From Chelatococcus sp. HY11 (GTDB lineage: Bacteria; Pseudomonadota; Alphaproteobacteria; Rhizobiales; Beijerinckiaceae), in NCBI RefSeq assembly GCF_018398335.1, contig NZ_JAHBRX010000001.1:2658001-2722000 (forward strand): 64,000 bases of DNA, written 5' to 3'. The translations under genes and the position numbers were made by a program. Below are positions 1 to 64,000 of this stretch, piece by piece (within the stretch, counting starts at the first letter, position 1; every line of letters starts with the position of its first letter). The notes under the pieces were generated by a model. That model saw only the letters and a program-made list of their open reading frames with translations. It made no database searches and was not told the origin of the DNA.

Positions 1-1782
1 CAGGAGACGGCTGAACGAGTTGCGGTAGGCCTCCTCGAAGGCGGTGCGGATCACCGCCTCGCTGACGCCCGTCGTGCCGTTTGTGATGCTCACCGGCAGC
101 GGCACCGACACGGTGTGCGTCTGGCCGACATAATGCATGTCGAGCTCGAACAGCACGTCGATGCGATCGACCGCGAGGCCCGCCGCCTCGACGACGGCCT
201 TCGCCTCGCTCGCCTCGGCGACCATCCGCTTGTCGAGCGCCGCGGCGTCGATGCCTTCGAGGCTCAGGTTCACGGTCTGCACCTGGTCATGCCGGATATC
301 GGCGATGACGCAGCCGAGCGCCGAGGTGACGCCGGGATAGCGCGGCACGAGCGCGGCCTTGAGGCCGACGTCCTTGATCAGCGCGCCGACATGCAGCGCG
401 CCGCCACCGCCGAAGGGCACGGCCGCGAACTTGGCCGGATCATGGCCGCGCTCGATGGAGACGAGGCGAATGGCGCCGGCCATCTTGGCGTCGGCGATAC
501 GGACGATCGCCTCGGCTGCCACCATCACGTCGATGCCCAGGGGCTTCGCCACATGTTCGTCGATCGCGGCGCGCGCCGCCTCGATGTCGAGGCGCTTCAG
601 CATGCCGCCGATCGGCCGGTCGGAATTGATGCGCCCGAGCACGACATTGGCGTCGGTCAGGGTCGGCCGGGTATTGCCCTGCCCGTAGCAGACGGGACCG
701 GGGCGCGAGCCGGCGCTTTCAGGGCCGACCTGCAGCATGCCGCCGGCATCGACATGGGCGATGGAGCCGCCGCCGGCGCCGATGGTGGTGATCTCGATCA
801 TCGGCGTGCGGATGACGAGGCCGAAATCGATGGTGGTCTGGGCCGCGAGCGCCGTCTTGCCGCCGACGACCAGCGAGACGTCGAAGGAAGTGCCGCCGAG
901 ATCGCCGGTGATGACGTTGGGGAAGCCGGCAGCTTCCGAAATCGCCGCTGCCGCGATGACGCCGGCCGCGGGACCGGAGAGCGCGGTGCGCACCGGCAGG
1001 CGGCGCGCCGTCTCGGTCGACATCACGCCGCCGTTCGACTGCACGATGTGGAAGCGCCCGCCAAAGCCCTCGGACTTCAATGCATCATCGAGCTTGCCGA
1101 GATAGCTGCCGACCACCGGCTGCAGATAGGCATTCAGCGCCGTCGTCGAGGTACGCTCGAACTCGCGGATTTCCGGCAGGATCTGGCTTGAGCAGGCGAT
1201 ATTGCCGTTCGGCCAGACTTCGGCGGCAACGGCCAAAGCCTTCTGCTCGTTCTCGGGGTTGGCATAGGCGTTGACGAAGACGATGGCGAGCGCCTCGCAG
1301 CCAGCGGCGACGAGCTCCTTCGCCGCCTTACGCACGGCGTCCTCGTCGAGAGCCTCGCGGATCGTCCCGTCGGCCAGCGTGCGCTCGTTGACCTCAAGCC
1401 TGAGGTCACGGTCGATCACCGGGACGAAATCCCCCCACAGGCCCCAGGTGTGACGCCGGTCGCGCCGACGCATCTCGAGCACATCGCGGAAACCCTTGGT
1501 GGTGATGAGGCCGCAGCGCGCGCCCTTGCGCTCCAGGAGCGCATTCGTGCCGACCGTGGTGCCGTGCACGACGGACGTGAGATCGGCGATCGCACCGAAG
1601 GCCCTCAGGCCGTTGAGGAAGCCGACCGCCTCGTCACCCCGGTTCGAGGGCACCTTGGCCGTGCGGAAAGCCTTGGCCGGCTCATCGTAGAAGAACAGAT
1701 CCGTGAAGGTTCCGCCGACATCGACGCCGACGATGCGCCCCTCGCGATTCTTGACAGGCGCGTTCATGATAGGCGCGTTCAT
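1..1782 (-). CDS. hyuA: Hydantoinase/oxoprolinase subunit A (partial, 3' end outside window)
   Basis: This is the ATP-binding subunit of a HyuAB/oxoprolinase-type enzyme; the family uses ATP to hydrolyse cyclic amides such as 5-oxoproline or N-methylhydantoin, with HyuB as partner. The N-terminus carries the ASKHA phosphate-loop motif GVDVGGTFTD, and later come the family segments GDLGGTSFD and GAGGGSIA. About 594 codons are present; the family is usually near 690 residues, so roughly the last 100 are missing. The ATG at 1782 overlaps the hyuB stop by 4 bases (ATGA). A second in-frame ATG at 1767 follows a 15-base tandem duplication, giving an N-terminus MNAPIMNAPV. The family assignment is firm; the substrate is not known. 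Confidence 0.9.
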   Translation of the reverse strand, partial: MNAPIMNAPVKNREGRIVGVDVGGTFTDLFFYDEPAKAFRTAKVPSNRGDEAVGFLNGLRAFGAIADLTSVVHGTTVGTNALLERKGARCGLITTKGFRDVLEMRRRDRRHTWGLWGDFVPVIDRDLRLEVNERTLADGTIREALDEDAVRKAAKELVAAGCEALAIVFVNAYANPENEQKALAVAAEVWPNGNIACSSQILPEIREFERTSTTALNAYLQPVVGSYLGKLDDALKSEGFGGRFHIVQSNGGVMSTETARRLPVRTALSGPAAGVIAAAAISEAAGFPNVITGDLGGTSFDVSLVVGGKTALAAQTTIDFGLVIRTPMIEITTIGAGGGSIAHVDAGGMLQVGPESAGSRPGPVCYGQGNTRPTLTDANVVLGRINSDRPIGGMLKRLDIEAARAAIDEHVAKPLGIDVMVAAEAIVRIADAKMAGAIRLVSIERGHDPAKFAAVPFGGGGALHVGALIKDVGLKAALVPRYPGVTSALGCVIADIRHDQVQTVNLSLEGIDAAALDKRMVAEASEAKAVVEAAGLAVDRIDVLFELDMHYVGQTHTVSVPLPVSITNGTTGVSEAVIRTAFEEAYRNSFSRLL

Positions 1783-3512
1783 GCCGCGGCTCCCTTGCGG
1801 AGGCTGGCCGTCGCCGCCTCATCGAGTTCCCCGTCGTCGCTCACGACGACCCCATAATCCCGGCGGGCGCTCTCGGCGCTGATGTAGCCGAGGCGCACAT
1901 CCCGCGCGACAAGCGAGGCCGCACGCGCCAGCGGGCTGCCCCAGCCGCCACCGCCCGGCGTCTGCAGTTTCACGGCGCGTCCGGTCGGCACCGGCACGCC
2001 CGTGACCTTGGAGACGAGCGGCGGCGAATGCTCGCCATCCTCCGCCTCCCAGGTGAAGCGGTTCAACCCGGCCGGGCCGCCGCCGAGCACGCCGAAAGGC
2101 GCGACCTTGCCGCGTTCGCCGAGCAGGAAGACTTCCGCGTCGGACAGCGCCTCCACCTCATAGATCGCGCCAAAACCGCCGCGATGGGTGCCAGGGCCGG
2201 CCGAATCCGGCCGTAGCGCCCATTGCCGGAACATCACCGGATAGCTCGCCTCGAGAATTTCGAGCGGCGGGATCGTCGCCGTCGAGATCGGGTTGTTGGC
2301 GTGGTTGAGGCCGTCCGTTTCCGGGTTGCCGCCCATGCCGCCGCCGAAGAAGGAGAACATCACCCAGCGGTCGCCATTGGCACGATGGCCGGCGAAGGAG
2401 AGCGCGTTGATGGTGCCGAAGGGCGCGGCGGTCGCGCGCTCGGGATCGGCCTTTGCCAACGCGCCGAGCACCACGCCGATGAGGCGCAGGATGGTCTCGG
2501 TGTAGCCCGCCATCGGCTTCGGGGCGGTCGCGCCGAGCAAGGTGGTCGGCGGGATGACGAAATCGATCGGCCTGAGGCAGCCCGCATTGGCGGGCACATC
2601 CGTGAAGATATGCTTCAGCGCCACGTAGCAGGCGGCCGCCGTCGTCGCGTAGGAGATGTTGATCGGCCCCTGAGCCGGCGGTGACGAGCGCGAGAAATCG
2701 AGCGTCATCGTCTCGCCGGCGATGGTGAGATCGAGCGCGACGGTGAGCACGTCGTCGGTGATGCCGTCGTTGTCGAGCACGTCCTCGAAGGAATAGCGGC
2801 CGTCCGGCAGGGCGCGGATGGCGCTGCGCATCAGCGCCTCGGCACGATCGGAGAAGGCCTCGAAAGCCGCCGACACGGTCGCCGGGCTGTATTCGTCGAG
2901 AAGGGACTCGAAGCGGCGCTGGCCGAGATCGAGGGCGTTGAGCTGCCCGTTGAGATCGCCCCAGTTCGACGTCGGAACACGGGAATTCGCGGCGAGCAGG
3001 TCGACGATATCCTGGTTCAGCTTGCCGGCGGAGAACAACTTGACCGGCGGGAAGCGCACGCCTTCCTGGAAGCTCTCGGTGGCCTTGGGGTTGTAGCCAC
3101 CCGGCACATTGCCGCCGATATCGAGCCAATGGCCGGCGGAGGCGAGCCAGCAGAACAGCTCCCCGTTGCGGAAGATCGGCCGCACCAAGCGGAAGTCGTT
3201 GAGATGGGTGCCGCCCACATAGGGGTCGTTGAACAGGAAGGTGTCGCCTTCCTCAAGGCCGCCCTCGCGCGCCACCTTGTCGATCACCGCCTTGACCGCG
3301 AAGGCCATGGCGCCGACGAAGATGGGCAGGCCGTTGGTGCCCTGCACCAGCGTCGCGCCGGTCGTCGCATGGTAGAGGCCGTGGCAGGCATCCCGCGCCT
3401 CGGCGATGATCGGGTTGAACGCCGAGCGATACAGCGTGGCGTCCATCTCGTCCGCGATCTGCTCCAGGCGCCCCTTGAGCACGGCAAGGGTGACAGGATC
3501 GATACTCGTCAT
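1779..3512 (-). CDS. hyuB: Hydantoinase B/oxoprolinase subunit B
   Basis: This 577-residue protein is the partner of HyuA; in characterised HyuAB and oxoprolinase enzymes this subunit carries out the hydrolysis of the phosphorylated cyclic amide. The family segments FNDPYVGGTHLNDF (about residues 93-106), HWLDIGGNVPGG (about 128-139) and the C-terminal GGGGWGSPLAR are all present, and the length is normal. It starts with ATG at 3512, overlapping the stop of the lyase gene upstream by 4 bases, and its own stop overlaps hyuA by 4 bases, so the three are translationally coupled. The substrate could be a hydantoin, lactam or imide; nothing in the protein itself decides this. Confidence 0.92.
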   Translation of the reverse strand: MTSIDPVTLAVLKGRLEQIADEMDATLYRSAFNPIIAEARDACHGLYHATTGATLVQGTNGLPIFVGAMAFAVKAVIDKVAREGGLEEGDTFLFNDPYVGGTHLNDFRLVRPIFRNGELFCWLASAGHWLDIGGNVPGGYNPKATESFQEGVRFPPVKLFSAGKLNQDIVDLLAANSRVPTSNWGDLNGQLNALDLGQRRFESLLDEYSPATVSAAFEAFSDRAEALMRSAIRALPDGRYSFEDVLDNDGITDDVLTVALDLTIAGETMTLDFSRSSPPAQGPINISYATTAAACYVALKHIFTDVPANAGCLRPIDFVIPPTTLLGATAPKPMAGYTETILRLIGVVLGALAKADPERATAAPFGTINALSFAGHRANGDRWVMFSFFGGGMGGNPETDGLNHANNPISTATIPPLEILEASYPVMFRQWALRPDSAGPGTHRGGFGAIYEVEALSDAEVFLLGERGKVAPFGVLGGGPAGLNRFTWEAEDGEHSPPLVSKVTGVPVPTGRAVKLQTPGGGGWGSPLARAASLVARDVRLGYISAESARRDYGVVVSDDGELDEAATASLRKGAAA

Positions 3513-4387
3513 GCCGCGGGTTCCTTCTTGAAATCCTCGTAGGTGCGCCCGAGAGCCAGTAACTCTGGTGTGCCGATCAGCGCGTTCAGGGCGTTGAAAT
3601 CGAACATCCGGTCCTTGAACGGATCGTTCGTGCCGTTGACCTTCAGCGAGCTGTAATAGTCCTGCGCGGTGCGGGCGAGCGCGCGCACGATGCCGCCGGG
3701 GAAGATCACGATCTTGAAGCCGAGATCGCCGAGCTCGTCGGCGCTGGCGAGTGGCGTGTCGCCGCCTTCCACCATATTGGCGAGCAGCGGGAGTGTGCCG
3801 CCAAGCGCGCTGGTCACAGCCACCAGCTGCTCCCTGGACCGTGGCGCTTCGACGAAGAGCACGTCCGCGCCAGCCTCGGCATAGAGATGCGCGCGTTCGA
3901 TCGCGCTCTCAAGCCCTTCGACAGCCACCGCATCGGTGCGCGCCACGATCAGCGTCTCTTCACTGACACGGGCATCGACAGCCGCCTTGACCTTGCCGGC
4001 CATCTCACCGGCACTGACCAGGCTCTTGTCCTGCAGATGGCCGCAGCGCTTCGGCAGCGTCTGGTCCTCGAGCTGGATGGCCGTGGCGCCGGCCCGCTCG
4101 AACAGCCGCACGGTGCGCTGCACGTTGAGAGCGTTGCCATAGCCGTTGTCAGCGTCGACGATGAGCGCCGTCGGTACCCGATCCCGGACGAGGGTGATGA
4201 CGTCGGCCACCTCGTTCATCGAGACGAGCCCGATATCCGAGCGCCCCAGGCGCGTGTAGGCAATCGCCGCGCCGGACAGATAGAGCGCCTCGAAACCGGC
4301 CGCGGCGGCGATCGATGCGGTGAGCGCGTCATAGATCCCGGGGGCGACAACCGGCGCCTTCTCCGTCAGTCTCTGCTTCAGAGTCAT
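3509..4387 (-). CDS. Isocitrate lyase/PEP mutase superfamily C-C lyase
   Basis: A 292-residue TIM-barrel protein of the isocitrate lyase/PEP mutase superfamily. It has the metal-binding stretch DADNGYG (residues 78-84) and the lyase signature KRCGH (residues 113-117), whose Cys is the catalytic base in isocitrate, 2-methylisocitrate and 2,3-dimethylmalate lyases; phosphonomutases lack it. It should therefore split a (substituted) malate-type acid into a 2-oxo acid plus a carboxylic acid. The ATG at 4387 was chosen because it lies one base from the stop of the MmgE/PrpD gene and gives the family N-terminus; the frame stays open upstream only as a shadow of that gene. The exact substrate is inferred from context, not seen. 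Confidence 0.88.
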   Translation of the reverse strand: MTLKQRLTEKAPVVAPGIYDALTASIAAAAGFEALYLSGAAIAYTRLGRSDIGLVSMNEVADVITLVRDRVPTALIVDADNGYGNALNVQRTVRLFERAGATAIQLEDQTLPKRCGHLQDKSLVSAGEMAGKVKAAVDARVSEETLIVARTDAVAVEGLESAIERAHLYAEAGADVLFVEAPRSREQLVAVTSALGGTLPLLANMVEGGDTPLASADELGDLGFKIVIFPGGIVRALARTAQDYYSSLKVNGTNDPFKDRMFDFNALNALIGTPELLALGRTYEDFKKEPAA

Positions 4388-4388
4388 A

Positions 4389-5807
4389 TCAATGATCCTC
4401 GAGCGCCGGCTCCGCGAGCAGCGCGTCCAAATCGTCAAGGCCGGTTGCCTCGTCCAGCCCGTCGATCGCCTGCCGGATGCGGGTCGCGTGGTTCTCGCCC
4501 CAGACCGGCACGGCCAGTTCCATGAATTTCGCGATGACCTCGTCGGGACCATAAGGGTCCACCGCGTCGCCGCGGTTGGTGAAGGTCTGGCCGCTGAGGA
4601 CGCGACCATCGGCCAGACGGATCGTAACGCGCGCCGGGCGCTTGTCCGGCAGCATGGCGCTCATCGCCGGGTCCTCGTCGACCTTCACCCGTTTGGCCAG
4701 TTCGAGGATGCGCGCGTCGCCCAGCGCGGGCGCGCGGAAGGCCGGCACGGAGGCACTGCCATGGGCGATCGTGGTGGCGACGGCGAAGGGTAGCGAGAAT
4801 TTCGCGGCCAGCATGTTGGCGGGCTCCTGCCCGTCGAGCTGCGCCGCCCAGACATAGGTCACCACGTCGATACCGGCGATGTCTGCGGGATCGATCGGGC
4901 CGTGCTCGGCGATAAGCTTCGCCACCACATCGAGCGCCCCATGGGTGAAGCGACAGGCGGCGTGGCGCTTGAAGTAGTTGCGCTCAATCTCCCAGCGGGC
5001 GCCGAGCTCCTCCACCATCACATCGGGGTTGAAGCCTTCCGCCAGGATGCCGCTGTAGACGGTCCGCACGCCGTCGATCTCACCCGAGAAGCCGCTCGCC
5101 ACCAGATCCCAGGCGGTGAGGCCATTGCGGGCGGAGAAGCCGGCGAAGCTGTTGCGCACGGTGGCGCCTTCGAGCATGGCGCGCAGGCTGGCGCCGACGC
5201 TGAGCGTCGAGGACACATTGATGGTCGCGACGAGCGCGTCGGTATCGGCGCCTTCCAGATAGGCCGCCGCGAAGGCGGCCCCCACGGTGCCCCAGGTGCC
5301 GTGCGGATGCACGGTCGTCCGCAGACGCGAGGCAGCGCCGATCCGCGCGCCCACCTCATAGCCGAGAATGAAGGCGAGCAGGAAATCCCGGCCATTGACC
5401 TCTGACAGTGGCCTCGCCGCCAGCGCCGCCGGCAGGACGTGAATGCCGGGATGGCCGCGCGCGAAGGAATTGCCCTCGTCGAGTTCCAGCATGGTGCCGG
5501 CGACGCCGTTCGCGAAAGCGGCATCGTCGGCGCGCAGACGGCGCCCAGCGCCGATGGCGGCCGCACCTTCTGTCCCGCCCCGGCGCGCGAGACGCGCCAC
5601 CAGCGCGCGCGTTTCCGGCTCCTGCATGCCGGCTGCGACCGCGCCGACGCAATCCAGGATCACAAGCTTCGCCTGGGCGACGAGCGCCTCGTCGAGGTCG
5701 TCGAAATCAAGCGCCCTGGCGAATTCCGCGAAACAGACGAGCCAGGCCGGTTGCGGCTCGGCCAGCAGCACCGAGGCCGGCACGACGTTTGGGGTCACGA
5801 TGCCCAT
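4389..5807 (-). CDS. MmgE/PrpD family protein
   Basis: A 472-residue member of the MmgE/PrpD fold, which includes 2-methylcitrate dehydratase, cis-aconitate decarboxylase and iminodisuccinate epimerase. The family stretches ANGVAGTMLELDEG, HPGIHVLPAALA and HAACRFTHGALD (the last around the conserved His-Cys region) are present and the length is normal. An AAGGAAAAG ribosome-binding site precedes the ATG at 5807. It sits 11 bases after livF and 1 base before the lyase gene, so it is part of the catabolic operon. A dehydratase, isomerase or epimerase acting on a dicarboxylic or tricarboxylic acid is likely; the family is too diverse to say which. Confidence 0.9.
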   Translation of the reverse strand: MGIVTPNVVPASVLLAEPQPAWLVCFAEFARALDFDDLDEALVAQAKLVILDCVGAVAAGMQEPETRALVARLARRGGTEGAAAIGAGRRLRADDAAFANGVAGTMLELDEGNSFARGHPGIHVLPAALAARPLSEVNGRDFLLAFILGYEVGARIGAASRLRTTVHPHGTWGTVGAAFAAAYLEGADTDALVATINVSSTLSVGASLRAMLEGATVRNSFAGFSARNGLTAWDLVASGFSGEIDGVRTVYSGILAEGFNPDVMVEELGARWEIERNYFKRHAACRFTHGALDVVAKLIAEHGPIDPADIAGIDVVTYVWAAQLDGQEPANMLAAKFSLPFAVATTIAHGSASVPAFRAPALGDARILELAKRVKVDEDPAMSAMLPDKRPARVTIRLADGRVLSGQTFTNRGDAVDPYGPDEVIAKFMELAVPVWGENHATRIRQAIDGLDEATGLDDLDALLAEPALEDH

Positions 5808-5818
5808 TTGGCTTTTCC

Positions 5819-6520
5819 TTACAATCCGAGATAGGCGCGCTTGAGCTCGGGATCGCTCGCGATGCTTTCAGCCGTCCCTGCCATGGTGACGACGCCGTTC
5901 TCGATGATGTAGGCGCGTTGCGCGATCTCCAGCGACTGCACCACATTCTGCTCGACCAGCATGATCGGCATGCCGTCCGCGTTGAGCTTGCGGATCAGCG
6001 TGAACATCTCCTCGACGAGGAGAGGCGACAGGCCGAGCGAAGGCTCGTCCAGGATGAGGAGGCGCGGTTCCGCCATCATGCCACGGCCGATGGCGACCAT
6101 CTGCTGCTCGCCGCCGGAGAGCGTGCCGGCCGCCTGGCCCATGCGCTCGCGCAGACGCGGGAAGGTCTCGAAGACGCGCTCCAGATTGCGGGCGCGGTTG
6201 TTCTTCCCCCGGCGGTAGCTGCCGAGCTCCAGATTTTCCCGCACATTCATGTTCGGGAAGATCTTGCGGCCTTCGGGCACATGGATGAGCCCGGCCTCGA
6301 CGATCGCGGTGGAAGCCGCGCCCATCAGCGGACGGCCCTCGAACGTGATCGATCCGGCGCGGGGAGTCAGAACGCCGGACAGAACCTTGTTGAGCGTCGT
6401 CTTGCCCACGCCGTTCGAGCCGAGCACCGCGACGATCTCACCGCTGTGCACGGAGATATCGATGCCGCGCAGCACCTCGACCTCGCCGTAACCGGCGCGC
6501 AGACCGGAGATCTCAAGCAT
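5819..6520 (-). CDS. livF: Branched-chain-type ABC transporter ATPase (LivF)
   Basis: This is the second ATPase of a Liv-type importer. Walker A is GSNGVGKT, the signature is LSGGEQQ and Walker B is LLILDEPSLGLSP, followed by the ABC H-loop region. The start at 6520 is preferred over an ATG at 6538 because GAGGAGG lies at the right distance upstream and MLEISGLRAGYG is the normal LivF N-terminus; it overlaps livG by 8 bases. The 233-residue length is usual. With livG, livM, livH and the binding protein it forms a complete importer that, by context, brings in the substrate of the surrounding catabolic genes rather than necessarily an amino acid. Confidence 0.95.
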   Translation of the reverse strand: MLEISGLRAGYGEVEVLRGIDISVHSGEIVAVLGSNGVGKTTLNKVLSGVLTPRAGSITFEGRPLMGAASTAIVEAGLIHVPEGRKIFPNMNVRENLELGSYRRGKNNRARNLERVFETFPRLRERMGQAAGTLSGGEQQMVAIGRGMMAEPRLLILDEPSLGLSPLLVEEMFTLIRKLNADGMPIMLVEQNVVQSLEIAQRAYIIENGVVTMAGTAESIASDPELKRAYLGL

Positions 6521-7262
6521 GGCTCGCCTCCTCGGCACGCAGACGGTCAGCGGCGCCCTTGCCGAGATAGGCCTCGACCACGTGGGGATCGATGCAGACC
6601 TCGCGTGGCGTGCCCTGGGCGATCATCTTGCCCTGCGCCAGCACATAAACTTCGTCGCACAGGTTCATCACCGCCTGCATGACGTGCTCGATCATCAGGA
6701 TCGTCACGCCCTCGTCGCGGATGGCACGGATGACCGGCACGATATCGCGGATCTCGGAGGGGTTGAGCCCCGCCAGCACCTCGTCCAGCAGCAGGAGCTT
6801 CGGCTCCGTCGCGAGCGCCCGCGCCAGCTCCAGCCGCTTGCGGCCGGCAACCGTGAGGCTTGACGCCGGCTTGTCGAGATCGCCGCCGAGGCCGACGCGC
6901 CGCGCGACGGCTTCCGCCTTCTCATGGGCTTCCGCCGCGCGCGCATGGCGCAGATAGGCGCCGACGGCGATGTTCTCGCGTACGTCGAGGCCAGCGAAGG
7001 GCTGCACGATCTGGAACGTGCGGGCGATGCCGAGCTTCGCCCGCTCGTGCGCCGGCAGCGGCGTGATATCGCTGCCCTCGAAGAAGACGCGTCCGGCGGT
7101 CGGATCGAGAAAGCCGGCGATGATGGCGAACAACGTGGTCTTGCCGGCACCGTTCGGGCCGATGAGACCGACGATGCGGCCCTTGTCGACCTTGAGCGAG
7201 GCGCCGCCGACGGCCGTGAGGCCGCCGAAGCGCATCGTGATATCCTTGACCTCGAGCATCAC
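6513..7262 (-). CDS. livG: Branched-chain-type ABC transporter ATPase (LivG)
   Basis: This is the first ATPase of the Liv-type importer, 249 residues. Walker A is GPNGAGKTT and Walker B is LLLLDEVLAGLNP; the signature region reads LTVAGRKRLELARA, a departure from the classical LSGGQ seen in several LivG proteins. The C-terminal extension after the ABC core (HVVEAYLGKG) is the LivG hallmark. The ATG at 7262 overlaps the livM stop by 4 bases; a second ATG at 7259 is possible. It works on the inner face of the membrane with LivF and the LivHM permeases. Confidence 0.95.
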   Translation of the reverse strand: MMLEVKDITMRFGGLTAVGGASLKVDKGRIVGLIGPNGAGKTTLFAIIAGFLDPTAGRVFFEGSDITPLPAHERAKLGIARTFQIVQPFAGLDVRENIAVGAYLRHARAAEAHEKAEAVARRVGLGGDLDKPASSLTVAGRKRLELARALATEPKLLLLDEVLAGLNPSEIRDIVPVIRAIRDEGVTILMIEHVMQAVMNLCDEVYVLAQGKMIAQGTPREVCIDPHVVEAYLGKGAADRLRAEEASHA

Positions 7263-8242
7263 GCGGTCTCCCCGGCGGTTTTGGCCACGGGCTGCGACTT
7301 GAAGCGGAGCTTGCGCAGAAGACCAAGCACGCCTCCCGGCGCGAAGGCCACCACCACGATCAGGACCGCGCCGTAGACCGCGAGATCAATGCCCGCGACA
7401 CGGCCGGCCAGAAGCTTGCTGGCTTCGCCGAGCCCGTGCAGCGTGAAGGCTCCGATGATCGGCCCGAGCACGAGACCCCGCCCTCCGACCATCGGCGCAA
7501 GCAGCGCCTCGACGGAGATCCAAAGGCCATAGGCGATGTTGGCATCGATATAGAGGAAATATTGCAGGTAAAGGCAGCCGGCGACCGCCGTCAGCGCCGC
7601 CGACACCGTGATCGCCTTCAGCTTGACCGACAGGACGTCGACGCCAAGGGCCCGCGCGGCTTCCTCGTTCTCGCGCACGGCGACAAGCTGTGCGCCGAAG
7701 CGCGAGTTGGTGATCATCTGGCAGACAATGAGCCCGACCGCGACGAAACCGAGCGCCAACCAGAGAAAGGCCGCGCGGCTGGTGAACTGCATGTTCCAGA
7801 AGCCGACATCGAGCTTCATCAGCATGCCTGCGGCACCGCCCGTGAAGCCCGCCGCATTGGCGAGGATGCGCAGCACCTCGGCGAAGGCGAGCGTGACGAG
7901 AGCGAAATAGGATCCGCGCAGACCCGCCCGGAACGACAGAAAGCCAATGACCCAGCCGACCGCCGCGCCACAGGCGACCGCGACCGCGGTCGCTACCCAG
8001 GCATTGATGCCAAAACGCACCTGCAGGATGGCGGACACATAGGCGCCGGTGCCGAAGAAGGCCGCATGGCCGAAGGACGATTGCCCGCCGACGCCGCCGA
8101 GAAGGTTCCAGCCCTGCGCCGCCAGCGCGATGATCAACACGAAGACGACGAAGTTGAGAACGACGTTCGATGTCACCGCGAAGGGCAGGAGCGCGAGGAG
8201 CGCGACAATGAGAATGATCGGGATATAGCCGCGTCGCGTCAT
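7259..8242 (-). CDS. livM: Branched-chain-type ABC transporter permease (LivM)
   Basis: A 327-residue inner-membrane permease with about nine hydrophobic segments and the LivM signature GGQSSFGHAAFFGTGAYV near residue 55. The ATG at 8242 gives a standard N-terminus, MTRRGYIPIILIVALLAL, and overlaps the livH stop by 4 bases; a longer open frame upstream is only a shadow of livH. It pairs with LivH to form the translocation channel. Substrate choice is set mainly by the periplasmic binding protein encoded upstream. Confidence 0.95.
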   Translation of the reverse strand: MTRRGYIPIILIVALLALLPFAVTSNVVLNFVVFVLIIALAAQGWNLLGGVGGQSSFGHAAFFGTGAYVSAILQVRFGINAWVATAVAVACGAAVGWVIGFLSFRAGLRGSYFALVTLAFAEVLRILANAAGFTGGAAGMLMKLDVGFWNMQFTSRAAFLWLALGFVAVGLIVCQMITNSRFGAQLVAVRENEEAARALGVDVLSVKLKAITVSAALTAVAGCLYLQYFLYIDANIAYGLWISVEALLAPMVGGRGLVLGPIIGAFTLHGLGEASKLLAGRVAGIDLAVYGAVLIVVVAFAPGGVLGLLRKLRFKSQPVAKTAGETA

Positions 8243-9111
8243 GCCCGTGCTCCGAACAGACCGGTGGGCCGGAACAGCAGCACCAGGATGAAGATGAGGA
8301 AGATGCCGATCTGGCCGAGGCTTTCGCCCAGGAACAGGCCGCAGAGGCTTTCCACGACACCGATGAAGAGACCGCCGATCAGCGCGCCAGTGATCGAACC
8401 CATGCCGCCGAGCACGACGATGGTGAAGGCGACCAGCACGAAGGCACCGCCGACGCGCGGATTGACGTAGAAGGTGGGCATCAGCAGGCAAGCGGCGATC
8501 GCGAGCGTCGCGCAGCCGATGCCGAAGGTCACTGCGAAGACATGGGACACGTTGATGCCGACGAGGCGCGCGCCGAGCTTTTCCTTGGCAACCGCGCGGA
8601 TGGCCTTGCCCGTGTCGGTGCGGGCGAGCAGCAGCCACAGAAGGGCCGTGACAACCACAGCGCCAACGAAGCCGAAGAGCCGCGCCTGCGAGATCAGAAG
8701 CGGCCCAACCTCGAATACATTGAACGAATAGTCCGTCGAGAGACTGCGTGTATCGGAGTGGAAGCCGGCCAGGAGCGCATTCTCGATGACGATGGAAAGG
8801 CCGAGCGTGACGAGAAGGATGTTGCCATCGTCACCATGGCTCGAAGGGCCGATGATAAAGCGCTGCACGGCATAGCCGAGCGCAAAGAAGATCAAGGTGA
8901 GCGGCAGGATCGCCAGATAGGGATCAAGTCCAAGAAAAGTATGGGCTAGCCAAACAGCAAACATCGCGCAGGTCAGGAAGGCACCATGCGCGAAGTTGAT
9001 GATGTGCAAGACGCCATAAACCAGCGTCAGACCCAGCGCGATGAGCGCATAGACCGCACCGGTCAGAAGGCCATTGAGCATGGCTTCCGCGACGATGGGA
9101 AGGGAATACAT
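8239..9111 (-). CDS. livH: Branched-chain-type ABC transporter permease (LivH)
   Basis: A 290-residue permease with about eight membrane segments. The family N-terminus, with AYALIALGLTLVYGVLHIINFAHGAF, matches LivH; the GLTLVYG and INFAHG segments are its usual signature. The gene follows the binding-protein gene after a 64-base gap that contains a strong hairpin, and overlaps livM by 4 bases. It forms the membrane channel with LivM. Confidence 0.95.
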   Translation of the reverse strand: MYSLPIVAEAMLNGLLTGAVYALIALGLTLVYGVLHIINFAHGAFLTCAMFAVWLAHTFLGLDPYLAILPLTLIFFALGYAVQRFIIGPSSHGDDGNILLVTLGLSIVIENALLAGFHSDTRSLSTDYSFNVFEVGPLLISQARLFGFVGAVVVTALLWLLLARTDTGKAIRAVAKEKLGARLVGINVSHVFAVTFGIGCATLAIAACLLMPTFYVNPRVGGAFVLVAFTIVVLGGMGSITGALIGGLFIGVVESLCGLFLGESLGQIGIFLIFILVLLFRPTGLFGARA

Positions 9112-9140
9112 CGAGCGATCCGCCTACAATAAAGGGGAAG

Positions 9141-9167
9141 CGGGCGACGCGAAAGATGCGTCGCCCG
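9141..9167 (-). terminator. Intercistronic hairpin between binding-protein and permease genes
   Basis: A perfect 10-base inverted repeat, CGGGCGACGC and GCGTCGCCCG around a 7-base loop, starts 8 bases after the stop of the binding-protein gene and lies before livH. There is no run of T on the transcribed side, so it is more likely a partial terminator or a 3' RNA stabiliser that lets the binding protein be made in excess over the membrane parts, a common arrangement in ABC import operons. Confidence 0.6.
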
Positions 9168-9175
9168 GAGGAAGG

Positions 9176-10399
9176 TCAGCCCCGGACGGGGAAGACCGGC
9201 TTGGCGTCCGAGAAGGCCTCAGGATAGACCACGCGGATGGTCGCCTTCTGGACCTGGGTCGAAACGGGGGCCGCGCCTTGATTCTGGCCACCCTCGAACT
9301 TCGTCGGGCCATAGGGCATCAGGTGCTTGTCGAAGGTGGAGGCGGCGATCGAGTCGATCAGCTTGGCGCGATCGGCAGATCCCGCGCGCTCCATGGCATC
9401 CGCCAGCAGCAACACGCAGGAATAGTTGAGCGGCGTGTTGTAGTTCCACTGCTTGCCGGCATCGAGAACGCGCTTCTGTAGCTCGGCATTCTTCGGATTG
9501 CGCGGATCATGCCAGTGGTTGACGTCCATGATGTTCTCGGCTGCTTCCGGGAATTCCTTGACGAAGCGCATGTTCGAGGCCGCGCCATTGACCACCGCAT
9601 AGACAGCCTTCGGACGCACGCGCTGTTGCTGCATGGTCCGGGCGAGAAGGACCGTCTCGCCATAATAGGTGCTGGGGATCACGAGGTCCGGATTCAGCGA
9701 GCGCAGGCGCAACGCCACATTGGACAGGTCGCGCGAAGGCGTCGGGATGGCGATGGTCTCGATGATCTCGAAGCCGTGCTTCGGCAGTTCGGTCTGCATC
9801 AGCTTGGCGAGGCCGGAACCGAACAGGCCATCCTCATGGACAAGCGCGATGGTCTTGGCGGGCTTGCCGGCCGCGTCATTGATGCGCACGAGGTTCTGGA
9901 TGGCGGCCTGCGTGCAGATGCCGAAGCCGGGCGCGAAGCGGAAGGTGTTCTTCAGGCCGCGCTGGATGATTTGATCCGACACGCCGACGTCGACGATATA
10001 GGGCAGGTCATAACGCGCCGCCGCCTGGGTCGCGGCAAGGCAGATCGGGCTGGCGAAACCGCCGACGATGGCCGCGACACCTTCGCTCTGCATGCGCTCG
10101 ACTTCCTGCACGCCCGCTTCCGGGTTGGAGCGTGCGTCGCCGAACACCATCTCGATCTTGGCCCCACCGAGCGCCTTGATGCCGCCGGCCGCGTTGATGT
10201 CAGCGATCGCAAGCTCGGCGCCCGTGCGCCCGAACTCACCATCCATGGCCAGCGCGCCGGTGACAGGCTGCAGAATGCCGACCTTCACCGGCGGCGGCTC
10301 CGCCGCGCGCAGGACCGACGGCGCCGCGATCACAGCGGCGGCGGCCATCCCCCCCTTGAGAGCGCCGCGCCGGCTTATGGATTTGCTGAACAGGGTCAT
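9176..10399 (-). CDS. Branched-chain-type ABC transporter substrate-binding protein
   Basis: A 407-residue periplasmic binding protein of the LivK type (type 1 fold). The N-terminus MTLFSKSISRRGALKGG, followed by a short Ala-rich segment and LRAAE, is a twin-arginine (Tat) signal peptide. The mature part begins VKVGILQPVTGALAMDGEFGR, as in amide- and branched-chain-binding proteins. The ATG at 10399 follows an AGAGGAG ribosome-binding site. It is the first transport gene after the GntR regulator. Liv-type binding proteins also recognise aromatic acids, amides and urea, so the ligand is open; the operon suggests a cyclic amide, imide or dicarboxylate. Confidence 0.93.
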   Translation of the reverse strand: MTLFSKSISRRGALKGGMAAAAVIAAPSVLRAAEPPPVKVGILQPVTGALAMDGEFGRTGAELAIADINAAGGIKALGGAKIEMVFGDARSNPEAGVQEVERMQSEGVAAIVGGFASPICLAATQAAARYDLPYIVDVGVSDQIIQRGLKNTFRFAPGFGICTQAAIQNLVRINDAAGKPAKTIALVHEDGLFGSGLAKLMQTELPKHGFEIIETIAIPTPSRDLSNVALRLRSLNPDLVIPSTYYGETVLLARTMQQQRVRPKAVYAVVNGAASNMRFVKEFPEAAENIMDVNHWHDPRNPKNAELQKRVLDAGKQWNYNTPLNYSCVLLLADAMERAGSADRAKLIDSIAASTFDKHLMPYGPTKFEGGQNQGAAPVSTQVQKATIRVVYPEAFSDAKPVFPVRG

Positions 10400-10488
10400 C
10401 ACTCTATCTCCTCTGACGACCGCCCCCCTCGGTGGCGGCCTCCTTGCTTTTGGTTGCTTCCAACGCACAACCGGCAGACAGGTGTCAC

Positions 10489-11352
10489 TCAGGCCTTCGT
10501 CCTGCGTGACACCTCCGCCCGCCGCATCTGGGGCTTCGTCTCCTGCCGCGCCAAGGCTTCCGGCCTCGTCTTGGAATCACCTTTCCGTGCGCGCTCGACA
10601 GGCGTCCAGGAACGTGAATTGGCGGCTCCGGTCCGCACCAGGTCCATCTGGAAGGAATAACGATCCGGCCGATAAAAGGCTTGCAGATGCTCGATACCTT
10701 CCCCGGAGGGTCCGTAGACCACGCGGGTCAAGGCAAGAAGAGCTGCTCCGATTTCAAGCCCGAGCGCTTCCGCGATCTCCGGTCCGGCGAGCGTGGCGCC
10801 GATCATCTGGCTGGCACGCTCGGCGACGAGACCCGAGCGCTCGAGCAGTTCGAGCAGGGGCTTCGACGCGAGGTCAGCCTCCGAATAGGAGACACCGATG
10901 CGTTCGGGAACATGCGTCACAAGATAGGAGAAGGGCTGCCCGTCGATGATACGAAGGCGCACGGAGCGCTGCACGCGCTCCCCTGCCGCCAGGTGAAGGG
11001 CCTCCGCCAGGACGGGCGTGGGCGCGACATAGCCGAAGGATAAAAGCTTGACCTCGGTGCGGCGCCCCATCTCGACGAGATGTGACAGAAGGTTTGCGAA
11101 ATCAGCGGTGATAGGAAAATTGGCCTTGCTGCCATTGACGAAGGTACCCGATCCGGGCCGCCGCTCGATGAGACCTTCATCAGCCAGCTTGTCGAGCGCA
11201 CGGCGCACGGTGACACGCGAAACGCCGTGTTGCTCGGCCAGGGCCGGCTCGCTGGGCAGGCGGCTCTGCGGACGCTCCTCACCGCTGACGATGCGATCCC
11301 GCAACAGCAGATAGAGTCTGCGCGCCTTCAAAGGCTCGACGCTCGCCATCAC
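10489..11352 (-). CDS. GntR/HutC-family transcriptional regulator (UTRA domain)
   Basis: A 287-residue regulator with an N-terminal winged helix of the GntR family (RLPSEPALAEQHGVSRVTVR at about residues 30-49, then LIERRPGSGTFV) and a C-terminal UTRA ligand domain (about residues 90-240). The last 40 residues are basic and not part of the domain. It lies between the OYE-like gene and the binding-protein gene on the same strand. A perfect inverted repeat sits 24 bases before its start codon, consistent with autoregulation, and an 11-base part of it recurs between leuC and the FAD oxidoreductase gene. It probably senses the pathway substrate or an intermediate. Confidence 0.93.
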   Translation of the reverse strand: MMASVEPLKARRLYLLLRDRIVSGEERPQSRLPSEPALAEQHGVSRVTVRRALDKLADEGLIERRPGSGTFVNGSKANFPITADFANLLSHLVEMGRRTEVKLLSFGYVAPTPVLAEALHLAAGERVQRSVRLRIIDGQPFSYLVTHVPERIGVSYSEADLASKPLLELLERSGLVAERASQMIGATLAGPEIAEALGLEIGAALLALTRVVYGPSGEGIEHLQAFYRPDRYSFQMDLVRTGAANSRSWTPVERARKGDSKTRPEALARQETKPQMRRAEVSRRTKA

Positions 11353-11375
11353 GCCCCTCTTCTGTTCTATCTAAG

Positions 11376-11391
11376 ATACAGAAATCTGTAT
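11376..11391. promoter_or_regulatory. Candidate operator of the GntR regulator
   Basis: ATACAG-AAAT-CTGTAT, a perfect 6-base inverted repeat, lies in the AT-rich 80 bases upstream of the GntR gene. Size and placement fit a GntR/HutC operator. The 11-mer TAATACAGATT, read on the minus strand here, is found again at 14524-14534. Confidence 0.55.
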
Positions 11392-11439
11392 TATTCATGA
11401 CACATCTTCACCACCTGTCAAGCACTGCGCATGGCGGCT

Positions 11440-12411
11440 TCACAGGACGCGGCCGAGATCCGGATGCACAAGCAGAGGCCGGCCGATCGCCACGAGATCG
11501 GCATGGCCCTCACGCAGAATATCCTCGACCTGGACCGCCGTCCTGATGTTGCCGACGGCGATGACGGGCACCTCGATCCGTTCGCGGATGGTCCGCGCGA
11601 AACCGAGCTGATAGCCCGGCCCGGTGTTCGGCGGCGGTTCCGGGGAGAGGCCGCCGGAGGACACATGCACAGCGTCCAGGCCCAGGGGAATCAGCACCGT
11701 CAGCGCTTCAGCGATCATCTCGGCGGTCAGCCCGCCCTCCTGATAGTCGCTGGCCGATACGCGGATCGTCACGGGCACGTCGCGCCCGACCGCTTCCCGC
11801 ACCGCGCGGATGACATCGGCGACGATACGGCTCCGCCCTTCAAGATCTCCGCCGTAGGCGTCCCCGCGCGTGTTCGACAGTGGCGAAAGGAACTGGTGCA
11901 GGAGATAGCCATGGGCCGCGTGCAATTCCAAGCCGTTGAAGCCCGCAGACAGCGCCCGGCGGGCCGCCTTGGCAAAAGCCATGACGACGCAGGTGATGTC
12001 GTCGAGGCTCATAGCCTCCGGCATGCCATAGTCGTCGTCATGGGGGATGGCGCTCGGCGCGATCAGCCGGGAGCCCGGATGCGGACGCGATTTCCGGCCG
12101 CCATGGCTCAACTGCATGAAAATGGGGACGCCCTCGGCCTTGACCGCTGCGGCGATGGCCGCCACCGGCGCCACATGCGCCTCGCTGAACAGGCCGATGT
12201 CATCGGCCATCAGCCGCCCCTCGGGCGCGACCGCCGTCGACTCGATGATGACGAGCCCGACCCCACCCCGCGCGCGCCGCGCATAGTGATGGACGTGGTA
12301 GGCCGTTGCGAAGGCCTCGGCCGTGCCCTGGTACTGCTGCATCGGCGGCATGACGATGCGGTTCTTGAGCGTGAGCCCGCCGATGGCGAAAGGCGTGGAG
12401 GCGAGGCTCAT
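11440..12411 (-). CDS. Old Yellow Enzyme-like NADH:flavin oxidoreductase
   Basis: A 323-residue FMN TIM-barrel protein of the OYE/YqjM family, which reduces activated C=C bonds, including those of maleimides and enones. The N-terminal LKNRIVMPPM, the active-site stretch LELHAAHGYLLHQFLSP, the R-x-D-x-YGG box (NTRGDAYGGDLEGR) and the C-terminal FMN-phosphate loop (GNIRTAV, then ADLVAIGRPLL) are all present. It ends soon after this loop (HPDLGRVL), slightly short for the family. The ATG at 12411 was chosen as it gives MSLASTPFAIGGLTLKNR; it overlaps leuD nearly end to end. In this operon it may reduce or prepare an unsaturated ring or diacid. Confidence 0.9.
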   Translation of the reverse strand: MSLASTPFAIGGLTLKNRIVMPPMQQYQGTAEAFATAYHVHHYARRARGGVGLVIIESTAVAPEGRLMADDIGLFSEAHVAPVAAIAAAVKAEGVPIFMQLSHGGRKSRPHPGSRLIAPSAIPHDDDYGMPEAMSLDDITCVVMAFAKAARRALSAGFNGLELHAAHGYLLHQFLSPLSNTRGDAYGGDLEGRSRIVADVIRAVREAVGRDVPVTIRVSASDYQEGGLTAEMIAEALTVLIPLGLDAVHVSSGGLSPEPPPNTGPGYQLGFARTIRERIEVPVIAVGNIRTAVQVEDILREGHADLVAIGRPLLVHPDLGRVL

Positions 12412-12412
12412 A

Positions 12413-13030
12413 TCAACCACCCCGCCGTGGCATGGCCCAGGGCCGGCTCCTGGCATCGGCCGTGACGAAGGCCTTGATGGCGTCGGACTGACTCATCGTG
12501 AGGTCGATATCGTCCCAGCCGTTGAGCAATTTGGTGCGCCAGACAGGATCGACGGTGAAGGGCACGCTGAGATTGCCGACGACGATACGGCAATCCTCCA
12601 GATCGACCAGCATGTCGCACGCGCCATCCTCCAGCGCCGCGATCAGGCGCTCACCGTCCGCCTCTGTCACCTTGGCCGGCAGAAGGCCGTTGTTGACCGA
12701 ATTGGAGGCGAAGATATCGCCGAAGCTCGGCGCGATGACGCAGCGGATGCCATAGTCGACGAGCGCATAGACCGCCGCCTCGCGGGAGGAGCCGCTGCCG
12801 AAGTTGCGACGGGACACGATGATCTGCGCGCCCGCGCGCTCCGGCGCGTTCAGGGGAAAGTCCGGCCGCGGAGCGCCCGCCTCGTCGAAACGCAGATCAT
12901 GCAGGAGATAGCCGCCGTAGCCCTCGGCGCGCGAGCGCTTCATGAAGCGCGCCGGGATGAGCTGGTCCGTGTCGACGCTCGAGAGCGGCAGCGGGCAGGC
13001 GATGCCGTTCAGCTTGGTGAAGGCTTCCAT
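12413..13030 (-). CDS. leuD: LeuD-type (de)hydratase small subunit
   Basis: This 205-residue swivel domain is the small subunit of an isopropylmalate isomerase-type hydratase. It has the LeuD N-terminus (PLPLSSVDTDQLIPARFMKR), the NFGSGSSREAA loop that contacts substrate and GDIFASNSVNNGLLP. Its ATG overlaps the leuC stop by one base. The length matches bacterial LeuD. Because it sits in a catabolic operon with a malate-type lyase and hydantoinase, the pair may hydrate a maleate or citraconate-like diacid instead of serving leucine synthesis; the sequence itself does not separate the two. Confidence 0.9.
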   Translation of the reverse strand: MEAFTKLNGIACPLPLSSVDTDQLIPARFMKRSRAEGYGGYLLHDLRFDEAGAPRPDFPLNAPERAGAQIIVSRRNFGSGSSREAAVYALVDYGIRCVIAPSFGDIFASNSVNNGLLPAKVTEADGERLIAALEDGACDMLVDLEDCRIVVGNLSVPFTVDPVWRTKLLNGWDDIDLTMSQSDAIKAFVTADARSRPWAMPRRGG

Positions 13031-14448
13031 CAGTCGCGCCCCTTCAGAAGCGGACGCATGTCCGTGAGATGGCCCGTGATAGCCGCCGCCGCGGCCATGG
13101 CGGGCGACATGAGATGGGTGCGGGAGCCGGGACCCTGGCGGCCACGGAAATTGCGGTTGGTGGTCGAGGCGCAGCGCTCGCCCGGCGCCACCAGGTCGCC
13201 GTTCATGCCGACACACATCGAACAGCCGGAATCGACCCATTCCAAGCCGGCCTCGGTGAAGATGCGATCGAGGCCTTCCTCCTCCGCCTGCCGCTTCACC
13301 TGCGCGGAGCCCGGCGAGACGAGGCCGGGGACCTGCGCCTTGCGGCCGGCGAGCACGGCGGCGGCGGCGCGCATGTCCTCGATGCGGCTGTTGGTGCAGG
13401 AGCCGATGAAGATGCGGTCCACCCGGATGTCGGTGAGCCTCTGGCCGGGCTTCAGCCCCATATAGTCGATGGCGTCGCGGATATGCGCCGCGCGGCCTGG
13501 GTCGCCCGCCTTGTCTGGGTCCGGCACCACCATGGTGATTGGCAGCGCGTCCTCGGGGCTCGTGCCCCAGGTCACGATCGGCGCGATCTGCGAGCCGTCG
13601 AGACTCACTTCCTTGTCGAAGACGGCATCGGCGTCGCTGGCGAGCTTGAGCCACTCCTCCGCCGCCCGGTCGAAATCGGCGCCTTGCGGCGCGAAGGGGC
13701 GCCCCCTGAGATAGGCGATCGTGGTCTCGTCGGGAGCCACCATGCCGCAGCGCCCGCCGGCCTCGATGGACAGATTGCAGAGCGTGAGGCGCCCTTCCAT
13801 CGTCAGGCCACGGACTGATGAGCCCGCATATTCCATGGCGTGCCCGGCCGCTCCGTCCGCGCCGATGGCAGCGATGACGGAGAGGGCGATATCCTTGGCG
13901 ACGATGCCGGGCGCGAGTTCGCCATCGACGCTGATGCGCATGCGCTTCGGCCGCTTCTGCCATAGCGTCTGCGTCATCAGCACATGGGCCACCTCGGACG
14001 CGCCGATGCCGAAGGCGAGGGCGCCGAAGGCGCCGTGCGTCGCGGTATGACTGTCGCCGCAGACGATGGTGAGGCCCGGCAGGGTCAGCCCCTGCTCCGG
14101 CCCGACCACATGGACGATGCCCTGGCCGGGGTCGTCGAGGCCGAACAGCTTGAGATGGTGGCGGGACGCGTTGCCGCGCAGCCGCTCGATCATGTCGCGG
14201 ATCGCGGGATCGATCTTGGCAAGGTCGCGCACGCGCGTCGGGACGTAGTGATCCTCGATACCGAAGGTGAGATCCGGCCGCGCCACCTCGGCGCCGCGCC
14301 CCTTCAGCTTGTCGAAGGCGTGGAAGGACCCTTCATGCAGGAAATGCCGGTCAATCCAGAGGAGGCTCTGCCCATCCTCGCGATGAACAACGACATGCGC
14401 GTCCCAAACCTTGTCAAACAATGCGCGCGGGGTCGCGACCAATGCCAT
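13030..14448 (-). CDS. leuC: LeuC-type (de)hydratase large subunit (4Fe-4S)
   Basis: A 472-residue aconitase-superfamily protein. The three cluster ligands are visible: Cys351 (IGSCTNSR) and Cys409/Cys412 (DSGCSMCVGMN), and CGDSHTATHGAFGALAFGIG lies near residue 130. The N-terminus (DKVWDAHVV, then LLWIDRHFLHEG) is like LeuC. It forms a heterodimer with the LeuD-type subunit. The reaction is addition or removal of water on a 2-alkylmalate/maleate-type diacid. It is the first gene of the minus-strand group, with a divergent promoter region shared with the FAD oxidoreductase gene. Isopropylmalate isomerase is the default annotation; maleate, citraconate or dialkylmaleate hydratase is the contextual alternative. 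Confidence 0.9.
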   Translation of the reverse strand: MALVATPRALFDKVWDAHVVVHREDGQSLLWIDRHFLHEGSFHAFDKLKGRGAEVARPDLTFGIEDHYVPTRVRDLAKIDPAIRDMIERLRGNASRHHLKLFGLDDPGQGIVHVVGPEQGLTLPGLTIVCGDSHTATHGAFGALAFGIGASEVAHVLMTQTLWQKRPKRMRISVDGELAPGIVAKDIALSVIAAIGADGAAGHAMEYAGSSVRGLTMEGRLTLCNLSIEAGGRCGMVAPDETTIAYLRGRPFAPQGADFDRAAEEWLKLASDADAVFDKEVSLDGSQIAPIVTWGTSPEDALPITMVVPDPDKAGDPGRAAHIRDAIDYMGLKPGQRLTDIRVDRIFIGSCTNSRIEDMRAAAAVLAGRKAQVPGLVSPGSAQVKRQAEEEGLDRIFTEAGLEWVDSGCSMCVGMNGDLVAPGERCASTTNRNFRGRQGPGSRTHLMSPAMAAAAAITGHLTDMRPLLKGRD

Positions 14449-14523
14449 CGGCCTTGTCCTTCTTGCCTCTCCTCAGGAAGGTTACGCTCAATTGCCCTTC
14501 CAAGGCAAATCTTGTTTTAATTC

Positions 14524-14534
14524 TAATACAGATT
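14524..14534 (+). promoter_or_regulatory. Second copy of the GntR-operator half site
   Basis: TAATACAGATT in the AT-rich spacer between the divergent leuC and FAD oxidoreductase genes is identical over 11 bases to one side of the palindrome upstream of the GntR gene. It continues as AATATCC, so the second half is not conserved. It suggests that one regulator controls both promoters. Confidence 0.45.
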
Positions 14535-14592
14535 AATATCCTAAATATGTGACAGGTTCCTGTCCGTTCAAGGCTGATGCTGGGAGGCTTCC

Positions 14593-16011
14593 GTGAGTGA
14601 TGTGATCCGTGACGGCGACAAGACCTTCGCGTTCGCGGTACCTGTCGTCGTCATCGGTGCCGGCGCTGCCGGCCTCATCGCCGCACTGGCGGCGCGCGAA
14701 GCCGGCGCGGACGTGCTCGTTCTCGAACGCGACGCCCTCCCGCGCGGCTCGACCGCCCTTTCCGCCGGACTCATTCCCGCCGCTGGCACCCGCTGGCAGA
14801 AGGAAGCGGGCATCACCGACAGCCCCGAGACCTTCGCCGCCGACGTCATGGCCAAGGCCAAGAACGAGCCGGACCCTGCCCTCGTCGCGCTGGTGACACG
14901 GGAAGCCGGCCCGGCCGTCGAGTGGCTCGGCGCCACCTACGGCCTGCCCTTCTCCGTGATCGCCGACTTCAGCTACCCCGGCCACAGCGCGCGCCGCATG
15001 CACGGCCTGCCGACGCGCTCCGGCGAGGAGCTGATCGACGCGCTGCGTGGCGCCGCCGAGAGCGCCGGCATCGACATTCTCTGCGAAGCCCATGTGACCA
15101 CGCTCTTTGCCGACGCCGACAACCGCGTCACCGGCCTCGCCTTCGTCAGGCCGGACGGCTCACGCGATGAAGTCGGCTGCGACCAGCTCATTCTGGCCAG
15201 CAACGGCTATGGCGGGAATAAAGATCTCGTGAGGGAGCACATTCCCTCCCTCGCCGAGGCGCTCTATTTCGGCCACGAGGGCAACAAGGGCGACGCGCTT
15301 CTCTGGGGCGAGGCGCTCGGCGCCGCCACCCGCCATCTCTCCGGCCACCAGGGCCACGGCTCCGTCGCGCATCCCGCCGGCATCCTCATCAGTTGGGCGA
15401 CGATCACCGAAGGCGGCGTGCAGGTGAATCTGAACGGCGAGCGCTTCTGCGATGAATCGCGCGGGTATTCGGAACAGGCGGCCGAGGTGCTGCGGCAGCC
15501 GCAGGGCCTCGCCTGGACGGTGTTCGACCACCGCATCGCCGACATCACCCGGCAGTTCGAGGACTACAAGCGCGCCGAGGCCATGGGCGCCATCGTCACC
15601 GCCAACGACTGGCCCACGCTCGCCGAGCGCATGGGCGTGCCGGCCGAGGCGCTGGCCGCAACCATGGCCGCGACGGCGGAGGCCAAGGCGGCGGCTACCC
15701 AGGCAGGAGCCGGGCGTGATGCCTTCGGCCGTGACTTCACCGGCGTTCCCGCTTTGACGGCGCCCTATTGCGCGGTGAAGGTGACCGGTGCGCTCTTCCA
15801 CACGCAGGGCGGCCTCGTCGTCGACGGCGATGCGCGTGTGCTCGACGGCGCGGGCCGGCCGCTGCCGAACCTCTTTGCCGCAGGCGGCGCCGCCTGCGGC
15901 GTCTCCGGCTCGAAGGCCGCCGGCTATCTCTCCGGCAACGGCCTCCTCACCGCCGTCACCCTCGGCCGCGTCGCGGGCCGGACCGCGGGGGCCGGGGCTG
16001 CGGCTGGTTGA
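14593..16011 (+). CDS. FAD-dependent oxidoreductase (fumarate reductase flavoprotein-like)
   Basis: A 472-residue flavoprotein of the succinate dehydrogenase/fumarate reductase flavoprotein family, which also includes 3-ketosteroid dehydrogenases and tricarballylate dehydrogenase. The Rossmann dinucleotide motif is VVVIGAGAAGLIAAL (about residues 18-32), and the C-terminal FAD segment is LFAAGGAACGVSGSKAAGYLSGNGL. The GTG start at 14593 follows a GGGAGG site. It is divergent from the leuC group and shares its promoter region, so it probably acts on the same pathway, adding or removing a C=C bond. No membrane segment or covalent-FAD His motif was evident. Confidence 0.88.
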   Translation: MSDVIRDGDKTFAFAVPVVVIGAGAAGLIAALAAREAGADVLVLERDALPRGSTALSAGLIPAAGTRWQKEAGITDSPETFAADVMAKAKNEPDPALVALVTREAGPAVEWLGATYGLPFSVIADFSYPGHSARRMHGLPTRSGEELIDALRGAAESAGIDILCEAHVTTLFADADNRVTGLAFVRPDGSRDEVGCDQLILASNGYGGNKDLVREHIPSLAEALYFGHEGNKGDALLWGEALGAATRHLSGHQGHGSVAHPAGILISWATITEGGVQVNLNGERFCDESRGYSEQAAEVLRQPQGLAWTVFDHRIADITRQFEDYKRAEAMGAIVTANDWPTLAERMGVPAEALAATMAATAEAKAAATQAGAGRDAFGRDFTGVPALTAPYCAVKVTGALFHTQGGLVVDGDARVLDGAGRPLPNLFAAGGAACGVSGSKAAGYLSGNGLLTAVTLGRVAGRTAGAGAAAG

Positions 16012-16123
16012 GGGACAAATAGCGCCACTTCGTCCGCGCTTACCCTCGCATCGCTTCCCCTGGAACCACACCGTCATTTAAGAATTGCCCAAGCGATACG
16101 ATCGTCATCACCGGGCTTGTCCC

Positions 16124-17389
16124 ACGGCTGTCCGGTTGAATTTTGTGGACGTGGCGCATGGCATTGATTCTACTTGTTTCCAAGCACTTGCCGGTGTTTT
16201 GGACACGAGCGGAAGCAACGCCATGCGGCATCAGAATAGCGTCTTTCACGCCCTGCTGAAGCAGGTTCCATGGTCGCTTTTCGAGAAACTGGTGGATGAG
16301 CACCGCGCCGACCGGGGCGTGCGGCGGCTGACGACGAAGGGACAGTTCGTGGCTCTGCTTTACGGCCAGTTCGCCGGCGCCGCCTCCCTGCGCGAGATCG
16401 AGACGGCGATGGCGAGCCACGGGGCCCGGCTCTACCATTTGGGCGGGGACGAGATCTCGCGCTCGACCTTGGCCGACGCCAATGCCGGCCGGCCCCACGA
16501 GGTCTTCGGCCAGCTCTTTTCGGCCATGGCGGGCGGTGCCGGGCGCGGCTTGCGCCGCGCGACGCAAGGAGCGGTCAGGCTGATCGATTCGACCGGCATC
16601 AGGCTGGCCGGCATCGCCAGCGACTGGGCCCGCTTCTCGAAAGATGTCCGCGGCGCCAAGGCGCATGTCGTCTACGATCCCGACGCCGAGGCGCCCCTTT
16701 ACCTCGCCGTCACGCCGGCGCGGGTGAACGACATCGTCGCGGCCCGCGCCATGCCCGTCGAGCCCGGCGCGACTTACGTCTTCGACCTCGGCTACTACGA
16801 CTTCGCCTGGTGGGCGCGCCTCGACGAGGCCGGCTGCCGGATCGTCACCAGGCTCAAGGCCAACACGCCCTTGTCCGAGGTCGAGGACCTCGCCTTGCCC
16901 GCTGGATCGAGCCTGGCTTACGACCGCGTCGGTCTTCTGCCGGCCCGTCAGGCCGCCTCGCGGAAAAACCCGTTCCACAAACGCGTGCGCGAGATCGGCG
17001 TCGTCCTCGACGGCGGCAAGACCATCCGCGTCGTCTCCAACGATATCAAGACTCCCGCGCAGGACATCGCCGATCTCTACAAGCGACGCTGGGCCATCGA
17101 GATGTTCTTCCGATGGGTCAAGCAGACCCTCAAGATCAAGCACTTCATCGGCCGATCCGAAAACGCCGTCCGCATCCAGATCGCGGTCGCCCTGATCGCC
17201 TATCTCCTGCTCAGGCTCGCGAACGACGCCGTCAAGATCACACAGAGCCCGCTCGCCTTCGCAAGGCTCGTGCGCGCCAACATCATGCACAGGCGAGACC
17301 TCCGTCATCTCGCAAAGCCGCCCGAAATCCCACGCTCCGACACAAGACAACTCGCACTCGCCCTATGACAAAACGAACCGGACAGCCGT
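16124..17389 (+). mobile_element. IS4-family insertion sequence, complete
   Basis: A 1,266-bp element. Its ends are a perfect 14-base inverted repeat, ACGGCTGTCCGGTT, at 16124-16137 and, in reverse, 17376-17389. It is flanked by an 11-base direct repeat, GGGCTTGTCCC, at 16113-16123 and 17390-17400, the target-site duplication. It has one intact transposase gene, so it is probably recent and possibly active. Its landing site is the loop and inner stem of a REP-like palindrome. Confidence 0.92.
16223..17368 (+). CDS. IS4-family transposase
   Basis: A 381-residue DDE transposase. The candidate catalytic Asp residues are in RLIDSTGIRL and YVFDLGYYDF, and the Glu lies in the Y-R-E-K signature, YKRRWAIEMFFRWVKQTLKI near residue 290. 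The N-terminal domain (residues 1-80, VFHALLKQVPWSLFEKLV) matches the DUF4372 region that precedes the DDE domain in one IS4 branch. The ATG at 16223 lies inside the IS; an in-frame start upstream would lie outside the left end, so it was not used. No frameshift or stop is present. Confidence 0.92.
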   Translation: MRHQNSVFHALLKQVPWSLFEKLVDEHRADRGVRRLTTKGQFVALLYGQFAGAASLREIETAMASHGARLYHLGGDEISRSTLADANAGRPHEVFGQLFSAMAGGAGRGLRRATQGAVRLIDSTGIRLAGIASDWARFSKDVRGAKAHVVYDPDAEAPLYLAVTPARVNDIVAARAMPVEPGATYVFDLGYYDFAWWARLDEAGCRIVTRLKANTPLSEVEDLALPAGSSLAYDRVGLLPARQAASRKNPFHKRVREIGVVLDGGKTIRVVSNDIKTPAQDIADLYKRRWAIEMFFRWVKQTLKIKHFIGRSENAVRIQIAVALIAYLLLRLANDAVKITQSPLAFARLVRANIMHRRDLRHLAKPPEIPRSDTRQLALAL

Positions 17390-17445
17390 GGGCTTGTCCC
17401 GGTGATCCCGACCAGAAAGGCGTCTCTATTCATCGGGATGGCAAC

Positions 17446-17469
17446 GGAACTCGGCAACAGCCGAGTTCC
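17446..17469. repeat. Perfect 9-base hairpin right of the IS
   Basis: GGAACTCGG and CCGAGTTCC flank the loop CAACAG. It lies between the IS and the 3' end of the Ntn hydrolase gene. There is no T run, so it is either a REP-like structure or a weak terminator. Confidence 0.5.
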
Positions 17470-17488
17470 GCATTGAATAAGCTGAAGT

Positions 17489-17515
17489 CGGGCAAGCCCG
17501 GCCATGACGGCCGGG
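17489..17515. repeat. REP-like palindrome
   Basis: Two overlapping palindromes, CGGGC-AA-GCCCG and CCCGGCC-ATGAC-GGCCGGG. Read on the minus strand it contains CCGGGCTTGCCC, close to the CCGGGCTTGTCC core of the repeat that the IS entered, so both belong to one interspersed repeat family. Confidence 0.6.
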
Positions 17516-17536
17516 AACGCTGAATGTCGATTGAAC

Positions 17537-18601
17537 CTAAAACGGCGCCTTCTCCGGCTTGAACTGGCTGGCCACATTGCCGCTCAGTTCGATGGTGTCG
17601 GGGTTGAGCATCATGACGGGCGCGCCGGGCGACAGGTCGAAGCGCGACAGTCCTGCCCAGATGACGCTGGGGCTTGTGGTCAATTGGAAGAAATAGACCT
17701 TGTTGGTCAGGTTGCAGACTGTCCGATACTCCGTGTTATACACGCCAAAATTCTTGTAGGGCGCGCCGAAGGGCACGGATACATTGGCCATGAGCGCGAA
17801 CATCGAGGCGACGGCCTCTCGCTCACTCTTCGGCTCGGGCAGCACACGCTGGTAATAGGCCGCGCGCTGGAAGCGATCCGTCGGCGAGACATTGCCCGGC
17901 AGCGGCGTGTTGGAGCTCGGGTTGGCGAAGTCGCTCTTCTCCGACATCGTCTTGAGCAGCACGAGTTGCTGGTCATAGGACGGGTCGTTGGTCATCACGC
18001 GGAATTCGCGGCCATGATGGACGACGGGCTTGCCGTCGATATATTCGATGATCGCCGAGTCGCCCGTCGCGTCCTCCAGCGCCAGATGCACCGTCGCCTT
18101 GCGGCCACGGGCCTCCACCATCACCGGCTGGATCGTTTCGAGCAACGCCAGCGCCTCGGTGACGGTCGCCGCGTTGTCGAGCGCGAACTGCAGCCACAGG
18201 CCCGCCTGCAGGCCGGGCTTGGCGGGATCGCGCGGGCCGAAGTCGGTCGCGTTGAGATAGAGCAGATGCCCGGCGAGCCCCTGTTCATTGAGGCCATCGA
18301 CGCTGCCGATGCCATAGACGGTCGTGACCAGGCTGCCGTATTTCGAGGTCCAGCGCGCGGGGTTGACCGCCACGACGGTCGCGGGACCAAGGCGCCCACC
18401 GTCACGCGCCATGCCACGGGGAAAGACCGTGAGGATAGGCTCGGTGGATTCCGGCCAGTCCATGGTGCGGCCGACGATGACCATCTGCGCGTTGTCGTTC
18501 CACAACACCCGGGTGCAGGCCTCGGCCGCGCTCTGCGGACGCAGCCCCGCCACGCCTGCGATTGCCCCGCCGAGAAGTCCACAAAATGTCCTGCGCCGCA
18601 T
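17537..18601 (-). CDS. Choloylglycine hydrolase/penicillin V acylase-family amidase, exported
   Basis: A 354-residue N-terminal nucleophile (Ntn) hydrolase; the family cleaves linear amides such as penicillin V, conjugated bile salts and, in several Gram-negatives, N-acyl homoserine lactones. The signal region MRRRTFCGLLGG is a twin-arginine type, and cleavage before Cys29 (EA/CTRVLW) exposes the catalytic Cys. Numbered from that Cys, Arg17 and Asp20 (GRTMDW) fall exactly where the family needs them; the conserved Asn is in MTNDPSYDQQ and the Arg in SPTDRFQRAAYY. The ATG at 18601 was chosen to give this signal. It should act in the periplasm. The natural substrate is unknown; quorum-signal degradation is a possibility. 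Confidence 0.9.
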   Translation of the reverse strand: MRRRTFCGLLGGAIAGVAGLRPQSAAEACTRVLWNDNAQMVIVGRTMDWPESTEPILTVFPRGMARDGGRLGPATVVAVNPARWTSKYGSLVTTVYGIGSVDGLNEQGLAGHLLYLNATDFGPRDPAKPGLQAGLWLQFALDNAATVTEALALLETIQPVMVEARGRKATVHLALEDATGDSAIIEYIDGKPVVHHGREFRVMTNDPSYDQQLVLLKTMSEKSDFANPSSNTPLPGNVSPTDRFQRAAYYQRVLPEPKSEREAVASMFALMANVSVPFGAPYKNFGVYNTEYRTVCNLTNKVYFFQLTTSPSVIWAGLSRFDLSPGAPVMMLNPDTIELSGNVASQFKPEKAPF

Positions 18602-19033
18602 ATCAACCCCACAAAGCACTTCAAACGGGGCGACCATAAGCCAAATTGTAGTGCAGGGCACGGGATGCGGAAGCATTTACCAACAAGGAAGCAGTTGCCG
18701 ACAGGCAGACAGCCGCGGTCTCCACCACGCGGGGGATGGCCAAGGGACGCTCCCTTGACTTCCGGAGCGAACGAGCCAACGTTAAGCTCATGATCAGAAC
18801 CGGCGCCATTTTCTCCGTCAACGTTCATCGGGTTTGCCCGATCGCGGGCCTTTAGCCCCCGAGCTCGGCCCCGCGCGCCCCGAGCTCAGGGGGCGCTTTG
18901 ACGGAACCGCAGGTGCGACCGCCCGGACTTAAGGCGCCTCCTATTTTCCCTGAAGCTGCGGGTTATCCAGAGCGCATGGCGCATGGATCCGCATTTCAAC
19001 TTAAGAATCTCAAGCCACAGGATCCCAAGACCG
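18602..19033. other. Intergenic region without recognised gene
   Basis: This is the divergent promoter region of the Ntn hydrolase gene (minus) and rnk (plus). It has no convincing open frame. The only structure noted is a 10-base direct repeat, CCCCGAGCTC, at 18857-18866 and 18878-18887, close to a short inverted repeat CGGGTTTGCCCG. Confidence 0.5.
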
Positions 19034-19450
19034 ATGTCCAGCACACAAGCCAAGAAGCGGCGCAAGCCCAAGATTGTGGTGAGCGAAGCGGATTATGATC
19101 GCCTCGTCGGCCTGGCAACAGCCGCCCTCGACCGGATCCCCGAAGTGGCGGAAGAACTTCTCGCTGAAATGGACCGCGCTTCGGTCGTCGCCGACAGATC
19201 CGTGCCGCGCAACGCGGTGCGCATGGGCTCGACGCTGGAATACCAGACGGCCGAGGGCGAAAAGCGCCGCGTTACGCTGGTCTATCCGGGCGATGCCAAT
19301 ATCGCCGACGGCAAGATCTCGATCATGACGCCGATCGGCACGGCGCTGATCGGCCTCTCGCCCGGCCAGTCTATCAACTGGATCGCCCGCGACGGGCGGC
19401 AGCACGAGTTGACGGTCGTCACCGTCGAGCAGCCTTCAACGGCATCGTGA
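19034..19450 (+). CDS. rnk: Rnk-type regulator with GreA/GreB C-terminal domain
   Basis: A 138-residue protein. The N-terminal half is helical (about residues 12-55) and the C-terminal half (about 60-135) is the FKBP-like GreA/GreB domain: MGSTLEYQTAEGEKRRVTLV, then SIMTPIGTALIGLSPGQSI. This is the layout of Rnk, regulator of nucleoside diphosphate kinase, which binds RNA polymerase near the secondary channel without the acidic finger of GreA. The ATG at 19034 is preferred over 18983 because the basic start MSSTQAKKRRKPK is usual for the family. It is monocistronic between the hydrolase gene and a sugar transport operon. Confidence 0.88.
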   Translation: MSSTQAKKRRKPKIVVSEADYDRLVGLATAALDRIPEVAEELLAEMDRASVVADRSVPRNAVRMGSTLEYQTAEGEKRRVTLVYPGDANIADGKISIMTPIGTALIGLSPGQSINWIARDGRQHELTVVTVEQPSTAS

Positions 19451-19552
19451 TAGCAGCGCGGCGATGCCGCGCTGACCTTTCCGCCACACCCTTTCAAGGT
19501 TTAGCCCGGCTCATCCGCCAATAGTTGGTGGGAAAGGTGCCTTGACGGCGGA

Positions 19553-19566
19553 TGCAATCGATTACA
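19553..19566. promoter_or_regulatory. Candidate LacI-family operator
   Basis: TGCAATCGATTACA is a 14-base palindrome with a single mismatched pair and a central CG, the form typical of LacI/GalR operators. It lies about 47 bases before the sugar-binding protein gene, in an operon that encodes a LacI regulator. Confidence 0.6.
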
Positions 19567-19612
19567 TCCTCCTCTTACAGGTTCCGTAGTGAACACAATC
19601 GGGGAGGAGATG

Positions 19613-20656
19613 ATGATCAGCAGTTCTGCCACGCGCCGGGCCATTCTCGGCGCAGTCGCCATGGGTGCCATGGTGACCCTCGGGGGCGCCGCCCACGCCC
19701 AGCAATCATTCAAGATCGGCCTGTCCAACGGCTGGGTCGGCAGTGAATGGCGCACCCAGATGATCGAAGAGGCGCAGGCCGCCGCCGCGGCCTGGAAGGC
19801 CAAGGGCGTCAATGTCGAGGTGGTGGTGCAGAGCGCGACCGTCGATGTGCAGGGGCAGATCGGCCATGTGCGCAACTTCATCAACCAGGGCGTCAACGCC
19901 ATCATCATCAACCCGAACAGCCCGACGGCCTTCGACCCCGTGTTCGCGCAGGCGAAAGGGCGCAACATCCTCGTCGTGTCGACGGATGCAGAGGTGTCCT
20001 CCAAGGACGCGATCTATGTCGGCATCGACCAGAAGGACTGGGCGGTGAAGTCAGCCGAGTGGCTGGCCAAGACACTGAATAACAAGGGTAACGTCGTCAC
20101 CATCAACGGCATCGCGGGCCATCCCGCCAACGAGATGCGTGTCGCCGGCTATCGCGAGGTCTTCGCCAAGCATCCCGACATCAAGGTGCTGAACCAGGCC
20201 AATGCCGATTGGGACCAGGCCAAGGGCCAGCAGGTGATGCAGAACCTCCTCGCGACCTATCCCAACATCAATGGCGTGTGGGTGCAGGATGGCATGGCCG
20301 ACGGCGCCTGGCGCGCAATCGAGGCGGCCGGCAAGAAGGCTGAGATCGCCGCCACGGGCGAGATCCGCAAGGACTTCCTGACGCGCTGGTCCGAGCAGAA
20401 GCTGAACTCCGGCGCATCCGTGAACCCGCCCGGCGTCATGGCCTCCGCGCTCAACGTGGCCGTGCACCGCCTGATGGGCAAGGAGTTCAAGGACGGCGTC
20501 TTCAAGGGCCAGTATGGCAATGCCATCTATATCCCGATCCCCTTCGTGGATAACAGCAACCTCGCGCAGGCGCTGAAGCAGGCGGAAGGCAAGCCGGGCT
20601 ACTGGTCCGTGACGGCGGTCGTCACGCCGGAAGAAGCCCAGCAGTATTTCAAGTAG
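19613..20656 (+). CDS. Sugar ABC transporter substrate-binding protein
   Basis: A periplasmic binding protein of the ribose/galactose-binding type (peripla_BP_4), about 347 residues. A Tat or Sec signal (SSSATRRAILGAVAMGA, ending AHAQ) is followed by FKIGLSNGWVGSEW. ATG codons lie at 19610 and 19613 and a GTG at 19589; 19613 is chosen because it gives the best spacing to GGGGAGGAG. It is the first gene of an operon with the ATPase, two permeases and a LacI regulator. The family imports pentoses, hexoses and inositols; the sugar cannot be named. Confidence 0.92.
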   Translation: MISSSATRRAILGAVAMGAMVTLGGAAHAQQSFKIGLSNGWVGSEWRTQMIEEAQAAAAAWKAKGVNVEVVVQSATVDVQGQIGHVRNFINQGVNAIIINPNSPTAFDPVFAQAKGRNILVVSTDAEVSSKDAIYVGIDQKDWAVKSAEWLAKTLNNKGNVVTINGIAGHPANEMRVAGYREVFAKHPDIKVLNQANADWDQAKGQQVMQNLLATYPNINGVWVQDGMADGAWRAIEAAGKKAEIAATGEIRKDFLTRWSEQKLNSGASVNPPGVMASALNVAVHRLMGKEFKDGVFKGQYGNAIYIPIPFVDNSNLAQALKQAEGKPGYWSVTAVVTPEEAQQYFK

Positions 20657-20658
20657 TC

Positions 20659-22194
20659 ATGACGTCGGGCCGGGCCGCGACAGGCGGCAGAGACGCTGCG
20701 CTTCTCGTCGCCGAGCGCGTCGGCAAGCGCTTCGGCGCGGTCGTCGCGCTGTCGGATGGGCGTTTGCGTGTCGAGGCGGGCGAGATTCACGCCCTCCTCG
20801 GCGCCAACGGCTGCGGCAAGTCCACGCTCTGCAAGGTGGTCGCCGGCACGGTCGCCCCCGATGCCGGGGCCATCGCCGTTGCGGGCCAGCCGGTTCAGTT
20901 CCGCAATCCGCGCGATGCCGAGGAGGCTGGCATCGCGTTGTTCTACCAGGAACTCAGCCTCATCCCGCAGTTGAGCGTCGCGGCCAATATCGGCCTCGGC
21001 CGTGAGCCGCGCACCGGCCTCGGCTTCATCGACCGCCGCCGCCTGCGCAGCGAGGCGGAGACGCTGATCAAGCTGTTCGACGGCGTCGTGGGCCCTGAAC
21101 TCACGCCCGACGCGATCGTTGCCGAGCTCACACCGGATCTCCGCCAGATCGTGGAGATCCTCAAGGTCTTTGCCCGGCGCCCGCGCCTCATCATCCTCGA
21201 CGAGGCAACCGCTGCCCTCGACGGGCGCCAGTCCGCCCGCCTCTTCGAGATCCTGCGCGCGCGCAAGGCCGAAGGTATATCCACGCTGATGATCTCCCAC
21301 CGCCTCGACGAGGTCTTCGCGGTGTGCGACCGCATCACGGTGATGCGTGGCGGCGTGACGGTGGCGGAACTCGTCACGGCCGAGACCGACCGCGACGCCG
21401 TGGTGCGCCACATGGTCGGCGATGCGCGCATCCATCCCGTCACCAGCCACCGCGTGCCGCCCGCGGCCGCGCCGCCGCGCCTCGCCGCGGAGGATGTGCG
21501 CAACGCGCGGGTGCATGGCGTGTCGCTGTCACTTCGCCCGGGTGAGATCGTCGGGCTGGGAGGGCTGCAGGGGCAGGGACAGTCGGCACTGCTGCAAGGT
21601 CTGTTCGGCGCCCTGCCCTTCACGGCGGGTCGTGTCACCATCGCCGGCGAGCCCGTCGCCATCACGCGCACGGCCGATGCCATCCGGCGCGGCCTCGCCT
21701 ATGTCTCCGGCGATCGCGGGCGGGACGCCGCGCTCAGCGGCCGCTCCATCTTCGAGAATCTGGTGGCGGCGCTTCTCGTGCGCGAACGGCGCCGGCTGGT
21801 GCGGCCGTCCGAGCTCGATCCGCTGGCGACACGCCATGCCGACAGCCTGAATACCAAATACGCCGGGCTCGACGCCGCCATCGGCACGCTCTCCGGCGGC
21901 AACCAGCAGAAGATCTTCATCGCGCGCTGGCTCGCCACCGGCCCGCGTGTGCTCCTGCTCGACGATCCGACCAAGGGCATCGACCTCGCCGCCAAGGGCG
22001 ATCTCCTCGCCATCATGCGCAAGCTCGCCGACGAAGGCGCCAGCATCCTCATCTATTCCTCGGAGGATGCCGAGCTCCTCGAATGGTGCGAGCGCGTGCT
22101 CGTGTTCAACAGCGGCCGCATCGTCGCAGAACTCGCCGGGCCGACCCTCGACCATTTCCATCTCACGCGGGCGGCCTATGGAGAGGCCGCATGA
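20659..22194 (+). CDS. Sugar ABC transporter ATPase with two ABC domains (RbsA/MglA type)
   Basis: A 511-residue protein with two fused ABC domains. Domain 1 has Walker A GANGCGKST near residue 55 and Walker B LIILDEAT; domain 2 has a degenerate Walker A (GGLQGQGQSA), as is normal for RbsA/MglA, and an intact signature TLSGGNQQK and Walker B VLLLDDPTKGID. It starts 2 bases after the binding-protein gene and overlaps the first permease gene by 4 bases. The signature of domain 1 (AELTPDLRQIVEI) is degenerate, which also fits the family. Confidence 0.93.
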   Translation: MTSGRAATGGRDAALLVAERVGKRFGAVVALSDGRLRVEAGEIHALLGANGCGKSTLCKVVAGTVAPDAGAIAVAGQPVQFRNPRDAEEAGIALFYQELSLIPQLSVAANIGLGREPRTGLGFIDRRRLRSEAETLIKLFDGVVGPELTPDAIVAELTPDLRQIVEILKVFARRPRLIILDEATAALDGRQSARLFEILRARKAEGISTLMISHRLDEVFAVCDRITVMRGGVTVAELVTAETDRDAVVRHMVGDARIHPVTSHRVPPAAAPPRLAAEDVRNARVHGVSLSLRPGEIVGLGGLQGQGQSALLQGLFGALPFTAGRVTIAGEPVAITRTADAIRRGLAYVSGDRGRDAALSGRSIFENLVAALLVRERRRLVRPSELDPLATRHADSLNTKYAGLDAAIGTLSGGNQQKIFIARWLATGPRVLLLDDPTKGIDLAAKGDLLAIMRKLADEGASILIYSSEDAELLEWCERVLVFNSGRIVAELAGPTLDHFHLTRAAYGEAA

Positions 22195-23132
22195 GCGCGG
22201 TGGTCCGCTCCCGGCCGTGGCTGCTGACGCTGATCGCGCTTGCGGTGCTCGTAGCCGTCAACACGGCGCTGCAGCCGAGCTTCGTGCAGCCCTCGGTGCT
22301 GCAATCCAACCTCACCACCTTCCTGCCGCTCGCGCTGGTCGCCATCGGCCAGACTTACGTGGTGCTCGGCGGGGACATCGACCTCTCGGTCGGCGCGATT
22401 GCGGCGCTCGTGAACGTGGTCACGGTCAGCATCATCGCGGCGGTCGGCGGTGACGGGCTCGCCCCGATTGTTGCGGGCCTCGCGGCGGGGCTCGCCACGG
22501 CCGTGGTCTGCGGCGTCATCAACGGCATCCTGATCGCCGTGCTCCGTTTGCAGGCCATCGTCACCACCTTCGCGACCGGCATCGTCTTCGCGGGAACAGC
22601 CCTGTTCGTGATGCCGCAGGCCGGCCTGCCCGTGCCGGAGGCGTTCTGGCGCAGCTACGGCGCTTCGCTCGTCGGCCTGCCGGTGGTGCTGTGGATCCTT
22701 CTCGCCGGCCTCGCCTTTGCCCTCTTTCTCGCGCGCAGGCCCTTCGTGGCGCATCTCACGGCAGTCGGCGGCAGCCGCGTCGGCGCCTTCCAGACCGGCC
22801 TCAGCCTGTCGCGCGTGCGCATTGGCGCCTTCGTCCTGTCCGCGCTTTTTGCGGGTTTCGCGGCCCTGTGCCTCACCGGCGAGACGGCGAGCGGCGACCC
22901 GCTGCTTGGGCAGAGCCTCGCCCTCTCCTCGATCTCGGCCGTGGTGCTCGGCGGCACGGCTCTCTCCGGCGGCTCAGGCGGGCCGGTGGGTTCCATTCTC
23001 GGCGCGCTCGTCCTCGGCATGATCGGCAATGTCATCTTCTTCGCCGGCCTGCCCTTTGCTTGGCAGACGCTGGTGCAGGGGCTGATCGTGCTGGCCGCGC
23101 TCGCCGGCGGTGTGCTGGTGACACGCCGATGA
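22191..23132 (+). CDS. Sugar ABC transporter permease 1
   Basis: A 313-residue inner-membrane permease of the RbsC/AraH family with about eight to ten hydrophobic segments. The family motif GQTYVVLGGDIDLSVGAI (around residue 53) and the C-terminal AVVLGGTALSGGSGGPVGSILGAL are clear. The ATG at 22191 overlaps the ATPase stop by 4 bases. Together with the next gene it suggests a heterodimeric channel, unlike the single RbsC of E. coli. Confidence 0.93.
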   Translation: MSAVVRSRPWLLTLIALAVLVAVNTALQPSFVQPSVLQSNLTTFLPLALVAIGQTYVVLGGDIDLSVGAIAALVNVVTVSIIAAVGGDGLAPIVAGLAAGLATAVVCGVINGILIAVLRLQAIVTTFATGIVFAGTALFVMPQAGLPVPEAFWRSYGASLVGLPVVLWILLAGLAFALFLARRPFVAHLTAVGGSRVGAFQTGLSLSRVRIGAFVLSALFAGFAALCLTGETASGDPLLGQSLALSSISAVVLGGTALSGGSGGPVGSILGALVLGMIGNVIFFAGLPFAWQTLVQGLIVLAALAGGVLVTRR

Positions 23133-24082
23133 GATTGAAAACCCTGCTCACCAATCCCCTGACGCTGGCGGCCATCGCCATCCTCGCCCTGCTGGCCATC
23201 GGCGAGACGCTTTCGCCGGGCTTTGCGCGCGGCGACCAGATCGTGCGGCTGCTGACCGTCGCCGCGATCCTCGGCATCGTCGCGGCCGGGCAGAACCTCG
23301 TCATCCTCGGCGGCCGCGAGGGCATCGACCTCTCGGTCGGGCCGATGATCTCGCTGGGCGCCGTCATCGCGGGCAATATCATGGCCGGAGCCAACGCGGC
23401 GATCCTGCCCGCCGTTCTCGCGGCAACGGCGGTGACCTTCCTCATCGGCATCGTCAACGGCCTCGGCGTCACGCTGGTGCGCATTCCCCCGCTCGTCATG
23501 ACGCTCGGCATGACGGCGATCGTCCAGGGCGGGCTCGTCGTCTATTCACAGGGCATCCCCTCGGGCAACGCGGCGCCGGCGCTGATGGCCTTCATCAATC
23601 GCCCGCTCTTCCTGGGCTTGCCCGGCATCCTCTTCGTCTGGGCGATCATCGCCATCAGCCTCACCTTCCTGTTGCGGCGCACCGCCTTCGGCTTCGCGGT
23701 CTACGCCATCGGCGCCAACGAACGCGCGGCGATGCTGGTCGGTCTGCCGGTCAACCGCATCCGCTGCCTGCTCTACGGGCTGTCCGGCTTCTTCGCCGGC
23801 CTCACCGGCGTCTGCGTCATCGGCTACACCGGCAATTCCTTCATCAGCGTGGGTGATCAGTATGTCCTGTCGTCGATCATCGCCGTGGTCATCGGCGGCA
23901 CATCGCTGGCGGGCGGCGCGGGCGGCTACATCGGCACCGTTCTCGGGGCGGTGGCGCTCGTCCTGCTGCAAAGCGTCCTGACGACCCTGCAACTCGAAAA
24001 CTATGGCCGGCAGATCATCTTCGGCATGACGCTGCTTGTGCTCATGCTGCTCTACGGGCGCCAGGGCCGCTTGCGCGTGTAA
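23129..24082 (+). CDS. Sugar ABC transporter permease 2
   Basis: A 317-residue RbsC-type permease. It carries GQNLVILGGREGIDLSVGPM near residue 55 and VIGGTSLAGGAGGYIGTVLGAV near residue 255. The ATG at 23129 overlaps the first permease gene by 4 bases. The two permeases are clearly related but not close duplicates; this one carries two extra residues (RE) in the LGG(x)IDLSVG loop. Confidence 0.93.
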   Translation: MRLKTLLTNPLTLAAIAILALLAIGETLSPGFARGDQIVRLLTVAAILGIVAAGQNLVILGGREGIDLSVGPMISLGAVIAGNIMAGANAAILPAVLAATAVTFLIGIVNGLGVTLVRIPPLVMTLGMTAIVQGGLVVYSQGIPSGNAAPALMAFINRPLFLGLPGILFVWAIIAISLTFLLRRTAFGFAVYAIGANERAAMLVGLPVNRIRCLLYGLSGFFAGLTGVCVIGYTGNSFISVGDQYVLSSIIAVVIGGTSLAGGAGGYIGTVLGAVALVLLQSVLTTLQLENYGRQIIFGMTLLVLMLLYGRQGRLRV

Positions 24083-24099
24083 AGGACAACGGGCTCGCG

Positions 24100-25197
24100 A
24101 TGGCCACACCAACCAGGCGCACACCAACGACCCGCGCACCGACCAATGGGGCGCCGACCGTTGCCACCGTCGCGAAGCTCGCGGGCGTTTCGACGGCAAC
24201 GGTGTCGCGCGCCCTGCAACGGCCCGACAAGGTGCAGCCGGAGACGCGCCAACGCATCATGGAGGCTGTCGCGGCAACGGGTTTCGTGCCGAACTCGCAG
24301 GCGCGCAACCTGCGCAGCCGGGCGAGCCGCACCGTCATCCTCCTGGTGCGTGACATCTCCAACCCGTTCTATCTGGAGATCTACAAGGGCGTCGAGGAGG
24401 CGGCTGTCGAGGCAGGCTACAGCGTGCTGATGGGGGATGCCCGCGACGACGACCAGCGGATCCAGCACTATATCGACACCGTGCGCGCCCGCCACGCTGA
24501 CGGCCTCATCCTCATGATCGGCCGGTTCCCGGAAGTGCTGAAGGCGGAAATCCCGCGCCTGCCGCCGATCGTCATCGCGCTGGAGACCTTTCCCGACGTC
24601 GCCTTGCCGACCGTCAAGATCGACAACGTCGCGGCCTCCCGCGAGGCCGTGAACCACCTCATCGGCCTCGGGCACAGGCGCATCGCCCATATCACCGGCC
24701 CGATGCCGGAGCGACTGGCGCTCGACAGGCTTGCCGGCTACCGCGCCGCGCTGTCCGAGCATGGCATCGCGGAGGATGATGCCCTGGTCATCAATGGCGA
24801 TTTCAGCCTCGCGGCGGGGCGCCGCGCCGTGCGGCAACTGTTCGAGGCGGGCACCGCCTTCACCGCCCTCTTCGCGGCCAGCGACCAGATGGCCGTCGGC
24901 GCCATCAGCGAGCTCAGGGCGCGCGGGCTTCACGTACCCGCCGACATCTCCGTCGTCGGCTTCGACGACATCGTCCTGGCGGATGCCTTCGAGCCGCCGC
25001 TCACGACCGTCCATCAGCCGCGTTTCGAGATCGGCCGGCAAGCCATGGCACAGATGATCGCGATGCTGTCGGACGCGCCACCGGTGGCGACACCGGATAT
25101 CCTGATGGAAACACGCCTGATCATCCGGGGTTCGACCGGCCCCAATCCCCACGCCACAAGGCGCTCACGCCTGCGCGGACATGTATCATCCGCATGA
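24100..25197 (+). CDS. LacI-family transcriptional regulator
   Basis: A 365-residue repressor with the LacI helix-turn-helix and hinge (VATVAKLAGVSTATVSRAL, then GFVPNSQARNLRSR) and a sugar-binding periplasmic-type core (about residues 80-345). It starts 17 bases after the second permease gene, inside the operon. The palindrome at 19553-19566 is its likely target, giving repression released by the imported sugar. The first 20 residues are a Thr/Pro/Arg-rich leader that may not be conserved. Confidence 0.93.
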   Translation: MATPTRRTPTTRAPTNGAPTVATVAKLAGVSTATVSRALQRPDKVQPETRQRIMEAVAATGFVPNSQARNLRSRASRTVILLVRDISNPFYLEIYKGVEEAAVEAGYSVLMGDARDDDQRIQHYIDTVRARHADGLILMIGRFPEVLKAEIPRLPPIVIALETFPDVALPTVKIDNVAASREAVNHLIGLGHRRIAHITGPMPERLALDRLAGYRAALSEHGIAEDDALVINGDFSLAAGRRAVRQLFEAGTAFTALFAASDQMAVGAISELRARGLHVPADISVVGFDDIVLADAFEPPLTTVHQPRFEIGRQAMAQMIAMLSDAPPVATPDILMETRLIIRGSTGPNPHATRRSRLRGHVSSA

Positions 25198-25214
25198 AGG
25201 AAGCCGGCCAATAA

Positions 25215-25231
25215 TCGGGCGGACCGCCCGT
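25215..25231 (+). terminator. Hairpin between lacI-type gene and sugar isomerase gene
   Basis: A short palindrome of the form CGGGCGGACCGCCCG lies in the 56-base gap, with no T run. It could modestly reduce read-through or protect the downstream message. Confidence 0.35.
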
Positions 25232-25253
25232 TCCAACGCAGGAGGACGACATC

Positions 25254-26303
25254 ATGAAGGGCCCAGCCATCTTTCTTGCCCAGTTCGTCGGGGACAGTCC
25301 GCCCTTCAACACGCTGGATGGCCTCGCCGGCTGGGCGGCCGGCCACGGCTATGCCGGCGTGCAGATTCCCACGAAGGACGCCGCCATCTTCGATCTGAAG
25401 AAGGCCGCGGACTCACAGGCCTATTGCGACGACATCCGCGCCCTGCTGGACAAACATGGCCTCGTCGTCACCGAGCTGTCGACGCATCTGCAGGGGCAGC
25501 TCGTCGCCGTCCACCCGGCCTATGACCTGATGTTCGACGCCTTCTCTCCGCCCGAGGTGCGTGGCAGGCCGGAGGCGCGCCAGGCCTGGGCCGTCGAGCA
25601 GCTCAAGCTCGCCGCGAAGGCCTCGCGCCATCTCGGGCTCAATGCCCACGCCACGTTTTCCGGCGCGCTCGCCTGGCCCTATATGTACCCTTGGCCCCAG
25701 CGCCCCAACGGCCTCGTGGAGGAAGCCTTCACGGAACTCGCGCGCCGCTGGACGCCCATCCTCGGGGCGTTCGAGGATGCCGGTGTCGATCTCGCCTACG
25801 AAATCCATCCCGGCGAGGACCTGCACGACGGCGTCACCTTCGAGCGCTTTTTGGAGGCGGTCGACAATCACCCGCGCGCCTCCATCCTCTACGACCCGTC
25901 GCATTTCGTGCTGCAGGCGCTCGATTATCTCGCCTTCATCGACATCTATCATGACCGCATCCGCGCCTTTCACGTGAAGGATGCGGAGTTCAACCCGACC
26001 GGCCGCTCCGGTGTCTACGGCGGCTACCAGGGCTGGGTGGAGCGTCCCGGCCGGTTCCGCTCGCCGGGCGATGGGCAGGTGGACTTCGCCTCGATCTTCT
26101 CGAAGCTCGCCCAATACAACTACGGGGGCTGGGCCGTCGTAGAATGGGAATGCGCGCTGAAGGACCCGGAACAGGGCGCCTCCGAAGGTGCGCCCTTTAT
26201 CCTCAGCCACATGATCAAGCGCTCCGAGCGCATGTTCGACGATTTCGCCGCGAGCCAGAGTGACAAGTCCACCAATCGCAAGCTGCTGGGACTGAAGCCA
26301 TGA
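25254..26303 (+). CDS. Sugar phosphate isomerase/epimerase family protein
   Basis: A 349-residue xylose isomerase-like TIM barrel. The metal- and substrate-binding positions typical of the family are visible: Glu in YEIHPGED, Asp-x-x-His in YDPSHF, His in FHVKDAEF, and Glu in AVVEWECAL. A strong AGGAGG ribosome-binding site precedes ATG 25254. It overlaps the following Gfo/Idh/MocA dehydrogenase gene by 4 bases. Such isomerase-dehydrogenase pairs process inositols, 3-keto sugars or rare hexoses; the imported sugar is presumably the substrate. Confidence 0.92.
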   Translation: MKGPAIFLAQFVGDSPPFNTLDGLAGWAAGHGYAGVQIPTKDAAIFDLKKAADSQAYCDDIRALLDKHGLVVTELSTHLQGQLVAVHPAYDLMFDAFSPPEVRGRPEARQAWAVEQLKLAAKASRHLGLNAHATFSGALAWPYMYPWPQRPNGLVEEAFTELARRWTPILGAFEDAGVDLAYEIHPGEDLHDGVTFERFLEAVDNHPRASILYDPSHFVLQALDYLAFIDIYHDRIRAFHVKDAEFNPTGRSGVYGGYQGWVERPGRFRSPGDGQVDFASIFSKLAQYNYGGWAVVEWECALKDPEQGASEGAPFILSHMIKRSERMFDDFAASQSDKSTNRKLLGLKP

Positions 26304-27487
26304 TTGACGCGACGCAGAAGACGACGGACCCAGGGATGGCTCCCCGCCGCATCCGGCTCGGCATGGTCGGCGGCGGCGAGGGGGCCTTCATCGGCGCCGT
26401 CCATCGCATGGCGGCCCGCCTCGATGGTGACTATGACCTCGTTGCCGGCGCACTGTCCTCGACGCCTGAGAAATCCCTGCGCTCGGGCGCGGCGCTCGGG
26501 CTTGATCCCGCCCGCGCCTATCCCGACTTCGCCACTATGGCGCGAGCCGAGGCCGCGCGGCCGGATGGCATCGACGCCGTTTCGATCGTCACGCCGAACC
26601 ACCGGCATGCTCCGGCGGCGCTGGCCTTCCTGGAGCAAGGCATCCACGTCATCTGCGACAAGCCGCTGGCCACGAGCCTCGCGGAGGCAACGGCTCTGCG
26701 AGATGCCGCCATGAAAAGTGGGATCATCTTCGCCGTGACCTACAACTATTCCGGCTATCCCATGGTACGGCAGGCGCGCGCCATGATCGCCGACGGGGAG
26801 ATCGGCGCCGTCAGGGTCATACAGGTTGAATATGCCCAGGACTGGCTGAGCGAGCCGATCGAGCAAAGCGGCCAGAAGCAGGCGGCTTGGCGCACGGACC
26901 CTGCGCAGTCCGGCGCCGGCGGCGCCATCGGCGACATCGGCACGCATGCCTATCAGCTCGCCCATTTCATGAGCGGGCTCGATCCTGTCGCCCTGAGCGC
27001 GGAATTGACCAGCTTCGTCCCCGGCCGGCGGCTCGACGACAATGTCCAGGTCAACCTGCGCTATGCCAACGGCGCACGTGGCACGCTCTGGGCAAGCCAG
27101 GTCGCGCCCGGCAACGAGAACGGACTGCGTATCCGCATCTATGGCGAGAAAGGCGGGCTCGAATGGGCGCAGGAACATCCCAACCAGTTGAGATGGTCGC
27201 CGCTCGGTGAGCCGCCACGCGTCATCGCGCGCGGGGCGCCGGGCGCGAATGCACCGGCCGCGCGGGTCACACGCGTGCCATCCGGGCATCCGGAAGGCTA
27301 TCTGGAGGCCTTCGCGACCCTTTATACGGAAGTTGCGCGCGCCATCCGTGCCAGCCAGGCGGGCGCTGCCCTCCCCGCCGAGGTGGACTTTCCAACCATC
27401 GCGGACGGCGTTGCCGGCATGGCCTTCATCGAGGCCGCGGTCGCCTCGTCCCGCAACGACGGACGCTGGACCACGATCGAGGCGTGA
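26300..27487 (+). CDS. Gfo/Idh/MocA family oxidoreductase
   Basis: A 395-residue NAD(P)-dependent sugar or inositol dehydrogenase. The Rossmann loop is RLGMVGGGEGAFIG (about residues 16-29), the family EKP-type motif appears as CDKPLATSLAEA near residue 120, and the catalytic-region motif is GAGGAIGDIGTHAYQLAHF with the conserved Asp-x-x-x-His. ATG 26300 overlaps the isomerase gene by 4 bases. It probably oxidises the sugar imported by the upstream transporter. Confidence 0.92.
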   Translation: MIDATQKTTDPGMAPRRIRLGMVGGGEGAFIGAVHRMAARLDGDYDLVAGALSSTPEKSLRSGAALGLDPARAYPDFATMARAEAARPDGIDAVSIVTPNHRHAPAALAFLEQGIHVICDKPLATSLAEATALRDAAMKSGIIFAVTYNYSGYPMVRQARAMIADGEIGAVRVIQVEYAQDWLSEPIEQSGQKQAAWRTDPAQSGAGGAIGDIGTHAYQLAHFMSGLDPVALSAELTSFVPGRRLDDNVQVNLRYANGARGTLWASQVAPGNENGLRIRIYGEKGGLEWAQEHPNQLRWSPLGEPPRVIARGAPGANAPAARVTRVPSGHPEGYLEAFATLYTEVARAIRASQAGAALPAEVDFPTIADGVAGMAFIEAAVASSRNDGRWTTIEA

Positions 27488-27608
27488 GGCCCATAGCGTC
27501 TGCACCACTCACGATGTCCGACACCGGCTTTTGCCGGAACGTCCGGCCGTCCTTCGCGGTTAAAGATGGACATCGCGTTCGATACGCGCCGTCCAGAGGA
27601 GAGGCAGG

Positions 27609-27947
27609 ATGTCCGAACTCCGCGAGGGCCATGGTCGATGGCCGCGAACCATCTTCGGCAGAAGCGGCGTCACCATGTTTGGGGCAGCCGCGCTTCTCTT
27701 GGGAGCTGGCCTCGCCATGGGGGGCCACGCAGCCGCGGGCCCTGCCTGGCCTGGGTTATCCGATGGGAGCAGCGGCGAGGTCGCCCTGATCAAAACCGAG
27801 CAGAAAAAGAAGAAAAAGGTATATCGCAACCGCCAAGCCGTACCACAGCAATGCCGCCCGTGGTGTCCGCGTGACACAAACCCGTGCGATCCGCCGGATT
27901 TCAAGATCGCGGACGGACGCTGCGACTGGCGCGATGAATTCTGGTAG
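27609..27947 (+). CDS. Small secreted Cys-containing protein of unknown function
   Basis: Not recognised. A 112-residue frame with a good ribosome-binding site (AGGAGAGGCAGG) before the ATG. A hydrophobic segment (about residues 20-42, MFGAAALLLGAGLAMGGHAAA) looks like a signal peptide ending AAAG. A run of five Lys follows (EQKKKKKVY), then a tail with four Cys (QCRPWCPRDTNPCDPPDF, ending DGRCDW) that suggests two disulfides in the periplasm. It stands alone after the sugar operon. The coding case rests on the start site and signal peptide. Confidence 0.6.
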   Translation: MSELREGHGRWPRTIFGRSGVTMFGAAALLLGAGLAMGGHAAAGPAWPGLSDGSSGEVALIKTEQKKKKKVYRNRQAVPQQCRPWCPRDTNPCDPPDFKIADGRCDWRDEFW

Positions 27948-28050
27948 ACGCCGCTCGCCGGCTTGTCGCATCAGGCCGGCCAGCGCAAAAACGCACGCCC
28001 AAAAAAGGCATGCCCCTGCAAGGAGATGCAGAGGCTAAAGCGCTGATGCT

Positions 28051-28440
28051 TCAGCGCATGATCATACGCGGGCGGACACGCTCGACGATGACCTCACGGC
28101 GGGGAGCCATGGTACGCGAGCGCGGCGACGACGCCTGAGGAATGGAGATCGAGAGCCGCGGACGGGTCACGGTTGCCTTGAAGGCGATGGCCTGCTCACG
28201 GACTTCTTCCTCGCTACACCCCATGAGGCCAGCGGCGATACTGATCCGATCCTCGAAGCGATCGGCCAGGTCCATCGCAGCCTCGAAGGCTTCCCGAATG
28301 GTCGGGGGCTCATGCCGAGGACGCAAAATGCGTGGGGGCTGCTCTGTTCTCGCTTTCAACGATCCTACTCCGAAACATTCATGCACCGCGGTCACTGGCG
28401 ATGCGACAACCAACGACTCATCTTTAATGCTGCGACGCAC
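28051..28440 (-). CDS. Hypothetical protein
   Basis: Not recognised. A 129-residue frame from a GTG start. The middle (about residues 48-88, PPTIREAFEAAMDLADRFED, then GCSEEEVREQAIAF) reads as two amphipathic helices with a normal residue mix, while the C-terminus is basic and Arg/Met-rich. The start is uncertain because no ATG precedes the helical part. The opposite-strand frame is Ser/Arg-rich and looks like a shadow. Monocistronic. Confidence 0.5.
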   Translation of the reverse strand: MRRSIKDESLVVASPVTAVHECFGVGSLKARTEQPPRILRPRHEPPTIREAFEAAMDLADRFEDRISIAAGLMGCSEEEVREQAIAFKATVTRPRLSISIPQASSPRSRTMAPRREVIVERVRPRMIMR

Positions 28441-28680
28441 AAACTGCTAGTGCGTTGCAGCACCAATCGGTCAGATTTCGTATGAAATGCCCGAAAACAT
28501 AGGAAATATGGCTTTTGATGGGCAGGGTTGCACCTCACGCATAGCCCAGAGCAACCTCCGCTTGCCGCTTCCACGTTACCGCACCGCAAAATCCTTCCGG
28601 CTTGACCCTGACGGCTGATCACCGCATGGATGCCGCCAGGCATCGCGTGGCACGCGCGACCGCCGAAAACGCGGTAAAAA

Positions 28681-28702
28681 CCCGGCCAGGACGCCGGCCG
28701 GG
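28681..28702 (+). terminator. GC-rich hairpin upstream of the FAA-hydrolase gene
   Basis: CCCGGCC and GGCCGGG pair around an 8-base loop, about 20 bases before the FAA-hydrolase family start codon. An A5 run precedes it, so on the minus strand it would be followed by T5 and could act as a terminator in that direction. Confidence 0.4.
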
Positions 28703-28722
28703 CAGCATGGGATGGACGAGTG

Positions 28723-29937
28723 ATGACAGCGACTTCAGGACATCAGACACATGACGCGGCGATGCGCAGCCGTGTCACACTCGCATCCACCCTTCCGGAT
28801 GACGCGGGCAAGGCCGCATTGGCTGGACGCGTCTTTCGTCCGGATGTCGGCGGCCCGTCCATCGTCGCCGTCCGCGACGGTGAACTGATCGACATCACCG
28901 CCGAATTCCCCACGATGCGCGATCTGTGCGAGGCCCCCGATCCGGCGGCCGCGCTGCGCGAGGCCGATGGCGAGCCGCTGGGGCCGCTTGACTCCCTGCT
29001 CACGAACACAATCCCCGACGGCCGTAGTGCCACCGAACCCTGGCTGCTCGCCCCCATCGACCTGCAGGCCATCAAGGCGGCGGGCGTCACCTTCGCCGTC
29101 TCGATGCTGGAACGCGTGATCGAAGAGCGGGCCCGCGGCGACGCCACCGCCGCTGCCGCCATCCGCACGGAGATCGTGAGCCTGGTCGGCGAGGACTTTG
29201 CCAAGCTCAAACCCGGCTCCCCGGAAGCCATGCGTCTCAAGGAGGTGCTGCTCGCGCAGGGTGCCTGGAGCCAGTATCTGGAAGTCGGCATAGGCCCGGA
29301 TGCGGAAATCTTCACCAAGGCCCAACCGCTTTCCGCTGTTGGCACCGGCATGGATGCGGGCATCCATCCGATGTCCACCTGGAACAATCCGGAGCCGGAG
29401 GTCGTGCTCGCGGTTGCCTCCACGGGCCGCATCGTCGGCGCGACGCTCGGCAACGACGTCAATCTGCGCGACGTCGAGGGCCGGTCGGCGCTTCTCCTGT
29501 CGAAGGCCAAGGACAACAACGCGAGCTGCGCGATCGGGCCTTTCCTGCGCTTCTTCGACGCCGACTTCACGCTGGACGACATCCGTCGCATGAACGTCAC
29601 GCTGACCGTCGAGGGGCCGGAAGGCTTTCGGCTCGATGGCTTCTCGACCATCGAGAAGATCAGCCGTGACCCCGCCGATCTCGTCGGACAGATGCTCGGC
29701 AAGCACCACCACTACCCCGACGGCGCCGTGCTCTTCCTCGGCACGCTCTTCGCGCCGGTGGAGGATCGCGACGCGCCCGGCAAGGGCTTCACGCACAAGC
29801 AAGACGACATCGTCACCATCGCGACGCCCCAGCTTGGCCGGCTCGTCAACCGCATTCGCCATACGGATCGCTGCGAGCCTTGGAGCTTCGGCTTCGCCGA
29901 CCTGATGCGCAATCTGGCCGGACGCGGGCTTCTGTAA
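28723..29937 (+). CDS. Fumarylacetoacetate hydrolase (FAH) family protein
   Basis: A protein of about 404 residues with the FAH fold in its C-terminal half. The metal ligands are in NNPEPEVVLAV (Glu-x-Glu), with GNDVNLRDVEG and SKAKDNNASCAIGPFL following, as in 2-keto-3-deoxy sugar acid hydrolases and dehydratases of this family. The family acts on 2-oxo or 2,4-dioxo acids using Mg2+ or Mn2+. The N-terminal 80 residues form the usual lid or cap. ATG 28723 is preferred to the overlapping GTG at 28720. It is alone, so the substrate is open; sugar acid degradation is plausible given the sugar operon nearby. Confidence 0.88.
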   Translation: MTATSGHQTHDAAMRSRVTLASTLPDDAGKAALAGRVFRPDVGGPSIVAVRDGELIDITAEFPTMRDLCEAPDPAAALREADGEPLGPLDSLLTNTIPDGRSATEPWLLAPIDLQAIKAAGVTFAVSMLERVIEERARGDATAAAAIRTEIVSLVGEDFAKLKPGSPEAMRLKEVLLAQGAWSQYLEVGIGPDAEIFTKAQPLSAVGTGMDAGIHPMSTWNNPEPEVVLAVASTGRIVGATLGNDVNLRDVEGRSALLLSKAKDNNASCAIGPFLRFFDADFTLDDIRRMNVTLTVEGPEGFRLDGFSTIEKISRDPADLVGQMLGKHHHYPDGAVLFLGTLFAPVEDRDAPGKGFTHKQDDIVTIATPQLGRLVNRIRHTDRCEPWSFGFADLMRNLAGRGLL

Positions 29938-29952
29938 AGCTCGCGCTTCTGG

Positions 29953-30762
29953 TTAAAGCTCTGCGTAGGCGGGTGTCGATGTGCCCGGCACCCACCTACC
30001 GAGACTGCGCAAGCCACCATTCAGGCCCGCCCTGATTCCCGTGGAGCAACAGCCCACGATCCCAGCTACAGAGCAACGCGAGGCCAAGTCTGGGGCTCCC
30101 ACGAGATAAGTGTAGCCGGCTCCCAAAGCCGTTACCAAACTGTCCACCAGGCCCGCTGCCAGGCCCCAGAGGATTGTCTTGCAGCCAACACCCGCAGCCG
30201 GCTCGGGCCATTCCAACGTCCTGTCGTAGCGATTCATCGCGAAATGCGCGATCGCCGTCGTCGCGAAGGTCGCTCCCAGGTCAATCGCGATAAAAACGGC
30301 CATCGATGCCCCCGCTGGAACATAGGCTGCGACGAGAACCGCCTTTGCCGTCTCCGTCAAAATGGCGACGCCGAGCAGAATGTGATCGACATGGACGTTG
30401 GGGCGCGGAAGGGGACGGTCCGTCGGCAATAACAGGGATGTCATCCGACCGCGGATGGGGGTTACGATCCCAGCCTGGGCCATCCCCCAAAGCGGCTGTA
30501 TCGCCATTCGCCCCAAAGTCTTGCCAACGAGCGCGGCGCCCGTTCCGCCTTGTCCGGCCAGTCGGGCGCCGATATCGCTGCAACCCAGAACCGCGGTCGT
30601 CCCAGCCGCAGAAGATAATGCGGCGGGAACAGCTTCTGCCAACGCATGACGGATCTGGAGGGCGAGCTGATGTCCGCGCTCACTCTGCCGGACATCAATG
30701 GCACCGTAAGACAGGGACGATCCGCGTTGATATAAAAGAGGAATGTGAGATGCGCCTTCCAA
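29953..30762 (-). CDS. Orphan hydrophobic protein of unknown function
   Basis: Not recognised. A 269-residue frame from a TTG start with GAGG about 12 bases upstream. It contains Gly/Ala-rich hydrophobic stretches (about residues 125-175 and 195-225) that could be membrane helices or buried helices, and no catalytic motif that I can identify. Base composition is less GC-rich than the neighbours, and the 130 bases upstream are extremely AT-rich, which points to recent transfer. It might be a membrane protein or an effector-like protein; neither is shown. Confidence 0.5.
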   Translation of the reverse strand: MEGASHIPLLYQRGSSLSYGAIDVRQSERGHQLALQIRHALAEAVPAALSSAAGTTAVLGCSDIGARLAGQGGTGAALVGKTLGRMAIQPLWGMAQAGIVTPIRGRMTSLLLPTDRPLPRPNVHVDHILLGVAILTETAKAVLVAAYVPAGASMAVFIAIDLGATFATTAIAHFAMNRYDRTLEWPEPAAGVGCKTILWGLAAGLVDSLVTALGAGYTYLVGAPDLASRCSVAGIVGCCSTGIRAGLNGGLRSLGRWVPGTSTPAYAEL

Positions 30763-30764
30763 AA

Positions 30765-30891
30765 TAAATCACGCCTCAAAACAGAAAAATTTAATACTTA
30801 AATTTCAACTACCATGATTCCGTATTATTTTATAAGAAAACAAGAATTATAATATTATTACGCGATATATCTATATAACTACATCTGCCAC
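30765..30891. other. Very AT-rich spacer
   Basis: About 130 bases are dominated by A and T, including TATTATTTTATAAGA and ATATATCTATATAAC, in a genome otherwise GC-rich throughout. It lies upstream of the orphan gene and downstream of the LysR gene, and probably holds the promoter of the orphan gene. Confidence 0.7.
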
Positions 30892-31797
30892 TCACATATC
30901 AGGCCTTGCACACTGGGCAAGAAGCCAATCCCGAAACGCCAGAACTGCTGGACGCTCGGCCTTTTCCTCCGGGTAAACGAGGTAATAGGCCTCGCTGCTC
31001 ATAAACGGCCTTTCGAAGGGCACGGCCAGCGCGCCCGAGCGGATCTCGTCCTCAACGAGGAAATGCGGGACAATGGCGGCGCCGAGGCCGGCGCAGGCAG
31101 CCTGCGCGACCATCGCGAACTGCTCGAAGCGCGGCCCCATCACCGCGCTTTCCGTCGGCAGCCCCTGCGCCTGCAGCCAGTTCTTCCAGGCATGCGGGCG
31201 CGTTGCCTGCTGCAGCAGCGGCACGCCGAGGAGATCGGCGGGTTCGCGCAAATGAAAGCGCGCGATCATCTCCGGGCTCGCGACGGGCACGATAACCTCG
31301 CCCATCAGGCGATGGAGCCGCGCGCCGGGCCAGACCGGATCGCCGAAATGGATCGCCGCGTCGAGGCCCTCGGGCTTGAAATCGAAGGGCACGAGACGCG
31401 TGGCGAAATTGACCGTGACGCCGGGATAGGCTTGGAAAAACCCCGGAAGGCGCGGAATGAGCCAGCGCGTCCCGAAGGTGGGCAGGATCGCGAGGTTGAG
31501 CACGCCGCCCGTCCCGCGAAAAGCCATGGCATTGATGGTCGCAGCGGAAAGCTGCCGGAGACTGTCGCGGATGTCAGCGGCATAGGCGGCGCCAGCCGGC
31601 GTCAAAGTCACCCGCTGACGCACGCGCTCGAACAGCTTCAGACCGAGCTGGCCCTCGATCAGCGCGACCTGTCGGCTCACAGCCCCCTGGGTGAGGTTGA
31701 GCTCCTCGGCGGCCTTGGTGAAGCTGCCGTGGCGCGCGGCCGCCTCGAAGGCCGTGAGGGCCGCCAGCGGTGGTATCGAGAGACGATGCTTGTGCAT
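30892..31797 (-). CDS. LysR-family regulator (GcvA-like)
   Basis: A 301-residue LysR regulator. The winged helix is at residues 8-66 (LAALTAFEAAARHGSFTKAA, then LNLTQGAVSRQVALIEGQLG), and the effector domain follows. PPLAALTAFEAAARHGSFTKAAEEL-type starts are typical of the GcvA subgroup. It is divergent from the aldehyde dehydrogenase and glutaryl-CoA dehydrogenase genes across a 281-base spacer and is therefore their likely activator, as GcdR is for gcdHG in pseudomonads. Confidence 0.9.
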   Translation of the reverse strand: MHKHRLSIPPLAALTAFEAAARHGSFTKAAEELNLTQGAVSRQVALIEGQLGLKLFERVRQRVTLTPAGAAYAADIRDSLRQLSAATINAMAFRGTGGVLNLAILPTFGTRWLIPRLPGFFQAYPGVTVNFATRLVPFDFKPEGLDAAIHFGDPVWPGARLHRLMGEVIVPVASPEMIARFHLREPADLLGVPLLQQATRPHAWKNWLQAQGLPTESAVMGPRFEQFAMVAQAACAGLGAAIVPHFLVEDEIRSGALAVPFERPFMSSEAYYLVYPEEKAERPAVLAFRDWLLAQCARPDM

Positions 31798-32024
31798 GAA
31801 ATGACCTTACAACGGATCGAGATCATTCCAAGCGTTCATGACTTGGTGAAAACATATCGGTTGAAAGCCCGGCCGCGGACCGTCATTGTCCAGGCAAGAA
31901 TGGCGGAAGGTGGGGCCGGATATAGCCAATTCTCGCTGGGAGATGGCTTGTCGTTTTCTACAATCCGCAAGCTTCGGGCGATCTTCCAGGCCGCCGGTGA
32001 CGACGTAATCCATGCCGCCCAAAC

Positions 32025-32045
32025 GGCGCCTTGTCCCAAGGCGCC
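32025..32045. promoter_or_regulatory. Perfect palindrome before the aldehyde dehydrogenase gene
   Basis: GGCGCCTTG-TCC-CAAGGCGCC, a perfect 9-base stem with a 3-base loop, ends 34 bases before the chosen ATG at 32079. It may be a regulator site or an RNA hairpin in the leader. It is too GC-rich in the centre to be a standard LysR T-N11-A box. Confidence 0.45.
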
Positions 32046-32078
32046 GCTATGCGCGTAGACAACAAGGTTGGACCAACG

Positions 32079-33608
32079 ATGCCCTCAGCGATCTCCCCGG
32101 TCAAAGATGAAGTGCTTGCCATCCTGAGCCGCCTGGGGGTGACGGACAAGGTCTACGGCGCTACGGGGCTCGCCGCGCGCTCACCCATCACCGGAGAGAC
32201 GATCGCGACGCTGCGCGAGGACGACAAGGCATCGACGGCAGCCGCCATCGGCCGCGCCGACGAAGCCTTCAGGGCCTGGCGCCTCGTCCCCGCCCCCCGT
32301 CGCGGCGAACTGGTGCGCCTTCTCGGCGAGGAGCTGCGTGCCGCCAAGACCGACCTTGGCCGCCTCGTCACCATCGAGGCCGGCAAGATCACCTCAGAGG
32401 GCCTCGGCGAGGTCCAGGAGATGATCGACATCTGCGATTTCGCCGTCGGCCTGTCGCGCCAGCTCTACGGTCTGACGATCGCCACCGAGCGTCCCGACCA
32501 TCGGATGATGGAGACATGGCACCCGCTCGGCGTCTGCGGCGTCATCTCGGCCTTCAATTTCCCCGTCGCCGTCTGGTCGTGGAACGCGGCGCTCGCCTTC
32601 GTCTGCGGTGATTCCGTGGTCTGGAAGCCGTCAGAGAAGACCCCGCTGACGGCACTCGCCGTCGAAGCCATCTTCAACCGCGCCGCCGCGCGCTTCGGCG
32701 AGGTCCCGGCCGGCCTGCTTGAAGTCATCATCGGAGGTCGCGAGGCCGGAGAAGCGCTGGTCGAGGACGTCCGCGTCCCTCTCGTCTCCGCCACGGGCTC
32801 CACGGCCATGGGCCGCAAGGTCGGTCCGAAGCTCGCGGAGCGCTTCGCGCGCGCCATTCTCGAGCTCGGCGGCAACAACGCCGCCATCGTCGCGCCGACG
32901 GCCGATCTCGACCTCGCGTTGCGCGGCATCGCCTTCGCCGCCATGGGCACCGCCGGCCAGCGCTGCACCACGCTGCGCCGCCTGTTCGTCCACGACAGCG
33001 TCTATGACGCGCTCGTGCCGCGCCTCGCCAAGGTCTACGGCAGCGTCTCCATCGGCGATCCGCGCACCACGGGCACCCTCGTCGGCCCGCTGATCGACAA
33101 GGCCGCCTTCGACGGCATGGAGAAGGCGCTCGCCGAAGTGAAGGCGCTCGGCGCCGCCGTGCACGGCGGCGGCCGCCGGGAGATCGGCGGGTCGGACGCC
33201 TGGTACGCCGCGCCGGCCCTCGTCGAGATGCCGGCACAGGCCGGCCCCATGCTCCACGAGACCTTCGCGCCGATCCTCTATGTCGTGCGCTACACGGATT
33301 TCGACGACGCGCTCGCGCAGCACAACGCGGTCGGCGCGGGGCTGTCGTCCTCAATCTTCACGCTCGACCTGCGCGAGGCAGAGCGCTTCGTTTCGGTCAC
33401 GGGCTCCGATTGCGGCATCGCCAATGTCAATATCGGCCCCTCGGGCGCGGAAATCGGCGGCGCCTTCGGTGGCGAGAAGGAAACGGGCGGCGGCCGCGAG
33501 GCCGGTTCCGACGCCTGGAAGTCCTATATGCGCCGCGCGACGAACACCATCAACTACGGCACGACCCTGCCGCTGGCCCAGGGCGTAACCTTCGACGTGG
33601 ACGCGTGA
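32079..33608 (+). CDS. Aldehyde dehydrogenase, ALDH7 (aminoadipate semialdehyde) type
   Basis: A 509-residue NAD(P)-dependent aldehyde dehydrogenase. The catalytic Cys is in GTAGQRCTTLRRLF and the Glu in ELGGNNAAIV; the cofactor loop is SATGSTAMGRKVG. GGNNA around the Glu, the KETGGGREAGSDAWK segment and the start EVLAILSRLGV resemble the ALDH7 family (AmaB, antiquitin), which oxidises 2-aminoadipate semialdehyde in lysine breakdown. ATG 32079 gives the normal length; in-frame starts at 32049 and 32031 would add residues not seen in the family. It is followed by gcdH, which supports a lysine to glutaryl-CoA route. Confidence 0.9.
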   Translation: MPSAISPVKDEVLAILSRLGVTDKVYGATGLAARSPITGETIATLREDDKASTAAAIGRADEAFRAWRLVPAPRRGELVRLLGEELRAAKTDLGRLVTIEAGKITSEGLGEVQEMIDICDFAVGLSRQLYGLTIATERPDHRMMETWHPLGVCGVISAFNFPVAVWSWNAALAFVCGDSVVWKPSEKTPLTALAVEAIFNRAAARFGEVPAGLLEVIIGGREAGEALVEDVRVPLVSATGSTAMGRKVGPKLAERFARAILELGGNNAAIVAPTADLDLALRGIAFAAMGTAGQRCTTLRRLFVHDSVYDALVPRLAKVYGSVSIGDPRTTGTLVGPLIDKAAFDGMEKALAEVKALGAAVHGGGRREIGGSDAWYAAPALVEMPAQAGPMLHETFAPILYVVRYTDFDDALAQHNAVGAGLSSSIFTLDLREAERFVSVTGSDCGIANVNIGPSGAEIGGAFGGEKETGGGREAGSDAWKSYMRRATNTINYGTTLPLAQGVTFDVDA

Positions 33609-33660
33609 GCCGAGAGGCTCCGCGCCGCTCCACCCCATCATGATCTGACGAGGCATTACA

Positions 33661-34851
33661 ATGAGCGACAAGAAGGGCTCCTTCGACTGGGCCGATCCGT
33701 TCCTGATCGAAAGCCAGCTGACCGACGACGAGCGGATGATCCGCGACACGGCCCATGCCTATGCGCAGGAGAAGCTCCAGCCGCGCATCCTGGAAGCCTA
33801 TGCCCATGAGAAGACCGATCGCGAGATCTTCAACGAGATGGGCGAGCTCGGCCTGCTCGGCGTGACCTTGCCGGAGGAATATGGCTGCGCGGCCGCGTCC
33901 TACGTGGCTTACGGGCTGGTCGCCCGCGAGGTGGAGCGTGTCGATTCCGGCTATCGCTCCATGATGAGCGTGCAGTCCTCGCTCGTGATGTACCCGATCT
34001 ATGCCTATGGCTCCGAGGAGCAGCGCGAGCGCTACCTGCCCAAGCTTGCCTCGGGCGAGTGGGTCGGCTGCTTCGGGCTGACCGAGCCGGACGCCGGCTC
34101 CGACCCGGGCGGCATGACCACCCGCGCCGAAAAGATCGATGGCGGCTACCGCCTGATCGGCACGAAGATGTGGATTTCCAACTCGCCGATCGCCGATGTC
34201 TTCGTAGTCTGGGCGAAGTCGGCCGCCCACGAGGGCCAGATCCGCGGCTTCGTGCTGGAGAAGGGCCTGAAGGGCCTCAGCGCACCGAAGATCGGCGGCA
34301 AGCTGTCGCTGCGCGCCTCCATCACCGGCGAGATCGTGATGGACGGCGTCGAGGTGCCGGAAAGCGCGCTTCTGCCGAACGTCTCCGGGCTGAAGGGACC
34401 GTTCGGCTGTCTCAACCGCGCCCGCTACGGCATCTCCTGGGGCGTGCTCGGCGCCGCCGAGGACTGCTGGCATCGCGCACGCCAGTATACGCTGGACCGC
34501 AAGCAGTTCGGCCGGCCGCTCGCCGCAACCCAGCTCGTCCAGAAGAAACTCGCCGACATGCAGACCGAGATTTCGCTCGGCCTGCAGGGGAGTTTGCGCG
34601 TCGGCCGCCTCTTCGACGAGGGCCGCATGGCCCCCGAGATGATCTCCCTTGTCAAGCGCAACAATTGCGGCAAGGCGCTCGACATCGCCCGCGTCGCCCG
34701 CGACATGCATGGCGGCAACGGCATCCAGGAAGAATTCCACGTCATGCGTCACGCGCAGAACCTGGAGACGGTCAACACCTATGAGGGCACGCACGACGTG
34801 CACGCGCTGATCCTCGGGCGCGCCCAGACGGGTATCCAGGCGTTCTTCTGA
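33661..34851 (+). CDS. gcdH: Glutaryl-CoA dehydrogenase
   Basis: A 396-residue acyl-CoA dehydrogenase that oxidises and decarboxylates glutaryl-CoA to crotonyl-CoA with FAD. The start [19 protein letters not shown], the catalytic Glu in [20 protein letters not shown] and the FAD-binding [17 protein letters not shown] are typical of GcdH. Its start is 52 bases after the aldehyde dehydrogenase gene. The CoA-transferase expected next (as in gcdHG) is separated from it by the repeat-framed DUF559 insert. Confidence 0.95.
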
Positions 34852-34862
34852 GCGCCTTCGGG

Positions 34863-34911
34863 CCCCACCCGGCGGCTTCGCCGCCACCCTCCCCCAAAGG
34901 GGGGAGGGATC
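34863..34911 (-). repeat. Palindromic repeat type A, copy R1
   Basis: The two-hairpin unit in reverse: tail CCCCACCC, a hairpin GGCGGC-TTC-GCCGCC, then a hairpin CCCTCCCCC-AAA-GGGGGGAGGG and GATC. The same design in forward direction is copy F1. It begins 11 bases after the gcdH stop. Confidence 0.85.
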
Positions 34912-34970
34912 ATCCGAGCTAAACCGGACACGGCGATGCGATGAGCGACGCTGACGAGCGAGGCACCTCC

Positions 34971-35025
34971 GATCCCTCCCCTTCAGGGGAGGGTGGCCCG
35001 GCGCATCGCGCCGGGTCGGGTGGGG
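34971..35025 (+). repeat. Palindromic repeat type A, copy F1
   Basis: GATC, the hairpin CCCTCCCC-TTCA-GGGGAGGG, TGG, the hairpin CCCGGCGC-ATC-GCGCCGGG, then the tail TCGGGTGGGG. It is the mirror partner of R1 across a spacer of about 60 bases and lies just before the DUF559 coding core. Confidence 0.85.
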
Positions 35026-35087
35026 TTCCCCGCCGCCAACGTCGCTCGCCCCTCCCCACGACTCTTCCGCGCGGGTTGCGCCAGCAG

Positions 35088-35600
35088 ATGACCCCGCAGG
35101 AGGTCAAGGTCTGGAACTGGCTGCGTGAGGAGATCGTGCCGGCGGGCTTTCATTTTCGCCGGCAGGTGGCCATCGATCGCTACGTCGTCGATTTCGCCTG
35201 TCTCAAGCACCGCGTTGTCGTCGAGATCGATGGCATCCAGCATGGCTTCGACGATCATACAGCCGATCGGATCCGCGACTCCAAACTCGCAGCCCTCGGT
35301 TTCCGCGTCTTGCGTTTCACCAATGGCGACGTTGAGCGCGACAAGCGGGCTGTCATGGACACGATCTATGCAGCCTTGACTGCGGGTGGTCCCCACCCGT
35401 CGGCTTCGCCGCCACCCTCCCCCGAGGGGGAGGGATCCTCAGGCTGCACTGTCCGTCATGAAACACATGGCGTTCGCGACGCTGAAAAGCGAAGCACCGA
35501 TCCCTCCCCTCCAGGGGAGGGTGGCCCGGCGCTGAGCGCCGGGTCGGGTGGGGTTCCCCGCCGCCAGCCACATCCGCAGGGCTCGAAAGAGAGACAATGA
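35088..35600 (+). CDS. DUF559-domain protein (PD-(D/E)XK nuclease-like), framed by palindromic repeats
   Basis: The DUF559 domain runs from MTPQEVKVWNWLREE to about residue 100 (VMDTIYAAL). It has the VSR-like restriction-endonuclease core: IDRYVVDFAC, then VVVEIDGIQH, supplying the Asp and Glu-x-Asp positions. No stop follows the domain: the frame reads through repeats R2 and F2 (GGPHPSASPPPSPEGEG) and ends at 35600, where its TGA overlaps the ATG of the CoA-transferase gene. The start is unsure; the frame is open from ATG 34941 through repeat F1, and a TTG at 35076 fits the family N-terminus (LRQQMT). Function in this family is unproven. It separates gcdH from its expected partner. Confidence 0.72.
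   Translation: MTPQEVKVWNWLREEIVPAGFHFRRQVAIDRYVVDFACLKHRVVVEIDGIQHGFDDHTADRIRDSKLAALGFRVLRFTNGDVERDKRAVMDTIYAALTAGGPHPSASPPPSPEGEGSSGCTVRHETHGVRDAEKRSTDPSPPGEGGPALSAGSGGVPRRQPHPQGSKERQ
35391..35437 (-). repeat. Palindromic repeat type A, copy R2
   Basis: Tail CCCCACCC, the second hairpin degenerate (GTCGGCTTCGCCGCC), then CCCTCCCCC and GGGGGAGGG, and GATC. It follows directly on the DUF559 domain end. Same orientation as R1. Confidence 0.85.
35499..35553 (+). repeat. Palindromic repeat type A, copy F2
   Basis: Nearly identical to F1: CCCTCCCC-TCCA-GGGGAGGG, TGG, CCCGGCGC-TGA-GCGCCGGG, tail TCGGGTGGGG, then the same TTCCCCGCCGCC. The bases just before F1 and F2 are also alike (GCGACGCTGA, then AGCGA-GCACC), so the whole R-spacer-F module is a direct repeat on both sides of the gene. 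Confidence 0.85.
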
Positions 35601-36808
35601 GTAGGACTGACGACAAGGCCAGTAGCATCGCTCCCCTCCACGGCCTCAAGGTGCTCGAACTCGCGCGGATCCTGGCAGGGCCGTGGTCAGGCCAGCTCCT
35701 GGCCGATCTCGGCGCCGATGTCGTCAAGGTCGAGCGGCCCGGCGCCGGTGACGACACGCGCAGCTGGGGCCCGCCTTTCGTAGCCAAGGCGGATGGCGAC
35801 GGCGACCTCTCGGCCGCCTATTTCCATGCCACCAATCGCGGCAAGCGTTCCATCACGGCCGATTTCGAGAGTCCCGAGGGCCAGGCGCTCATCCGCCGGC
35901 TGGCAGCGGAAGCCGATGTGCTCATCGAGAACTTCAAGGTCGGCGGCCTCAGGAAATATGGCCTCGACTACGAGAGCCTGAAGGCCGTCAACCCGCGGCT
36001 CATCTATTGCTCGGTCACCGGCTTCGGCCAGGATGGCCCCTATGCCGCCCGCGCCGGGTATGACTATTTGATCCAGGGCATGGGCGGCAGCATGGATCTC
36101 ACGGGCGAGCCGGACGGCGAGCCGATGAAGATCGGTGTCGCCTATGTCGATATCTTCACCGGGCTCTATGCGACCGTCGGTATCCTGGCGGCCCTGCGGC
36201 GCCGCGACGCGACGGGCCTCGGCGGCATGGTCGACATGGCGCTGCTCGACACCCAGGTCAGCGTGCTCGCCAACCAGTCGCTGAACTTCCTCGTCTCCGG
36301 CGTCTCGCCGAAGCGGCTCGGCAACGCCCATCCGAATATCGTGCCTTATCAGGTCTTCCCGGTCTCGGATGGCCACGTCATCGTTGCCGTTGGCAACGAC
36401 GGGCAGTTCCGGCGGTTCGTCACCGTGCTCGGCGCCCCGGCGCTGGCTGATGCGGAAGCCTATGCGACCAACAAGGCGCGTGTCGCCAACCGCGACCAGC
36501 TCTGTCCGCTCCTCGCCCAGCTCACGGCGCAGCACAGCCGCGCCGATCTCCTCGGCCAGCTGGAAGCGCAAGGCGTTCCGGCCGGGCCGATCAATACGGT
36601 GGCCGATGTCTTCGCCGATCCGCAGGTGCTGGCGCGGGGCATGAAGGTCGACCTGCCCAACCCGGCGGCGGCCGGCGGCAGCATCCCCTCGGTCCGTTCG
36701 CCCATCGTCATCGACGGCGTGCCGCAGGTGGCGCGCCGTTCATCGCCCGCCGTCGGTGAGCAAACTGAAGAGATCCTGCGTGATCCGAACTGGGGGGGCC
36801 AGTCATGA
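35597..36808 (+). CDS. CaiB/BaiF (class III) CoA-transferase, probably glutarate CoA-transferase
   Basis: A 403-residue class III CoA-transferase. The N-terminal LHGLKVLELARILAGPWSGQ, LADLGADVVKVERP and the catalytic Asp region DYLIQGMGGSMDLTG are typical. Next to gcdH the usual job is loading glutarate with CoA from succinyl-CoA (GcdG); the pairing with a ThDP enzyme is also reminiscent of formyl-CoA transferase plus oxalyl-CoA decarboxylase, but that reading is weaker. The ATG overlaps the readthrough DUF559 frame stop, and the gene overlaps the ThDP enzyme gene by 4 bases. Confidence 0.9.
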   Translation: MSRTDDKASSIAPLHGLKVLELARILAGPWSGQLLADLGADVVKVERPGAGDDTRSWGPPFVAKADGDGDLSAAYFHATNRGKRSITADFESPEGQALIRRLAAEADVLIENFKVGGLRKYGLDYESLKAVNPRLIYCSVTGFGQDGPYAARAGYDYLIQGMGGSMDLTGEPDGEPMKIGVAYVDIFTGLYATVGILAALRRRDATGLGGMVDMALLDTQVSVLANQSLNFLVSGVSPKRLGNAHPNIVPYQVFPVSDGHVIVAVGNDGQFRRFVTVLGAPALADAEAYATNKARVANRDQLCPLLAQLTAQHSRADLLGQLEAQGVPAGPINTVADVFADPQVLARGMKVDLPNPAAAGGSIPSVRSPIVIDGVPQVARRSSPAVGEQTEEILRDPNWGGQS

Positions 36809-38487
36809 CTTCTTTCAAGCCACGGACCGGCGGGCAGATCCTCGTCGACCAGCTCGTGAAGCAGAATGTGGAGCATATCTTCTGCGTGCCCGGCGAGAGC
36901 TATCTCGCGGTGCTCGACGCGCTGCATGACGCCGCGATCCCTGTCACGGTGTGCCGGCAGGAAGGTGGCGCCGCCATGATGGCGGAAGCGCAGGGCAAGC
37001 TGACGGGGCGGCCGGGCATCTGTTTCGTGACTCGGGGGCCCGGCGCCACGAACGCCTCGGCAGGCATCCACATCGCCAAGCAGGACTCGACGCCGATGAT
37101 CCTGTTCGTCGGCCAGATCGAGACCGGCATGCGTGAGCGCGAAGCCTTCCAAGAGGTCGACTACCGCGCGGCTTTCGGCCCCATCGCCAAATGGGCGACC
37201 GAGATCGACGATGCCGACCGCATCCCGGAAATCATCTCGCGCGCCTTCCACGTGGCCATGTCCGGCCGGCCGGGGCCGGTGGTGATCGCCCTGCCCGAGA
37301 ACATGCTGACGACCATCGCCGAGGTTGCCGACGCGCCCTATGTGGAGGCGGTGGAGACGCATCCGGCGTCCGCGCAGATGGCCGATCTCGAAAAGCGCCT
37401 GTCGGCGGCGCGGAACCCGATCGCCATCGTGGGCGGGAGCCGCTGGTCGGAGGAAGCCGTCGCGCAGTTCACCCGCTTCGCCGAGCGGTTCAACATGCCG
37501 GTCGCCTGCTCCTTCCGGCGCCAGATGCTGTTTCCGGCGGACCACGCCTCATACGCTGGCGATCTCGGCCTCGGCGTCAATCCGAAGCTTCTCGCCCGCA
37601 TCAAGGATGCCGATCTCGTGCTGATGGTGGGTGGGCGCCTCTCGGAAGTGCCGAGCCAGAGCTATACTCTCTTTGGCATTCCGGGCCCGGGCACGGAACT
37701 TGTCCACGTTCATCCGGATGCGGGCGAGCTCGGCCGCGTCTATGCGCCGGCACTCGCCATCAACGCCTCGCCGACGGCATTCGCGGCAGCGCTCGACGCC
37801 ATCGCCCCGCCGAAGGAACTGCCCTGGGCGGCCGGGACAGCGCAGGCCCATGCGGACTATCTCGCCTGGAGCGACCCGACTGGGGTGAAGACGGTCGGAC
37901 GCCTGCAGATGGGCGCCATCATGCAGTATCTTGCGGAAGTCCTGCCGGACGATGCCATCATGACCAACGGCGCGGGCAACTACGCCACCTGGCTGCACCG
38001 CTTCCACCGCTTCCGCCGCTACGGCACCCAGGCGGCGCCAACCTCTGGCTCCATGGGCTACGGCCTGCCGGCGGCGGTGGGCGTGAAGAAGCTCCATCCC
38101 GACCGAACCGTGGTCTCCTTCGCGGGCGATGGCTGCTTCCTGATGCACGGCCAGGAATTCACCACCGCCGTGCAATATGACCTGCCGATCATCGTGCTCG
38201 TCATCGACAATGCGATCTACGGCACCATCCGCATGCACCAGGAGCGCGAATATCCCGGCCGCGTCTCTGCCACCTCGATGAAGAGCCCGGATTTCGCGGC
38301 CCTTGCCGTCGCCTATGGCGGCTACGGCGAGCGGGTGGAAACGACGGAGCAGTTCGCTCCGGCACTCAGCCGCGCCATGGCTTCAGGCAAGCCGGCGATC
38401 CTGCATCTCATCCTCGATCCGGAAGTCATCACGCCCACGACGACGCTGACCGCAATCCGCGAGAAGGCGCTGGCCTCGGGCCACTAA
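36805..38487 (+). CDS. ThDP-dependent enzyme, acetolactate synthase-like
   Basis: A 560-residue thiamine diphosphate enzyme with the three usual domains. The N-terminal CVPGESYLAVLDAL contains the catalytic Glu-type loop and CRQEGGAAMMAEA follows; the ThDP motif is GDGCFLMHGQEFTTAVQYDL ending in IDN near residue 470. It is not obviously IlvB: no regulatory partner lies nearby and the context is catabolic. The 4-base overlap with the CoA-transferase gene shows coupling. A 2-oxo acid decarboxylase or carboligase role is likely; the substrate is unknown. Confidence 0.88.
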   Translation: MTSFKPRTGGQILVDQLVKQNVEHIFCVPGESYLAVLDALHDAAIPVTVCRQEGGAAMMAEAQGKLTGRPGICFVTRGPGATNASAGIHIAKQDSTPMILFVGQIETGMREREAFQEVDYRAAFGPIAKWATEIDDADRIPEIISRAFHVAMSGRPGPVVIALPENMLTTIAEVADAPYVEAVETHPASAQMADLEKRLSAARNPIAIVGGSRWSEEAVAQFTRFAERFNMPVACSFRRQMLFPADHASYAGDLGLGVNPKLLARIKDADLVLMVGGRLSEVPSQSYTLFGIPGPGTELVHVHPDAGELGRVYAPALAINASPTAFAAALDAIAPPKELPWAAGTAQAHADYLAWSDPTGVKTVGRLQMGAIMQYLAEVLPDDAIMTNGAGNYATWLHRFHRFRRYGTQAAPTSGSMGYGLPAAVGVKKLHPDRTVVSFAGDGCFLMHGQEFTTAVQYDLPIIVLVIDNAIYGTIRMHQEREYPGRVSATSMKSPDFAALAVAYGGYGERVETTEQFAPALSRAMASGKPAILHLILDPEVITPTTTLTAIREKALASGH

Positions 38488-38501
38488 CCCAGTGGTCGCA
38501 C

Positions 38502-38524
38502 CCCCCGCGGTTATTCCGCGGGGG
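38502..38524. terminator. Bidirectional terminator
   Basis: CCCCCGCGG-TTATT-CCGCGGGGG, a perfect 9-base stem, lies between the convergent ThDP enzyme and MFS genes. The MFS stop codon is within its loop. The plus-strand side continues CCTTCATTCC, with only short T runs. Confidence 0.65.
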
Positions 38525-39764
38525 CCTTCATTCCTGCGTTGGCCGTGCCGCGGCGAGGCGTATGCCGCAGCGTGACAAGGGCAAAGGTGAGGCTGGCCGC
38601 AGCGCAGACCGCCATGCCCCCGAGCATCGGGAGAGCGGAGCCATCGACGAAAAGCCCGACCAGGGCGATCATCACCGAACCGGTGGCGAACTGCAAAGTG
38701 CCCATGAGCGCGGAAGCCGTGCCGGCGAGGGCGCCGTGATCCTCCAATGCCAGGACGGCGGACGTAGGGATGACGAGCCCGAGCGCGCCATTTGCGACGA
38801 ACAGCAGCACGACCATGATCGCCAGATGGTCGAAGCCCAGTGCGAACAGCACAAACAGCAACACCATCAGCACGGCATAAATCGTCACGGCAGGCCGCAC
38901 GATGTTACGCAGTCCGTAGCGGCGGCCCAGCATGCTGCTGAACTGCGAGACGCCAATGAAGGACACCGCGTTGATCGAAAAGGCAAAGCTGTAGAGCGTC
39001 GGCGAGAGTCCATAGTGCTCGATGAGCACGAAGGATGAATTCGCCAGAAAAACGAAGAAGCCCGACATGCCGAAGGCACCGATGAAGACGAGCCCCAGGA
39101 AATGCCGGTCCCTGAGAAGTGTCCCATAGGCGCGGAAAGCGCCGCCAATGCTACTTTCGACACGGTTCTCCGGTGGCCGCGTCTCCTTGAGCCGCGTGCC
39201 GATGAGGACGAGGCCAAGGACCGCGATGACAGCGATGATCCCGAAAACGGCACGCCAACCGGCGACGCTGATGACGATACTGCCCGCCAGCGGCGCCAGG
39301 ATCGGCGAGACGCTGAACACGAGCATCAGGAGCGACATCAGCTTCGCGGCATCAGGACCACGGTGCAGGTCGCGCACGATGGCGCGCGGGATCGCCGAGC
39401 AGGCACAGGCGCCAATGCCCTGCACGAAGCGGAAGGCGATGAGCGAAACGATATCGGGCGCGAGCGCACAGCCGACACTGCCAAGGGCAAAGACCGTAAC
39501 ACCAAAATACAGCGGCGGCTTGCGCCCCACCATGTCCGACACGGGGCCGTAAAACAGCTGCCCGAATCCCAGCGCCACGAAATAGGCCATGATGCTGAGC
39601 TGAACCGTGTTTGTGTCGGCGCGCAGATGCTCGCCGATGGCGGGCAAGGCCGGCAGATACATATCGATCGCAAACGGACCGATCGCCGACAGCAGCCCGA
39701 GGATGATCGCGTGACCGAGAAATTTCGGACGCGGCGCGCCGGCAGGCGACACTGTTGAAGGCAT
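38511..39764 (-). CDS. MFS drug-efflux transporter, Bcr/CflA type
   Basis: A 417-residue protein with 12 expected membrane segments. The first is LGHAIILGLLSAIGPFAIDMYLPALPAI, characteristic of Bcr/CflA, and the MFS loop motif appears as GPVSDMVGRKPPLYFG (about residues 75-90). It should expel drugs or metabolites by proton antiport. ATG 39764 was chosen as it gives MPSTVSPAGAPRPKF ahead of segment 1; the longer open frame upstream crosses the hairpin region. Those hairpins, 27 bases ahead of the start, may control it. Confidence 0.92.
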   Translation of the reverse strand: MPSTVSPAGAPRPKFLGHAIILGLLSAIGPFAIDMYLPALPAIGEHLRADTNTVQLSIMAYFVALGFGQLFYGPVSDMVGRKPPLYFGVTVFALGSVGCALAPDIVSLIAFRFVQGIGACACSAIPRAIVRDLHRGPDAAKLMSLLMLVFSVSPILAPLAGSIVISVAGWRAVFGIIAVIAVLGLVLIGTRLKETRPPENRVESSIGGAFRAYGTLLRDRHFLGLVFIGAFGMSGFFVFLANSSFVLIEHYGLSPTLYSFAFSINAVSFIGVSQFSSMLGRRYGLRNIVRPAVTIYAVLMVLLFVLFALGFDHLAIMVVLLFVANGALGLVIPTSAVLALEDHGALAGTASALMGTLQFATGSVMIALVGLFVDGSALPMLGGMAVCAAASLTFALVTLRHTPRRGTANAGMKAPAE

Positions 39765-39790
39765 GACACGCAATCCGAAAAGGAAAAGCC

Positions 39791-39837
39791 CCCGCACCCA
39801 GCGGGCGCCAAAATAAATACCGCCCGCTGGGTACGGG
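39791..39837 (-). promoter_or_regulatory. Long stem in MFS leader, alternative to the terminator hairpin
   Basis: The arms 39791-39807 and 39821-39837 are complementary over 17 bases with one mismatch, around a 13-base A/T-rich loop. On the minus strand this hairpin would end 27 bases before the MFS start and be followed by GGGGGCTTTTCC. Its upstream arm also forms the small terminator hairpin at 39820-39840, so the two structures exclude each other. Confidence 0.5.
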
Positions 39838-39840
39838 CGG
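39810..39840 (-). terminator. Rho-independent terminator after transaldolase
   Basis: On the minus strand CCGCCCG-TACCCAG-CGGGCGG is followed by TATTTATTTT. It lies 130 bases after the transaldolase stop and just before the MFS start, so it can end the transaldolase message or act as an attenuator for the MFS gene. Confidence 0.65.
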
Positions 39841-39969
39841 CACGAAGAGACAACTACCAACAGGGCTCAAAAGCCCAATTTTCAAGACATTATGATGTCC
39901 CAAGCAACCGTGCGGTGTAAAATCGCACGTGGCGTGCGGCATCGCATTTGGCGCGCCGGTCGTGGCGCG

Positions 39970-40947
39970 TCAGGCATCGAGTCGCTTGGCGACGAGCGCC
40001 CGCAGGGACTTGAGATCCTTGACGAAGGCGCGGATGCCTTCAGCGAGCTTCTCTGTCGCCATCGCATCTTCATTGAACCGGAAGCGGAAGGCCTTCTCGT
40101 CGAGTTCGATGCGGGCCGGCGTCTCCGTGACATGGGCCGCATCGAGCTTGCGGGGCAGCGGCCCAGGCTCCGCGGCAAGCTGATCGAGAAGCGCCGGACC
40201 GATGGTCAGGCGGTCACAGCCTGCCAGCGCCTCGATCTCGCCCGTATTGCGGAAAGAGGCGCCCATGACCACGGTCTTGATGCCGTGAGCCTTGTAGTAA
40301 TTGAAGATATTGCGCACGGAGACGACACCCGGGTCCGTCTCGCCGGTGTAGGGACCACCGCCAGCCTTCACGTGCCAATCCAGAATGCGGCCGACGAAAG
40401 GCGAGATCAGGAACACGCCGGCGTCGGCGCAGGCAACGGCCTGAGCCAATGAAAACAGCAGTGTCAGGTTGCAGTCGATGCCCTCGCGCTGCAGTTGCTC
40501 CGCCGCGCGAATGCCTTCCCAGGTCGCGGCGACCTTGATGAGGATGCGCTCGCGACCAATGCCACGCTCCTTATAGGCGGCGATCAGCGCATGCGCCTTG
40601 GCGATCGTCGCCTCCCTGTCGAAGGAAAGGTCCGCATCAACCTCGGTCGACACACGCCCCGGTACGATACCGGCCAGCTCGGCGCCGAAATTCACAGCCA
40701 GGCGGTCACAGACCGCGTCGGCGAGGGCCGCGCCACGGAAGCTTTGCTTCGCGCCCCAGGCAAGGGCCTCGTCAACCAGCGCCGCATAGGCCGGCGTCTC
40801 GACCGCCTTGAGCAGAAGGCTCGGATTGGTGGTGCAGTCCTGTGGCTTGAGCCGGCGCACCGCCTCGATGTCACCGGTATCGGCGACCACTACGGTCATC
40901 TTCCGCAGATCGTCGAGTTTCGTCGATGTGGCCAACGCCAAAGCCAT
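39970..40947 (-). CDS. tal: Transaldolase
   Basis: A 325-residue class I transaldolase of the TalB type (pentose phosphate pathway, transfer of a dihydroxyacetone unit). The Schiff-base Lys is in [23 protein letters not shown] lies near residue 35 and [11 protein letters not shown] near residue 100. ATG 40947 gives the normal start [16 protein letters not shown]. The transcript probably ends at the hairpin at 39810-39840. Confidence 0.95.
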
Positions 40948-41152
40948 CACGCTTCTCCCTGAAAGATAAGATATGGTGTTGCCGTGCTTCATAGTCCAAT
41001 CCGGAGCCCTTGTCCCGGCTCAAGCGGCACCAATTCCCCGGTTAGAACAATACGGAAGTGTTGCATTCGACCTACAGCTTCTGCGCGATGAGCAGGCTAG
41101 CGTGCTTTTTGGCGTGGCCAACAGGGGCACCGCCTTTCTATTCGGGCAACTC

Positions 41153-42376
41153 ATGGTCACGCGTTCGCAATCCACGGTACTCGACCCCGCGGCAGACGCA
41201 GCAGCCCTCCTGCGGCGCATAGGCTTCGCCTTGCTCGTGGTGGCCGTGCCGGTCGCGGCTCTCGTGACGCGTCGCGCGGCCGTGATCATGGAACCGATCG
41301 GTGTTGCCCTACTCGTCATGGCCGCGCTGCTCGACGGGCAGGCCCGCATGCTTGCGACGGTTCGACGCATCGTCACCTCGCGCGCCGGCCTTGCCGTCCT
41401 GATGCTGGTTGGGTGGGCCGCCCTTTCGCTTATCTGGACACGCTTTCCGAGCACGGGCGGCAACAAGCTCATCAATATCCTCGGCGCGATCGTGCTGGCG
41501 CTCGCCGGCACCGCCGCCCTGCCGGAGCGGGTGCGTTCGTCGAACCTCTACCTCACGGGCATCGGCGTCGCCGCGGCGGCGATGCTCGCGATCGCCCTGG
41601 CCATGGTCGGCCAGTCCGACGACGATCCCGACGCGGCAGCCAGCCTCGGACGCGGCCTCGCGGGCCTTGCCCTGATGATCTGGCCGGCGCTGGCGTGGCT
41701 CGTCTCGCGCCAGCGCAACATGCTGGCGCTGGCGCTGTCGGCCGTATCGGCGGTCGCAATGGTGGCCGGAGCGGTGCCGATGGCACTGCTCGCCTTCGCG
41801 CTGAGCGCCTTCGTCTTCGGGTTGACCTCGATCCGCCCGAAAATGGGAATCCGGGTTGTGTCATGGGGCATGGCCGGCATCGTCCTGGCCGCGCCCTTCA
41901 TGCCGTTCGTGCTGCAACCGCTGGTCAAGCTCGCCTTCGGCGTGGCGCATCCGTGGACGGAGACCATGCGCGCGTGGACGAGCATCGTGCGCGCCGATCC
42001 GCTGCGGCTGATCACCGGCTATGGGTTCGACGCGAGCCTGCGCGGGCGCGTCGCCGGAGAGATCCCCGTCACCGCCCCGACCGGCCTGCCTTTCGAGATC
42101 TGGTATGAACTCGGCCTTGTCGGTGCCGTTTCGCTGGCACTGGCGCTCGGCTGGGCGGCGCAACGCGCAGCCGCCGCCCATGCGGTCCTCGTGCCCGGCA
42201 TCACCGCGGCGCTGACGGCCGGTTTCGTGCTGGCCTGCATGGGCGCCGGCACGGCGATTGCCTGGTGGGTCACGACCTTGAGCATTACGGCCATCGCTTT
42301 CGTTGCCATCGAGCGCGGACAGTTCCGCACCAGCCGGCCGAAAGCGCGGTTGTGGATGGCGGCCAACGATCGCTGA
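41153..42376 (+). CDS. O-antigen ligase/polymerase-like membrane protein
   Basis: A protein of about 407 residues with some ten hydrophobic segments and the large periplasmic loop usual for the O-antigen ligase (WaaL/Wzy) family; a segment GYGFDASLRGRV near the loop, preceded by RAWTSIVRADPLRLI, resembles the family G-x-G motif region. It probably joins or polymerises polysaccharide repeats at the periplasmic face. ATG 41153 was taken because the first membrane span begins shortly after; the frame is open from 40973. It lies between transaldolase and polA, without a polysaccharide operon at hand. Confidence 0.7.
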   Translation: MVTRSQSTVLDPAADAAALLRRIGFALLVVAVPVAALVTRRAAVIMEPIGVALLVMAALLDGQARMLATVRRIVTSRAGLAVLMLVGWAALSLIWTRFPSTGGNKLINILGAIVLALAGTAALPERVRSSNLYLTGIGVAAAAMLAIALAMVGQSDDDPDAAASLGRGLAGLALMIWPALAWLVSRQRNMLALALSAVSAVAMVAGAVPMALLAFALSAFVFGLTSIRPKMGIRVVSWGMAGIVLAAPFMPFVLQPLVKLAFGVAHPWTETMRAWTSIVRADPLRLITGYGFDASLRGRVAGEIPVTAPTGLPFEIWYELGLVGAVSLALALGWAAQRAAAAHAVLVPGITAALTAGFVLACMGAGTAIAWWVTTLSITAIAFVAIERGQFRTSRPKARLWMAANDR

Positions 42377-42442
42377 GGGCGGCACGGTCCGCCTTGCCGA
42401 AGCGTATGGTGTGAAAGGCCGCATTGCGGTATCCCTCAGGGC

Positions 42443-45400
42443 ATGAGCGATGCAGCCCCTCTGAAGCCCGGTGACCACGTCTTTCTGGTCGACGGCTCCT
42501 CCTTCGTGTTCCGCGCCTATTTCCAGTCCATGAACCAGGACAGGAAATACAACTATCGTTCCGATGGCCTGCCCACGGGCGCGGTCCGGCTGTTCTGCAC
42601 GAAACTGTTCCAGTTCGTGCGCGAAGGCGCCGTCGGCACGAAGCCGACCCATCTCGCCATCATCTTCGACAAATCGGAGCAGTCTTTCCGCAAGGAGCTC
42701 TATCCGCTCTACAAGGCGAACCGCTCGGAACCGCCCGAAGACCTCGTCCCGCAATTTCCACTGATGCGGGAAGCCGTGCGGGCCTTCGGCCTGAAGCCCG
42801 TGGAGCAGGACCGCTACGAGGCGGATGACCTCATCGCGACCTACGCCAAGCAAGCGACCGCCGCTGGTGCCGACGTACTCATCATTTCCGCCGACAAGGA
42901 CCTGATGCAGCTGATCGGGCCCCGCGTCGCCATGTACGACCCGGCATCCGGCACACAATCCAAGGGCAGCTTCCGCCCCGAGCGGCGGATCGGCCTCGAC
43001 GAGGTCGTGGACTATTTCGGGGTCACGCCGGACAAGGTCGTCGATGTCCAGTCGCTGGCCGGCGATTCGACCGACAACGTCCCCGGCGCGCCCGGCATCG
43101 GCATCAAGACCGCCGCCCAACTCATCAGCGAATACGGAGGCCTGGATGAGCTTCTGGCCCGGGCAGGCGAGATCAAGCAGCCGAAGCGGCGCGAGACGCT
43201 GACCAATCCGGAGATCGTCGAGAAGATCCTCATATCCCGGCAGCTCGTCTCCCTGGTCGATGACGTCGCGGTTGAGACGCCGCTGACCGATCTCGGCCTC
43301 GTCGAGCCGGACGCCGCACCCCTCGTCTCGTTCCTGAAGGCGCTGGAATTCACCACCATCACGAAGCGTGTGTCCGAGCTCTACGGCGTCGACGCGGCCG
43401 AAATCGAACCGGACGTGAGGCTCGCCGTCGGAAAAGGCTCGATCTGGAGCGGGGCCGGGGCCGGCGAAGCGACTGACAACACGGGCGCGGGCGCCTCCGG
43501 AAGCACGTCGCCGGCGGCGACCGTGGTCGCGCCGTCGAGCGCCGCCCCCACGCCCCGACAGGGCGAGGCCGGGCTGGCGACCCCCGCCGATCTCGCCGCC
43601 AAACGCGCGGGTGAGGCGCTGGCCACGCCGGTCAACCGCGACGCCTACGAAACTGTCACGACGCTTGAACGCCTTGACCATTGGATCGCAATGGCGCGCG
43701 AGGCCGGCCGCGTGGCGATCGACACGGAGACGACCTCGCTCGATGCCATGCAGGCCGATCTCGTCGGGATCTCGCTTTCGGTCACGCCGGGCGAGGCCTG
43801 CTACATTCCCTTGCAGCACAAGGCCGAGGGCGGCGACGGGCTGTTCGGTGGCGGGCTTCTGCCGGGGCAGATCGCCGTCGCCGAAGCCATTGCCCGGCTG
43901 AAGCCGCTGCTTGAGGGCCGGGACGTCCTCAAGATCGGGCAGAACCTCAAGTATGACTGGCTGATCTTCAGCCGGCACGGCATCACGATCAGCGCTTATG
44001 ACGACACGATGCTGATGTCCTACGCGCTGGACGCCGGGCGATCCGGGATCGCGGGCCACGGGCTCGATGCCCTGTCCGAGAAATTCATCGGCCATACGCC
44101 GCTCACCTTCGGCGATGTCGCGGGCAAAGGCCGCAACGCCGTCACCTTCGACCGGGTGGCGATCGACAGGGCGACCGCCTATGCGGCGGAGGACGCGGAT
44201 GTTGCGCTCCGGCTCTGGCAGGTGTTCAAGGCGCGTCTCGTCGCGGAAGGCAAGACGACTGTCTACGAAACGCTGGAGCGCCCGCTTCTAGGCGTGCTCG
44301 CCCGCATGGAAGGGCGTGGCATCGCCATCGATCGCCAGATCCTGTCACGGCTCTCGGGCAGTTTCGCCCAGACGCTGGCCCGTCTGGAAGAGGAGATCTA
44401 CGAGCTTGCCGGCGGGCGCTTCACCATCGGCTCGCCCAAGCAGCTCGGCGACATCCTTTTCGGCAAGATGGGGCTGCCCGGCGCCAAGAAAACAGCGACG
44501 GGACAGTGGAGCACAGGCGCCAGCGTTCTCGAGGATCTCGCCGCCGAAGGGCATGCCCTGCCCGTGAAAATTCTCGAATGGCGCCAGCTCGCCAAGCTGA
44601 AGTCCACCTATACGGACGCCCTCCCCGGTTATGTGAACCCGCAGACACAGCGCGTGCACACGTCCTATTCGCTGGCGGCGACCACGACGGGACGGCTGTC
44701 ATCGTCCGAGCCGAACCTGCAAAATATTCCCGTGCGCACGGAGGAAGGGCGCAAGATCCGCACCGCCTTCGTCGCGACGCCGGGCATGAAGCTGATCTCG
44801 GCCGACTACAGCCAGATCGAGCTGCGCCTGCTTGCCCATATCGCCGACATACCGCAGTTGCGCAAAGCCTTCTCGGACGGCATCGACATCCACGCGATGA
44901 CCGCCTCCGAGATGTTCGGCGTGCCGGTGGCCGGCATGGACCCGATGATCAGGCGCCGGGCCAAGGCCATCAATTTCGGCATCATCTACGGCATCTCGGC
45001 CTTTGGCCTCGCCAACCAGCTCAGCATCCCGCGCGAGGAAGCGGGCGCCTATATCCGCAAATATTTCGAGCGCTTCCCCGGGATTCGGGACTACATGGAC
45101 CAGACCAAGGCGTTCTGCCGCGAGAACGGCTATGTCACGACCATCTTCGGCCGGGTCTGCCATTACCCCGACATCAAATCCTCGAACCCGTCGCAACGCG
45201 CTTTCGTGGAGCGCCAGGCGATCAACGCGCCACTCCAGGGCTCTGCCTCGGACATCATCCGCCGCGCGATGGCCCGCATGGAAAAGGCGCTCGCGGAGGC
45301 CGGGTTGTCCGCCCGCATGCTGCTGCAGGTGCACGACGAGCTGGTGTTCGAGGTGCCGGACGCCGAGGTCGACGCCACACTGCCGCTCATCCAGGGCGTG

Positions 45401-45490
45401 ATGGAACAGGCGCCCTTGCCGGCGGTGGCGCTCAAGGTGCCGCTGCATGTGGATGCGCGCGCGGCGTCGAACTGGGAAGAGGCGCATTGA
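42443..45490 (+). CDS. polA: DNA polymerase I
   Basis: A 1,015-residue polymerase with all three activities. The 5'-3' nuclease domain covers about residues 8-300 (EADDLIATYAKQA, ADKDLMQLIG). The proofreading domain has an intact motif VAIDTETTSLD near residue 430. The polymerase motifs are A (SADYSQIELRLLAHI), B (RRRAKAINFGIIYG, Phe at the dNTP-selecting site) and C (LQVHDELVFEVP). It is longer than the 928 residues of E. coli because of a Gly/Ala/Thr/Pro-rich linker at about residues 333-390 between nuclease and exonuclease domains, as in other alphaproteobacteria. Confidence 0.98.
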   Translation: MSDAAPLKPGDHVFLVDGSSFVFRAYFQSMNQDRKYNYRSDGLPTGAVRLFCTKLFQFVREGAVGTKPTHLAIIFDKSEQSFRKELYPLYKANRSEPPEDLVPQFPLMREAVRAFGLKPVEQDRYEADDLIATYAKQATAAGADVLIISADKDLMQLIGPRVAMYDPASGTQSKGSFRPERRIGLDEVVDYFGVTPDKVVDVQSLAGDSTDNVPGAPGIGIKTAAQLISEYGGLDELLARAGEIKQPKRRETLTNPEIVEKILISRQLVSLVDDVAVETPLTDLGLVEPDAAPLVSFLKALEFTTITKRVSELYGVDAAEIEPDVRLAVGKGSIWSGAGAGEATDNTGAGASGSTSPAATVVAPSSAAPTPRQGEAGLATPADLAAKRAGEALATPVNRDAYETVTTLERLDHWIAMAREAGRVAIDTETTSLDAMQADLVGISLSVTPGEACYIPLQHKAEGGDGLFGGGLLPGQIAVAEAIARLKPLLEGRDVLKIGQNLKYDWLIFSRHGITISAYDDTMLMSYALDAGRSGIAGHGLDALSEKFIGHTPLTFGDVAGKGRNAVTFDRVAIDRATAYAAEDADVALRLWQVFKARLVAEGKTTVYETLERPLLGVLARMEGRGIAIDRQILSRLSGSFAQTLARLEEEIYELAGGRFTIGSPKQLGDILFGKMGLPGAKKTATGQWSTGASVLEDLAAEGHALPVKILEWRQLAKLKSTYTDALPGYVNPQTQRVHTSYSLAATTTGRLSSSEPNLQNIPVRTEEGRKIRTAFVATPGMKLISADYSQIELRLLAHIADIPQLRKAFSDGIDIHAMTASEMFGVPVAGMDPMIRRRAKAINFGIIYGISAFGLANQLSIPREEAGAYIRKYFERFPGIRDYMDQTKAFCRENGYVTTIFGRVCHYPDIKSSNPSQRAFVERQAINAPLQGSASDIIRRAMARMEKALAEAGLSARMLLQVHDELVFEVPDAEVDATLPLIQGVMEQAPLPAVALKVPLHVDARAASNWEEAH

Positions 45491-45512
45491 TGGCGCCTCC
45501 GGCACCCACTCA

Positions 45513-45535
45513 GCCGGCCCGCTAGGCGGGCCGGC
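45513..45535 (+). terminator. Hairpin after polA
   Basis: GCCGGCCCGC-TAG-GCGGGCCGGC, a perfect 10-base stem, 22 bases after the polA stop and 15 bases before the MBOAT gene. No T run follows, so termination may be partial. Confidence 0.5.
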
Positions 45536-45550
45536 CCGACGACGCGCATC

Positions 45551-46951
45551 ATGCCCTTCAACTCGCCGGTCTTTCTCTTCCTCTTCATTCCGCTGGTGAT
45601 CGCGCTCAACGCCGCCTTGCCGGCGGGCTGGCGCAATGGCTTCCTCGTCGTCGCCAGCATCTTCTTCTACGCGTGGGGCGAGCCGGTCTTCGCACTGGTG
45701 GCGATCGCCTCCAGCCTCATCGACATGGTTTTCGCCGAGGCGATCGTCCGCAGCCGCGCGCCCCGCCTGCGCAAGCTCTGGCTCACGATCGGCGTCGCGA
45801 CCAATCTCGGGCTGCTGATCTACTGCAAATACACGGGCTTTCTCTTCGACAACCTGCATGCGCTGCTGGTGACGATGGACGTGCCCCGGCCGGAGGTGAT
45901 CCTGCCGCTTGGGATCTCGTTCATCGTGTTCGAGAAGATCACCTATCTCGTGGATGTCTATCGCGGCGTCTGCGGCACGGCGCGCTCGATCCGCGACTAT
46001 CTCCTGTTCGTCTTCCTGTTTCCCAAGCTGCTGGCCGGCCCGATCCTCAAGTTCCACGAGATGAAGGGCCAGATCGAGCATCACCGGGTCACGCTCAATG
46101 ATCTGGAGGAAGGCGCCTTCCGCTTCCTGCAGGGCCTCGCCAAGAAAGTTCTCATCGCCGATCAGGTCGCGGTTCTCGCCGACCAGATCTTCGCCATGCC
46201 GACGAACGAGCTCGGCTTCGCGACTGCCTGGCTCGGTGCGCTCGCCTTCACGGTGCAGATCTATTTCGACTTCTCCGGCTACACGGACATGGCGATCGGG
46301 CTCGCCCGCATGCTGGGCTTCCGCCTGCGCGAGAACTTCAACCAGCCCTATCTGGCGGTGGGCTTCGCCGATTTCTGGCGGCGCTGGCACATCTCGCTGT
46401 CCACCTTCATCCGCGACTATCTCTACGTGCCGCTCGGCGGCAACCGCGTGCCGCCCTGGCGCGTCTATCTCAATCTCTGGGTCTGTTTCCTCGCGTCCGG
46501 CCTGTGGCACGGGGCGAGTTGGACATTCGTGATCTGGGGCGCCTTCCACGGACTGTTCGTCTCGGCGGATCATTTCGGCATGAAGCGCATATGGCCCTTG
46601 CTGCCGCGCGTGGCTGGCATCGCGATCACATTCCTTCTCGTCGTCATCGGCTGGGTGCTGTTCCGCTCCGTCAGCCTCGCGCAGGCGGGAGGCTTCCTGG
46701 CCGCGATGGCGACCCCTTGGGTGGATGGCGCCGCGCCCTTACCGCGCGTGCAACTGGACACCGCCTTGTGCCTCGCGGCCGGCCTCATGCTGTCCTTCCT
46801 GCCGCTCGGCGCCATGCAGCATCTCGGGCGCCGCGTTCTGGCGCGTGCCCTTCCGGTCGCGCAACAGCTCGTGATGCTCTGTTTCGCCATCTGGGCCTTC
46901 GGCCGGGTCTTTACGGAGACGTTCAAGCCGTTCATCTATTTTCGGTTCTGA
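45551..46951 (+). CDS. MBOAT family O-acyltransferase (AlgI-like)
   Basis: A 466-residue membrane-bound O-acyltransferase. The start MPFNSPVFLFLFIPLV, the stretch FWRRWHISLSTFIRDYLYVPLGG and the catalytic His in LWHGASWTFVIWG are AlgI signatures. AlgI-type proteins move acetyl groups across the inner membrane for O-acetylation of exopolysaccharide. It is followed by an AlgJ/AlgX-like SGNH protein that would complete the transfer in the periplasm. Confidence 0.93.
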   Translation: MPFNSPVFLFLFIPLVIALNAALPAGWRNGFLVVASIFFYAWGEPVFALVAIASSLIDMVFAEAIVRSRAPRLRKLWLTIGVATNLGLLIYCKYTGFLFDNLHALLVTMDVPRPEVILPLGISFIVFEKITYLVDVYRGVCGTARSIRDYLLFVFLFPKLLAGPILKFHEMKGQIEHHRVTLNDLEEGAFRFLQGLAKKVLIADQVAVLADQIFAMPTNELGFATAWLGALAFTVQIYFDFSGYTDMAIGLARMLGFRLRENFNQPYLAVGFADFWRRWHISLSTFIRDYLYVPLGGNRVPPWRVYLNLWVCFLASGLWHGASWTFVIWGAFHGLFVSADHFGMKRIWPLLPRVAGIAITFLLVVIGWVLFRSVSLAQAGGFLAAMATPWVDGAAPLPRVQLDTALCLAAGLMLSFLPLGAMQHLGRRVLARALPVAQQLVMLCFAIWAFGRVFTETFKPFIYFRF

Positions 46952-46965
46952 CAGCGGAGAGGCGC

Positions 46966-48147
46966 TTGAAGTCGATTGCCCGCCACTGGTTTCTGCTCGC
47001 GGTCGCCCTACTGGTGCTGGCGCCGGCCGCGGCCATGGTGGCGCGGGCTATCCCGCTGAAGGGACCACAGCGCTTCTCCATCGCCAAACTGGCCGGCGTC
47101 ACGCCCGAGCTGCCGCCGATCGAACCGAGCCTCGCCACGCTGCGCTCAGGCGCGCTGCAAGCCAGCGTCGCGGCCGCCCTCGCGGAGCGCATGGGCCAGC
47201 CCCGCGAATTCTTCATCCGCGCGAACAACGGCGTCGCCTATGCGCTCGGCCGCAGCACGGTGCCGAGCATCGTCATCGGCCGAGACCGGATGCTCTATGA
47301 AACCACCTATATCGACGACTGGTGCGGGCGGGGCACGCCGATCGACGCGGAGGCACAGGCCGCGCGCATCGCCCGTATCGCCGCGGCGGTTCGGCGGGCT
47401 GGGAAGACCTTCGTCTTCATCATCAGCCCAAGCAAGGTCGCGCTTTATCCGGACGGCCTCCCCGAGCCGTGCACGCCCGCGGCCAGCCGCGATTATGACC
47501 GGCTCCGCGCCGCGCTTGCCCATCATGACGTGCGGGTGATCGATGGGCATGAGCTCGCGAAGGCGGCGAAAGCCGCGCAGGACCTGCCTGTCTTCAACCG
47601 CGACGGCATCCACTGGAACGACCTGAGCGTCTATCCAGCCATCCGCGACACATTCGCGATGCTCGGGGAACAGCTCGACAGTCCGCCGCGCCAGCTCACG
47701 CTGAGCCATGTGGACGTCGACAGCTGGCCCTTTGACGACGAGGATGACCTCGCGCGCCTCCTCAACCTGCCGATGACACTCCCGGTCTACCCCTCGCCGC
47801 ACGGACGTTTTACCACCGCGGCGGAGGGGACGCCGGCCCGGCTCGTGGTGGTGGGATCGAGCTTCATGTGGCAGTTCCTGCGCATCCTGGCGATGAACGG
47901 GGCGCTCGGCGACAGCAAATTCTATTTCTATTTCAGCCGCATCGTTGATTTCCGCGACGGCGGCATCTTCGAGTCCAAGGTGCCGTTCCAAGCCGCCTCC
48001 GACCTGCCCGGCAGCCTCCCGAAGGCGGACGCCGTGATTCTCGAAGCCAATGAAACAGCGCTCGGCTCACCGCATATCGAGGCTTTCGAGAACGCGCTCG
48101 CGACGGTGACCGGCGAAGGCGCGAACGGCCGCCTGCCGGATCCCTGA
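46966..48147 (+). CDS. AlgJ/AlgX-like SGNH O-acetyltransferase
   Basis: A 393-residue protein with an N-terminal membrane anchor (ARHWFLLAVALLVLAPAAAMV) and a periplasmic SGNH-type domain. The nucleophile region is LVVVGSSFMWQFL (Gly-Ser-Ser) and the acid-base pair lies in NRDGIHWNDLSVYP, both as in AlgJ and AlgX. It starts at TTG 46966 with GGAG six bases upstream; the only in-frame ATG further on falls inside the anchor. Located 14 bases after the AlgI-like gene, it probably acetylates a secreted polysaccharide. Confidence 0.85.
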   Translation: MKSIARHWFLLAVALLVLAPAAAMVARAIPLKGPQRFSIAKLAGVTPELPPIEPSLATLRSGALQASVAAALAERMGQPREFFIRANNGVAYALGRSTVPSIVIGRDRMLYETTYIDDWCGRGTPIDAEAQAARIARIAAAVRRAGKTFVFIISPSKVALYPDGLPEPCTPAASRDYDRLRAALAHHDVRVIDGHELAKAAKAAQDLPVFNRDGIHWNDLSVYPAIRDTFAMLGEQLDSPPRQLTLSHVDVDSWPFDDEDDLARLLNLPMTLPVYPSPHGRFTTAAEGTPARLVVVGSSFMWQFLRILAMNGALGDSKFYFYFSRIVDFRDGGIFESKVPFQAASDLPGSLPKADAVILEANETALGSPHIEAFENALATVTGEGANGRLPDP

Positions 48148-48255
48148 ACGCGCGTTCATCGCAGCGCGAGCGTGTCTTTCACCGCTTTCCCACCGCCACA
48201 GAAAATGCCATAAGAATCTGAGACATAGCTGAGCTTGGACATAGGGAGCAGGCTT

Positions 48256-48813
48256 ATGAGCTGGGTGATCCTCGCCATTATCGCCGGTTTGGTGATCTAT
48301 GGCATTACGACCTACAACGGCCTCGTCGGGCTCCGGCAGCGCGTCAACCAGGCTTTCGCCGACATCGACGTCCAGCTGAAGCAACGCCACGATCTCATCC
48401 CGAATCTTGTCGAGACGGTGAAGGGTTACGCCCAGCACGAGAGCGCCACGTTCGAGGCGGTGGTCGAGGCGCGCAACAAGGCCATCGCAGCGCAGGGCCC
48501 GCAGCAGCAGGCGGCCGCCGAGCAGCAGCTCTCCGGTGCGCTCGGCCGCCTCATCGCGCTTGGCGAGGCTTATCCAGATCTCAAGGCAAGCGCCAATTTC
48601 CAGCAGCTCCAGAACGACCTGTCCGACGTCGAGAACAAGCTGGCCTCGGCGCGGCGCTTCTTCAACAACGCCGTCAGCGAATACAACGCCTCGATCCAGG
48701 CCTTCCCGGCCGTTCTCTTCGCGCCGCAGATGGGCTTCACGCCACGCGAGTTCTTCGATGTCGGACCCGAGGCCCGGCAGACGCTGGATGTCGTGCCCAC
48801 CGTCAAGTTCTGA
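48256..48813 (+). CDS. LemA family protein
   Basis: A 185-residue protein with one N-terminal membrane span (MSWVILAIIAGLVIYGITTYNGLV) and the LemA helical domain: QRVNQAFADIDVQLKQRHDL, then IPNLVETVKGYAQHE, and SEYNASIQAFPAVLFA. ATG 48256 follows AGGGAGCAGG and is preferred over an upstream frame opening. It is next to an M48 peptidase gene; LemA-HtpX pairs are widespread and act in membrane protein quality control. Confidence 0.92.
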   Translation: MSWVILAIIAGLVIYGITTYNGLVGLRQRVNQAFADIDVQLKQRHDLIPNLVETVKGYAQHESATFEAVVEARNKAIAAQGPQQQAAAEQQLSGALGRLIALGEAYPDLKASANFQQLQNDLSDVENKLASARRFFNNAVSEYNASIQAFPAVLFAPQMGFTPREFFDVGPEARQTLDVVPTVKF

Positions 48814-48849
48814 CACCACTCCGCCGGGTCGCATTCAGGGCCGCGCCTT

Positions 48850-50037
48850 ATGCAAGCCTTCGGCCTCTACACCCACATCCGGGCGAACAGGATCCGCTCC
48901 GGCTTCCTCATCGCCGGCCTGTTCCTGCTCGTTTATGTGATGGTTTTCGCGGGGGCGCTGATCGTCGAGGCCTTCGCCTATGACGAACCTCCGCTCGAGG
49001 TCATGCTGGCGCGCGCCTTCAACGATCTCGTCGTGGCCTTTCCCTGGGCGACGGTCGCCGCGCTCGTCTGGCTGTTCATCGCCTATCAGTTCAACCGGGG
49101 GCTGATCGCGCTCGCGACCGGCGCGCATGCCGTGACGCGCCAGCAGGAGCCGAAGCTCTATCAGCTTCTGGAGAACCTCTGCATCTCGCGCGGCCTGACC
49201 ATGCCGCGGCTCTACATCATGGAAAGCCCCGTTCTCAATGCCTTTGCCTCGGGCATGAACGAGAAGCAATATACGGTGACCGTGACGCGCGGCCTGATGG
49301 AAGCGCTCGACGACCAGGAGCTGGAAGCCGTGCTGGCGCATGAGCTGACCCATATCCGCAACGGCGACGTGCGCCTCATGGTGGTCGCGGTGGTCATCGC
49401 CGGCGTCATCTCCTTCTTCGGTGAGCTGCTGTTTCGCGGCCTCACGCGCATGTCCTTCGGATCGGCGCGCCCACGCATGCCGCGCAGTTCCTCCAACGGG
49501 GACCGCAAGGGCGGCGGAGGCGCGGCCTTTGCCGCCATCCTGATCGCGCTTGCCCTGATCGCCCTGTCCTGGCTGCTCTCCCAGGTCATCCGCTTCGCGC
49601 TGTCACGCTCGCGCGAGTATCTCGCCGATGCCGGCGCCGTGGAGCTCACCAAGAACCCGGATGCGATGATCTCCGCGCTGCTCAAGATCGAGGGGCGGGG
49701 CGAACTGCCGAGCGCGCCCTCGGCTGTGATGGAGATGTGTATCGACAACCCGCGCTCGGGTTTCACGGATCTCTTCGCGACCCATCCCTCGATCGCGTCG
49801 CGCGTCGACCGGCTCGTGCGCTTCGGTGGCGGCCGCATGCCGGAGCTGCCGCCGCCCGCCGATCCCGCTGACGGCGGCACGGACGCGAATTCCGAACCCC
49901 ATGCCGGCCCGTGGGGCACCGCTTTGCCGGACAGTGCCTCGCAGCAGCCCGCGCCCGGGCGAGCCTCTTCCCAATCCCAGGGCTCTATTCCACGAGGCCC
50001 CTGGGGGCCTCTTTTCCCGCCCGGCGGCGGACGCTAA
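48850..50037 (+). CDS. M48 family membrane metallopeptidase (HtpX-like)
   Basis: A 395-residue zinc protease. The HExxH motif is in AVLAHELTHIRNGDVRLM near residue 163, with the third ligand expected in SREYLADAGAVELTKNPD. There are two membrane spans before the catalytic motif (about residues 17-42 and 60-83) and two after. The last 70 residues are a Pro/Ser-rich tail not part of the domain. It starts 36 bases after lemA. It probably degrades damaged membrane proteins. Confidence 0.92.
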   Translation: MQAFGLYTHIRANRIRSGFLIAGLFLLVYVMVFAGALIVEAFAYDEPPLEVMLARAFNDLVVAFPWATVAALVWLFIAYQFNRGLIALATGAHAVTRQQEPKLYQLLENLCISRGLTMPRLYIMESPVLNAFASGMNEKQYTVTVTRGLMEALDDQELEAVLAHELTHIRNGDVRLMVVAVVIAGVISFFGELLFRGLTRMSFGSARPRMPRSSSNGDRKGGGGAAFAAILIALALIALSWLLSQVIRFALSRSREYLADAGAVELTKNPDAMISALLKIEGRGELPSAPSAVMEMCIDNPRSGFTDLFATHPSIASRVDRLVRFGGGRMPELPPPADPADGGTDANSEPHAGPWGTALPDSASQQPAPGRASSQSQGSIPRGPWGPLFPPGGGR

Positions 50038-50050
50038 GAGCCGGCGCGTT

Positions 50051-50101
50051 GATCCCTCCCTGAAGGGGAGGGTGGCCTCGCGCCAGCGAGGTCGGGTGGG
50101 G
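50051..50101 (+). repeat. Palindromic repeat type A, copy F3
   Basis: GATC, CCCTCCC-TGAA-GGGGAGGG, TGG, a second hairpin CCTCGC-GCCA-GCGAGG, tail TCGGGTGGGG. It shares the design of F1 and F2 but with a changed second stem whose pairing is kept, which shows that the stem is under selection or was copied as a unit. Confidence 0.8.
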
Positions 50102-50174
50102 CCACGCGACCGGAGACGGCGCTATCCTGGCCGGCACGGGTTGCCATCTCCCAGTCAGTTTCGCGTCGGGTGGA

Positions 50175-50220
50175 CCCCACCCGGCGCCTGCGGCGCCACC
50201 CTCCCCTGAGGGGCGGGATC
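50175..50220 (-). repeat. Palindromic repeat type A, copy R3
   Basis: Tail CCCCACCC, GGCGCC-TGC-GGCGCC, then CCCTCCCC-TGA-GGGGCGGG and GATC. With F3 it makes an F-spacer-R pair with only 73 bases between, the same order that flanks the DUF559 gene but without any coding sequence. Confidence 0.8.
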
Positions 50221-50285
50221 ACGCGTCGCGACCGAATTGAGGGCTGTAGCCGAAAGCGCATTCCGTTTTTTCGCCGGTTGGCACG

Positions 50286-51359
50286 CTATTCGGCTGGCGA
50301 GAGCACAGGCTTCGGCCCGAGACGGAAGGCCGCCGGCCGCACAAAGAGGAAGTTGAGCCAGGTTCCACTGATGATGCGCGCGACGATCAGCGGGGTGACG
50401 ACCGCGGCGGCGGTGACAAGGAATGCGCCCCAGCCGACGCCGATGACATCGAGCGCGCCCGACTTCATCAAGAGGACGCGTGTCACGGCCATCGGGAGGA
50501 AGAAGGCGAGGTAGATCACGATGGAATTCTCGCCGCAATAGCGCAGCACTTCCCCCTTGCCCACCGAGACGAGCAAAGACGCCACGGTGATGATGGCGGC
50601 TGAGCCCGCGATGCCGAGGATGAGGCTCAGGACCGGCAGGCTGGCGAAGGTCGGCAATCCCTCGACCGGGCTCGCGCTGAAGGCGAAGAAACCGTTGACG
50701 AGCGCCCAGACGGCAAGGCCGCCGACAGCAGCCAGACGGTGCTTCGGCACCTGCGCGGCGAAGCGGAAGATCATCGGCGCGCAGAGATAGCCGACGAGGA
50801 AATAAACCCAGCGCTCGCAGAACTCGTCGATGACCGTCCAGCCTGTCGCGACGGGTGCGATCTCGAGCGCCGCGGCGACCGCCACGAGGAGAATGCCCGG
50901 CACGCCTTTCAGCAGCTTGGTGACGATCGACAGAACCGCGAGCAGGTAGACGAACCAGAGCGTCCCCAGCGGCTCGATGAAGCCCAGCAGGAACAGCCGG
51001 ACGAATTCGACCGGGTTGCCCTCGGCCATGCCCCAGCCCTTCATGCCGAACTGGATGACGTACCAGAGCACATAGAAATAGACGAAATGCAGCACCCGCT
51101 TGTCGCCGTAGCTGCGCCAGTCACGGTCGATGACCCGCGCGAGGAACAGACCCGAAAGCAGGAAGAAGTCCGGCATGCGGAAGGGCCGCGCGAACACGAC
51201 GATGGTGTTCATGAAGCCTTCGCGGCCGACGGCATATTCGAGCCCGAGCGTCGAATGCATCATCACGACGAGAATGATGCAGATGCCCTTGGCGATGTCG
51301 ACCCAGGCAACGCGGCCCGGCGCCGGCACGGTTCCACTATGTCCATTCAAGCCAGCCAA
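50286..51359 (-). CDS. Acyltransferase 3 family membrane protein
   Basis: A 357-residue protein with about ten membrane spans. The start RVAWVDIAKGICIILVVMMHS, with the conserved His, and the FARPFRMPDFFLLSGLFL loop define the acyltransferase 3 family (O-acetylation of polysaccharides, Nod factors or lipids). It starts at TTG 51359, supported by CGGAGG six bases upstream; no in-frame ATG lies near. The target is not known; a nearby AlgI/AlgJ pair also modifies polysaccharide. Confidence 0.85.
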   Translation of the reverse strand: MAGLNGHSGTVPAPGRVAWVDIAKGICIILVVMMHSTLGLEYAVGREGFMNTIVVFARPFRMPDFFLLSGLFLARVIDRDWRSYGDKRVLHFVYFYVLWYVIQFGMKGWGMAEGNPVEFVRLFLLGFIEPLGTLWFVYLLAVLSIVTKLLKGVPGILLVAVAAALEIAPVATGWTVIDEFCERWVYFLVGYLCAPMIFRFAAQVPKHRLAAVGGLAVWALVNGFFAFSASPVEGLPTFASLPVLSLILGIAGSAAIITVASLLVSVGKGEVLRYCGENSIVIYLAFFLPMAVTRVLLMKSGALDVIGVGWGAFLVTAAAVVTPLIVARIISGTWLNFLFVRPAAFRLGPKPVLSPAE

Positions 51360-51503
51360 GGCAGCCTCCGTGATACAGGACAGTTCCAGCTTGGCACAGG
51401 CCGGTTAAGGGAACCGCTGCATGGTGCCGCTGAAACTCACGGGAGCAAGAGACGTGCCGGTTGGGAAGGATGCCTTTACGACGAGGTTCTCCCTCTGTCA
51501 CGT

Positions 51504-51539
51504 CCCCTCACCCCGGCCCTCTCCCCGCCGGGGAGAGGG
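51504..51539 (-). repeat. Palindromic repeat type B, copy R1 (short)
   Basis: Tail CCCCTCACC, then the perfect hairpin CCCTCTCCCC-GCC-GGGGAGAGGG. The second hairpin of the full unit is missing. Confidence 0.8.
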
Positions 51540-51600
51540 AGAGCGGCTGGCATCGTTCGCCTTAGAGCAAATGGTAGCCGCCACGAGGACAGCCGTCTAA

Positions 51601-51646
51601 CCTCTCCCCGGCGGGGAGAGGTCGCGCCGAAGGCGCGGGTGAGGGG
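51601..51646 (+). repeat. Palindromic repeat type B, copy F1
   Basis: Hairpin CCTCTCCCC-GG-CGGGGAGAGG in the main, then TCGCGCC-GAA-GGCGCGG, and the tail GTGAGGGG. The order (first hairpin, second hairpin, G-rich tail) is the same as in type A, with different bases. Confidence 0.8.
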
Positions 51647-51658
51647 GGAGATCCATCG

Positions 51659-52014
51659 ATGCGAAAGGCGATTGTCCGCGCGCGGCAACTGCGCGCAAAC
51701 CAGACCACGCCCGAGGAAAAACTCTGGCATGTCCTGCGTCACCGCAAGCTGAATGGCCGTAAATTTCGCCGCCAGCATCCCATCGACCGCTTCATCGTGG
51801 ATTTTCCCCGCATCGAGGCGAAGCTCGTCGTCGAAGTGGATGGCGCAACGCATTCAACCGCCGCGGAGACGCTCTACGATCGAAACCGCGAGGCCATTCT
51901 GACGGCCGCCGGTTTTATGAGGTCCTGCGGATCGGCAATGCGGACATCTATGAGAGCATGGAGTTTGTCCGCGAAACCATTCTCGCCGCTCTGGAGCGTC
52001 GGGGAACGTGGTAA
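51659..52014 (+). pseudogene. DUF559-domain gene with frameshift, framed by palindromic repeats
   Basis: The frame from ATG 51659 encodes a DUF559 domain: QLRANQTTPEEKLWHVLRHR, then IDRFIVDFPRIEAKLVVEVD with GATH following. After AAGF at about 51916 the reading frame shifts: a net change of 2 extra bases (or 1 lost) in GGTTTTATGAGGTC. The other frame resumes the family C-terminus, EVLRIGNADIYESMEFVRET, and ends at TAA 52012-52014, directly before repeat R2. Unless the shift is a sequencing error or programmed, the gene is broken. DFP replaces the usual DFAC or DFVC here. Confidence 0.75.
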
Positions 52015-52058
52015 CCCCTCACCCGCGCCTGCGGCGCGACCTCTCCCACCGGGAGAGG
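52015..52058 (-). repeat. Palindromic repeat type B, copy R2
   Basis: Tail CCCCTCACC, CGCGCC-TGC-GGCGCG, then CCTCTCCCACCGGGAGAGG. It begins on the base after the restored-frame stop of the DUF559 pseudogene. Confidence 0.8.
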
Positions 52059-52114
52059 TTCAAGGTGGCGCTTCACCGGGAAGTTTCAGCACCCCACGGT
52101 AGATCGTTGGCGTC

Positions 52115-52150
52115 CCTTCTCCCCGCCGGGGAGAAGGACAGGATGAGGGG
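52115..52150 (+). repeat. Palindromic repeat type B, copy F2
   Basis: CCTTCTCCCC-GC-CGGGGAGAAGG, then ACAGGATGAGGGG; the second hairpin is missing. The change CTC to TTC in one arm is matched in the other, so the stem is intact. Confidence 0.75.
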
Positions 52151-52167
52151 AGAACGACCGATAAAGC

Positions 52168-52196
52168 CCCTCTCCCCCGGCGGGAAGAGGTGAAGG
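52168..52196 (+). repeat. Palindromic repeat type B, copy F3 (short)
   Basis: CCTCTCCCCCGGCGGGAAGAGG with tail TGAAGGG, an imperfect copy. It ends 7 bases before the ilvD stop and may serve as its terminator. Confidence 0.65.
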
Positions 52197-52202
52197 GCGG
52201 CG

Positions 52203-54059
52203 TCAGCCGCGCTTGAACGAGCTCACGTCGCGGACGGCGCCGCGGGCAGCGCTGGTGGCGAAGGCCGCATAGGCCTTGAGAGCCGTCGTGACGTTGCGCT
52301 TGCGCGGAGCCGCCGGGTGCCAGCCGGCTGCGCCCTTCGCGTCCATCGCGCGACGCCGATGCGCGAGGTCCTCATCGGAGACAGCGAGGTGGATGCGACG
52401 GTTCGGGATGTCGATGTCGATGATGTCGCCATCCTCGACAAGCCCGATGGTGCCGCCTTCCGCAGCCTCCGGCGAGACATGGCCGATCGACAGGCCGGAT
52501 GAACCACCCGAGAAGCGACCGTCCGTCACGAGAGCGCAGGCCTTGCCGAGGCCCTTGGACTTCAGGTAGCTCGTGGGGTAGAGCATCTCCTGCATGCCGG
52601 GTCCGCCGCGCGGCCCTTCGTAGCGGATGAGCACGATGTCGCCGGCCTTGATCTTGCCGCCGAGAATGCCTTCGACCGCCGCGTCCTGGCTCTCGAAGAT
52701 GCGCGCGGGACCGGAGAACTTCAGGATCGACTCGTCCACGCCGGCCGTCTTCACGATGCATCCATCCTCGGCGAGATTGCCGTAGAGCACCGCGAGACCG
52801 CCATCCTTGGAATAGGCGTGCTCGGCGTTGCGAATGACGCCCTTCTCACGGTCGGTGTCGAGATCCTCCCAACGGCTCGCCTGGCTGAAGGCGACCTGCG
52901 TCGGGACGCCGCCGGGCGCGGCCCGGTAGAAATCGCGCACCGTCTCGCTCTCGGTCCGCACCACGTCCCAGCGGTCAAGCGCGTCGGACAAGGTCGGCGT
53001 GTGCACGGTCGGCAGCTCGGTATGAATGAGGCCCGCGCGGTCAAGTTCGCCGAGGATCGCCATGATGCCGCCGGCGCGATGCACGTCTTCCATGTGCACG
53101 TTGGCGACAGCCGGCGCGACCTTGCACAGGCAGGGCACGCGCCGTGACAGCCTGTCGATATCGTTCATCGTGAAATCGACTTCGCCCTCGTGGGCGGCAG
53201 CGAGCAGGTGGAGCACCGTATTCGTCGAGCCGCCCATGGCGATGTCGAGCGTCATGGCGTTCTCGAAGGCCTTGAAGCTCGCGATGGAGCGCGGCAACAC
53301 CGTGGCATCGTCCTGCTCGTAGTAGCGACGGGCGAGATCGACGATCAGATGCCCGGCCTCCACGAACAGGCGCTCACGGTCGGCATGGGTGGCAAGGGTC
53401 GAACCGTTGCCGGGCAGTGCGAGACCGAGCGCTTCGGTCAGGCAGTTCATCGAATTGGCGGTGAACATGCCGGAGCAGGAGCCGCAGGTCGGGCAAGCCG
53501 AGCGCTCGATGATCTTGACGTCCTCATCGGACACGTTGTCGTCGGCTGCCGCGATCATGGCATCGACGAGATCGAGCGCCTTCTTCTTGCCGCCGAGCAA
53601 AACCTTGCCGGCCTCCATCGGCCCGCCGGACACGAAAACGACCGGGATATTGATGCGCAAGGCGGCCATCAGCATGCCGGGGGTGATCTTGTCACAGTTG
53701 GAAATGCACACCATCGCGTCGGCGCAGTGCGCATTGACCATATATTCGACGGAATCCGCGATGATCTCTCGCGACGGCAGGCTGTAAAGCATGCCGTCAT
53801 GGCCCATGGCGATGCCGTCGTCGACGGCGATCGTGTTGAACTCCTTGGCGACACCGCCCGCCTTCTCGATCTCGCGGGCGACGAGTTGGCCAAGATCCTT
53901 GAGGTGTACATGGCCCGGCACGAACTGGGTGAACGAATTCACGACGGCAATGATCGGCTTGCCGAAATCCGAATCCTTCATGCCTGTGGCGCGCCACAGG
54001 CCACGCGCGCCGGCCATGTTGCGGCCGTGAGTCGTAGTGCGAGAACGATAGCTTGGCAT
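52203..54059 (-). CDS. ilvD: Dihydroxy-acid dehydratase
   Basis: A 618-residue enzyme of valine, isoleucine and pantothenate synthesis that dehydrates 2,3-dihydroxy acids. The iron-sulfur Cys residues appear in [11 protein letters not shown] and [17 protein letters not shown], and the N-terminus ([19 protein letters not shown]) and the length are canonical for the [4Fe-4S] IlvD type found in enterics. Monocistronic; it is divergent from the YbhN-like gene. Confidence 0.97.
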
Positions 54060-54357
54060 AACGCAGTGTCCTTGGGCGCCCTTTCACACGACAGACAGTT
54101 GCCGGGCGACGGGCGAATTATAGAGCAATTCCACTTCTCTTTAGCGCATTGCCGCAAGCTGCGCATCCCTTGCGGTGTGCCGCAGCGACATAGCCGCCCT
54201 GCCACGAACGGGACCGAGCCATGCACAGCCCCGCTTGCGATCCGCGTCGCCCACCATCATAACGTGCGCGATCAGGCTGGTCCTGAGCCCCCGGCGGAGC
54301 GCTTGGACACCTCGGCCGCGAGAACGGGTAGCTGGGACACAAACGCAGCAAGAGTGC
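54060..54357. other. Divergent intergenic region ilvD / YbhN-like gene
   Basis: Almost 300 bases between the two divergent starts. I looked for a leader peptide rich in Leu, Ile or Val codons ahead of ilvD and saw none, and I see no strong terminator. An open frame continuous with the YbhN-like gene from 54175 exists but has no family resemblance. Confidence 0.4.
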
Positions 54358-55455
54358 ATGCACGATAACGACGCTGAACCAGTGGCGGCCCCAGGCCAGG
54401 CATCGCCCACGAAGCGCGCTGCAGACGCGGACGCCGCCAGTCGCAATGTGCCAGTGGCGACCGCGGCTCGCGACAGGGAAACGGCGTCGGACCGGCGCAG
54501 AAGACGGCTTTCGATTATCGGCACCGTCCTCAGCGCGGCGCTGTTCCTAGGCTCCTTCGTTGTCCTGTGGCGCATCGTCGGCGACATCGACCTCGATGAG
54601 CTGTCGACGGCCTTCCGTTCGGCCAGCCAGCGGCAGATCACGATCGCGATACTCCTCACCGCCGTGAGCTACGCGCTGCTCACGGGCTACGACTACGTGG
54701 CCCTTAAACAGCTCGGCGAGCGCATCCCTTATCGCATAACCGCCTTTGCCTCTTTCACGAGCTACGCCATCTCGTTCACCCTCGGCTTTCCCCTGGTGAC
54801 GGGGGGCACCGTGCGCTACTGGGTCTATTCGCCCCACGGCATCAAGGCCGCGAAGATCGCGAGCCTCACCGTCATCGCGGGCATCACGTTCTGGCTCGGC
54901 ATGAGCGTCGTCCTGTCCTGGAGTCTCGTGCGCCACGCGGCTGAGGTTTCGGTTCTCGCGAAGACTGGCCTCAGTCTCACCCAGCTGGCTGGCGTCGCGG
55001 GCTTCGCCGCGCTCGCGGCCTATTTCATCTGGGTCACCCTGAAGCACCCCGTGGTGAATGTGCGCGGATGGCGGCTGGAATTGCCGCGAGCGAGGCTCTC
55101 GTTCATCCAGATGCTGATCGGTGCCGGCGATGTCTGCGCCGCAGCCGGCGTGCTCTTCGTGCTGCTTCCCGGGGGGCACGGGCTCAACTACGAGACTTTC
55201 CTCGCGGTCTATGTCGTAGCGTGCATGCTCGGCATCGCGAGCCATGCGCCCGGCGGCATCGGTGTTTTCGAGGCAACCATCCTGATCGCGCTCGATCGTC
55301 TGCCCACGGGGGGCGTTCTTGGCGCGCTCCTTCTGTTCCGACTGCTCTATTATCTGGTGCCGTTCGTCATCGCGCTGACAATGCTCTTCATTCATGAGGC
55401 ACGCCGGCGCGTCAAACGCGCCAACGGCAAGGCTGCAAAACCGAATTCCCAGTGA
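54358..55455 (+). CDS. YbhN/MprF-type integral membrane protein (UPF0104)
   Basis: A 365-residue membrane protein. After a 50-residue Ala-rich cytoplasmic leader there are about eight hydrophobic spans. The family stretches YALLTGYDYVALKQLGERI, SYAISFTLGFPLVTGGTVRY and GIASHAPGGIGVFEATIL match the lysylphosphatidylglycerol synthase transmembrane (flippase) domain, without the catalytic domain of MprF. ATG 54358 was chosen since the upstream part of the open frame has no family match. The transported lipid or other role is unknown. Confidence 0.85.
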   Translation: MHDNDAEPVAAPGQASPTKRAADADAASRNVPVATAARDRETASDRRRRRLSIIGTVLSAALFLGSFVVLWRIVGDIDLDELSTAFRSASQRQITIAILLTAVSYALLTGYDYVALKQLGERIPYRITAFASFTSYAISFTLGFPLVTGGTVRYWVYSPHGIKAAKIASLTVIAGITFWLGMSVVLSWSLVRHAAEVSVLAKTGLSLTQLAGVAGFAALAAYFIWVTLKHPVVNVRGWRLELPRARLSFIQMLIGAGDVCAAAGVLFVLLPGGHGLNYETFLAVYVVACMLGIASHAPGGIGVFEATILIALDRLPTGGVLGALLLFRLLYYLVPFVIALTMLFIHEARRRVKRANGKAAKPNSQ

Positions 55456-55521
55456 AACTGTCACAAATCTCGCCAATAATAGATTATTTCCGTCCTGCTT
55501 CGTACGCGGGCGGAGAGGGTG

Positions 55522-56907
55522 ATGCGTGAGGTGACAGGAATGGCGGATGGCGGAGATACCACGAGACGGGACAGGTCGTTGTCCCTCAGCGCCCGTGGCA
55601 TCGCCATCCGAACGGCCCTCGTCGCGATCGGCATTTTCTCGCTGACGGCAGCCCTGGGCGGTGGCTCATTCCTGTGGACGGCAGGCGCGGCAGTCCTGAC
55701 ACTGTCGGCGGCCTTCGCGCTGTTTCGCAACACGACGCCTCTCCAGCAACGCCTGAAGGCGCCGACCAAACGCCGTGAGAAGGGCATTCCACCGGCGGCG
55801 GTCCTTGCCGCCCTGCCCGAACCCGTCGTCGTGGTCGACAGGCGCAGCCTTGTCACCGGCATGAACGCGGCGGCGAAAACCATGTTGCCGGGGCTGCGCG
55901 AGGCGACGCCCCTCTCATTCGCGCTGCGCTCCCCGGATGTGCTGGGCGGCATCGAGGCCGTGCTGCGCGACGGTGAGACGCGTAGCGTGGAACTCATCGA
56001 GCGCGTGCCGATCGAGCGCAGCCACGAGGTCCATATAGCGCCGCTGGAGGCGCCGGGCGGCTCGGGCGCGGATCAGCGCGGCGCCGTCCTGATGTTCCGT
56101 GATCTCACGGCGGCGCGGCAGCTCGAACATATGCGTGTCGATTTCGTCGCCAACGCGAGCCATGAGTTGCGAACGCCGCTCGCCTCGGTGCTCGGCTTCA
56201 TCGAGACGCTGCAGGGTCCTGCCCGCGACGATGCCAACGCCCGTGAGCGCTTTCTCGCCATCATGCGCGATCAGGCCCGGCGCATGTCGCGCCTGATCGA
56301 TGACCTTCTGTCGCTGTCACGCATCGAGATGCATGCCCATGTGCAGCCGTCCACCACCGTGGATCTTCTCGGCATCGTGCGGCATATGATCGACACGCTC
56401 ACGCCGCTCGCGGCCGAGGGCGGCGTGTCGATCGCCTTCAACGCGCCGGAAGGACCCATCGAGGTCAAGGGCGATCGCGACGAGTTGCTGCGCGTCTTCG
56501 AGAACCTCATCGAGAATGCCGTTAAATATGGGCAATCCGGCGAAAGGGTCGAGGTGTCCGTAACGAAGGCACCCGACCGCGCCGGCGTTCGTGACGAGGT
56601 TGAGGTGTCGATCCGCGACTTCGGCCCCGGCATACCACCGGAGCATCTGCCGCGGCTCACGGAGCGGTTCTATCGCGTCAGCGCGACTGACAGCCGCCAG
56701 AAGGGCGGCACAGGTCTTGGCCTCGCGATCGTCAAGCATATCGTCAATCGCCACCGGGGGCAGTTGCTCATCGAATCCACCTATGGCAAGGGGGCGACAT
56801 TCCGGGTACTATTGCCGCTCGCGAGCAGCGCCCCGCGCGCCTTGCCTGTGACATCCGCGCCGCCCGCCTCCGCGGCCACCGACCCCGATCGGTCGCACGT
56901 AGCCTAA
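55522..56907 (+). CDS. phoR: Phosphate regulon sensor histidine kinase PhoR
   Basis: A protein of about 461 residues: two membrane spans (about residues 26-66), a PAS-like region (about 90-190), the HisKA domain with the phospho-accepting His in FVANASHELRTPLASVLGF, and the ATPase domain with N box (NLIENAVKYG) and G boxes (DFGPGIPPEHL, KGGTGLGLAIV). It opens the phosphate block phoR-pstSCAB-phoU-phoB. A GTG at 55519 could also start it. It phosphorylates PhoB when phosphate is scarce and is inhibited by the Pst/PhoU complex. Confidence 0.94.
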   Translation: MREVTGMADGGDTTRRDRSLSLSARGIAIRTALVAIGIFSLTAALGGGSFLWTAGAAVLTLSAAFALFRNTTPLQQRLKAPTKRREKGIPPAAVLAALPEPVVVVDRRSLVTGMNAAAKTMLPGLREATPLSFALRSPDVLGGIEAVLRDGETRSVELIERVPIERSHEVHIAPLEAPGGSGADQRGAVLMFRDLTAARQLEHMRVDFVANASHELRTPLASVLGFIETLQGPARDDANARERFLAIMRDQARRMSRLIDDLLSLSRIEMHAHVQPSTTVDLLGIVRHMIDTLTPLAAEGGVSIAFNAPEGPIEVKGDRDELLRVFENLIENAVKYGQSGERVEVSVTKAPDRAGVRDEVEVSIRDFGPGIPPEHLPRLTERFYRVSATDSRQKGGTGLGLAIVKHIVNRHRGQLLIESTYGKGATFRVLLPLASSAPRALPVTSAPPASAATDPDRSHVA

Positions 56908-56925
56908 GCCGGCTAAGCTCGAGCG

Positions 56926-56954
56926 CTGTCATTTAACTGTCACGCAAGCGTCAT
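56926..56954 (+). promoter_or_regulatory. PHO box with three direct repeats
   Basis: CTGTCAT at 56926, CTGTCAC at 56937 and GCGTCAT at 56948 follow at exact 11-base intervals, with A/T-rich or mixed 4-base spacers, as in the PhoB consensus. It ends about 107 bases before the pstS start, so PhoB should activate pstSCAB-phoUB from here. Confidence 0.88.
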
Positions 56955-57061
56955 AGAGACGAGGCGTTGAGACATTAGGGATACCGCGTTCGCTCATTCA
57001 GCCTTCAGATCAGTCCGCGAATGCGGTGCAAAGGCTACGTTCGCCAATTGGGAGACCTCTC

Positions 57062-58111
57062 GTGAAACTGTCTTCACTCATTGCCGTGGCAGGACTTGCC
57101 GTTGCGGCTTTCGCAACGCCTGCGGCTGCCCTCGACATCTCCGGCGCCGGCGCCAGCTTCCCTTACCCCGTCTATGCCAAGTGGGCCGAAGCCTTCAAGA
57201 AGGAAACCGGCAACGGCATCAACTACCAGTCCATCGGTTCCGGCGGCGGCATCAAGCAGATTAAGGCCAAGACCGTTACCTTCGGTGCGACCGACGCGCC
57301 GCTCGGCGGCGCTGAGCTCGAGAAGGACGGCCTGGTCCAGTTCCCGATGGTCATGGGCGGCATCGTTCCGGTCGTGAACATCGATGGTGTGAAGCCCGGC
57401 GAGCTCGTCCTCGACGGTGACACGCTCGCCAAGATCTTCATGGGCGAGATCAGCAACTGGAACGACCCGGCGATCAAGAAGCTGAACGCCAGTCTCAACC
57501 TGCCGTCGCAGGGCATCGCCGTCGTCCGCCGTTCGGACGGTTCGGGCACGACCTTCAACTTCACCGACTATCTCTCGAAGGTCAGCGCGGATTGGAAGTC
57601 CAAGGTCGGTTCAGCCACCGCCGTCGAATGGCCGGTCGGCATCGGTGCCAAGGGCAACGAAGGTGTGGCCAACAACGTCAGCCAGACCAAGGGCTCCATC
57701 GGCTACGTCGAGTATGCCTACGCCAAGCAGAACAAGCTCTCGCACACCAAGCTCGTCAACAAGGACGGCAAGGTTGTCGAGCCGGTCACCAAGACCTTCC
57801 AGGCTGCCGCCTCCAACGCCGACTGGAACAGCGTCCCCGGCTTCGCCGTGGTGCTGACGAACGAGCCGGGCGCTGACTCCTGGCCGATCACCGCCGCCAC
57901 CTTCATCCTGGTGCACAAGGTTCCGGCGAACGCCGAGCACGCTGCCGAGGCGCTGCGCTTCTTCGATTGGGCCTATGCCAAGGGCGGCGCGCTCGCCGAG
58001 GAGCTCGACTACATCCCGATGCCCGCCAATGTCGTCTCCACGGTCAAGGCCAAGTGGGCCTCTGACATCAAGAACGCCAACGGCAAACCGCTTTACACCG
58101 TGTCGAACTAA
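57062..58111 (+). CDS. pstS: Phosphate ABC transporter substrate-binding protein PstS
   Basis: A 349-residue periplasmic phosphate-binding protein. The signal peptide [22 protein letters not shown] is followed by [20 protein letters not shown], the standard mature start. Phosphate-contacting loops GASFPYP, GATDAPL and [16 protein letters not shown] are present. The start is GTG 57062 following GGGAGA; an ATG-less extension from 57026 would not give a proper signal. A hairpin after the gene suggests higher expression than of pstCAB. Confidence 0.96.
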
Positions 58112-58124
58112 AATCCTGAACGAC

Positions 58125-58151
58125 ATCAGGCGGGCCTCGAGCCCGCCTGAT
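58125..58151 (+). terminator. Hairpin after pstS
   Basis: ATCAGGCGGG and CCCGCCTGAT, a perfect 10-base stem with a 7-base loop, 13 bases after the pstS stop, followed by TGCTCTC. Without a T run it probably ends only part of the transcripts and raises the ratio of PstS to PstCAB. The rest of the gap to pstC shows no other gene. Confidence 0.65.
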
Positions 58152-58365
58152 TGCTCTCGGGTGCCCAGCCGCTGCCGGCGATGACAGTCCGGCAACCGGG
58201 CAAGGCGCACCAGAGCCGGCCTTCCCTAAGGTTCTGTCGAGACTTTCGGCTTGTCTCCGGACCGTCCACGCGATTACGGCGCTGCTCGCCTCTCAAGGCT
58301 GGCGCACACTGCTCGACCTCGCCTAATGTCCGCTTGCGCGACAAGGACGAGGGCAGCCGAATTCC

Positions 58366-59388
58366 ATGACAACCACGCAAAGGCAACGGGCTATGGCAGA
58401 CTTGGCGCTGCAGAATAGCGGGTTATCATCGAGCGCTTCCGTCGACCGGAGCCGCGTTCTGACCCGCTTCAAAATTGGCGACGCGACCTTCAAATACATC
58501 ACGCTGGGATCGGCCGTTACCGTTCTCATCATCCTCGGCGGGGTGATCGTCGCGCTCATCGAGGGTTCCATGCCGGCCTTCGAGGCCTTCGGCATCGGCT
58601 TCCTCTGGGGCCAGTCGTGGAACCCCGTGACGGAAAGATTCGGCGCGCTCGCGCCGGTCTACGGCACGATCGTGACCTCACTCATCGCCATGCTGATCGC
58701 CATTCCGATCGGCATCGGCACGGCGATCTTCCTCACCGAGATCTGCCCGCCCTGGCTGCGCCGGCCCATCGGCACCGCCATCGAGCTCCTCGCGGGCATT
58801 CCCAGCATCATCTACGGCATCTGGGGCCTGTTCGTCTTCGCACCCTTCCTGCAGAGCACGGTACAGCCCTTTCTTATCTCGTTGTTCGGGCCGATCCCGA
58901 TCCTCTCCTCGGTCTTCGCCGGCCCGCCCTACGGTATCGGCACGCTGACCGCCGGCCTGATCCTGGCGATCATGGTGCTGCCCTTCGTGGCCTCGATCTC
59001 GCGCGACGTGTTCGAGACGGTTCCCTCGGTGCTCAAGGAAGCAGCCTACGGCCTCGGCTGCACGCGCTGGGAAGTCGTGCGCAGCGTCATCATCCCCTAC
59101 ACCCGCGTCGGCATCATCGGCGGCGTCATGCTCGGCCTTGGCCGCGCGCTGGGTGAGACGATGGCAGTGACCTTCGTCATCGGCAACGCCCATCGCATCT
59201 CCGCCTCGATCCTGCAGCCCGGAACGACAATCTCGGCGACCATCGCCAACGAATTCACCGAGGCGGTGGGTGACGTCTACACGTCCTCGCTCGTCGCGCT
59301 CGGCCTCATCCTCTTCGTCATCACCTTCTTCGTTCTCGCTGCAGCGCGCCTGATGCTGATGCGGATCGAGAAGCGCACCGGGGGTTGA
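58366..59388 (+). CDS. pstC: Phosphate ABC transporter permease PstC
   Basis: A 340-residue permease with six main spans. [42 protein letters not shown] and the EAA-type loop [24 protein letters not shown] are characteristic. A 40-residue cytoplasmic leader precedes the first span; a second ATG at 58396 is possible. It overlaps no gene upstream and lies 254 bases after pstS. It forms the phosphate channel with PstA. Confidence 0.95.
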
Positions 59389-59393
59389 TCGTC

Positions 59394-60251
59394 ATGGACG
59401 TTGCAAAAAACCCCGCGGCCTACGCCAAACGCAAGCGCGCAAGTGCGATCGCCATGGGCCTGTGCGTCGCCGCGGCCGCCATCGGCCTCGGCTGGCTGGT
59501 ACTGATCCTCGGCACGCTCCTGTGGGAAGGCTTCGGCGGGCTGTCCGTCGCGGTCTTCACGGAAAACACGCCACCGCCAGGCAGCCAGGGCGGTCTGATC
59601 AACGCCATCGTCGGCAGCTTGATCATGACCTTCCTCGGCACGCTGTTCGGCACGCCGCTCGGCATCCTCGCCGGCACCTACATGGCCGAGTACGGACGCT
59701 ACGCAAAGCTGTCGATGGTGATCCGCTTCATCAACGACATTCTGCTCAGCGCGCCATCTATCGTCATCGGCCTCTTCGTCTACGAGATCATGGTGGCGCG
59801 CATGGGCCACTTCTCCGCCTGGGCCGGCGGCGTGGCGCTGGGCATCATCGTGGTTCCGGTCGTCGTGCGCACCACGGAAGACATGCTCAACCTCGTGCCT
59901 AACCAGCTGCGTGAAGCGGCCTCCGCGCTCGGCCTGCCCCGCCACGTGGTGATCCGCAAGATCGCCTATCGCGCCGCCAAGGCCGGCATGGTGACGGGCG
60001 TGCTGCTCGCCGTGGCGCGCATCAGCGGCGAGACCGCGCCGCTTCTCTTCACGGCGCTCAACAACCAGTTCTGGAGCACGGATCTGAACGGTCCGATGGC
60101 GAGTCTTCCCTCCGTCATCTTCCAGTTCGCGCTCAGCCCCTACAAGGACTGGCAGGCACTCGCCTGGGTCGGCGCCCTCATCATCACCTTCGCTGTTCTC
60201 GCCCTCAGCATCACGGCACGGACGCTCTCTTCGCCGGGGAAACAAAGATGA
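59394..60251 (+). CDS. pstA: Phosphate ABC transporter permease PstA
   Basis: A permease of about 285 residues with six spans. [40 protein letters not shown] and [22 protein letters not shown] are PstA landmarks. ATG 59394 lies 5 bases after the pstC stop; a TTG at 59385 is a less likely start. It overlaps pstB by 4 bases. Confidence 0.95.
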
Positions 60252-61027
60252 CGACTGCTACGGAAAAGCCCCAATCCGAGAAGGTCTCGGTCAAGAACCT
60301 CAAGTTCTTCTACGGTGACTCTCTCGCGCTGAAGGGCATCAACCTGCCTCTCTACGAGAATATCGTCACCGCCTTCATCGGCCCGTCCGGCTGCGGCAAG
60401 TCTACCCTGCTGCGTGTCCTCAACCGGATGTACGACCTCTACCCGAAGCAGCGCGCCGAGGGTGAAGTTCTGCTGGACGGCGAGAATGTCCTCTCGCCCA
60501 AGCAGGATCTCAACCTGCTCCGCGCCAAGGTCGGCATGGTCTTCCAGAAGCCGACCCCGTTTCCGATGTCGATCTATGACAACATCGCCTTCGGCGTGCG
60601 CCTTTACGAGAGCCTCTCGAAGAGCGAACTCAACGACCGCGTGGAATCGGCGCTCCGCCGGGCCGCGCTGTGGGACGAGGTGAAGGACAAGCTCGACGCC
60701 AGCGGCCTCAGCCTCTCGGGCGGCCAGCAACAGCGCCTGTGTATCGCCCGCACCGTCGCCGTGAAGCCGGAAGTCATCCTGCTCGACGAGCCATGCTCGG
60801 CGCTCGATCCTATCTCGACCGCCAAGATCGAAGAGCTGATCGACGAGCTGAAGCGCGACTATACCATCGCGATCGTGACGCATAGCATGCAGCAGGCTGC
60901 GCGCGTCTCTCAGTATACGGCCTTCATGTATCTCGGCGACCTCATCGAGTTCGACGATACCTCGAAGATCTTCACCGCGCCGCAAGACAAGCGCACGCAA
61001 GACTACATCACCGGCCGGTTTGGCTGA
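60248..61027 (+). CDS. pstB: Phosphate ABC transporter ATPase PstB
   Basis: A 259-residue ATPase. Walker A is GPSGCGKST, the signature [15 protein letters not shown] and Walker [17 protein letters not shown], with the switch His in [14 protein letters not shown]. The segment [21 protein letters not shown] is characteristic of PstB. It overlaps pstA by 4 bases and precedes phoU. Confidence 0.97.
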
Positions 61028-61059
61028 TCCCGGTGGCCAAAGCTAGAGGACCTGAGGCA

Positions 61060-61779
61060 ATGCCTGAACATATCGTCTCATCCTTCGACGAGGATCTCGA
61101 CGAACTGCGGACCAGGATCGTCGAGATGGGCGGCGTCGCCGAGAAGATGCTCGCCGACTCCACGCTGGCACTGGTCAAGCGCGACAGCGCGCTTGCCCAG
61201 TCAGTCATCTCCGCCGACGCCCGTCTCGACGGGCTGCAGCGCGATGTCGAAGAGCTCGCCGTGCTCACCATCGCGCGGCGCCAGCCCATGGCGGTCGACC
61301 TGCGCGAACTGGTCTCGGTCATCCGCGTGGCGGCCGATCTCGAGCGCATCGGCGACCTCGCCAAGAACACGAGCAAGCGCGTCGTCGCCATCAGCGGCGA
61401 GGCACAGCCGCAGAAGCTCGTGATCGGCGTGCAGCACATGAGCGATCTCGTGCAGGAGCAGCTCAAGGACGTGCTCGATGCCTATGTGCAGCGGGATGAC
61501 GCGCAGGCGCTCGACGTTTGGCAGCGTGATGACCGCATCGACGCGCTGTACACGTCGATCTTCCGTGAGCTGCTCACCTATATGATGGAAGATCCGCGCA
61601 ACATCACGTTCTGCACGCACCTTCTGTTCCTCGCCAAGAACATTGAGCGCATCGGCGACCACACCACCAATATCGCCGAGACGGTTCATTATCTGGCGAC
61701 AGGCGTCACGCTGTCCGTGGACCGCCCGAAGGGCGATACCTCAAGCTTCACCAAGGCACCAACAGATCCCAGCAACTGA
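61060..61779 (+). CDS. phoU: Phosphate signalling protein PhoU
   Basis: A 239-residue all-helical protein of two PhoU repeats; each carries the metal-site signature, E-x-x-x-D seen in ADLERIGDLAKNTSKR and in NIERIGDHTTNIAETV. ATG 61060 is preferred over GTG 61033 because a GAGG-type site precedes it and MPEHIVSSFDEDLDEL is the family start. It links the Pst transporter to PhoR and silences the regulon when phosphate is plentiful. Confidence 0.95.
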   Translation: MPEHIVSSFDEDLDELRTRIVEMGGVAEKMLADSTLALVKRDSALAQSVISADARLDGLQRDVEELAVLTIARRQPMAVDLRELVSVIRVAADLERIGDLAKNTSKRVVAISGEAQPQKLVIGVQHMSDLVQEQLKDVLDAYVQRDDAQALDVWQRDDRIDALYTSIFRELLTYMMEDPRNITFCTHLLFLAKNIERIGDHTTNIAETVHYLATGVTLSVDRPKGDTSSFTKAPTDPSN

Positions 61780-61836
61780 TCCCACTGATCCTGTGAACCG
61801 GGGGGCCAGGACAACAGTGGAACCATAGGACTTTCG

Positions 61837-62538
61837 ATGGGACCACGTATTCTGATCGTCGAGGACGAGGAGCCGCTGACGCTGCTCCTCCGTTACAACC
61901 TCGAGGCCGAGGGCTATACCGTCGACAGCGTCGCCCGTGGCGATGAGGCTGAAATCCGGCTGCGCGAGGCGGTGCCGGATCTCGTGTTGCTGGACTGGAT
62001 GCTGCCGGGACTTTCCGGCATCGAGCTGTGCCGGCGCATCCGTGCGCGCGAGGAGACCGAGCGGCTGCCGATCATCATGTTGACGGCACGCGGCGAGGAG
62101 ACCGAGCGTGTGCGGGGTCTCGCCACCGGTGCCGACGACTACATCGTCAAGCCCTTCTCGGTGCCGGAGCTGTTGGCGCGCGTCCGCGCCCTGCTGCGGC
62201 GCGCCAAGCCTGGACAGGTCGCGGCGCAGCTCGTCGCCGGTGACATTGAACTTGATCGAGAAACCCATCGGGTCAAGCGCGGCGGCCGGGAACTGCATCT
62301 CGGACCGACGGAATTCAAGCTGCTCGAGTTCCTGATGCAGAGCCCAGGTCGTGTCTTCACCCGCGAGCAGCTTCTCGACCGGGTCTGGGGCCACGACGTG
62401 TATATCGACGAGCGGACCGTCGACGTGCATGTGGGGCGCTTGCGCAAGGCCATCAACCGCATGCGCCGGCCCGATCCGATCCGCACGGTGCGCGGTGCCG
62501 GCTATTCCTTCGACGAGACCTTCGCCAAGGCTGGCTGA
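61837..62538 (+). CDS. phoB: Phosphate regulon response regulator PhoB
   Basis: A 233-residue OmpR-type regulator. The receiver has the acidic pair (VEDEEPL) and the phospho-accepting Asp in VLLDWMLPGLSG; the Lys is in DDYIVKPFS. The C-terminal winged helix contains GPTEFKLLEFLMQSPGRVFTRE-type residues and ERTVDVHVGRLRKAI. It closes the phosphate operon and binds the PHO box ahead of pstS. Confidence 0.96.
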   Translation: MGPRILIVEDEEPLTLLLRYNLEAEGYTVDSVARGDEAEIRLREAVPDLVLLDWMLPGLSGIELCRRIRAREETERLPIIMLTARGEETERVRGLATGADDYIVKPFSVPELLARVRALLRRAKPGQVAAQLVAGDIELDRETHRVKRGGRELHLGPTEFKLLEFLMQSPGRVFTREQLLDRVWGHDVYIDERTVDVHVGRLRKAINRMRRPDPIRTVRGAGYSFDETFAKAG

Positions 62539-62578
62539 AGCCGGTCGATCACAGTCCCGTCGTCTCACTCCCAAAAAA

Positions 62579-62605
62579 GGCCGCCACGATCGCGTCGTGG
62601 CGGCC
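62579..62605. terminator. Bidirectional terminator between phoB and gcrA
   Basis: GGCCGCCACGA and TCGTGGCGGCC form a perfect 11-base stem. On the plus strand TTCTT follows; on the minus strand a run of six T follows (AAAAAA at 62573-62578), a strong intrinsic terminator for gcrA. Confidence 0.85.
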
Positions 62606-62663
62606 TTCTTCAGGACCCCTATATTTGCCGGCTATCCGCGGTTGCCCGGGCAGCGGCTTCAGA

Positions 62664-63203
62664 TCAAGCCCGCTTGCGATCCCGCCTGCGGTCGGCGACA
62701 GGCTGATAGGCAATGCGCGCGTGGTGCGAACAATAGGGCATACCGAGTTCCGAACGCGCCCCGCAGAAGCGGAACTCCGGCGTCGTCGGATCGCCCATGG
62801 GCCATCGGCACATGGATTCACGGAGTTCCATGATGGTGACCCTCTCCGACATGGGGATCACCACGTCCTCGCGGGGCTGAGGCAGGCGCACAAGCACCGG
62901 GGCGGCCTCGGCGACAGGCTGGGGAGCGAGCGCCGCATTGGTCCGCATCGGGCCCGACGTGGTGGCGGCCGGGGCCGGAGCCGTGACACCGGGCTGCCGG
63001 ACCGGCTTGCGCGGACGTGGCGCCGAACTGGCGGTGCTCTTCGCGCGCCCGGACAGGCCGAGGCGGTGCACCTTGCCGATGACGGCGTTGCGGGTGATGC
63101 CGCCCAGTTCGGCGGCGATCTGACTGGCGCTGAGGCCATCAGACCAGAGCTTGCGCAAGAGCTCTACGCGCTCATCGCTCCAAGATTGGCTCGGGTCGGT
63201 CAT
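62664..63203 (-). CDS. gcrA: Cell-cycle regulator GcrA
   Basis: A 179-residue protein. The N-terminal DNA-binding domain is WSDERVELLRKLWSDGLSAS, then QIAAELGGITRNAVIGKVHR, followed by a Pro/Ala-rich linker (about residues 50-105) and the C-terminal CRWPMGDPTTPEFRFCG with YCSHHARIAY, which binds sigma-70. GcrA recognises promoters through GANTC sites methylated by CcrM and is confined to alphaproteobacteria. ATG 63203 was chosen as it gives the family start; an in-frame ATG at 63284 adds 27 unmatched residues. A GAATC site lies at 63234-63238, within its promoter region. Confidence 0.95.
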   Translation of the reverse strand: MTDPSQSWSDERVELLRKLWSDGLSASQIAAELGGITRNAVIGKVHRLGLSGRAKSTASSAPRPRKPVRQPGVTAPAPAATTSGPMRTNAALAPQPVAEAAPVLVRLPQPREDVVIPMSERVTIMELRESMCRWPMGDPTTPEFRFCGARSELGMPYCSHHARIAYQPVADRRRDRKRA

Positions 63204-63557
63204 CGCCTTCTCCGTCAGCGGTTGCAGTGCGCGGAATCCCTTATTTTTCGCGGCCAGCCCGACAGGAGCCAAACCCCGTTGCATGTTGACAACGAACGCG
63301 AATGATAAGTTCCGCTACACGAGATGTCGTAGTCGTTGAAGGCGAAACTACAATATGCCCGGACTCGGGGGCAAGAGTCCCCCCGCCACACCTGCCGTTT
63401 TCCCCAAGAACCTCGTGTGAGGGCTCAAGGCGAAAAGCGTCTTCCGTTCCGGCACATATCAATTTCTGCAGATGGGAGACGGGGCGCTTTCCTCCCCGGT
63501 CGCTAGCCGGCGTCCGGGGCCTGCCGGGCGTTGATGAAAGTGATCACAGTCTTTGAA

Positions 63558-63585
63558 TTGACATGGAAAACATGACCTTTAGAAT
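63558..63585 (+). promoter_or_regulatory. Sigma-70 type promoter for argD or a small RNA
   Basis: TTGACA at 63558-63563 and TAGAAT at 63580-63585, spaced by 16 bases. The -35 is the perfect consensus. Transcription would begin near 63592, which is the first base of the following hairpin. Confidence 0.65.
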
Positions 63586-63591
63586 TGGTGG

Positions 63592-63617
63592 AGTGCCGCC
63601 CCTCCGTGGGCGGCACT
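63592..63617 (+). terminator. Terminator-like hairpin in the argD leader
   Basis: AGTGCCGCCC and GGGCGGCACT, a perfect 10-base stem with a 6-base loop, followed by TTGATTTT. It is either the terminator of an RNA started upstream or a 5' hairpin on the argD message. It lies 83 bases before the argD start. Confidence 0.7.
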
Positions 63618-63700
63618 TTGATTTTCCGAGACGCGGGTCCGATATCAGTGGTGTCTGCCCCGTGGTTTCTGGAAACTTTTCTCTTGCGGAGGTTGAAATC

Positions 63701-64000
63701 GTGATTTCGCCGTTGCTGCCGACTTATGCGCGTCCCGACATCGAATTCGAAAAGGGAGAGGGCGTATGGCTCATCACGCGACAAGGCGAACGATATCTCG
63801 ACCTCGGCGCCGGCATCGCCGTGAACGCGCTTGGCCATGCCCATCCGCATCTCGTGGAGGCCTTGACCGAACAGGCGTCCAAGGTCTGGCACACGTCGAA
63901 CCTCTACCGTATCCCGGGTGGTGAGAGGCTGGCGCAACGGCTCGTCGACGCGACCTTCGCCGACACGGTCTTCTTCACGAATTCCGGTGCCGAGGCCCTG
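63701..64000 (+). CDS. argD: Acetylornithine aminotransferase (partial, 5' part)
   Basis: The first 100 residues of a class III PLP aminotransferase, cut by the window end. The start is GTG 63701 with GCGGAGG upstream. [40 protein letters not shown] and TNSGAEAL (the PLP phosphate-binding loop) match ArgD, which makes N-acetylornithine in arginine synthesis and often N-succinyl-diaminopimelate as well. Its position next to gcrA is usual in this order of bacteria. Confidence 0.94.

Follow-up and report, generated by a model that had tools for sequence, protein, structure and literature searches.

Genes for predicted Vsr-like DUF559 nucleases are commonly flanked by inverted CTCCC-type palindromes in an arrangement comparable to REP-RAYT loci

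The window that we analysed is the whole 64,000-nt stretch of Chelatococcus sp. HY11 at positions 2,658,001-2,722,000 of NZ_JAHBRX010000001.1 (genome of 6.95 Mb, labelled G000), and it contains both matches to the DUF559 profile (PF04480) found in the whole genome, at 35067-35378 (locus A) and 51671-51919 (locus B). At locus A, where the protein scores 108.6 bits against a profile cut-off of 20.6, the domain is surrounded by palindrome units of one family, in forward (F) and reverse (R) orientation:

34860..34911, minus strand: family-A palindrome unit R (outer, left), read from the window sequence
34941..35600, plus strand: listed open reading frame (ORF) of 219 aa, whose ends read through the repeats
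34971..35025, plus strand: family-A palindrome unit F (inner), two hairpins, left end of the F-gene-R unit
35067..35378, plus strand: DUF559 (PF04480) domain A, predicted Vsr/EDxHD-type PD-(D/E)XK nuclease (profile and fold)
35388..35437, minus strand: family-A palindrome unit R (inner), right end of the F-gene-R unit
35499..35553, plus strand: family-A palindrome unit F (outer, right)

The initial annotation had described this gene as lying between two R-F palindrome pairs that are duplicates of each other, and both parts of that description hold: all elements are in place, and the two R-F modules, separated by 528 bp, are true duplicates because their F-side spacers agree at 20 of 24 positions, a level reached by 0 of 20,000 shuffles. 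At the locus an F precedes the gene and an R follows it, the two cores being separated by 425 bp, and an outer R and an outer F lie beyond; this reads best as an F-gene-R unit nested between the outer R and the outer F. The likely protein is the domain plus little more, the 219-aa ORF running through the repeat modules on both sides, so that its translation includes palindrome-derived sequence, for example PSPSGEGGPAHRAGSGG. The ends of DUF559 entries that have tails of this kind are probably misplaced.

DUF559-A was found in 4/4 genus members compared, its nearest named relative being that of Chelatococcus asaccharovorans (82% identical, in a named GTDB set that may omit the window's own genome), and the order gcdH-DUF559-CoA-transferase recurs in records of C. 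caeni, Enterovirga, Chthonobacter and Pinisolibacter. The gene is an old resident that keeps one place across genera, and on this distribution the insert described earlier as splitting gcdH from the CoA-transferase gene is old and a recent insertion is rejected. No empty site for DUF559-A was found among the relatives compared, and dN/dS among its orthologues in three genomes is 0.19-0.24.

Family-A palindromes read GATCCCTCCCC-loop-GGGGAGGG followed by TGGC-hairpin-GTCGGGTGGGG, and a second family, B, reads CCTCTCCCC-loop-GGGGAGAGG followed by a hairpin and GGTGAGGGG. In the 6.95 Mb of the genome the core of family A, GGGGAGGGTGGC, has 45 exact copies (0 for a reversed-pattern control), four of which lie no more than 200 bp from the DUF559-A domain; the B core has 31 copies (4 for its control), two of them at DUF559-B. 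Within the window, all seven matches to a family-B 16-mer with two mismatches allowed are at locus B, and the A core with one mismatch matches six times, four at locus A and two at 50051-50220. The repeats are GC-rich and, where inspected, mostly intergenic; as for the GT(A/G)G head that RAYT-associated REPs have beside the palindrome, by eye the outer ends of the units read GATCCC and GTGG is seen only at the inner end, and comparison by eye with the published description found neither the CGTC end nor the CCA tail of CGTC-tagged REPs. A known structured RNA was rejected, as no Rfam match reaches its gathering score.

Leaving aside the pair around the gene, the genome has 14 close pairs of core A, of which 11 are F-R, with spacings of 99-222 bp, and the DUF559 gene occupies the position that the spacer has in these dispersed F-spacer-R elements. 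Only three R-F pairs occur, two of which are the modules of locus A. The proposal that the R-F module is the mobile unit therefore fails on two counts, the prevalence of F-R pairs and the unrelated spacers at locus B described below. One gene-free element lies in the window:

50051..50220, no strand assigned: dispersed family-A element F-spacer-R, without a gene

This element is absent at the corresponding site of G055 and represented by a lone palindrome in G015. As a separate observation, G087 holds another repeat, of type GTGTCATCCCCGGC, at that site (L264, 8260-8560).

A different insert, a second element of about 60 bp with two hairpins, sits exactly in the tip of CTCCC palindromes: at the DUF559-A locus it is in one F copy in G015 (L155), in both in G087 (L161) and in none in G000 and G055. 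Similar inserts were seen by eye in or beside family-B palindromes (L042, L043 and L056 of G000; L264 near 15240), and the element may target the hairpin tip.

Locus B repeats the arrangement with the other family:

51504..51539, minus strand: family-B palindrome unit R (outer, left)
51600..51646, plus strand: family-B palindrome unit F (inner)
51659..52102, plus strand: DUF559 gene B as read, 147 aa, with its domain match at 51671-51919
52015..52059, minus strand: family-B palindrome unit R (inner)
52115..52150, plus strand: family-B palindrome unit F (outer, right)
52169..52190, no strand assigned: extra degenerate family-B palindrome

The same order with a different palindrome family had been claimed for this locus, and this part stands; a duplication of the module is not supported, since the spacers agree at only 10 of 24 positions and 2,789 of 5,000 shuffles are equally good. 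A frameshift affects the last third of DUF559-B, the homologous frame being lost near 51916-51921, and its orthologue in G055 is open throughout. G015 lacks the gene at the corresponding site, where the outer R and F are still there, and provides an empty site; G087 carries about 5.5 kb of other DNA at this place.

We then extended the comparison to 60 DUF559 loci, as 18-kb stretches picked from among the matches listed for 24 further genomes of this bacterial family (at most 40 contigs each); the flanks of nine had been inspected beforehand. The score of a domain was that of the best inverted repeat pairing the 300 bp to its left with the 300 bp to its right, and a score of at least 18 was called strong. 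Strong flanking repeats are found at 41/60 DUF559 domains, compared to 3/575 other ORFs and 5/3,240 sliding intervals, and are missing at the remaining 19; among control ORFs of 90-260 aa, 0/245 reach even a score of 16. A stem hairpin lies on each side, at most 400 bp away, at 35/60 DUF559 loci and 3/563 controls, at least two stem motifs are near 41/563 control ORFs, and 111 of the 182 CCYTCYCC-loop-GGRGARGG hairpins in all 60 stretches lie within 500 bp of the stretch centre.

The same holds further afield. In a sample of named GTDB genomes, consisting of the best 80 of 171 loci for an A-clade query less five dropped at contig ends, 37/75 DUF559 loci score at least 18 (1/480 control ORFs) and 48/75 at least 14 (3/480), with at least L183-L185, L188 and L189 being the same places as L141, L149, L130, L107 and L131. 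Those at or above 18 include records of Flaviaesturariibacter (Bacteroidota), four Chloroflexota, two Binatota and one Marinimicrobia, one Desulfobulbaceae record scores 15, and the arms here are mostly CTCCC-type palindromes. Among the best-scoring Pseudomonadota loci outside the family, 12/27 reach 18 and 15/27 reach 14, compared to 1/54 control intervals. The association of DUF559 genes with palindromes is near certain, and the expectation that palindromes flank DUF559 more often than other genes is borne out.

The only Pfam domain in the DUF559-A protein is DUF559, together with an MTES_1575 nuclease model below its cut-off, and no known transposase domain was found in this search. An alignment of 35 of 81 sequences, from which L237 and L256 were dropped for a stop in translation and L223 and L229 by choice, covers a fragment of 125 residues; 13 of its positions are invariant, including E23, D53, E64, D66 and H70. 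The AlphaFold2 model (mean pLDDT 80) matches PDB entries 3hrl (E = 3e-7), the catalytic domain of I-Bth0305I (3r3p, 3e-5) and Vsr (1cw0/1vsr, 5e-3), and a sequence profile search of the PDB likewise finds 3hrl and 3r3p. On this modelling DUF559-A is predicted to have a PD-(D/E)XK fold of the Vsr type, close to I-Bth0305I, a homing endonuclease of the EDxHD class. Of the PDB sequence matches with E > 0.1 we set aside as chance hits all but Vsr and PvuRts1I, the discarded ones being enterotoxin B chains, and assignment to a defence system was rejected, the PADLOC matches being weak (15.2-19.3 bits). In Caulobacter, VsrA (CCNA_02930) has a DUF559 domain, and the SOS response in cells without the methylase ScmA is described as needing VsrA (PMC12907096); DUF559 proteins can therefore act on chromosomal DNA.

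To relate repeats to nucleases we gave each locus the label of the stem most frequent there, A (CCCTCCCC), B (CCTCTCCC), C (CCTTCTCC) or the rarer D (CCTTCCCC), and placed the labels on a DUF559 tree of 71 rows, 68 of them labelled (82 loci minus L083, a short record, and minus ten without the domain by motif). Repeat class changes 12 times on this tree, compared to a mean of 28.3 for shuffled labels, and 0/200 shuffles are as low; the alignment is short and many forks are unresolved. Several DUF559 genes of the same genome (G036, G077 and G079) fall in different repeat clades, and the three rows of class D are unclustered. Linked inheritance of the gene with its flanking repeats, as well as near-copies, accounts for part of the signal, and a specificity of nuclease lineages for repeat classes is strongly supported. 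A third DUF559, in one clade and common to G015, G055 and G087 (L099, L124 and L140), which the matches found in the window's genome do not include, has A-type motifs without a strong inverted-pair arrangement.

The repeats located elsewhere in a genome follow the same pattern. Core A has a median of 21.5 copies elsewhere in the ten genomes that carry it at an examined DUF559 and of 1 in the 35 others, and core C a median of 31 in 13 genomes compared to 1 in 32, a comparison that took in part of the DUF559 loci per genome. Exceptions are G108, with 69 copies of core A, and G105, with 76 copies of core C, which lack the respective core at the single DUF559 locus examined in each. In a dose sample of 119 genomes drawn from the larger family, in which up to ten DUF559 matches occur per genome, DUF559 is present in 79, as it is in 68 of 200 across the phylum. 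Seven of the 79 have weak matches (E value of 9e-10 or worse), were counted as negative, and are not repeat-rich, defined as at least eight copies of core A or C. With this count, 35/72 DUF559-positive genomes and 2/47 negative ones are repeat-rich (35/79 compared to 2/40 if the weak matches are taken as positive), and 37/72 positive genomes have fewer than eight copies of the two cores counted. Repeats per Mb are higher with DUF559 in 17 of the 19 genera that have both states and lower in two (g11 and g24). G051 and G109, the two repeat-rich genomes without DUF559, belong to one genus, in which a further genome, G010, has a DUF559 with an in-frame stop; this fits a recent loss of the gene. 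In genus g32, G070, which lacks DUF559, has no match to the element ends among the candidates scored, compared to many in G032 and G099, which have it.

A further sample comprised 40 genomes drawn from the larger family. Two genomes have diverged pairs of cassettes: G032 has two cassettes that are 85% identical over 505 bp, and G079 two that are 81% identical over 608 bp; all are palindrome-bounded, start and stop at the outer palindromes and have unrelated flanks. The paralogous proteins of G032 have a dN/dS of 0.065 (dS 1.1), so that both copies have stayed under selection. Searches with the G032 element ends, for which 40 candidates were scored per genome, identified seven gene-free units of 134-172 bp in G032, six of which match the element at its left as well as its right end; in the seventh the second end matches the left end inverted. 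At the site of a G032 cassette the flanks are joined by 49 bp in G099 and by 58 bp in G070, and a gene-free G032 element is present in G099 and absent in G070. The empty sites that had been called for exist for DUF559-B and, in two congeners, for the G032 element, and none was found for DUF559-A. Because the compared intergenic spacers have diverged, the borders of the empty sites cannot be read to the base, and target-site duplications sought at the cassette pairs and empty sites were likewise unreadable. Terminal inverted repeats bound a unit that is found at unrelated sites.

A parallel appeared in another nuclease family. Among 20 GIY-YIG stretches (L344-L363), ten of them inspected beforehand, small GIY-YIG genes of the same family are bracketed at 14/20 with a score of at least 14 and at 9/20 with at least 18, compared to 2/197 control ORFs at either level. 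Their repeats are mostly of other types, at least three being CGTC...CCAG. CTCCCC motifs accompany 53/60 DUF559 and 3/17 small GIY-YIG loci, and CGTC-type motifs 5/60 and 10/17; frames of UvrC size, which served as a control and include the 549-aa frame of L275, have 1/10 and 3/10, respectively, and these counts omit three truncated loci. With few loci, we regard the GIY-YIG and CGTC repeat parallel as a lead.

Taken together, we consider it probable that the DUF559 nuclease maintains or copies its own repeats, much as a RAYT would with an unrelated enzyme, the action on the repeats being what we infer. Gene and palindromes would belong to a single unit, F-DUF559-R, whose ends are inverted two-hairpin palindromes, and the shorter F-spacer-R elements would be non-autonomous derivatives that keep both ends and are without the gene. 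Each nuclease lineage would serve one palindrome class (CCCTCCCC, CCTCTCCC or CCTTCTCC stems, more rarely CCTTCCCC), presumably recognising the palindrome as a hairpin or cruciform and nicking or cutting at the unit ends, after which host replication and repair may place copies of F-R units at new intergenic sites, both in cis and in trans. The gene itself could be kept through vertical inheritance, as seen at locus A, and would copy itself only occasionally, much as is described for RAYT persistence.

Of the other explanations, one that we hold to be unlikely makes DUF559 a parasite akin to homing endonucleases, with the repeats as landing sites in palindromic elements that something else spreads. 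The homing endonuclease I-Bth0305I is among the closest folds, the gene is located inside an F-R element, and another palindromic element is inserted in the tips of these very palindromes, all of which would suit such a parasite; the repeats are, however, more numerous where DUF559 is present, within genera too, the cassette pairs occupy unrelated sites and not one homologous target, and a search for a mobiliser, limited to PF01797, found no match in 30 of the 37 repeat-rich genomes. Less probable still is a host role for the nuclease, in Vsr-like repair or in defence, with the palindromes as a regulatory or protective feature of the gene. The predicted Vsr-like fold, the purifying selection and the described dependence of the SOS response without ScmA on Caulobacter VsrA, a DUF559 protein (PMC12907096), point in that direction, yet such a role leaves the gene-free F-R elements, the palindrome-bordered cassette pairs and the lineage-specific repeat classes unexplained.

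That repeats merely gather near any small accessory gene, or serve as terminators there, is very improbable: their GC-richness and mostly intergenic location, the three bracketed ORFs among 575 controls and the 41 of 563 with at least two stem motifs nearby agree with it, whereas no control ORF of 90-260 aa (0/245) reaches a score of 16 and small GIY-YIG genes carry another repeat type. Mobilisation of the repeats by RAYT transposases, with DUF559 incidental, we give scarcely any credence and rejected, as PF01797, matched in 21/119 genomes, is absent from the window's genome, from three genus mates and from 30/37 repeat-rich genomes, 35 of those 37 having DUF559.

Returning to the reading in which the nuclease maintains or copies its own repeats, we judge the chances evenly balanced that it defines a widespread class of minimal transposable elements, with a single-domain Vsr-like nuclease as sole protein and CTCCC palindromes as ends and as miniature derivatives, alongside a parallel class of small GIY-YIG nucleases and CGTC palindromes, so that REPs would have been coupled to enzymes at least three times (HUH, PD-(D/E)XK and GIY-YIG). 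DUF559 is a common domain on whose role there is no agreement, and the source of many bacterial palindromic repeats is not known. Should the link prove functional, DUF559 and orphan repeats alike would be explained, RAYT would be one case of a wider principle and orphan 'Vsr-like' genes would have to be read differently. GIY-YIG proteins would likewise be candidate enzymes for the CGTC repeats, which, as described in PMC3733652, apparently lack a dedicated transposase. Among the papers listed in literature searches of a collection without preprints and most subscription journals, none was seen to join DUF559, COG2852 or GIY-YIG to REPs; two DUF559 papers that also mention palindromes deal, judging by title and abstract, with other subjects.

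Several known systems share parts of this picture. Caulobacter crescentus VsrA has the DUF559 domain and a nuclease-like effect in vivo, but is interpreted, in the account of PMC12907096, as a repair enzyme linked to a methylase, and the description drawn on here makes no mention of flanking palindromes. With I-Bth0305I (PDB 3r3p) and Vsr, a repair enzyme that nicks at a T:G mismatch within a methylase motif, DUF559-A shares the predicted nuclease fold and sequence similarity, whereas DUF559 was seen with neither an intron nor a conserved coding target and is flanked by dispersed repeats of its own; an EDxHD homing endonuclease inserts at one homologous target allele, in contrast to DUF559 pairs at unrelated sites. 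Insertion sequences with MITEs likewise have terminal inverted repeats, short derivatives with both ends and empty sites in relatives, but encode a known transposase domain, which the Pfam search did not find here. CGTC-tagged REPs, found mostly in alphaproteobacteria according to PMC3733652, are also palindromic and, as far as that description goes, apparently without a recognised dedicated transposase; they differ in the CGTC end and CCA tail, which are missing in the window's repeats, and in this bacterial family it is small GIY-YIG genes that CGTC-type repeats bracket.

The closest parallel is the REP-RAYT system (REPtron, REPIN). RAYT genes are described as flanked by inverted REPs, with which they co-evolve and whose number correlates with their presence (PMC2817692), and as single-copy and vertically inherited (PMC8049555). 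Both systems have an ORF between inverted palindromes that abound elsewhere in the genome, and dispersed non-autonomous repeat doublets (PMC2817692, PMC8049555, PMC3116915), and both, going by the same descriptions, show co-variation of enzyme and repeat, gene presence that tracks repeat number and long persistence at one place. RAYT is an HUH tyrosine transposase (PF01797), whereas the enzyme here is a predicted Vsr/EDxHD-type PD-(D/E)XK nuclease (PF04480), the CTCCC palindromes that make up the repeats have a second hairpin, and up to ten DUF559 matches can occur in one genome, compared to RAYTs described as single-copy. In most cases tested DUF559 loci have the genomic features of RAYT loci, with a different enzyme, and the initial comparison of a REP-associated nuclease cassette to RAYTs is strongly supported by the bracketing of 41/60 DUF559 domains compared to 3/575 other ORFs, movement of the repeats by the nuclease being the part that we infer. 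In its mix of persistence and occasional copying, too, DUF559 appears by analogy to resemble, in part, what has been described for RAYTs.
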